A program made the translations under genes and the position numbers. Below the pieces are notes generated by a model that was given only the letters and a program-made list of their open reading frames with translations, had not been told where the DNA came from and made no database searches. From a virus, in IMG/VR virus record IMGVR_UViG_3300002242_000273, positions 5,797 through 29,091 of that record: 23,295 nt of DNA. The stretch is one strand, 5' to 3'. Of this stretch, positions 1-23,295 are shown piece after piece. Numbering within the stretch: the stretch's first letter is position 1; each line of letters opens with the position of its first letter.

Positions 1-416
1 GCTATTAGTTGTTGTTTAATATTTTCTTGAGAAGTTGCTTTGTCTTTTTCTAAACCAAATAAAGCTTCTGCTTTATCAATTCTTGTTTTCTCTGTAGCTT
101 CATTAACTGCTCCTGAGATTTGTCCTATACCAGCCGCAAGTGTTCTTGCATCACCTTCTTGTAGTGCTTGTATACCAGCAGTTGCAGCTTGGTTTGTTTG
201 TCTATATTGTTCGTTAAATGCATCTAATGGAACTTGTAGTTTTGCGTATACATCTTTCTGTGCATTTTTTCGAGCTTCTGCCATTAGCCTATCAGCTTTT
301 TTTTGTGCATCTGCCGCTTGTTTAGATGCTTTTGCGGACTGACCGAAAGACATTAAACCGCCACCAAGTGCTGTTGCTGCTCCGACTCCTGCCGCCATTG
401 TAGTAAATGCTGCCAT
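1..416 (-). CDS. Probable DNA-ejection / internal virion protein, 3' end cut by window edge
   Basis: An open frame runs from ATG at 416 to the left edge without a stop, giving the first 138 residues. It begins MAAFTTMAAGVGAATALGGG, a small-residue, glycine-zipper-like segment of about 25 residues. After that comes a long Ala/Lys/Glu/Gln-rich region with helix-favouring composition. This layout, a membrane-active start followed by long helices, is typical of podovirus ejection or internal core proteins such as T7 gp14 and P22 gp7/gp20. The start is supported by its junction: the preceding gene's TAA at 418-420 is one base from this ATG (TAATATG), as at other junctions here. The function is inferred from composition and position downstream of the tail genes. 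A tail-associated helical protein is the alternative. Confidence 0.75.
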   Translation of the reverse strand, partial: MAAFTTMAAGVGAATALGGGLMSFGQSAKASKQAADAQKKADRLMAEARKNAQKDVYAKLQVPLDAFNEQYRQTNQAATAGIQALQEGDARTLAAGIGQISGAVNEATEKTRIDKAEALFGLEKDKATSQENIKQQLI

Positions 417-417
417 A

Positions 418-828
418 TTATATTCTTTTTATTAATTCTGTACTATATGCATCACCTTGAGTATAACCTAATTCTTTGTAAGTAGAAATTAAAGATTTAT
501 TTTTAATGAGTGCATAACAAATATATTTTCCTAATTGTTTAGTTCTATCTTCTAATGCTAAAATTAATAATTTGATTGCAAGTTTTCTATTTTCTTTATT
601 TTTATATTTAAAATTAGATACTATCCAATCTATCCACACCACATTAGAGTTTGTATTATACAGATATCCAGCTACTACTGGTGTATCTCCATCATAAACC
701 ATTAATCCTCCAGTACCATTTTCAGGTAAAAAATCTTGAGGGGGTGGAGTCCATCTCCAATCTTTCCACCACTTACATAAAATCTCCTCATAGTCAGTGG
801 CTTTGAGTGGTTGTATATTTAATTGCAT
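418..828 (-). CDS. GNAT-like acetyltransferase (136 aa)
   Basis: The sequence fits a compact GNAT fold. A strand pair lies around residues 41-57 (GLMVYDG then VVAGYLYN) and the central strand around 63-71 (VVWIDWIVS). A helix at about 80-100 is followed by strand and helix at about 101-121, ending in the common GNAT pattern LISTYKELGY. The usual acetyl-CoA pyrophosphate-binding loop (Q/R-x-x-G-x-G/A) is not obvious between strand 4 and the next helix, where the protein reads SNFKYKNKENRK. The enzyme may therefore be divergent or inactive. It lies between a tail protein and a probable ejection protein, 23 bases after the previous gene, with a TATCTTTG box in that gap. The substrate is unknown. 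Modification of a virion protein or of a host target are both possible. Confidence 0.65.
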   Translation of the reverse strand: MQLNIQPLKATDYEEILCKWWKDWRWTPPPQDFLPENGTGGLMVYDGDTPVVAGYLYNTNSNVVWIDWIVSNFKYKNKENRKLAIKLLILALEDRTKQLGKYICYALIKNKSLISTYKELGYTQGDAYSTELIKRI

Positions 829-835
829 TCTACGA

Positions 836-843
836 CAAAGATA
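836..843 (-). promoter_or_regulatory. Bacteroidota-type -7 box (TATCTTTG) before the GNAT-like gene
   Basis: Read on the minus strand the 8 bases are TATCTTTG, a match to the Bacteroidota -7 consensus TAnnTTTG. The box ends 7 bases before the ATG at 828, so a transcript from it would be almost leaderless. No clear -33 TTG/TTTG is visible at the usual spacing. It is one of five such boxes in the short intergenic gaps. Confidence 0.45.
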
Positions 844-851
844 ATAAAAAT

Positions 852-1634
852 CTATGGATAACTTTTCATCACACTACTACCGACAGAATATAACTCTACT
901 GCTGATGTTAATGCATTAGATAATGTAAATTCCATATAATACCCTCTTGCTCCATGAGATTCGGCAACACTATTTTTAATATAAGCTATAAAATCACCTT
1001 GAACTGGTGCAACTGCTGGAAGTGTAGCATCAATAGTGATACTAAAATCAGGTGCAGTGTTGTCAATTGCAGTTACTGTTCCCGCCAATACTGGTGGATT
1101 TGTACCTTTATATACTAAATCACCTATACTTATAATACTTCCTACTGGTGAATTAAATCCTACTATAGTCGCTGCAGTAGGACCTTGTACTGAAGCACAC
1201 GCCCCAATACCATTTGCAGATCTCTCTCTCCAATTAATTGTTCCTTCATTATTTCTAATAAATGTAAACCACTCTCCCTCTTTTTGTTCAAAGTATGTTC
1301 CTAACATAGAACCCGCACTCAAGTCAGTAGCTAATTGTGTACAAGACCATGCAGCATTACTTTCAAAAGACATGGTTTTAAATAGTTTTATATCTTTTAT
1401 AGGTCGAGGGTTAAATACACTTGTGATAGAAGAAGGTGCTAAGTTTCCTGGAACTTCATAATATTCATTTCTATTATTATTAGTGTTGTGTCTAAAAATA
1501 TTTCCTCCACTAAAAGTGTAAAAATAACTATTCATTCCAATCATAAATTCAGGTTGAAAAGAATAGAAGGATGGCCATCCACCTCTTCCATCGACTCCTG
1601 AATTATTTGTATATGTTAGTGTATAAGTTGCCAT
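852..1634 (-). CDS. Conserved phage tail/structural protein (260 aa)
   Basis: The protein begins MATYTLTYTNN and has an aromatic-rich N-terminal half with WPSFYSF (about 20-26), MIGMNSYFYTFSGG (31-44), FRHNTNNNRNEYY (47-59) and KEGEWFTFIR (118-127). From memory this pattern recurs in structural proteins of marine Bacteroidota-type phages, but I cannot name a function. Residues about 162-221 form a small beta-rich insertion (GDLVYKG, GTVTAID, FIAYIKN) that resembles one in the 337-aa ring-type protein. An upstream ATG at 1670 would overlap the previous gene. The ATG at 1634 lies one base after that gene's TAA (TAATATG) and is preferred. It probably belongs to the tail or a receptor-contact structure. 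Confidence 0.75.
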   Translation of the reverse strand: MATYTLTYTNNSGVDGRGGWPSFYSFQPEFMIGMNSYFYTFSGGNIFRHNTNNNRNEYYEVPGNLAPSSITSVFNPRPIKDIKLFKTMSFESNAAWSCTQLATDLSAGSMLGTYFEQKEGEWFTFIRNNEGTINWRERSANGIGACASVQGPTAATIVGFNSPVGSIISIGDLVYKGTNPPVLAGTVTAIDNTAPDFSITIDATLPAVAPVQGDFIAYIKNSVAESHGARGYYMEFTLSNALTSAVELYSVGSSVMKSYP

Positions 1635-1635
1635 A

Positions 1636-2841
1636 TTAATTACATAATTGATTTGATGATACTTGTCCATTACCTCCGACTACTCTAATAACATATCTAT
1701 TAGGAGATACTCCTCCTAAATAATAATAACCATCGGATAAAGCAACAGTCCCTTGAGGATTGCTATATACAAAATCATTTGCAACTGGTAGTGAACCAGA
1801 TCCAGTATGATAATATGTTTGACTTGGAGGTCCAGGTGCTGTGCCACCACAGAAATCATTAAACACTCCCATTGCACTTGAAAGATAAGATGAAACACAA
1901 AGACTAATTCCTTGTAACACACCATTTACAACATGCATCTCTTGATTGCTGCTTATTTTATAATAATTATCTGCAGCTTTATTCACTCCATTTGCATCAG
2001 TAAATATCCAATCTGTTACTGCTGGATTACCCGCAGTTCCCGCCACTGGCATATTATAATATGTATTAGTAGTGTGATCTTGTGCACATGCTAATTGCTG
2101 AGTTCCAGCTCCCGCACTTGCGGTAAAACTTGTTAGTGCAACAGGACATAAAACTGAAATATTCCAACCTGTACTACCACATGGTCCTTCAATTACAAAA
2201 TCTACTGTTTCTGGAGTAGCATTTGGTTTTGGTACAACCATAATACAGTTACCTGGTGCATTAGTAGTTAAATCTATACCACCCGCAGCTTGATTAGCAT
2301 AAGGTCCTAATGTTGCTGGTGTACCTTGATTTACAAAAGAGTTACTACCCGCATCATATAAATAAGTTGCTCCAGTTGTTGTTTGTCCATTACTACCATT
2401 TGCATTAGTTAAAGGTAAGCCACTACAAGCATTTCCTGTTGATATTGTTCCAACTACTCCCTGTAAATATCCTTCAGTCGCAGAAGAGTATTCGCTTCTT
2501 GTAACTGAATCATAAGTCCACGAGCATTTATCAGGTATACTTGCTGGATTAAAAGTTACTTTAACTGCACCAGTTGAATTTCCTAAATTCATTGTTAATA
2601 AGTATTTCCCTGTTCCACCATTACCACTAACACCAGATCCACAGGGTACACTACAGGATACACATGCTTGTGCTTGTAATAACACAGGGTTGCTTGGTCC
2701 TCCAACTAATTGTCTTATTATATCGTTTTGTGTATAATATCCATTTGGTGCAACTGTTGAAAGAGATGCATCAGTGTAAAGCATACTTGCATTTGCAAAG
2801 CTTGTACCATCAAAATAATATGTTCCTATAGTTCCAGCCAT
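1636..2841 (-). CDS. Cys-rich modular tail protein (401 aa)
   Basis: Twelve cysteines and a repeated module mark this protein. The module reads Cys, SAG-like turn, Cys, TYY, D-W/F-I/V-F/Y-T/S, GYY/NYY, V-x-x-G, Cys. A truncated copy covers about residues 7-60, and full copies cover about 232-315 and 315-400. Between them (about 61-231) lies a domain with NLGNSTGAVKVTFNP, KCSWTYD, LGPYANQAAGG and VVPKPNATP that ends in Cys-Pro. The last 80 residues of the upstream 1578-aa protein carry the same module, so the two share ancestry or assemble together. The gene starts 4 bases after the 1578-aa gene ends. A role in the distal tail or host recognition is inferred; no enzyme motif is visible. The cysteines may form disulphides after release. 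Confidence 0.75.
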   Translation of the reverse strand: MAGTIGTYYFDGTSFANASMLYTDASLSTVAPNGYYTQNDIIRQLVGGPSNPVLLQAQACVSCSVPCGSGVSGNGGTGKYLLTMNLGNSTGAVKVTFNPASIPDKCSWTYDSVTRSEYSSATEGYLQGVVGTISTGNACSGLPLTNANGSNGQTTTGATYLYDAGSNSFVNQGTPATLGPYANQAAGGIDLTTNAPGNCIMVVPKPNATPETVDFVIEGPCGSTGWNISVLCPVALTSFTASAGAGTQQLACAQDHTTNTYYNMPVAGTAGNPAVTDWIFTDANGVNKAADNYYKISSNQEMHVVNGVLQGISLCVSSYLSSAMGVFNDFCGGTAPGPPSQTYYHTGSGSLPVANDFVYSNPQGTVALSDGYYYLGGVSPNRYVIRVVGGNGQVSSNQLCN

Positions 2842-2845
2842 AATT

Positions 2846-5800
2846 TTAACATGTTCCTTGTTGTATTACTATTCCATTATTATCTACTCTTAACCAACCA
2901 CTTGTATATTTATAATATCCTGATGGTAAAGTGGAAGTGGCATCACAAGTTGTACTTGTAAATACGATACTACCAATTACTGGATATGTTGAAGGAGTTG
3001 GTGTATTTAAAAAATAATATGTTTTTGTTAGTTGTTGTTGACAAGCTACTCCAGCACTATCTTGTCTTGCTCCTGCACTCCACGATGTACAAGTAAATGT
3101 ACAATCACAACATGCATCTGTTGTAGAACTTGCATCATAACACAATGCTTGTGCACTTACAGTTCTAAAATCATATATCAAATATAAGTATTGATTTCCA
3201 TTTGGTATACTAAATGCAGGATTTGTTGAAGGAGTTAAGTCTGCTCTGTAAATATCTACTGTTGGGTTTGTAACCAAACCACTTCCAATTATATTTGCTC
3301 CTGCAGTTAAAGTTGCTATGTCCGCTACAGTATTGTTATACTGAGTATTGCTTGATAAGAAGCTAAATTTATAACTTCCATCACCAACATTATAATTGTC
3401 TGCTTCTAACTTATTAGTTCTCAACATAAAGTTAGAACCTTGGTAAGGAAATACTCCTAATGATCTAACACCAGTTTGTGAGAAAAATGTCGATGCCACT
3501 GTACTGTTTGAGCCAAAAGTAGATTGTGTACTTGCTATAGGGCTAATAGTTTGTGTATCACTCCATCCATATTCTACATGTATTTGATCACCTGCAGCAT
3601 CACTTGAATTTAACACCACCTGGACAACAGTTAAAGTAGTTTCATCTGGACAATTTGGTGTCATAGTAAACGAACAACTTCCAGTTGGAGTTATTGTTAC
3701 TGTAGCTGTAGTTGGTGTATTTAAAGATTTATTATAAGTTAATGTACCACTTGCATTAGTTAAATTTAATGGATTAGGAGTGGCATTAGTGCTATTCCAA
3801 ACTCCAGTTATAGATGCAGTTCCAGTAACTGTAAAACTAACTGTAGTTGTACTATCTATAACTTCTCCAAAATCTAAAGTAAAAGTTTTAGCAGCAGTAA
3901 GGTTATTTATTGTTATTGTAGTTCCACATTTTATTGGTGTTGTTGGAAAAGGCACTTGTATGTCGTTTGTACTTAAAACATATTCATCCATATAAGGATC
4001 ATACCCTCCTAATTTTTGTGTTGTTAAATGCTCTACAAATTGATCCCTAAACCACGATCTCATTCCGATGTCAGAAACTATACTTATAGGACTTGCGGCT
4101 GCGCCTTGAGCACCTAATTGAATTACTGCAGACCTTTTAGTATCTGTAAAATACATTGCATCACCCCATTGTATAAAACTTTCAGGATTAAAACTTATAC
4201 CATATTCTTCTATTCTTGCTATTTGTTTTCCTAATACTTCTGGAGTAGAAACCACAGCTCCACCACCTACTGCATCACTTAATAAGTCTTTTCCTTGTTG
4301 AACATAACTAATTTTATCTTCTTGTAGTACAAGTATATCTGTTTCTCTACCATGTAATTTCATTACTGGTCCGAAGTTTTGCTCTAAATCTTTAAAGTTT
4401 ACTAATCCTAAATTAAATTCATTTAAGTTATTGGTGTTAGTTGAATAACTAAATACTCCACTATAAGTTAAACCAGCAAATCTATCTGCTTCCTTAAAGT
4501 CTGCATTAGATACCGCAAGTGCTCTTTGCCCCATTACCAAACTTTTTGTAGCTATTTTATCTAATATTTTAAAACTTTCTACTCCATTACCAAATGTGTA
4601 ACAATTTATAAAAGGCACATCTACTACTGCATCTTGAGTTGCAGTTTGATTTTGATCACCATCAGCAGAGCCACTTATATGAAAACCTCCTGTAATAGGA
4701 AAATCCTTAGAAGCATCAAAAAATATTTCATCATTTGCTTCAGTAGGTTCTGTTTCAAATACCAATAAATCATTAGCTCTTGTTACTATAATTTCTAATT
4801 CTATGTAAGAATAAGAATCTCCAAATAAGTTATTACATCCCTTTATACCACTTCTTACAGAAAGATATAAAGGTTGCGCTGGATCAATTGTCCCACTAAA
4901 ACCAGCCTGCCAAAACTGCCAAGTTGGTTCAAAAGGATTAGGGCTTGTACATTGTATATTAGCAGCAGAACTTGCAATTGTAGTTACAAAAATGCTTGTA
5001 GCTGCATTGCCTTCCTCCCAGTTTCCTGTGTTAGGATCAAAGTTATCACCTATAGCCCACTCATATAAATTAGTAAAGTTTTGTGAAGCAGTAAAAGACT
5101 TATCATAAACATATCTCATCCCTGGACAATTTTGTCCGCTTCTATCATTTCTTCCATACTCACATTTTATTGTAATAATACTACCCGCAGGTACATCATA
5201 CACTTCATAAACAGGTCCAGCGGTTTCTATAAATGCTTTATAATTTACTTGAGCATTACACCTATTTTCATTTTTACTTTTATATTTTTCAACTCCATTG
5301 TTTATAACAGGATCTGCTAAATCACCTGCCACAGAAAAGTTTTGTGCTTTTATTTGCATATATAAACCAGCAATCTGATGTGATGTTCCTGGTGTACCAG
5401 AACCTAATTCATTTGGAGTATCTAAAAAATCTTCTGCTTCTGCAGATACATCTAATACCTCACACTCAGTTAATGATTGTCGTGGGCCATTAACATCTCT
5501 CTTTACAATTAAAGTGTCTCCTTTTTTACATTTATTTTGATTGTCTCCTTCTAATTTAAAATAAACCACATTATTACTTGGTCTCACATAAAAGAAGTTA
5601 CTATATACTGTTTCATAGTTACCTTTACTTGGCTTTACTACAAACTTATATCTTGTAGCCCAAGAAGGAGGTAAACTGCTTATACGAGCTTGTATTGAAT
5701 TTTTCTTCTCAGAGTTTTCTGCAGGAACAAAAATAGTATTGTATTCTGATACCAATACAGTAGAGGCTCTGCCATAGTCATCCATATAAACAATTCCAGT

Positions 5801-7582
5801 TTCATAATCTCTATTACTATGTAAACTTCCGACATCAGATGATGCACTAAATGTTATTGTACCGCTTTCAAATCTAAAGTATTCAAATAAATTAGTTACC
5901 GGTGCATTTGTTTCTCGGTAGTTCATAGCAAGTGGTTGAAACGATATGTTGTTTGAACCAGGAACAGTTGTTATAAAATCACCCCATCCTTGTTGAGAAC
6001 TTGCATCTGTTATACTACTGTTGTGTTTTGTCCATCCAGTACAATTTGTTGGTGTCGAAAGTGAACAGTTAAAATTATCAGTTACTGAAGTTCCATCAGC
6101 ACATGTTGCAATAGGTTGATAATTTGTGTTTAAAACTGTTCCAACCCTTGCTTGAAACTCACTACTACTTGCCATATCGTATACACTATTGTAGTCTGTT
6201 GGTAAAGTAAAGTTCAATGTTATTGATACATCTCCATTACTAAATGTAGGCAAATAACAAGCATTAGCTGTATCTCCATTTAATTGATCTGTAGTAATTC
6301 TAAATACAAATCTTATTGTAGAATCTTTTTTTAGTTTTGTAGCTATGTTGCTTAAATCAAAAGTAGCTAAAGAGTTGTTGTATTGTATGCTTGAGCCCGA
6401 TAATGAATATGCTATACCTTGAGTTAAAGTTGCATCAGGTAATATTTCAAAATCTACATCAACTGCTTTTAAAGAGGTACTATAATCTACTGATATCCTT
6501 CCTCCAGAAGCATTTGTCATATTATACCCATCTACATAATTACCATAAATAAGTCTATTACCCATTATGGTTTGTGCTTTTGCAAATCTTGGCACATTAT
6601 CATATAGTCTTAATAATTCATCTGCACCTAATGTTGTATAAATTTTACTGTTAGTAAACAAAAATGTTTGAGTGGTATTATCTGCCCATCCATAGTCATC
6701 TTTGTCAAATCTTTCAATTACATAAATACTATTTGTGTTTGAGTCTTTATAAAGTAAATCTACTTGCTTAACTCTTGATGAACCAGTGTTAAATGAAACA
6801 TTAACTGCATTAAATCTATTAAGCATTCCTTCATTTACATAATTAGCTGGACTGAAAAAGAAATTATTAGGTTGAAAAGCAGGTAAAGAAAATAAAGATG
6901 TAGCACTATATTCATCATCTTGATATCTATATCTATATGCAAATGAAATAAATCTGTTTTCTAAATAATTTTCTTGTCCATTCACATTTACCATTTCTAA
7001 TGAAGGAGCAGATAGAGTATCTGCAGCTCCATAACCAGGTGGTTTTTGTATTACATTAAAATCCTCTGCCACTACTACATCATTATAACCTGGACTTGCA
7101 GGATATGCATAACTTCTGTTTATATTTATTTTTCGTGGAGGATTTATATCATCAGTCCAAAAAAGTAAATCATCAATCAGATTTACACCAGTTATTAAAT
7201 ATGTAGGTTGAAAATTTAAAACACTTGCAGAAAGCACATGATAAGTAATTCCTTGATTTTGAGTATTGTATGAAACCACAGCATCTAATCTGCCTCCTGT
7301 AACAGGATTATTAGCATCGTGCACAAACCAGTAAACAGTTTCAGTAATACCATCTTCATATGCACCTATACACACAGCATTTGCGGAAAAGTTTTGTCCT
7401 GCAAATTGTAAAGTAGTTAATCGTGTGTTACCTCGTGAGTTTTCTACAGCACCAACCTCTGTCGTTTCGGTAGAACCCAAACGAACATTCTGAGCATCTA
7501 CATACTCTCCTTGAGGTAGAAGCCTTTCATCGATAGACTTATTCATTCTACCTTGTATAAATACTACACTTTCTAATGCCAT
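2846..7582 (-). CDS. Giant tail stabilisation / muzzle-like protein (1578 aa)
   Basis: The N-terminus contains IQGRMNKSIDERLLPQGEY then DAQNVRLGSTET and AVENSRGN. This is the opening pattern of P22 gp10-like packaged-DNA stabilisation proteins, which close the portal-tail channel and are rich in beta-propeller blades. A conserved stretch at about 1067-1207 (VLQEDKISYVQQG, GISFNPESFIQWGDAMYF, YDPYMDEYVLS) fits the same family. The C-terminal third is different. It has a Thr/Ser-rich beta domain (about 1208-1310) closed by cysteines, a Cys cluster DACCDCTFTC (about 1490) and a terminal TYY/GYY module shared with the next gene. The start overlaps the previous stop by one base (TAATG). In crAss-like phages the matching role may be the tail muzzle. 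The protein is much longer than P22 gp10 (about 470 aa), so the extension probably adds host-facing domains. Confidence 0.75.
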   Translation of the reverse strand: MALESVVFIQGRMNKSIDERLLPQGEYVDAQNVRLGSTETTEVGAVENSRGNTRLTTLQFAGQNFSANAVCIGAYEDGITETVYWFVHDANNPVTGGRLDAVVSYNTQNQGITYHVLSASVLNFQPTYLITGVNLIDDLLFWTDDINPPRKININRSYAYPASPGYNDVVVAEDFNVIQKPPGYGAADTLSAPSLEMVNVNGQENYLENRFISFAYRYRYQDDEYSATSLFSLPAFQPNNFFFSPANYVNEGMLNRFNAVNVSFNTGSSRVKQVDLLYKDSNTNSIYVIERFDKDDYGWADNTTQTFLFTNSKIYTTLGADELLRLYDNVPRFAKAQTIMGNRLIYGNYVDGYNMTNASGGRISVDYSTSLKAVDVDFEILPDATLTQGIAYSLSGSSIQYNNSLATFDLSNIATKLKKDSTIRFVFRITTDQLNGDTANACYLPTFSNGDVSITLNFTLPTDYNSVYDMASSSEFQARVGTVLNTNYQPIATCADGTSVTDNFNCSLSTPTNCTGWTKHNSSITDASSQQGWGDFITTVPGSNNISFQPLAMNYRETNAPVTNLFEYFRFESGTITFSASSDVGSLHSNRDYETGIVYMDDYGRASTVLVSEYNTIFVPAENSEKKNSIQARISSLPPSWATRYKFVVKPSKGNYETVYSNFFYVRPSNNVVYFKLEGDNQNKCKKGDTLIVKRDVNGPRQSLTECEVLDVSAEAEDFLDTPNELGSGTPGTSHQIAGLYMQIKAQNFSVAGDLADPVINNGVEKYKSKNENRCNAQVNYKAFIETAGPVYEVYDVPAGSIITIKCEYGRNDRSGQNCPGMRYVYDKSFTASQNFTNLYEWAIGDNFDPNTGNWEEGNAATSIFVTTIASSAANIQCTSPNPFEPTWQFWQAGFSGTIDPAQPLYLSVRSGIKGCNNLFGDSYSYIELEIIVTRANDLLVFETEPTEANDEIFFDASKDFPITGGFHISGSADGDQNQTATQDAVVDVPFINCYTFGNGVESFKILDKIATKSLVMGQRALAVSNADFKEADRFAGLTYSGVFSYSTNTNNLNEFNLGLVNFKDLEQNFGPVMKLHGRETDILVLQEDKISYVQQGKDLLSDAVGGGAVVSTPEVLGKQIARIEEYGISFNPESFIQWGDAMYFTDTKRSAVIQLGAQGAAASPISIVSDIGMRSWFRDQFVEHLTTQKLGGYDPYMDEYVLSTNDIQVPFPTTPIKCGTTITINNLTAAKTFTLDFGEVIDSTTTVSFTVTGTASITGVWNSTNATPNPLNLTNASGTLTYNKSLNTPTTATVTITPTGSCSFTMTPNCPDETTLTVVQVVLNSSDAAGDQIHVEYGWSDTQTISPIASTQSTFGSNSTVASTFFSQTGVRSLGVFPYQGSNFMLRTNKLEADNYNVGDGSYKFSFLSSNTQYNNTVADIATLTAGANIIGSGLVTNPTVDIYRADLTPSTNPAFSIPNGNQYLYLIYDFRTVSAQALCYDASSTTDACCDCTFTCTSWSAGARQDSAGVACQQQLTKTYYFLNTPTPSTYPVIGSIVFTSTTCDATSTLPSGYYKYTSGWLRVDNNGIVIQQGTC

Positions 7583-8496
7583 TATTTAATCCATTTATTC
7601 TGGCCTCTTAAATTCATTAAGAGTCTACCAGGATGTATATTACTTAATCTTAGTTTTGCATTTCTTAATAAAGAAGATTTATCTTTTCTTGCTCTATTAA
7701 CAATGTACTCTTGCACTCCAAATCGACCATTCAAAATAGCATATCTTATGTAAGCATACAGATATTCTTCAAATAATTTGTTTACACTAACTTGAGAATC
7801 ATTACCATTTTCCATTCCATCAGAAACATATTCTAATACTATAGAATCTGTTCCCGCAGCCGAACTAAAATAAATTTTACCCGCTTGTTTATCTATTTTA
7901 AATGTAGGGTTTATGTTTGCTGTCTCAGTATTTAATCCAAATCTTGCTCCTACTCTATAATCAAAGTACCAACATCCATCTATGCAGTAACCTTCTTCTC
8001 CATCAAAAGGACTTTTATTGTTTAAATAAATAGACCTTGTAGCTCTACTTAAATCTAACTCAGAATCTTGTGGGCTCAATGCATTACCATCCTCATCAAA
8101 CAATATATTAGATTGATTGTCTTGAAGATAAGCTGTACTAAAATTTGTTTGTATATTTTCTGTTAATGGAAATAAAACTCCATCTTTATATTGTGATATT
8201 CTTACCCAATTTACATAATCAGAAGGCAAAGTAAAACTGAAGTTATGGTCTAAAGTTAATTGAAGAACTTTAATTTCTTTCATAGCATCATAGTTCAACT
8301 CTTGTATACCTCTTTTCGCATGAAACAAAACTTGATATCTTTCTAAGTTATTTACCAACTCATGATTGCCTTGATATATTAACATAAAGTTATTTACTAT
8401 ATCTTGTAATGAGACATATTGATAAGAACCCAGGTTAGCATCTGTAGGAGTGTTACCATTATTTTCGTAATATGTAAATTGTGTTATATATGCCAT
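7582..8496 (-). CDS. crAss-like tail ring / adaptor protein (304 aa)
   Basis: The pattern YVSLQDIVNNFMLIYQGNHE (about 27-46) is followed by RYQVLFHAKRGIQELNYD (about 53-70) and FTLPSDYVNWVRIS (about 92-105). This corresponds to the conserved start of crAss-like ring proteins, where D-I/V-V-N-N-F-M-x-x-Y is followed by a helix with FHAxRxxxELxYD and then LPxDYVN. Such proteins form a ring between portal and tail hub, comparable to P22 gp4 or T7 gp11 adaptors. The gene starts 2 bases after the 337-aa gene and its stop overlaps the next start, so the three are probably co-translated. The assignment rests on remembered family patterns. Confidence 0.7.
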   Translation of the reverse strand: MAYITQFTYYENNGNTPTDANLGSYQYVSLQDIVNNFMLIYQGNHELVNNLERYQVLFHAKRGIQELNYDAMKEIKVLQLTLDHNFSFTLPSDYVNWVRISQYKDGVLFPLTENIQTNFSTAYLQDNQSNILFDEDGNALSPQDSELDLSRATRSIYLNNKSPFDGEEGYCIDGCWYFDYRVGARFGLNTETANINPTFKIDKQAGKIYFSSAAGTDSIVLEYVSDGMENGNDSQVSVNKLFEEYLYAYIRYAILNGRFGVQEYIVNRARKDKSSLLRNAKLRLSNIHPGRLLMNLRGQNKWIK

Positions 8497-8498
8497 CT

Positions 8499-9512
8499 TT
8501 ATGTTTGTATTTGGTTATCTTGTACTATCTCTTGTTGTCCAAACTCATAGACATCTGCCTCTCTAATTTCAATACCAATATATTGACATATTTTTGCAAT
8601 CAAACCTGGTTGATCTGATATAGGCAATTCAAAATCTTGATAATCTGCAGCAGTATCATTAAATAAAGGCTCACCTCCTGCAAGTGTTACATATGTCCAA
8701 TTAGGTGTTACAGGATATCTTATATATTGTACCTGCATAGCACCTTTTTGTCTAATGGTACTTGGATAAACTGTAATAGTGTTTCCTATTGCAGAATTAG
8801 GTCCTGCTTGTACATTAGATGTTGCTCCACCTAAAACATAAGCGGGAAACTGTGTAGTTGGTGCAGTTAAGTTTGAGCTTGTCAACATATATATTTTTTG
8901 TTGATTAACTCTTTCTACTTCTGTAATATTAGTATTAGTATAAGCCACATAGTTTTGCCCTACTGCATTAGTAATGTCAGCACTAAGACTTAATGTTGTG
9001 GTACTATCTACTGCAGTTACATATGCTTGTGAGATTGGGTTAGAAGAAGTGTTAACTATAATGCTTCCAATAGGTGGATTCTGTAAAAATGTAGGATTTG
9101 CCGGTGAAGGCACAAACCCACCAGTAGCATCAATTAACTTATAACCCTGAGCTCCAGTTGTAGTACCACTAAATATTGCTGTTGGGTAATAAAATACTTT
9201 ATTAATTAAATAATAGTCTTGAGGTAAATTATATAAATTAGCATTGTTTAAGTTTGCTGCTGTTTGATCTAAAAAAACCTCTGCTGAAAAACTATCTACT
9301 ACTTCTTCTAAACCTTTAACTATATTAGCATATCCAGTTCCTGAAATTCTTGCATTTTCTTTATTAATCCAACTATTGTATTGATAAAAATAATCTTCAA
9401 ATATATCTAATTGTGCTTGTTCACAATAAAGATTAAAATCTTGGGGAGATATATAACCATAGTTGTTTTTGTTAGCTATGGCTAATACAGTATTTCGTAC
9501 TTCATTTATCAT
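8499..9512 (-). CDS. Head-to-tail adaptor / tail ring-type protein (337 aa)
   Basis: The N-terminus MINEVRNTVLAIANKNNYGY leads into helices (SPQDFNLYCEQAQLDIFEDYFYQYN) and then LPQDYYLINKVFYY (about 96-109). That resembles the helical bundle of head-to-tail adaptor proteins in short-tailed phages. Residues about 147-193 form a small beta insertion (GSIIVNT, YVTAVDSTTTLSLS, YVAYTN) also seen in the 260-aa tail protein. The C-terminal part has QYIRYPVTPNW and ends in helices (LIAKICQYIGIEIREADV). It is the first gene after a strong terminator and a TATCTTTG box, and probably heads the tail operon running down to the left edge. The exact ring equivalent is uncertain. Confidence 0.65.
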   Translation of the reverse strand: MINEVRNTVLAIANKNNYGYISPQDFNLYCEQAQLDIFEDYFYQYNSWINKENARISGTGYANIVKGLEEVVDSFSAEVFLDQTAANLNNANLYNLPQDYYLINKVFYYPTAIFSGTTTGAQGYKLIDATGGFVPSPANPTFLQNPPIGSIIVNTSSNPISQAYVTAVDSTTTLSLSADITNAVGQNYVAYTNTNITEVERVNQQKIYMLTSSNLTAPTTQFPAYVLGGATSNVQAGPNSAIGNTITVYPSTIRQKGAMQVQYIRYPVTPNWTYVTLAGGEPLFNDTAADYQDFELPISDQPGLIAKICQYIGIEIREADVYEFGQQEIVQDNQIQT

Positions 9513-9529
9513 TGTAAATCGAGTTTCTA

Positions 9530-9537
9530 CAAAGATA
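9530..9537 (-). promoter_or_regulatory. Bacteroidota-type -7 box before the tail operon
   Basis: The minus strand reads TATCTTTG, ending 17 bases before the ATG of the 337-aa gene. It follows directly on the U-tract of the terminator at 9540-9573, a terminator-then-promoter arrangement. Its context TTTTTACTATCTTTGT is identical over 16 bases to the box at 19968-19975. No good -33 element is visible. Confidence 0.55.
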
Positions 9538-9539
9538 GT

Positions 9540-9573
9540 AAAAAAAAAAGAGGGTAAATTTTTTACCCCCTTT
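9540..9573 (-). terminator. Rho-independent terminator after the 93-aa gene
   Basis: Arms at 9547-9558 and 9562-9573 form a 12-bp stem with a 3-base loop, followed in the minus-strand transcript by ten U (9540-9549). Position 9551/9569 is an A/C mismatch on the plus strand, but in the minus-strand RNA it is a G-U wobble pair. The hairpin is therefore better in the direction of transcription. Confidence 0.85.
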
Positions 9574-9597
9574 CACTAAATAATTCTGAGCTTTAAA

Positions 9598-9879
9598 TTA
9601 AGCTACTCCGATACCACTTACCGCTTTAGGTAATGCATCACATTCATACTTAACTTGATGCCATGGTTGTTGTTGAGCAAATACGATAGAATCTTGAAGA
9701 TAATCTCTCATTGATTCAATGTTTGCACCCAACGCAGCATGAGTTACAGTTACAACTTTAGCAGATGCATAAGTTATAACAACAGTAGTTGTAGACGCTT
9801 GTTCTAAAAGAATAATGCCATCAGCACTAACTAATTGTTTTTGCTCATCAGTTACAGGGATTGATAAAAATTTTGCCAT
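9598..9879 (-). CDS. Small conserved phage protein with its own transcription unit (93 aa)
   Basis: The protein starts MAKFLSIPVTDEQKQLVSAD and continues with a beta-rich run (ILLEQASTTTVVITYASAKV, then VVTVTHA). It then has a helix with MRDYLQDSIVFAQQQPW and ends PKAVSGIGVA. A longer frame opening with TTG at 9915 exists, but that TTG lies inside the TATCTTTG box, so the ATG at 9879 is preferred. I recall similar small proteins near capsid genes in marine phages but no proven function. A promoter-like box and a strong terminator flank this single gene, suggesting high independent expression. A decoration or other abundant virion protein is plausible, though not shown. Confidence 0.75.
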   Translation of the reverse strand: MAKFLSIPVTDEQKQLVSADGIILLEQASTTTVVITYASAKVVTVTHAALGANIESMRDYLQDSIVFAQQQPWHQVKYECDALPKAVSGIGVA

Positions 9880-9912
9880 GTTAATATAAATTTTATGGGT
9901 TAAACAATACCA

Positions 9913-9920
9913 CAAAGATA
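9913..9920 (-). promoter_or_regulatory. Bacteroidota-type -7 box before the 93-aa gene
   Basis: The minus strand reads TATCTTTG in the gap after the 253-aa gene, 33 bases before the ATG at 9879. No clear -33 element was found upstream. Confidence 0.5.
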
Positions 9921-9927
9921 CGAAAGC

Positions 9928-10689
9928 TTATTTACTTTTTTTAAGCCTTCTTTGTAACAGTTTATATATCTCCACGCCATCATCACTTTGAAAATGTGAT
10001 GCTACTATAAAATATGGATCTTCACCAAAAGGAACTGTTAATAGTTTCTTTTTGTTTTTAGGTAAATCAAAATACACATCTTTAGATTGGTTTCTAAATG
10101 TTAAAAATCCATTGTCAAAAAATTTATACACATCATCTTGTAAATCTAACATCGGATCATTAAGTGTGTCTAAGAAATCTATAGGATTGTTTTTAGCATA
10201 TAACAATATATCTCTTTTCAATTCAGTTGAAGTTTTCTTATCTACACCACTTCCGAGAAGAACTCTGCATACAGAAATTAGTTTTTCAAACTCTAATTGC
10301 TTTGCCATTATTTGAGCCTCTAAACCTAATTCTACTATTTCTAATTCTTCCGCAGCATCTTGCTCCTTGTTTATTTCTTCAAACACAAAGTTTCTTTGTG
10401 GATGATAATATAAAAATTGTTGCAATACTTGGTTGGTTTTTGATACAAAAAGAATACCATCTTCGAACATTATAGGTTCTAAGATTGCATTTCCATCTTG
10501 TTCATCTTCAAAAGGTGATTTTTGATTTTTAGCATATCTCAATGGTCTATTGACATTTTGTTCATCATCAAACCATAATAAAGGATATCTTGGTGAGTTT
10601 CGAGATGCCAGCATATAAGTTAAAGGTGCTGAATCTCTTTTAAGTTTGTAGAATTTATCTACAATAGGTTGTTTTTTTGTCTTATTCAT
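9928..10689 (-). CDS. Unknown conserved phage protein (253 aa)
   Basis: I do not recognise a defined domain. The protein is soluble and charged. Its N-terminal half is rich in aromatic residues (YPLLWFDDEQN, MFEDGILFVS, QFLYYHPQRNFVFEE). The middle is a predicted helix (EELEIVELGLEAQIMAKQLE, about 113-135), and the C-terminus is basic (LLQRRLKKSK). It has no signal peptide or membrane segment. It lies between the capsid gene and the ring-protein operon, where crAss-like phages keep virion genes, so a structural or assembly role is likely. The start ATG at 10689 follows an A/T-only leader (TTTAATATA). Transcripts must pass the terminator after the capsid gene, because I see no TAnnTTTG box between that terminator and this gene. 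Confidence 0.75.
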   Translation of the reverse strand: MNKTKKQPIVDKFYKLKRDSAPLTYMLASRNSPRYPLLWFDDEQNVNRPLRYAKNQKSPFEDEQDGNAILEPIMFEDGILFVSKTNQVLQQFLYYHPQRNFVFEEINKEQDAAEELEIVELGLEAQIMAKQLEFEKLISVCRVLLGSGVDKKTSTELKRDILLYAKNNPIDFLDTLNDPMLDLQDDVYKFFDNGFLTFRNQSKDVYFDLPKNKKKLLTVPFGEDPYFIVASHFQSDDGVEIYKLLQRRLKKSK

Positions 10690-10711
10690 TATATTAAATT
10701 TTAATTAAATT

Positions 10712-10744
10712 ATAAAATAAAAAGGGGAGGAGACATCCTCCCCT
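10712..10744 (-). terminator. Rho-independent terminator after the capsid gene
   Basis: The arms at 10723-10731 and 10736-10744 form a perfect 9-bp G/C-rich stem (AGGGGAGGA with TCCTCCCCT) and a 4-base loop. In the minus-strand transcript they are followed by UUUUUAUUUU. It begins 17 bases after the capsid stop codon. It probably ends most capsid transcripts, with read-through to the downstream gene. Confidence 0.85.
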
Positions 10745-10760
10745 AATTATTGATTAAATA

Positions 10761-12227
10761 TTAAGCATCTTGGAATAAGAAGAAGTTGTTTGCACCTAAA
10801 GTACATACAGCTCTCTCACTCAAGAAGTTTACTTCCATCGCATCTAAGTCAGAAGTTCTTGCTCCACCAGCAGAACCAGTGATCCAAGTTTTATATCTTC
10901 TGTCTTCAGTTTCGGAAGCTCTATATCTTACATGTAAGAATGGTCTCTTAGCGTTTTTACCTAAGATTTGATCGTATACTGTAGTAGAACCAGCAGGGAC
11001 TAATAGTCCATTTACTTTTCCACCTACGATACCACCTCTCATTGTAGGATCGTTTAGATATTTCCAGTCTGACTTGTAGAAGTCATAGCCTCTCCTGAAT
11101 CCAGTGAATCCAAGATTAAGAGCCATTTCTTCATCATTGTCAAATAAACCATATGATGTACCACCAGCTCCATAAGAGTTCTGAGCAGCTAACATATCAT
11201 CTATGTCAAATGAGAAGTTTCTGTTTAAGAAAATTACATTTTCTTCAATAGAACCTTGCTTGTCTAATCTTGAAATAATAGAGTCAAAGTCAGCTAATGT
11301 TGCTGGATTACCTCCACCATATACATTACCTCTTGCTCCTACTACGAAGAAGATACCATCAGAACCATTAAGGTTTGCCGCAGACGCACCAGCTCCAACT
11401 CCTTGTAAGAAGTCACCAGCACCAGAACCTGCTTCTGCAGGAACTGCTTCAATCATTGCAGTTTCTAAGTAATCTTCGAATCTTAGTCTTGTTTCGTGTT
11501 CAGACTTTAGATACCATAAATATCCAGATGCTCCATTTTCTGAAGTAACTTCAATCCATCCGATTTGAGCCATATCAGAACCAGATACATTGTATTTGTC
11601 CTTGATAATAATTGGCTTGTTGTCAAAGATGAAGTCATCAGCTTCAAGAGAACCTACCATTCCATTAGTTCCTTTGTTAAATTCAGAACCATATACGAAA
11701 ATATCACAAGCTACTCCCGCCGCTACTGCTTGGCCTCCAGCCTCATAGTAAGCGATAGTTACTTGGTTTACTGCGTTACCACCAGAACCTGGTCCAACAG
11801 TTACAATTCCTTTATTACTGAGGTTTGAACCTGCAGTTCTATCAGAAATCATTACAGTTTGTCCAACTCTAAGTGCTGCAGAATTTGGTGTTCCAGCTAA
11901 TGCAGGGTTAAAGTTAGAGATGTTGTTAGGTACTGTCCATACTCCAGTAAGTGCTGCTGCTGCTGCACCTGAAGTACAAGATTGATATTTAACGTGTAAT
12001 CTTCCTTGCTCTGCCCATTTAATAAGGTCAGAGTTAGAAGGCATTTCAGCTCCTACCATTCTTAGGAAGGATGCTATAGATCGATTGCCATATCTTTCAA
12101 ACTCTTTTTCAAATGTATCAGGTAAATACTGATTCAAGAAATTGAAGTCTGTAATATAATTTGTAGAAAGCGGTACTTGCTGACTACTTGGTTGCAAATC
12201 AAAACCAGGGGCTACATTTACTGCCAT
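10761..12227 (-). CDS. Major capsid protein (488 aa)
   Basis: Position immediately after the scaffold gene, length near 490 aa and the sequence pattern fit a crAss-like HK97-fold capsid protein. The N-terminal part (DFNFLNQYLPDTFEKEFERYGNR at about 27-49, then SIASFLRMVGAEMPSNSD) looks like the N-arm and first helices. About 95-185 is a Gly/Ala-rich beta insertion (RVGQTVMISD, QVTIAYYEAGG). The region around 225-265 has WIEVTSENG then LRFEDYLETAMIEA, suggesting the spine helix. About 325-400 holds YGLFDNDEEMALNLGFTGFRRGYDFYKSDW. Codon use differs from the neighbours, with many TTC, AAC, GAC, TAC and AAG, as expected for the most abundant virion protein. A strong terminator follows. Confidence 0.85.
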   Translation of the reverse strand: MAVNVAPGFDLQPSSQQVPLSTNYITDFNFLNQYLPDTFEKEFERYGNRSIASFLRMVGAEMPSNSDLIKWAEQGRLHVKYQSCTSGAAAAALTGVWTVPNNISNFNPALAGTPNSAALRVGQTVMISDRTAGSNLSNKGIVTVGPGSGGNAVNQVTIAYYEAGGQAVAAGVACDIFVYGSEFNKGTNGMVGSLEADDFIFDNKPIIIKDKYNVSGSDMAQIGWIEVTSENGASGYLWYLKSEHETRLRFEDYLETAMIEAVPAEAGSGAGDFLQGVGAGASAANLNGSDGIFFVVGARGNVYGGGNPATLADFDSIISRLDKQGSIEENVIFLNRNFSFDIDDMLAAQNSYGAGGTSYGLFDNDEEMALNLGFTGFRRGYDFYKSDWKYLNDPTMRGGIVGGKVNGLLVPAGSTTVYDQILGKNAKRPFLHVRYRASETEDRRYKTWITGSAGGARTSDLDAMEVNFLSERAVCTLGANNFFLFQDA

Positions 12228-12248
12228 AATTTTAATTTTTAAATTGTT

Positions 12249-13376
12249 TTACATTTTTTTAATACTTCTAATTTTGAGTCCTCTACCACTATCGTTGTCA
12301 CTTTTGTTTTGCATAGCACGAATTTTTAATCCATCCTTTGTTACATAACTTGGGGTTTTTCTCACATCCATATTAATGTTTTTAGATTTTTTAGAAACAT
12401 TTTCTACAGCCTGTGACATACCTAAGTCATAAAAGTGTTTGGCAAATTTGTCAGGATTACTTGCAACTGATAAAGCTTTATGATAAGATTTTACATCTGA
12501 TATCATTCCACTATCATCTACAAACTTTTTTACAAAGTTGTTAAAGTCGTTTTGGACATTAAACAATTCCTCTGTAGTTCCTGGCTTATAAGTAAAACTA
12601 TCTTCACCAACAGCGAAATCAAAACCTTTGAAATCGTTGGAAAAAACTTTTTTAGTTTCTTCTGTAAAATAGTTTCTCTTTTTTGCATTTGCCTCTTCAA
12701 CAGTCTTCGATTTCTCAAGAGCCTCTTTATAAGCATTAAGTTGTTTTTCTTGATCTTCTGATAATCCACCCCCACTTGACTCAAGAGGAATTTTATACTT
12801 ATCTTTTTGTTCATTAAAAAACTTCTTCGCCTTTGCGAGTTCTCGTTTTTTAGCTAACTTTTTCTTCTTAATATCTTTCGGTTCATCTAACTCTTCATCA
12901 AAGCCAAATTTATCCTCCATGATATCTTGAATATCTATTGCATCTAAACCTTCTTCGTTTGTTGCAATATAGTCAGCAAGTACAGCCTCATCTTCCATAG
13001 TATCATAATTTCTTTGTAATTTATAGAAATCATCGATACCACGACCAGTTTCTTGCTTGTACTTTAAATACGCAGAAACATCTTCAGGTAATGGTTCATT
13101 TACTTCTTTTTCTGTAAAAAGTTCATCAACTGAATTTATTTCTTTGTCATATCTATTCTTCAAAAAAGAAAGAACGTCTTCATCATTTAACTCTGATGAG
13201 GGAGTTTTACTTTCATCCTCTGTTTGAGGTTGTTCCTCTACCACTTTTTCAGTTTCTTCAACTGCTTGTGGCTCTTCTTGTTTTAATTCTTCTTCATGCT
13301 TGTTTAGAAGTTGTTCTTCTATTTCAGCTTTTGATTTGTTTTCGTTGCCTTCTACAGCTCTTACTTTTAATTCCAT
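12249..13376 (-). CDS. Capsid scaffold / assembly protein (375 aa)
   Basis: The protein is highly charged and low in hydrophobic residues. An acidic N-terminal third (Glu-rich around 20-70) is followed by Lys/Glu-rich helical segments (KDIKKKKLAKKRELAKAKKF at about 167-186; EDQEKQLNAYKEALEKSKTV). The C-terminus is basic and contains GLKIR twice (GLKIRAMQNK and GRGLKIRSIKKM), the end that usually binds the capsid protein in scaffolds. Its place between portal and capsid protein is the standard scaffold position. No Ser-His-Asp protease pattern is visible, so maturation cleavage would need another enzyme. It starts 22 bases after a TAACTTTG box and ends 21 bases before the capsid start. Confidence 0.75.
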   Translation of the reverse strand: MELKVRAVEGNENKSKAEIEEQLLNKHEEELKQEEPQAVEETEKVVEEQPQTEDESKTPSSELNDEDVLSFLKNRYDKEINSVDELFTEKEVNEPLPEDVSAYLKYKQETGRGIDDFYKLQRNYDTMEDEAVLADYIATNEEGLDAIDIQDIMEDKFGFDEELDEPKDIKKKKLAKKRELAKAKKFFNEQKDKYKIPLESSGGGLSEDQEKQLNAYKEALEKSKTVEEANAKKRNYFTEETKKVFSNDFKGFDFAVGEDSFTYKPGTTEELFNVQNDFNNFVKKFVDDSGMISDVKSYHKALSVASNPDKFAKHFYDLGMSQAVENVSKKSKNINMDVRKTPSYVTKDGLKIRAMQNKSDNDSGRGLKIRSIKKM

Positions 13377-13398
13377 ATTATATTAAATTTAATTTCTA

Positions 13399-13406
13399 CA
13401 AAGTTA
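13399..13406 (-). promoter_or_regulatory. Bacteroidota-type -7 box before scaffold and capsid genes
   Basis: The minus strand reads TAACTTTG, a match to TAnnTTTG, ending 22 bases before the scaffold ATG. The following GTAGAAA is shared with the box at 9530-9537. It would drive scaffold and capsid together up to the terminator at 10712-10744. A -33 element is not evident. Confidence 0.45.
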
Positions 13407-13432
13407 TACAATTATTTTAGTCTTTATTTAGC

Positions 13433-15868
13433 CTATCTTGGATCGAACTCTGCCAAGTCAAAACCATCTAAACTATCTTCGTTTGATTCAAAATTTACTG
13501 GTGGTAAATCTCTTTTTTTCTGTTCTATCATTTTAGATGTCTGTGTAGATTGTTGACTAATTCGTTGAGATTTTCCTTCTTCCTTAGCATCTTCTCTAAC
13601 ATCAATAGCTTTTTGTTCCATTCCTTTTAGTTGCATATTATATTGAAACTCTTCCGCCATTAATGCTAATTTAAGTTCTTTCTCTGCAGTCAGCTTTTGT
13701 ATTTCATAACCAATTTTAGCTTGTTCAATTGCTATTTTGCCTTCAGTTTCCATTTTTTGTTTTTGCATTGCAATCTCTGCTGCAGCTTGTTGTTGTTGCA
13801 TAGCTTGTTGGGCCTGCATTTGTTGAGCCTGCATTTGTTGAGCTTGTTCAGCTTCTTGTTTTTTCTTTCTCTTAACTTTTAACAACTGATTAGCCATTTT
13901 AATATTATGTATTTCCCTAATATCAATTGCGTCTTCCAAGCTTATATTTTCTTTAGACAATGCCATTTGAATATTTTGTTCAAGCATTGCTTTTTGTTCT
14001 TCATCAGGAGCAAGTTCTATAAAAACTCCAAAATCATAAATGTATAAATCTTTAATATCTTCTAATATTGCAAGATTATATTTACCTATTTGCATTGCAA
14101 ATTCATCTTTGAAGTCTGCATATTTAAGAATATCTGCAGTTCTAATTGTTAAACATTCAGCCATTCTTCTCGCAATAAATAAACTTGCATCTAAAATATG
14201 TCTTGTTGCTACATTTGAATTTAATGCTGCTAACTTTTGAACACCAACTAATGAATTAGGATCTGGACTTGAGCCATCTCTTGCTTCATTTAAACCTGTT
14301 ACTGTTCTAATCATGTCTAAATAATGATTATAATTACCAATTAACATTTGTAACTTACCAGCTCCTGTGTTAGAATTTAACTGTTGAATAGGAACTCGTG
14401 CATTATTAAATTCACCATCACCAGTGTAACTTCTACCCACAACACTACCAGTTTGAAAATACAATCGTAATGCATCTTCAGGGTTATATGCTTGACCTGT
14501 ACCTAAATCTACTTCATTTAATCCATCGGCATCAATAAATACACCATCTGGTACAACTCTTGATACTACTTGTTGAATTTTTAAATGAGTCATTTGAATT
14601 AAATCAGCAAAAGGAATCATTCTTCTAACTAAAGATTCATGTGTTCCTTTATACATTCTTGGAGCACAAGCTACATAATTAGGCATTGCAAACTGATTAG
14701 AAGATTTTGGTCTCACCATATTTTCCATCATGTGCCACTGCAGAACAATGTTTGTACCCATAACCATTACCCCTTCATACCATACATCAATCTTTTTTTC
14801 CACTCTTTCAAAATTACCTTCTTTCATCATTTCTTCAGGTGGATTAAACTCATCAGTTTTTTCTACAGTTTTAAAAGTACCATCTTCCATTCTTTTCTTT
14901 TTGTAAACAAATGAATTAGTGCTTTTATAATTAAAATACATGAGTGTTGCAGTATCTCTATACAACATACTGTTTTCATACATTTGTGCAGTTTGATAGT
15001 AATTATACCATGACTGACTATATTTAGATATTTCTTCTAAATCTTCATTAGTAAGTGTAGGATCAATTTTAATAAGCTCAGTTATTGGAACTGTTTTAAT
15101 TTCACCCCAATAAAAACAATCTTTAAAATAAGGATCTTCAGTGTAACTGTATACAACATTTACTGGATCAACATAATCTACTTTTACTCCTTGACCAGGT
15201 AGAAACTCATGTTTAGCCATACCTACTCCTAAAGTAGCCATATCATAATCAATTCTTTTACGAACATCATCATAATGATTTTCTGCCAACAAAGTGTTGA
15301 CTGCTTCTTCACAAGCTATTTCTATTGCTGGTTTATACTTTAAGTTCATGAACAACTCAAGTTCTTCTCCTGATTCAGGCAATTCTTCTTCAGGCACATT
15401 AAATACATCAATACCAAAGTCTTGAGTCATTTGAGATAATATTGGTTTAGCCAACATATCTTCTTCAACCATATCTTGAAATTTACTTCTTTTTTCTGCA
15501 GACATTGCGTCTTGAGCATATGTTTTTACTTTAAACATTCTGTCTTGCATTCCATTAACAACAATATCAATAAATTTAGGAATAATTGGAACTGGTGTCC
15601 AATCTAAGTTTAGATAAGATAAATCTCCATCTATAGCTAATTCGTTTTTATATTTAGCAATAGACTGTTCACCACGAGCATAGAGTCTTAATTTATTAAA
15701 CTCTGCCCATTGGCTATAAAATCTACAAGTGTTGCTATCTCTACGAAACCATTCGTATTGAATTGCTTGTCCCACCTGTAGCCCATACTCTACTGTAGCT
15801 TTTTCGGAATCAGAAACAAATTGATCTGGAAATGCAGCAGCCTTAATATCTATATTTACCTTCTTCAT
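13433..15868 (-). CDS. Portal protein (811 aa)
   Basis: This gene follows the large terminase with a 4-base ATGA overlap and has the length of crAss-like portals. Typical portal features are an N-terminal region with QWAEFNKLRLYARGEQ (about 53-68), VPIIPKFIDIVVNGMQDRMF (about 93-112), a core with KVDYVDPVNVVYSYTEDPYF (about 226-245), and a long helical stretch with MIRTVTGLNEARDGSSPDPNSLVGVQ followed by TRHILDASLF. The portal forms the twelve-fold DNA channel and binds the terminase. The C-terminal 150 residues are unusual: a Gln/Ala/Met-rich coiled coil (about 665-705, partly encoded by a 15-base repeat), further charged helix, and an acidic tail ending DLAEFDPR. That tail could face the capsid interior or act as a barrel extension. 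Confidence 0.85.
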   Translation of the reverse strand: MKKVNIDIKAAAFPDQFVSDSEKATVEYGLQVGQAIQYEWFRRDSNTCRFYSQWAEFNKLRLYARGEQSIAKYKNELAIDGDLSYLNLDWTPVPIIPKFIDIVVNGMQDRMFKVKTYAQDAMSAEKRSKFQDMVEEDMLAKPILSQMTQDFGIDVFNVPEEELPESGEELELFMNLKYKPAIEIACEEAVNTLLAENHYDDVRKRIDYDMATLGVGMAKHEFLPGQGVKVDYVDPVNVVYSYTEDPYFKDCFYWGEIKTVPITELIKIDPTLTNEDLEEISKYSQSWYNYYQTAQMYENSMLYRDTATLMYFNYKSTNSFVYKKKRMEDGTFKTVEKTDEFNPPEEMMKEGNFERVEKKIDVWYEGVMVMGTNIVLQWHMMENMVRPKSSNQFAMPNYVACAPRMYKGTHESLVRRMIPFADLIQMTHLKIQQVVSRVVPDGVFIDADGLNEVDLGTGQAYNPEDALRLYFQTGSVVGRSYTGDGEFNNARVPIQQLNSNTGAGKLQMLIGNYNHYLDMIRTVTGLNEARDGSSPDPNSLVGVQKLAALNSNVATRHILDASLFIARRMAECLTIRTADILKYADFKDEFAMQIGKYNLAILEDIKDLYIYDFGVFIELAPDEEQKAMLEQNIQMALSKENISLEDAIDIREIHNIKMANQLLKVKRKKKQEAEQAQQMQAQQMQAQQAMQQQQAAAEIAMQKQKMETEGKIAIEQAKIGYEIQKLTAEKELKLALMAEEFQYNMQLKGMEQKAIDVREDAKEEGKSQRISQQSTQTSKMIEQKKRDLPPVNFESNEDSLDGFDLAEFDPR
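13812..13841. repeat. Two tandem 15-base repeats in the portal gene
   Basis: The 15-base unit GCCTGCATTTGTTGA (plus strand) occurs twice without interruption, flanked by near-copies rich in TTGTTG. On the coding strand it encodes a five-residue Gln/Met/Ala repeat in the portal's C-terminal coiled coil. Such tracts can change copy number by slippage. Confidence 0.85.
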
Positions 15869-18141
15869 CTATTAAGTAATTGACTTACTGAACTTTTGTT
15901 GTTATACCTTGCAAAGTTAATGCTAATTTTTGACTTTTCTTTTGTCGGGGTATATAAGTGTTTTTGATTTGCCATAATGGCCAAACCAGTGCTTATTGCT
16001 GCATCAAACTTGGTTCTATTGCTTATATCAAACTTAGCCCAATCTTCTAATGTTCTTTGAAAATACATCATACCCATATCATCTTTTTCTCTAAATGTAC
16101 CCTCCATATCTAAGCCAATGTATTTTTCTATATAAGATTCAATTGCAGATGCATGAGCTTGTTTAACATCTTCAGATGTGTTGGGTATACCTCCTAATTC
16201 TCTTTCTGTTTTAGATAATTTATTAAATGTTTTATCTGGTCTATTTAAGCTAAAACCTCTATATCCTCTGTTTTTAAAATGATATAATAAACGAGGTTTA
16301 TTATTTTCAACCAATATTGGCATACCATAAAAAACACATGCCATTAATACTTCTTCAAAAAATATTTCTGCAGTTTGTGGTCTTGCTATATATTCTAAAA
16401 AAAAATGATTACTTGGCCACTCATCCATATTAAATTTAGTCAAACCATGTAATGCTCCATTAGAACCACTACCCACAGTAACTCCTGAAATATCATATGA
16501 GTCACAACCAAACGAACCTAAATGTTCATTACCAGGAATTTTTTTACCATTCTTTGTAATAACATTATTTTGTTGTTCAGGTTTAGGTACATAAGATACA
16601 AAAAATCTACCTCTTGAATTTGGAGTCCATATTACTTTACTATCTTTTATACCATCCTTCCAATGAAAACTTCCTTGAACCATATGATGTTTAATAATTA
16701 AAGAATCGTTATAATCAATTTGTTGATATAGTTTTGTTAAATTAAATAATGATTGTTTACTTTCATCTCTAAATGCATGGGATTCAGTACGAGGAAATTG
16801 CCTATAAAATTCATTTAAAGCATCAGGATCAATAGCTAATGACTCTACTTCATTTTCCCAATAATCAATTGCTCCTTGATAAATATTTTCTCCATCTATT
16901 CCATCCACATATGTGCTGGGATTTCTTAAAACTGGCATACCATATTTATCTATGAAGCCTTCCATGTTCCATTCCATAGGAACAAATAAATTATATAAAC
17001 CACTCTTGGTTTGTCCATTAGCATTTCTTTTAGAAGGATCGGAATCATAAAATAATTGTTTAAAATTATTACCTCCTTTGTCTAATGCATTAGAGGTAGA
17101 ACCCATCATGCATTTACCAATAATTTTACTTCCTAATCTTAAACAAGTTTTAGTAACCCTCCAATTGTTTAAAATATTTTCAGGTTTTTCCCATTTACCA
17201 CTTTCATCATGTAATAGTAATTGTAGTTTTTCTCCATCATAACTATTGTCAGAAGTATTTTTCCAGTCAATTGTAGTGTCTAAACCTTCTAACTCTTCTT
17301 CACCCATATCATACATGTTTTTCTTAGTTATCTTAGAAGCTGGTACACGATAGGCTAATTCGGTTTTTGGTTTATCCATACCATCTTGAATGGGTTTAAA
17401 AAAGAAAGGATAATTATTAGAGATTGGAACAACTTTATCAGTAAACATTTTTTTTGCATCTGATCCTGTTTTAGATAATATACCGATTCTGGAATCTTTA
17501 GATATAGTAGCAGTATTAACTCCCTCACAAGAACTCATAAAAGAAAATCCTGAACGCCTTATTTTTAAATAACACATTCCGAAACTTCTTTTATCTAATT
17601 TAGATGCCTCCCAATATATATAAAATATACGATTAGCTTCTCTAAAATCAGGGTGACCTACATCAATTTTAGTCCATTGCAAATACATGTAATGTGTGCC
17701 TGTAATATAAGTTGGAACACCATTGTTTAAAAACCAGTGACCTTGCTCTCTTTTATTAAATTCATTTTCTACAAAATCAATCCATCTATTTTTAAAGTTT
17801 GGAGGTGCTTCATGCCACTGAAATATTGTTTGTACTCTTTTAAGTTCTTTAGGATAATCTAATGCTTTCCAAAACTGTTGTGACTTTTCTTTTTTAGAAC
17901 TTAATTTAGGTGTAGAAGGAAGAGCTATTTTAACATAGTTAATATCATAGATGTCACCTATAGTTCCATCTTGAGATATAACTACTATATCATACTTTTC
18001 ATTATACCCTGGTTGCCATGCTCGAGCTTTATTTTTTCGAGACATAACATTTTTTGGAACAACATCTTTTATGATAGTATATAAACTACCTGGATCTTGA
18101 TTCTGCAAATCCTTGAGGGCCTTTTGTTTTTTTAACTTCAT
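15865..18141 (-). CDS. terL: Terminase large subunit (758 aa)
   Basis: This is the DNA-packaging motor. YITGTHYMYLQW (145-156) and YLKIRRSGFSFMSS (191-204) are hallmarks of the crAss-like terminase ATPase. The Walker A-like stretch has Phe199 where the family lysine usually stands. Walker B is LQLLLHDE (306-313, Asp312-Glu313). The C-terminal RNase H-like nuclease follows, with Asp547 in GCDSYD, an acidic residue near 612 (VENN) and Asp713 in KFDAAISTGLA as likely metal ligands. The ATG at 18141 gives a 56-base overlap with the upstream gene. ATG at 18045 (Met33) would leave a 40-base gap and is the alternative start. Its stop overlaps the portal start by 4 bases. By analogy it assembles on the portal and cuts concatemeric DNA. 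Confidence 0.9.
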   Translation of the reverse strand: MKLKKQKALKDLQNQDPGSLYTIIKDVVPKNVMSRKNKARAWQPGYNEKYDIVVISQDGTIGDIYDINYVKIALPSTPKLSSKKEKSQQFWKALDYPKELKRVQTIFQWHEAPPNFKNRWIDFVENEFNKREQGHWFLNNGVPTYITGTHYMYLQWTKIDVGHPDFREANRIFYIYWEASKLDKRSFGMCYLKIRRSGFSFMSSCEGVNTATISKDSRIGILSKTGSDAKKMFTDKVVPISNNYPFFFKPIQDGMDKPKTELAYRVPASKITKKNMYDMGEEELEGLDTTIDWKNTSDNSYDGEKLQLLLHDESGKWEKPENILNNWRVTKTCLRLGSKIIGKCMMGSTSNALDKGGNNFKQLFYDSDPSKRNANGQTKSGLYNLFVPMEWNMEGFIDKYGMPVLRNPSTYVDGIDGENIYQGAIDYWENEVESLAIDPDALNEFYRQFPRTESHAFRDESKQSLFNLTKLYQQIDYNDSLIIKHHMVQGSFHWKDGIKDSKVIWTPNSRGRFFVSYVPKPEQQNNVITKNGKKIPGNEHLGSFGCDSYDISGVTVGSGSNGALHGLTKFNMDEWPSNHFFLEYIARPQTAEIFFEEVLMACVFYGMPILVENNKPRLLYHFKNRGYRGFSLNRPDKTFNKLSKTERELGGIPNTSEDVKQAHASAIESYIEKYIGLDMEGTFREKDDMGMMYFQRTLEDWAKFDISNRTKFDAAISTGLAIMANQKHLYTPTKEKSKISINFARYNNKSSVSQLLNR

Positions 18142-18361
18142 TACCTTCTAATAATAACTTTTCATCTTCAATTCTTTTGAGTATTTCAAAAGCATCAAAA
18201 ATAGCTAACTTTTTTGTAGCCGCAGCATTTTTTAATCTATCTGCAGCTAATTCATCCTCGGGATCTGGTTTGATTATTTCTTCTTTTGCAACTCTAATAA
18301 GTTGCCTTACAGCTTTTTCTCCTGCATTTATAATTTGTAACTTAATATCTTTTATATCCAT
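18086..18361 (-). CDS. Candidate small terminase subunit (91 aa)
   Basis: This short, largely helical, charged protein (LQIINAGEKAVRQLIRVAKE at about 8-27, then ELAADRLKNAAATKKLAIFD at about 37-56) lies directly upstream of the large terminase and overlaps it by 56 bases. Position, size and helical composition fit a small terminase subunit, which recognises viral DNA and regulates the motor. No helix-turn-helix is clear, and other short terminase-adjacent proteins exist, so this is inference. It starts in a TAATATG junction after the 187-aa gene. Confidence 0.6.
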   Translation of the reverse strand: MDIKDIKLQIINAGEKAVRQLIRVAKEEIIKPDPEDELAADRLKNAAATKKLAIFDAFEILKRIEDEKLLLEGNEVKKTKGPQGFAESRSR

Positions 18362-18362
18362 A

Positions 18363-18926
18363 TTAAAGTTTTAATGTTATATGTGAAGTAAACATTCTGT
18401 ATAACACTTCGTTATCAATTATAAATTCATATTCACTATCAGGTAGATAAGCAATTTCATCACCCACTTCTAAACCCAACTCTTCAAGCTCTTTGTTAAT
18501 ATATTTTATTACACCAATTAAAGGCTCTATGCTTCCTCCTTTTTCTATAAAACTTTCTTTTTTTTCCGAAGGTTTTACAAAACAATATTTATCGTGTCCT
18601 CTCCATTCCTCATCTCTTTTATACAAAAAAAACTGATCAGGATCAACTAAAAAAAGATTATCTCTAAAATGACTTTTGCCACTTTTTCTTCTACCATACA
18701 TGTCATTATAAAATTTAAACACATTGTGATGAACAACTAAAACATCTCCTTTTTTTATTTCACCTTTATATCCTAATGGTGTAGCTTTTACTGTAGCAAA
18801 TCTATTAGAGGCTTTATGATCTTCTTCAGATGTGCTTGTTATAAAATCTACTTCACCTATTTTTTTTATATTGTTATACCTTCGGTCATTGATAGGTGTA
18901 ACTAAAAAAGAATAAGGGGACTTCAT
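18363..18926 (-). CDS. Tandem GroES-like co-chaperonin candidate (187 aa)
   Basis: Both halves show the GroES (Cpn10) pattern. In the first (about 1-105), FLVTPINDRR resembles the GroES start IRPLHDRV, ITSTSEEDHKASN resembles the mobile loop that contacts GroEL, and RFATVKATP then EIKKGDVLVVHHN match the R-G-x-V and V-K-V-G-D-x-V segments. In the second (about 113-187), IEPLIGVIKY, LEVGDEIAYLPDSEYE and IDNEVLYRM match the same segments and the GroES stretch KIDNEEVLIM. A phage co-chaperonin (T4 gp31 is the classic case) lets host GroEL fold the capsid protein, which fits a gene in the packaging cluster. The duplicated fold is unusual. The call is by eye and needs structure prediction; a non-chaperone beta-barrel protein is the alternative. 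Confidence 0.55.
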   Translation of the reverse strand: MKSPYSFLVTPINDRRYNNIKKIGEVDFITSTSEEDHKASNRFATVKATPLGYKGEIKKGDVLVVHHNVFKFYNDMYGRRKSGKSHFRDNLFLVDPDQFFLYKRDEEWRGHDKYCFVKPSEKKESFIEKGGSIEPLIGVIKYINKELEELGLEVGDEIAYLPDSEYEFIIDNEVLYRMFTSHITLKL

Positions 18927-19144
18927 TAAAAGTGTATATTGTATTCTAAAGAGATAGGCATTGTAGTTTTAAACTCTTTCCAAAGTAATACTTCTTCATT
19001 TCGTATTATCCAAATTTTATATGCCGAGTTTTCTTCCTGTATGAGATGAATAACATATTTACCACCCAAGACATCTTGACCGACAATGTAATGCATTGCA
19101 CCAGACTTATAGTCTGCTCCTATAGAAATTTTTCGTATATCCAT
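18926..19144 (-). CDS. Unknown small protein (72 aa)
   Basis: The sequence alternates hydrophobic and polar residues in short strands (HYIVGQDVLG, YVIHLIQEE, YKIWIIRNEEVLLWKEF), suggesting a small beta-sheet protein. It has no membrane segment or recognised motif. Its stop overlaps the start of the tandem GroES-like gene by one base (TAATG) and it starts 4 bases after the 174-aa gene, so it belongs to the same operon. No function can be assigned. Confidence 0.7.
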   Translation of the reverse strand: MDIRKISIGADYKSGAMHYIVGQDVLGGKYVIHLIQEENSAYKIWIIRNEEVLLWKEFKTTMPISLEYNIHF

Positions 19145-19148
19145 TAAA

Positions 19149-19673
19149 TTAAAATGAAGCTCCTACATTCAGAACTCGATAATACAAATTTAAGTAAAGC
19201 ACACCATTACCTTGGGTTGGGTTTGCTGCGGTGTTCAATGTGACTGCTGTATTTTGTGGTAAAACCCCTGTAGCAATTTGAAACTTTTTTACAATATCTG
19301 TAGCAAAGTTTGCGGTCTGAGCAGTGATAGAAAACAAATCATATGCATTACCATTCTTTACAACTAAGTTATTACCATAGTTATATACACTTGAACCAGC
19401 ATCTACATAGATAGCCGCATCCATTATATCAATAACTTTGTTAGCTCCTGGAGCTGCAATTAACTCTTTAGGTGTTGTTGATAATAGTAATTGTTCAGCA
19501 GAATTAACTTGAACATGAGCAACCAAAGTATCTACACCAAATAAATTTTGTAAGTCTCCTAATGTACAACTTTTAGTTACTAAATTATCTGATTTATCAG
19601 TTAATACTAAGTAATCTGTAGTTGTTGGAGCTACAATATTTGGATATGCAGATGTGTTACTTATTCTTGCCAT
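19149..19673 (-). CDS. Probable head-fibre or decoration protein (174 aa)
   Basis: The N-terminus (about 12-45: IVAPTTTDYLVLTDKSDNL, then VTKSCTLGDL) follows the pattern found at the attachment end of many phage fibre proteins, where a T-x-x-D-x-L-x-x-T-D element precedes a T-K-x-x-x-x-G-D-L element. The rest begins VQVNSAEQLLLSTTPKELIA (about 55-74), followed by APGANKVI, a strand-rich domain I recall from small virion proteins, and ends VLYLNLYYRVLNVG. It has no enzyme motif. Upstream of the terminase, with a coiled-coil gene directly before it, it could be a head fibre or capsid decoration. A tail-fibre-associated role is the alternative. Confidence 0.6.
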   Translation of the reverse strand: MARISNTSAYPNIVAPTTTDYLVLTDKSDNLVTKSCTLGDLQNLFGVDTLVAHVQVNSAEQLLLSTTPKELIAAPGANKVIDIMDAAIYVDAGSSVYNYGNNLVVKNGNAYDLFSITAQTANFATDIVKKFQIATGVLPQNTAVTLNTAANPTQGNGVLYLNLYYRVLNVGASF

Positions 19674-19934
19674 TTATTTTTTCTTTTCTTCTTTCTCTTT
19701 AACTGGCTCTGGATCTTTTACTTCACCAGTTTTTAAATCTATTGTTGCATTCTCTCCATACTTCTCTGTCATCTTTGCTTCAACTTCTTTAAACTCTGCT
19801 TGTATAGTTCCTAAAGCTTCAACCATTGCTTGTTGACTTACAACTGCATCTGCAATTGCTACTTTAGTATTCATAAATCTTTGATTTAAATCTTGAATAC
19901 TTTTTAATTCTTCTTGAGTTAATTTTTTTGACAT
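19674..19934 (-). CDS. Small coiled-coil protein (86 aa)
   Basis: Residues about 5-58 form one long predicted helix with heptad-like spacing (LTQEELKSIQDLNQRF, then IADAVVSQQAMVEALGTIQA and EFKEVEAKM). A short strand turn follows (ATIDLKTGEV) and then a Lys/Glu-rich tail (KEKEEKKK). It probably oligomerises. The next gene's ATG follows its TAA directly. A TATCTTTG box lies 33 bases upstream, so this may be the first gene of the unit leading through the packaging genes. Function unknown. Confidence 0.7.
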   Translation of the reverse strand: MSKKLTQEELKSIQDLNQRFMNTKVAIADAVVSQQAMVEALGTIQAEFKEVEAKMTEKYGENATIDLKTGEVKDPEPVKEKEEKKK

Positions 19935-19967
19935 TTTATTAAATTTTATTGTTAAACATTTATTTCA

Positions 19968-19975
19968 CAAAGATA
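19968..19975 (-). promoter_or_regulatory. Bacteroidota-type -7 box before the packaging operon
   Basis: The minus strand reads TATCTTTG, 33 bases before the ATG of the 86-aa gene. A TTTG lies 15 bases upstream (complement of 91-94 in 19991-19994), a little closer than the usual -33 spacing. A 16-base stretch around the box is identical to the one at 9530-9537. Confidence 0.55.
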
Positions 19976-19987
19976 GTAAAAATAATT

Positions 19988-20497
19988 TTACAAAGAATTA
20001 TATGTAATAGGCAATATAATTTTCCCACCTTCATTCAAATAGTTTTCATAGTTAGATAATAACGTGTCTTTTTCCTCATCAGTTATATCATTAGCATCCC
20101 ACCATAAATCAACTAAAATAACATCATATTTTTGTGAAGGAGTGTAAGTGTATGCATCTGCATAAAACAACCCTACACCTACAGGTATTATTTCTCTGTT
20201 TATAGCATAATCTATTAACTCTTGATCATTATCAATAACATCTACTTTTCTATATAAGGTGTTTGCTTTATTAGGTATTAATCCCATACCTAAGCCACAT
20301 ATCAATATACTATTAGTAGCTAAATCATCAAACAATTCTGACCACAAACAATCACATAAACCCAACATATAATCAGCATAATAATCTTCATTATCAATGA
20401 AATTGTCTCCAAAATACATTCTTGCTTTACCTTGACTCTTAGTTACACTAAAGTTTTTGCCTTCGTATTGCTGCAGTTTTAATACTTCTATTTTCAT
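19988..20497 (-). CDS. Small Rossmann-fold, SAM-dependent or spermidine-synthase-like enzyme (169 aa)
   Basis: The class I methyltransferase layout is visible. ILICGLGMGLIP (about 64-75) is the cofactor-binding glycine loop. VDVIDND (85-91) ends strand 2 with acidic residues that would hold the ribose. YADAY (112-116) resembles the adenine-binding G/A-D-A segment, and KYDVILVDLWWD (123-134) is strand 4 with the acidic motif. The arrangement resembles spermidine synthases more than DNA methylases. The N-terminal 60 residues (GKARMYFGDNFIDNEDYYAD) are not a DNA-recognition domain. The start overlaps the spike gene's stop by 4 bases, so it is co-translated with a receptor-binding protein. The substrate is unknown: a small amine, a virion protein or a host molecule. 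Confidence 0.65.
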   Translation of the reverse strand: MKIEVLKLQQYEGKNFSVTKSQGKARMYFGDNFIDNEDYYADYMLGLCDCLWSELFDDLATNSILICGLGMGLIPNKANTLYRKVDVIDNDQELIDYAINREIIPVGVGLFYADAYTYTPSQKYDVILVDLWWDANDITDEEKDTLLSNYENYLNEGGKIILPITYNSL

Positions 20498-21210
20498 ATT
20501 GATTTACAAATTACATCTACTTTCGAATAATCTACATACAAATATCCATTTTCAGCTTCAGTAGCCGCCCAAGGAACTTCATGTCCAAGAACACCTTGAA
20601 ATTTACCAGCAAAATCTATTCTTGGGTATTTGTATTCAAATTCATAGATGTTTACACCTTTTCGTGAAACACCTATTTTTTTTATATTCTTTTTTAATCT
20701 TTCATCAGATGGACCACTACATAAATAAATACTACTTAAATATCCAGTACCAGACGTAATAGTCATAACATAAGTTGAAGACGCTCCTGATGATGTTCCA
20801 GCCCCTCCCCAGTTACCATTTGCTAATGGTGAGGATAATCCTGAATTAGTATATACATTAACTCCTACAGAAATTGCACCAGAAGTATACATAGTAGCAT
20901 TACAAGTTTGATAACAACCAAAAAATATTTTACCATAATTTGAAATTGTTCTATATCGTAAAATAGATGATGTAGCATCTTTATCATAGCTATAAAATTC
21001 AGAAAACTCGTAAGGAGTAGAAGTATTGGGATGTGATGGAGAAGCGGTATTTATAGTTGGATAAGTTTCTGAGCCTGAGCCACATTGTCCACCATTAACT
21101 AAATTATCTAAACATATTCTACCACTGATACTCCCTGATCCATAAGTACCACTCAAACACTCTTGTGCTAATCCTTTTTGATTTAAAGTCCCACTACTTG
21201 GTACAGCCAT
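20494..21210 (-). CDS. Short tail spike/fibre with C-terminal S74-type chaperone domain (238 aa)
   Basis: The N-terminal part (MAVPSSGTLNQKGLAQECLS, then SPSHPNTSTPYEFSEFYSYD at about 57-76) is a pattern I associate with virion-attached fibre proteins of marine phages. Gly/Ser-rich beta segments follow, to about 165. From Ser168 the sequence reads SDERLKKNIKKIG, then GVNIYEFEYKYP, GVLGHEVP and GYLYVDYSKVDV. This is the pattern of the peptidase-S74 intramolecular chaperone, which trimerises fibres and usually cuts itself off just before the Ser of SDERLK. At about 71 residues this copy is shorter than the family norm of about 100, lacking the terminal coiled coil. It may therefore remain attached. 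It follows another S74 fibre gene by 2 bases. Confidence 0.75.
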   Translation of the reverse strand: MAVPSSGTLNQKGLAQECLSGTYGSGSISGRICLDNLVNGGQCGSGSETYPTINTASPSHPNTSTPYEFSEFYSYDKDATSSILRYRTISNYGKIFFGCYQTCNATMYTSGAISVGVNVYTNSGLSSPLANGNWGGAGTSSGASSTYVMTITSGTGYLSSIYLCSGPSDERLKKNIKKIGVSRKGVNIYEFEYKYPRIDFAGKFQGVLGHEVPWAATEAENGYLYVDYSKVDVICKSI

Positions 21211-21212
21211 TG

Positions 21213-23295
21213 TTAGTTATGTTTTAGTTGTTTCTTTACTTCTTCCAACTCTTTTGACAAGTCTTTTATTGCTTCTACAAGTAAAGGTACAACCTTCGCA
21301 TAATCAACAGTTTTATAACCATCACCGATAGGTGCTTCTTTTATTATTTCAGGTAATACAGCTTCTACTTGTTGAGCTGATAACCCAACTTTTTTATCTG
21401 CTTCGTAACCATATTCTTGTGCTTTTTCGTTAGCAGTGTAATAGAAACCATTAAGTTGTTTTACTTTGTTTAAAGCATCTGGTATATTTCCTTGAATATC
21501 TTTTAATCTTTCATCTGAATAGTAAGCTACAATGTCTCCAGCAACTCTAATAGAGTCTCCAGTTGAGTTTCCATCAAAATAATAGTTTGTGTTTGCAGAG
21601 TCATAGAGTATTGGAGATCTTAAATCTGCATTTGAATTAATTGTACTTGCTGCATATATATCTCCACTAAATTGAATCTGTGCTCCTGAACAAGTCATTC
21701 TTGCACTATAGTCTGCTGTTGAAGAATTGCTATCATGCCAGTCTATATATTTACCAGCTTCTACTACACCAGCACTACTTACATATAATGCTTTACTCCA
21801 CCAACTTCCTGAACTTCCAATATTTAAAGAAAGAGTTCCACTTGAAGTAATTGTGCCACCAGTAAGCCCAGTGCCTGTTGCTACACTTGTAACAGTTCCT
21901 GATGTAGAAGAAGAACCAGTTGCTCCTGTTGTTACAGCAGTTACTCTACCATAAGCATCTATAGTAATATTATCTATCTTAGTGCCATTAGATGTAGAAC
22001 CATAAGTTCCTGATCCAATTCCACCAGTTGCCATATTAAGTGTAACTGATCCACTCGTACCACCCCCTGTTAGGTTTGTTCCAGCAGTTACTGCAGTAAT
22101 ATCTCCTGAATTACTTGTATATCCAGCATTGTTGTTAAATGTAGATATGTTTATATTACCTGGTGCTATTTTATATTGTGTACCACTACTGTTTACTACT
22201 GCAAAGAAATCTGCATTACCAGCAGTTGTTGTTGTTGATAAACCATTTAAGTTTAGTGATAAAGTTCCAGTAGATGTAATAGTACCTCCTGTTAATCCAG
22301 TTCCTGTTGCAACTGAAGTTACTCCAGAAGATGTAACATATCTTCCATCAAGATCAACTGTTAAGCTACTAAGACCTGATCTACCTAAAGTTAATACTCC
22401 AGTACCAGTGGCAAATGATAAACTATTTGCATAATAATTTGTGTTTGTATCTGTTGAAGTAATTGTAATAGTATCTCCACTTCTTGAAGTAGAAGTTCCT
22501 CCTCCTCCAGTAATAGTTAATGTATCATTATTACTATTAGCTGTTGCAGTACCACTTTGTGTAGCTATGTTTTTATATATAGCTTGACTTGAACCTTTAT
22601 CGGAATTAGTTATTGTAACAGTACCTGAAGTTCCTCCACCTGATATTCCTGAACCAGCAGTTACACCAGTTATATCTCCACTGTTTGTAGTATATCCACT
22701 ATCATTAGTCCACTGAGAAATATTACCGCTTTTATTAGTAAATGTTTGAGTATTACTTGCTGTAGTAGTTCCAGTGTTAGTAGTGTATCCAGAATCATTA
22801 GTCCACTGAGAAATATTACCTGATTTATTTGTAAATGTCTGAGTATTAGAAGCAGTAGTTGTACCAGTGTTTGTGGTATAACCAGCTCCATTTGTTAACT
22901 GGCTGTTATTAGTTATTTCGTTGTTAATAGTAATAGTATCACCAGAACGAGCAGTATTAATATTTGTACCTCCAGCTATATCTATAGTATCATTGTTACT
23001 ATTAGCTACCGCAGTACCACCATTGTCGGCAGTAAAGTTTTTGTATATGTATTGTGAAGAACCTCTATCTGAGTTTGTAATTGTTACTGATCCTGAAGTT
23101 CCACCCCCACTTATACCTGTTCCAGCACTAACTGCTGTTATGTCTCCTTGTGGTACAGCGAATGAAGTTGATAGTGTACCCCCATCTTGTTGTGTTAAAG
23201 TTAAAGTAACTGTAGATGAACCACTGTCACTAAAACCAGTTATCATATTGTCATATGCAGAATTAGACTCTGTTGAGCCACCACCCGACCAAGTA
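21213..23295 (-). CDS. Repeat-rich tail fibre with C-terminal S74 chaperone, 5' end cut by window edge
   Basis: The frame stays open from the stop at 21213 through the right edge. The ATG at 23246 is internal, because codons upstream of it still encode fibre-like sequence (TWSGGGSTESNSAYDN). Counting from that Met, about 34-109 and 190-264 are copies of one Gly/Ser/Thr-rich module (GDITAVSAGTGISGGGTSG, later SNNDT and RSGDTITI). About 115-188 holds 31-residue repeats (SQWTNDSGYTTN, TFTNKSGN), and VATGTGLTGGTIT occurs twice further on. This is the beta-stranded shaft of a trimeric fibre. From Ser577 the sequence SDERLKDIQGN, VGLSAQQVEAVLPEI, KTVDYAKVVPLLVEAIK and a final coiled coil form a full-length S74 chaperone. 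It should cut itself at Tyr576-Ser577 after trimerisation. Role: receptor recognition. Confidence 0.85.
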   Translation of the reverse strand, partial: TWSGGGSTESNSAYDNMITGFSDSGSSTVTLTLTQQDGGTLSTSFAVPQGDITAVSAGTGISGGGTSGSVTITNSDRGSSQYIYKNFTADNGGTAVANSNNDTIDIAGGTNINTARSGDTITINNEITNNSQLTNGAGYTTNTGTTTASNTQTFTNKSGNISQWTNDSGYTTNTGTTTASNTQTFTNKSGNISQWTNDSGYTTNSGDITGVTAGSGISGGGTSGTVTITNSDKGSSQAIYKNIATQSGTATANSNNDTLTITGGGGTSTSRSGDTITITSTDTNTNYYANSLSFATGTGVLTLGRSGLSSLTVDLDGRYVTSSGVTSVATGTGLTGGTITSTGTLSLNLNGLSTTTTAGNADFFAVVNSSGTQYKIAPGNINISTFNNNAGYTSNSGDITAVTAGTNLTGGGTSGSVTLNMATGGIGSGTYGSTSNGTKIDNITIDAYGRVTAVTTGATGSSSTSGTVTSVATGTGLTGGTITSSGTLSLNIGSSGSWWSKALYVSSAGVVEAGKYIDWHDSNSSTADYSARMTCSGAQIQFSGDIYAASTINSNADLRSPILYDSANTNYYFDGNSTGDSIRVAGDIVAYYSDERLKDIQGNIPDALNKVKQLNGFYYTANEKAQEYGYEADKKVGLSAQQVEAVLPEIIKEAPIGDGYKTVDYAKVVPLLVEAIKDLSKELEEVKKQLKHN
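22455..23147. repeat. Duplicated 75-residue fibre module (22455-22679 and 22920-23147)
   Basis: Two stretches of about 225 bases encode the same module: GDIT, SGGGTSG, VTITNSD, GSSQ, IYKN, SNNDT, RSGDTITI. They flank the 93-base repeats. The copies are clearly alike in protein but have diverged in DNA, so they are older than the 93-base units. Confidence 0.8.
22682..22915. repeat. 93-base tandem repeat in the tail fibre gene
   Basis: Two full units (22682-22774 and 22775-22867) and a partial third (from 22868) have a period of exactly 93 bases, or 31 codons. The two full units share blocks such as GTCCACTGAGAAATATTACC at 22708 and 22801. The period keeps the reading frame, so copy-number change would lengthen or shorten the shaft. 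Confidence 0.9.

Follow-up and report, generated by a model that had tools for sequence, protein, structure and literature searches.

A predicted tandem GroES gene upstream of the terminase gene

The window, the whole 23,295-nucleotide stretch of viral DNA analyzed here, carries a run of genes encoding in order a 72-residue protein, a predicted tandem GroES-fold protein, a 91-residue protein, the large subunit of terminase, a portal protein, a 375-residue protein, and a candidate capsid protein. In the list of open reading frames the tandem gene is read on the minus strand, from 18926 to 18363, and the plus strand across the same interval is full of stop codons. The features that enter into the discussion are the following.

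18363..18926, minus strand: 187-residue predicted tandem GroES-fold protein, PHROG 13932, stop codon included (open reading frame, profile, and model)
18609..18926, minus strand: predicted N-terminal GroES-fold half, residues 1–106 (model of the half alone and hhalign)
18366..18608, minus strand: predicted C-terminal GroES-fold half, residues 107–187 (VIA, hhalign, and PF00166 in relatives)
18804..18857, minus strand: putative mobile loop of the N-half, residues 24–41, with DFI at 27–29 (low pLDDT and loop alignment)
18738..18758, minus strand: first G-D segment, IKKGDVL, residues 57–63 (sequence and alignment A2)
18453..18473, minus strand: second G-D segment, LEVGDEI, residues 152–158 (sequence and alignment A2)
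18393..18419, minus strand: IDNEVLYRM, residues 170–178, counterpart of IDNEEVLIM in GroES (comparison with E. coli GroES)
18926..19144, minus strand: conserved 72-residue small protein directly upstream, overlapping the start of the tandem gene by one base
18086..18361, minus strand: 91-residue protein between the tandem gene and the terminase gene, candidate small terminase subunit
15865..18141, minus strand: large terminase subunit (phrog_6681, E 1e-174)
10761..12227, minus strand: 488-residue virion protein, candidate major capsid protein and candidate client (phrog_13704, E 1.7e-97)

The first-pass annotation had placed the tandem gene in a packaging operon, and its surroundings agree with this, as it lies one small gene upstream of the gene for the large terminase subunit. 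We collected 201 loci containing the tandem gene, some of them the same contig fetched twice, and dropped four with fewer than 900 bases of downstream sequence; the large terminase subunit is found downstream of the tandem gene in all of the 197 assessable loci, in 154 of them the terminase match starts within 700 bases, and the greatest distance among the others is 1871 bases. The family phrog_13704 is one of virion structural proteins, and the Calle_1 protein at the position corresponding to the 488-residue product is annotated as the major capsid protein.

Family searches with the 72- and 91-residue proteins give nothing above chance. Small proteins that by eye resemble the 72-residue product occupy the equivalent position in Elemovirus, Calle, Panino, and MW202828, the likeness consisting of RKIS or RKIT near the start, LWK or IWK, and EY near the end. 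The 91-residue protein is possibly the small terminase subunit; it has a counterpart in MW202828 and a similarly sized protein in phi18:3, and there is no such gene in Elemovirus, Calle, and Panino. The terminases of the latter three are about 120 residues longer, and we considered whether the 91-codon gene corresponds to their additional N-terminus, but no similarity was found on comparison. Elsewhere in the window, the 677-residue product of a minus-strand gene at 21213–23246 contains a Peptidase_S74 chaperone of endosialidase domain at residues 577–634 (E 9.3e-10).

Predicted fold of the whole protein and of its halves

Alignment A2 consists of the window protein together with 85 of the 88 representatives obtained at 90% identity; the window protein stands in for L002, which is identical to it, and L081 and L083 were excluded. 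Two segments of the form V/I-x-K/V-G-D-x-V had been noticed in the protein at the outset; they are present as IKKGDVL and LEVGDEI, and because their G-D residues are conserved at 95–97% across the 86 members of A2 (G60 97%, D61 97%, G155 95%, and D156 96%) they are not chance occurrences. A resemblance of IDNEVLYRM (residues 170–178) to a stretch of GroES had also been pointed out, and it holds when E. coli GroES is translated from its own locus, the KIDNEEVLIM of that protein pairing with IIDNEVLYRM of the window protein. As a separate observation, the motif HHN at residues 66–68 of the N-half is invariant in A2 (86 of 86 members), and phi18:3 keeps the N alone, the HH being absent; metal binding is one guess as to its role.

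AlphaFold2 run on A2 predicts a succession of strands, the two halves being joined by a linker a few residues long (pLDDT 86.4, pTM 0.78). With this model, a Foldseek search of the PDB gives 7ekq_R as the best match (E 5.6e-5) and the sole one at an E of 0.001 or better; in VIA the two align over 158 residues with a Z of 10.7 and an rmsd of 4.5, residues 1..187 of the model lying on 11..193. Chain R of 7ekq is named 'Cpn20 co-chaperonin subunit' in the PDB listing and is the Cpn20 of Chlamydomonas, a solved tandem co-chaperonin. In the viral structure library the match is to the phi18:3 'Chaperonin cpn10' (E 9.2e-13, 200 columns). The fold is not settled by sequence alone, because phmmer with the window protein found nothing among the PDB sequences and the A2 profile reaches GroES at an E of 0.09, no better. 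By prediction, the protein would thus consist of two GroES barrels arranged head to tail in one chain. The dehydrogenase-type GroES-like domain was considered and rejected on the grounds of its lower Z in VIA than the Cpn10-type chains listed.

Two GroES folds in tandem were what the first-pass annotation had claimed, and it had called for a structure prediction with each half compared to GroES and gp31. The claim stands as a model: in addition to the full-length match with Cpn20, each half is separately GroES-like, the C-half by fold and by profile, and the N-half with moderate structural scores and a weak profile link. The C-half aligns in VIA with chains of single GroES and gp31 at Z values from 9.3 to 6.8. 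The N-half was folded alone from alignment A3, a manual selection that kept 53 of the 86 A2 sequences for brevity, and gave a pLDDT of 85.0; its Foldseek ranks 1–14 are all Cpn10-type chains (best E 6.3e-3 and TM-score 0.51, with none at 0.001), and so are ranks 1–15 in VIA, with Z from 7.4 to 5.4, followed by a dehydrogenase at 4.7. Since the tool warns that a Z of 7.4 can be due to chance, this value is weak alone, and the moderate weight that we give to the N-half lies on the uniformity of the top ranks together with the full-length match to Cpn20.

In hhalign comparisons with a reference set combining single phage GroES proteins and E. coli GroES, the profile of the C-half has a prob of 95.5 and that of the N-half 61.9. 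With 200 column-permuted profiles for each half the best values are 5.0 (C-half) and 2.9 (N-half), none of the 200 reaching the real score, and nine unrelated window proteins used as controls all have a prob < 1. The N-half value of 62 is reached only when Pachyviridae, Panino, and other distant members are added, and global alignment gives 3.7; the narrower-family N-half profile yields 1.6 against single phage GroES and 4.7 against E. coli GroES. The N-half of phi18:3 alone has a prob of 80.9 against the single GroES set, the best permuted value being 4.0. Comparison of the N-half with the C-half by profile is below detection in hhalign (prob 3.1 and 4.0), and internal duplication is therefore a structural conclusion, not a sequence one.

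The first half had been credited with a mobile loop at residues 30–41, which coincides with the least confident block of the model (residues 31–40, mean pLDDT 59). There are 30 residues between strands 7–11 and 42–48 of the N-half, with two short strands within, and just 11 between strands 114–121 and 133–142 of the C-half, where the mobile loop is absent from the window protein. The N-half loop aligns with GLIL of Elemovirus and GLEL of phi18:3, and hhalign pairs the N-half loop TESGLELHAD of phi18:3 with TESGLLLSAQ of the single phage GroES at locus L201; the loop cores as judged by eye are DFI in the window, LIL in Elemovirus, VEF in Panino, MAV in Calle, and LEL in phi18:3. By alignment and model the N-half thus appears to keep a mobile loop of the GroES type, which would make the contact to GroEL. 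Because a longer C-half loop is present in phi18:3 and Calle, we infer that the window and Elemovirus lineages probably lost it secondarily, and because the second half has lost its mobile loop in the window lineage the two halves are not equivalent.

Family members and their chaperonin genes

The window protein has a full-length match to PHROG 13932, 'co-chaperonin GroES' (E 1.4e-18, residues 1–181 of 187 on profile positions 1–193 of 200), and searches of Pfam and NCBIfam with it give no match. PF00166 matches 66 of the 86 members of A2 at E values up to 10 (best 2.2e-6), the window protein not among them; with a cut-off of 21.1 bits, phi18:3 scores 32.6 and Calle 28.0, both matches lying inside the C-half, and none of four N-halves run separately is matched. 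That PF00166 matches the C-half in the positions read may be the reason why the first domain went unremarked.

Relatives of the window protein are numerous in IMG/VR, with 542 confirmed in one scan and at least 590 in a second, and 80 from each, forming overlapping sets, were kept. There are also 15 on genome contigs, all titled MAG, and 77 in phage records, whose organism names are Flavobacterium (68), Cellulophaga (7), Maribacter (1), and Caudoviricetes (1); a scan with the Panino protein found no relative in viral_contigs. Several of the records already label the relative as 'co-chaperonin GroES' or 'chaperonin cpn10', and it is hypothetical in phi38:1 and MW202828; the double nature is absent from the annotations that name GroES or cpn10. 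Product gp096 of phi18:3 belongs to the same family and has the same pre-terminase position as the window protein (hhalign prob 98.4, 183 columns), but differs from it in having long loops in both halves and in belonging to a phage without a detectable GroEL; the phi18:3 record labels it by similarity, including to PF00166, with the match in the C-half.

Viral chaperonins in virioplankton have reportedly been described by Marine et al. 2017. In the accessible text of three sources, GroEL is reported in the wider phage group from 36 environmental genomes (PMC5332604), the core genes of the Pervagoviridae include a cpn10 (PMC8776804), and Panino is said to carry GroEL and GroES homologues (PMC11590407); that same text makes no mention of a tandem in a phage, and our literature search, which covered open-access articles in PMC, found no paper on a phage tandem GroES. 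While PHROG 13932 itself is known and annotated, its double architecture, its pairing with a single GroES, and its likeness to Cpn20 appear to be unremarked in the searchable literature.

We searched 38 carrier records of at least 38 kb, 37 of them hand-picked and the other being L008 (L163 was excluded as a duplicate of Calle_1). Cpn60 is found in 28, a separate short-frame Cpn10 in 30, and all three genes in 28; the frames of the single Cpn10 are of 79–111 residues, or 83–91 where the gene was read, an ordinary GroES being of about 85 residues. Among carriers of at least 57 kb, 21 of 22 have the double and the single GroES together with a diverged GroEL, although the 57-kb cut was chosen after the data had been seen and the records are partly close relatives (with at least three Elemovirus types and two Callevirus), so that the counts are not independent. 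Cpn60 was not detected in ten of the 38: nine records of less than 57 kb, and G026 (L227, 72.8 kb), the sole exception among the longer ones, in which the single and the double were both found. Eight of the 38 carry the double only, and in each of them the sequence stops no more than 10.8 kb upstream of the tandem gene. We considered whether these eight had lost the single GroES and rejected this, truncation being likely, as the single gene of the window's group lies mostly 9–18 kb upstream of the tandem gene. Neither partner was found in L008, whose contig extends just 726 bases upstream of the tandem gene, and neither GroEL nor a single GroES was detected in the window's own record, a 29,091-base fragment.

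The tandem and single GroES genes are typically 6–18 kb apart. They are on the same strand in the window's group, and on opposite strands in phi38:1, Calle, and Elemovirus; in phi38:1, with products numbered as in record KC821614, groEL (gp005) and the single cpn10 (gp007) lie near the DNA polymerase gene, and the gene for the tandem (gp089) lies among the virion genes, on the other strand. A terminase search returned 87 phage records, ten beyond those of the tandem search and representing five phages with two records each, of which one record each was examined. Four of these, phi18:3, phi19:3, phi46:3, and phi13:2 (Pachyviridae), have a 200-codon, tandem-sized 'cpn10' at the same place and a single Cpn10 elsewhere, with no match to Cpn60; the fifth, Gundel_1, has the same terminase but no match to Cpn60 or Cpn10, and its pre-terminase place holds a 312-base gene only. 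Since no Cpn60 is detected in them, the four Pachyviridae would presumably need the GroEL of their host. Single and double occur together in 26 of 26 long carriers (the 22 of at least 57 kb and the four Pachyviridae) and GroEL in 21 of the 26, and the lids without a detected Cpn60 (G026, W04, W06, W07, and W08) suggest that the chaperonin has been lost or gained while the lids stay.

Relatives of the phage GroEL at an E of 1e-10 are present in 258 of 50,697 phage records, including 68 under the host label Flavobacterium BAL314 and 4 under Cellulophaga HaHa_2_95, which equal the numbers of double carriers under those labels; this association is confounded by shared ancestry, and for many carriers of GroEL, among them phages of Vibrio, the searches turned up no tandem protein. 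In an alignment of 24 phage GroELs, from which the near-duplicates L219 and L222 were excluded, the proteins are 32–39% identical to E. coli GroEL, and D87, D398, K51, and D52 are kept in all 24; apical positions differ. We note that at apical L234, a position of importance in E. coli for the binding of both GroES and substrate, 19 of the 24 (loci L201–L226) have an E, possibly a co-adaptation with the phage lids.

The phi18:3 record has an experimental MS/MS structural label on 12 gene products, and on neither gp096 (the double) nor gp080 (the single). On this basis we rejected the tandem as a virion protein, with non-detection counting as weak evidence. According to the accessible part of PMC13288928, mass spectrometry of infected cells and of virion preparations identified methylated proteins, and the GroEL of phi38:1 is listed among them under another gene number. 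The MS/MS labels, the gene placement, and the phage GroEL data together favor a non-virion assembly factor. The first-pass annotation had envisaged a gp31-like protein that simply replaces GroES on the host GroEL; this part of it does not fit the genomes, as most of the long carrier records encode their own GroEL and a separate single GroES. Because the phages also encode an ordinary GroES, and mostly a GroEL, we take the double to be a second co-chaperonin and not a plain substitute for GroES.

A proposed chaperonin lid and its known counterparts

It seems somewhat more probable than not that late in infection the tandem protein forms part of a group I chaperonin lid and contributes to the folding of virion proteins, most likely within a mixed lid of seven domains formed together with the single GroES. 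This proposal is based on the predicted fold, conservation, the pre-terminase position, and the presence in the same genomes of a single GroES and, in most cases, a GroEL, from which we infer GroEL binding, lid function, timing, mixing, and client. Tandem chains would supply part of the lid, the capsid protein would be the likeliest of the virion proteins folded, and the partner chaperonin would be made by the phage in most relatives and by the host in some. In the likeliest assembly, the seven GroES domains would be shared between doubles and the single GroES of the phage, matching the chloroplast arrangement of three doubles with one single; we propose a mixed lid because the phages carry the same kinds of parts as the mixed lid of the chloroplast. 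More tentatively, and with appreciably less confidence, a lid of three tandem chains and one single on the phage GroEL may have arisen independently of that in chloroplasts, and phages with the two genes on opposite strands could shift from an all-single to a mixed lid, retuning the chamber for the capsid protein. Several findings count against a lid: the window protein has no Pfam or NCBIfam match, its N-half match is moderate, and its C-half loop is lost; the gene sits with the terminase and away from the single GroES, ten of the 38 records are without a detected Cpn60, and the invariant HHN of A2 has no explanation in a lid.

The doubles could also be sufficient by themselves, as plant and Plasmodium Cpn20 can be, a ring of four chains (eight domains) or three (six) capping GroEL despite the mismatch in symmetry, with the single GroES forming a separate and earlier lid. 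Cpn20 homo-oligomers are active and lids of six and eight domains work according to the accessible text of PMC4242682 and PMC5780408, and such a difference in timing fits the arrangement in phi38:1, where the single lies with groEL close to the DNA polymerase gene and the double is on the other strand among the virion genes. However, we regard this as unlikely, as a purely separate role would not need the pairing of single and double that is seen in 26 of 26 long carriers, even those without a detected GroEL, and the two genes share a strand in the window's group. The strict placement before the terminase in 197 of 197 assessable loci, far from the single GroES gene, would be accounted for if the GroES fold had been co-opted for packaging or head assembly, for example as a helper of terminase or portal, and no longer served as a chaperonin lid; the loss of the second mobile loop, the invariant HHN in the N-half of A2, and the presence of the tandem in phages without a detectable GroEL would also be in keeping with this. 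Such a role is nonetheless improbable in our view, given that the N-half loop is kept, with at least two hydrophobic core residues in all five lineages compared, that the proteomics annotation of phi18:3 gives the protein no virion label, and that the single GroES accompanies the tandem in all 26 long carriers. We favor the mixed lid.

What appears to be new here is the double architecture, as a variant for phages within a known family. A chaperonin and both single and double lid subunits are encoded in one genome of about 60–75 kb, and other lineages have lids without a detectable chaperonin; Elemovirus and the Cellulophaga phages thus provide a compact and culturable system for asking what a tandem lid does, and whether particular clients, such as capsid proteins, shape the evolution of lids.

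With bacterial GroES the protein shares the predicted fold of each half, the putative mobile loop of the first half, and the conserved G-D and IDNE stretches; it differs in that GroES is a single domain (97 residues in E. coli), and in the lack of a Pfam profile match for the window protein. The gp31 protein of T4 is a single domain that acts on the host GroEL. It is likewise a phage co-chaperonin with a GroES fold (1g31_A has a VIA Z of 6.8 on the C-half and 6.4 on the N-half), but the window protein is by prediction a tandem, and its relatives usually have a phage GroEL. The phage chaperonins EL gp146, OBP gp246, and AR9 gp228 are, according to the accessible part of PMC9598537, GroEL relatives that need no co-chaperonin. 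Unlike these phages, those described here carry Cpn10 genes alongside GroEL.

Double-domain co-chaperonins are known from plastids, and how mixed or even-numbered lids fit a seven-fold chaperonin is a long-discussed question of symmetry. The architectural parallel with Cpn20 that had been drawn from the first inspection is upheld at the level of the predicted model by the full-length match at a Z of 10.7. In common with chloroplast Cpn20 and Cpn23, the phage protein would have two GroES folds head to tail in about 190 residues, and in the long records it too is encoded beside a single Cpn10 and mostly a Cpn60; it differs from Cpn20 (7ekq_R, 14% identity) in its location in a packaging operon and, in the window, in a second half without a mobile loop. 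Proteins of the Cpn20 type are plastid proteins and the phage gene lies beside those for terminase and portal, so that its product is built like Cpn20 without being a member. The PDB listing for 7ekq gives one Cpn11, one Cpn23, and two Cpn20 chains, that is one single and three doubles with seven domains, and as the entry is by title a ClpP complex it shows this composition and not a lid on Cpn60. In the accessible text of PMC4242682 and PMC5780408, mixed lids are built from Cpn10 and Cpn20 in plants and algae, obligatorily so in Chlamydomonas, and lids of six and eight domains also work. The gene set of these Bacteroidota phages suggests a viral version of the chloroplast mixed lid.
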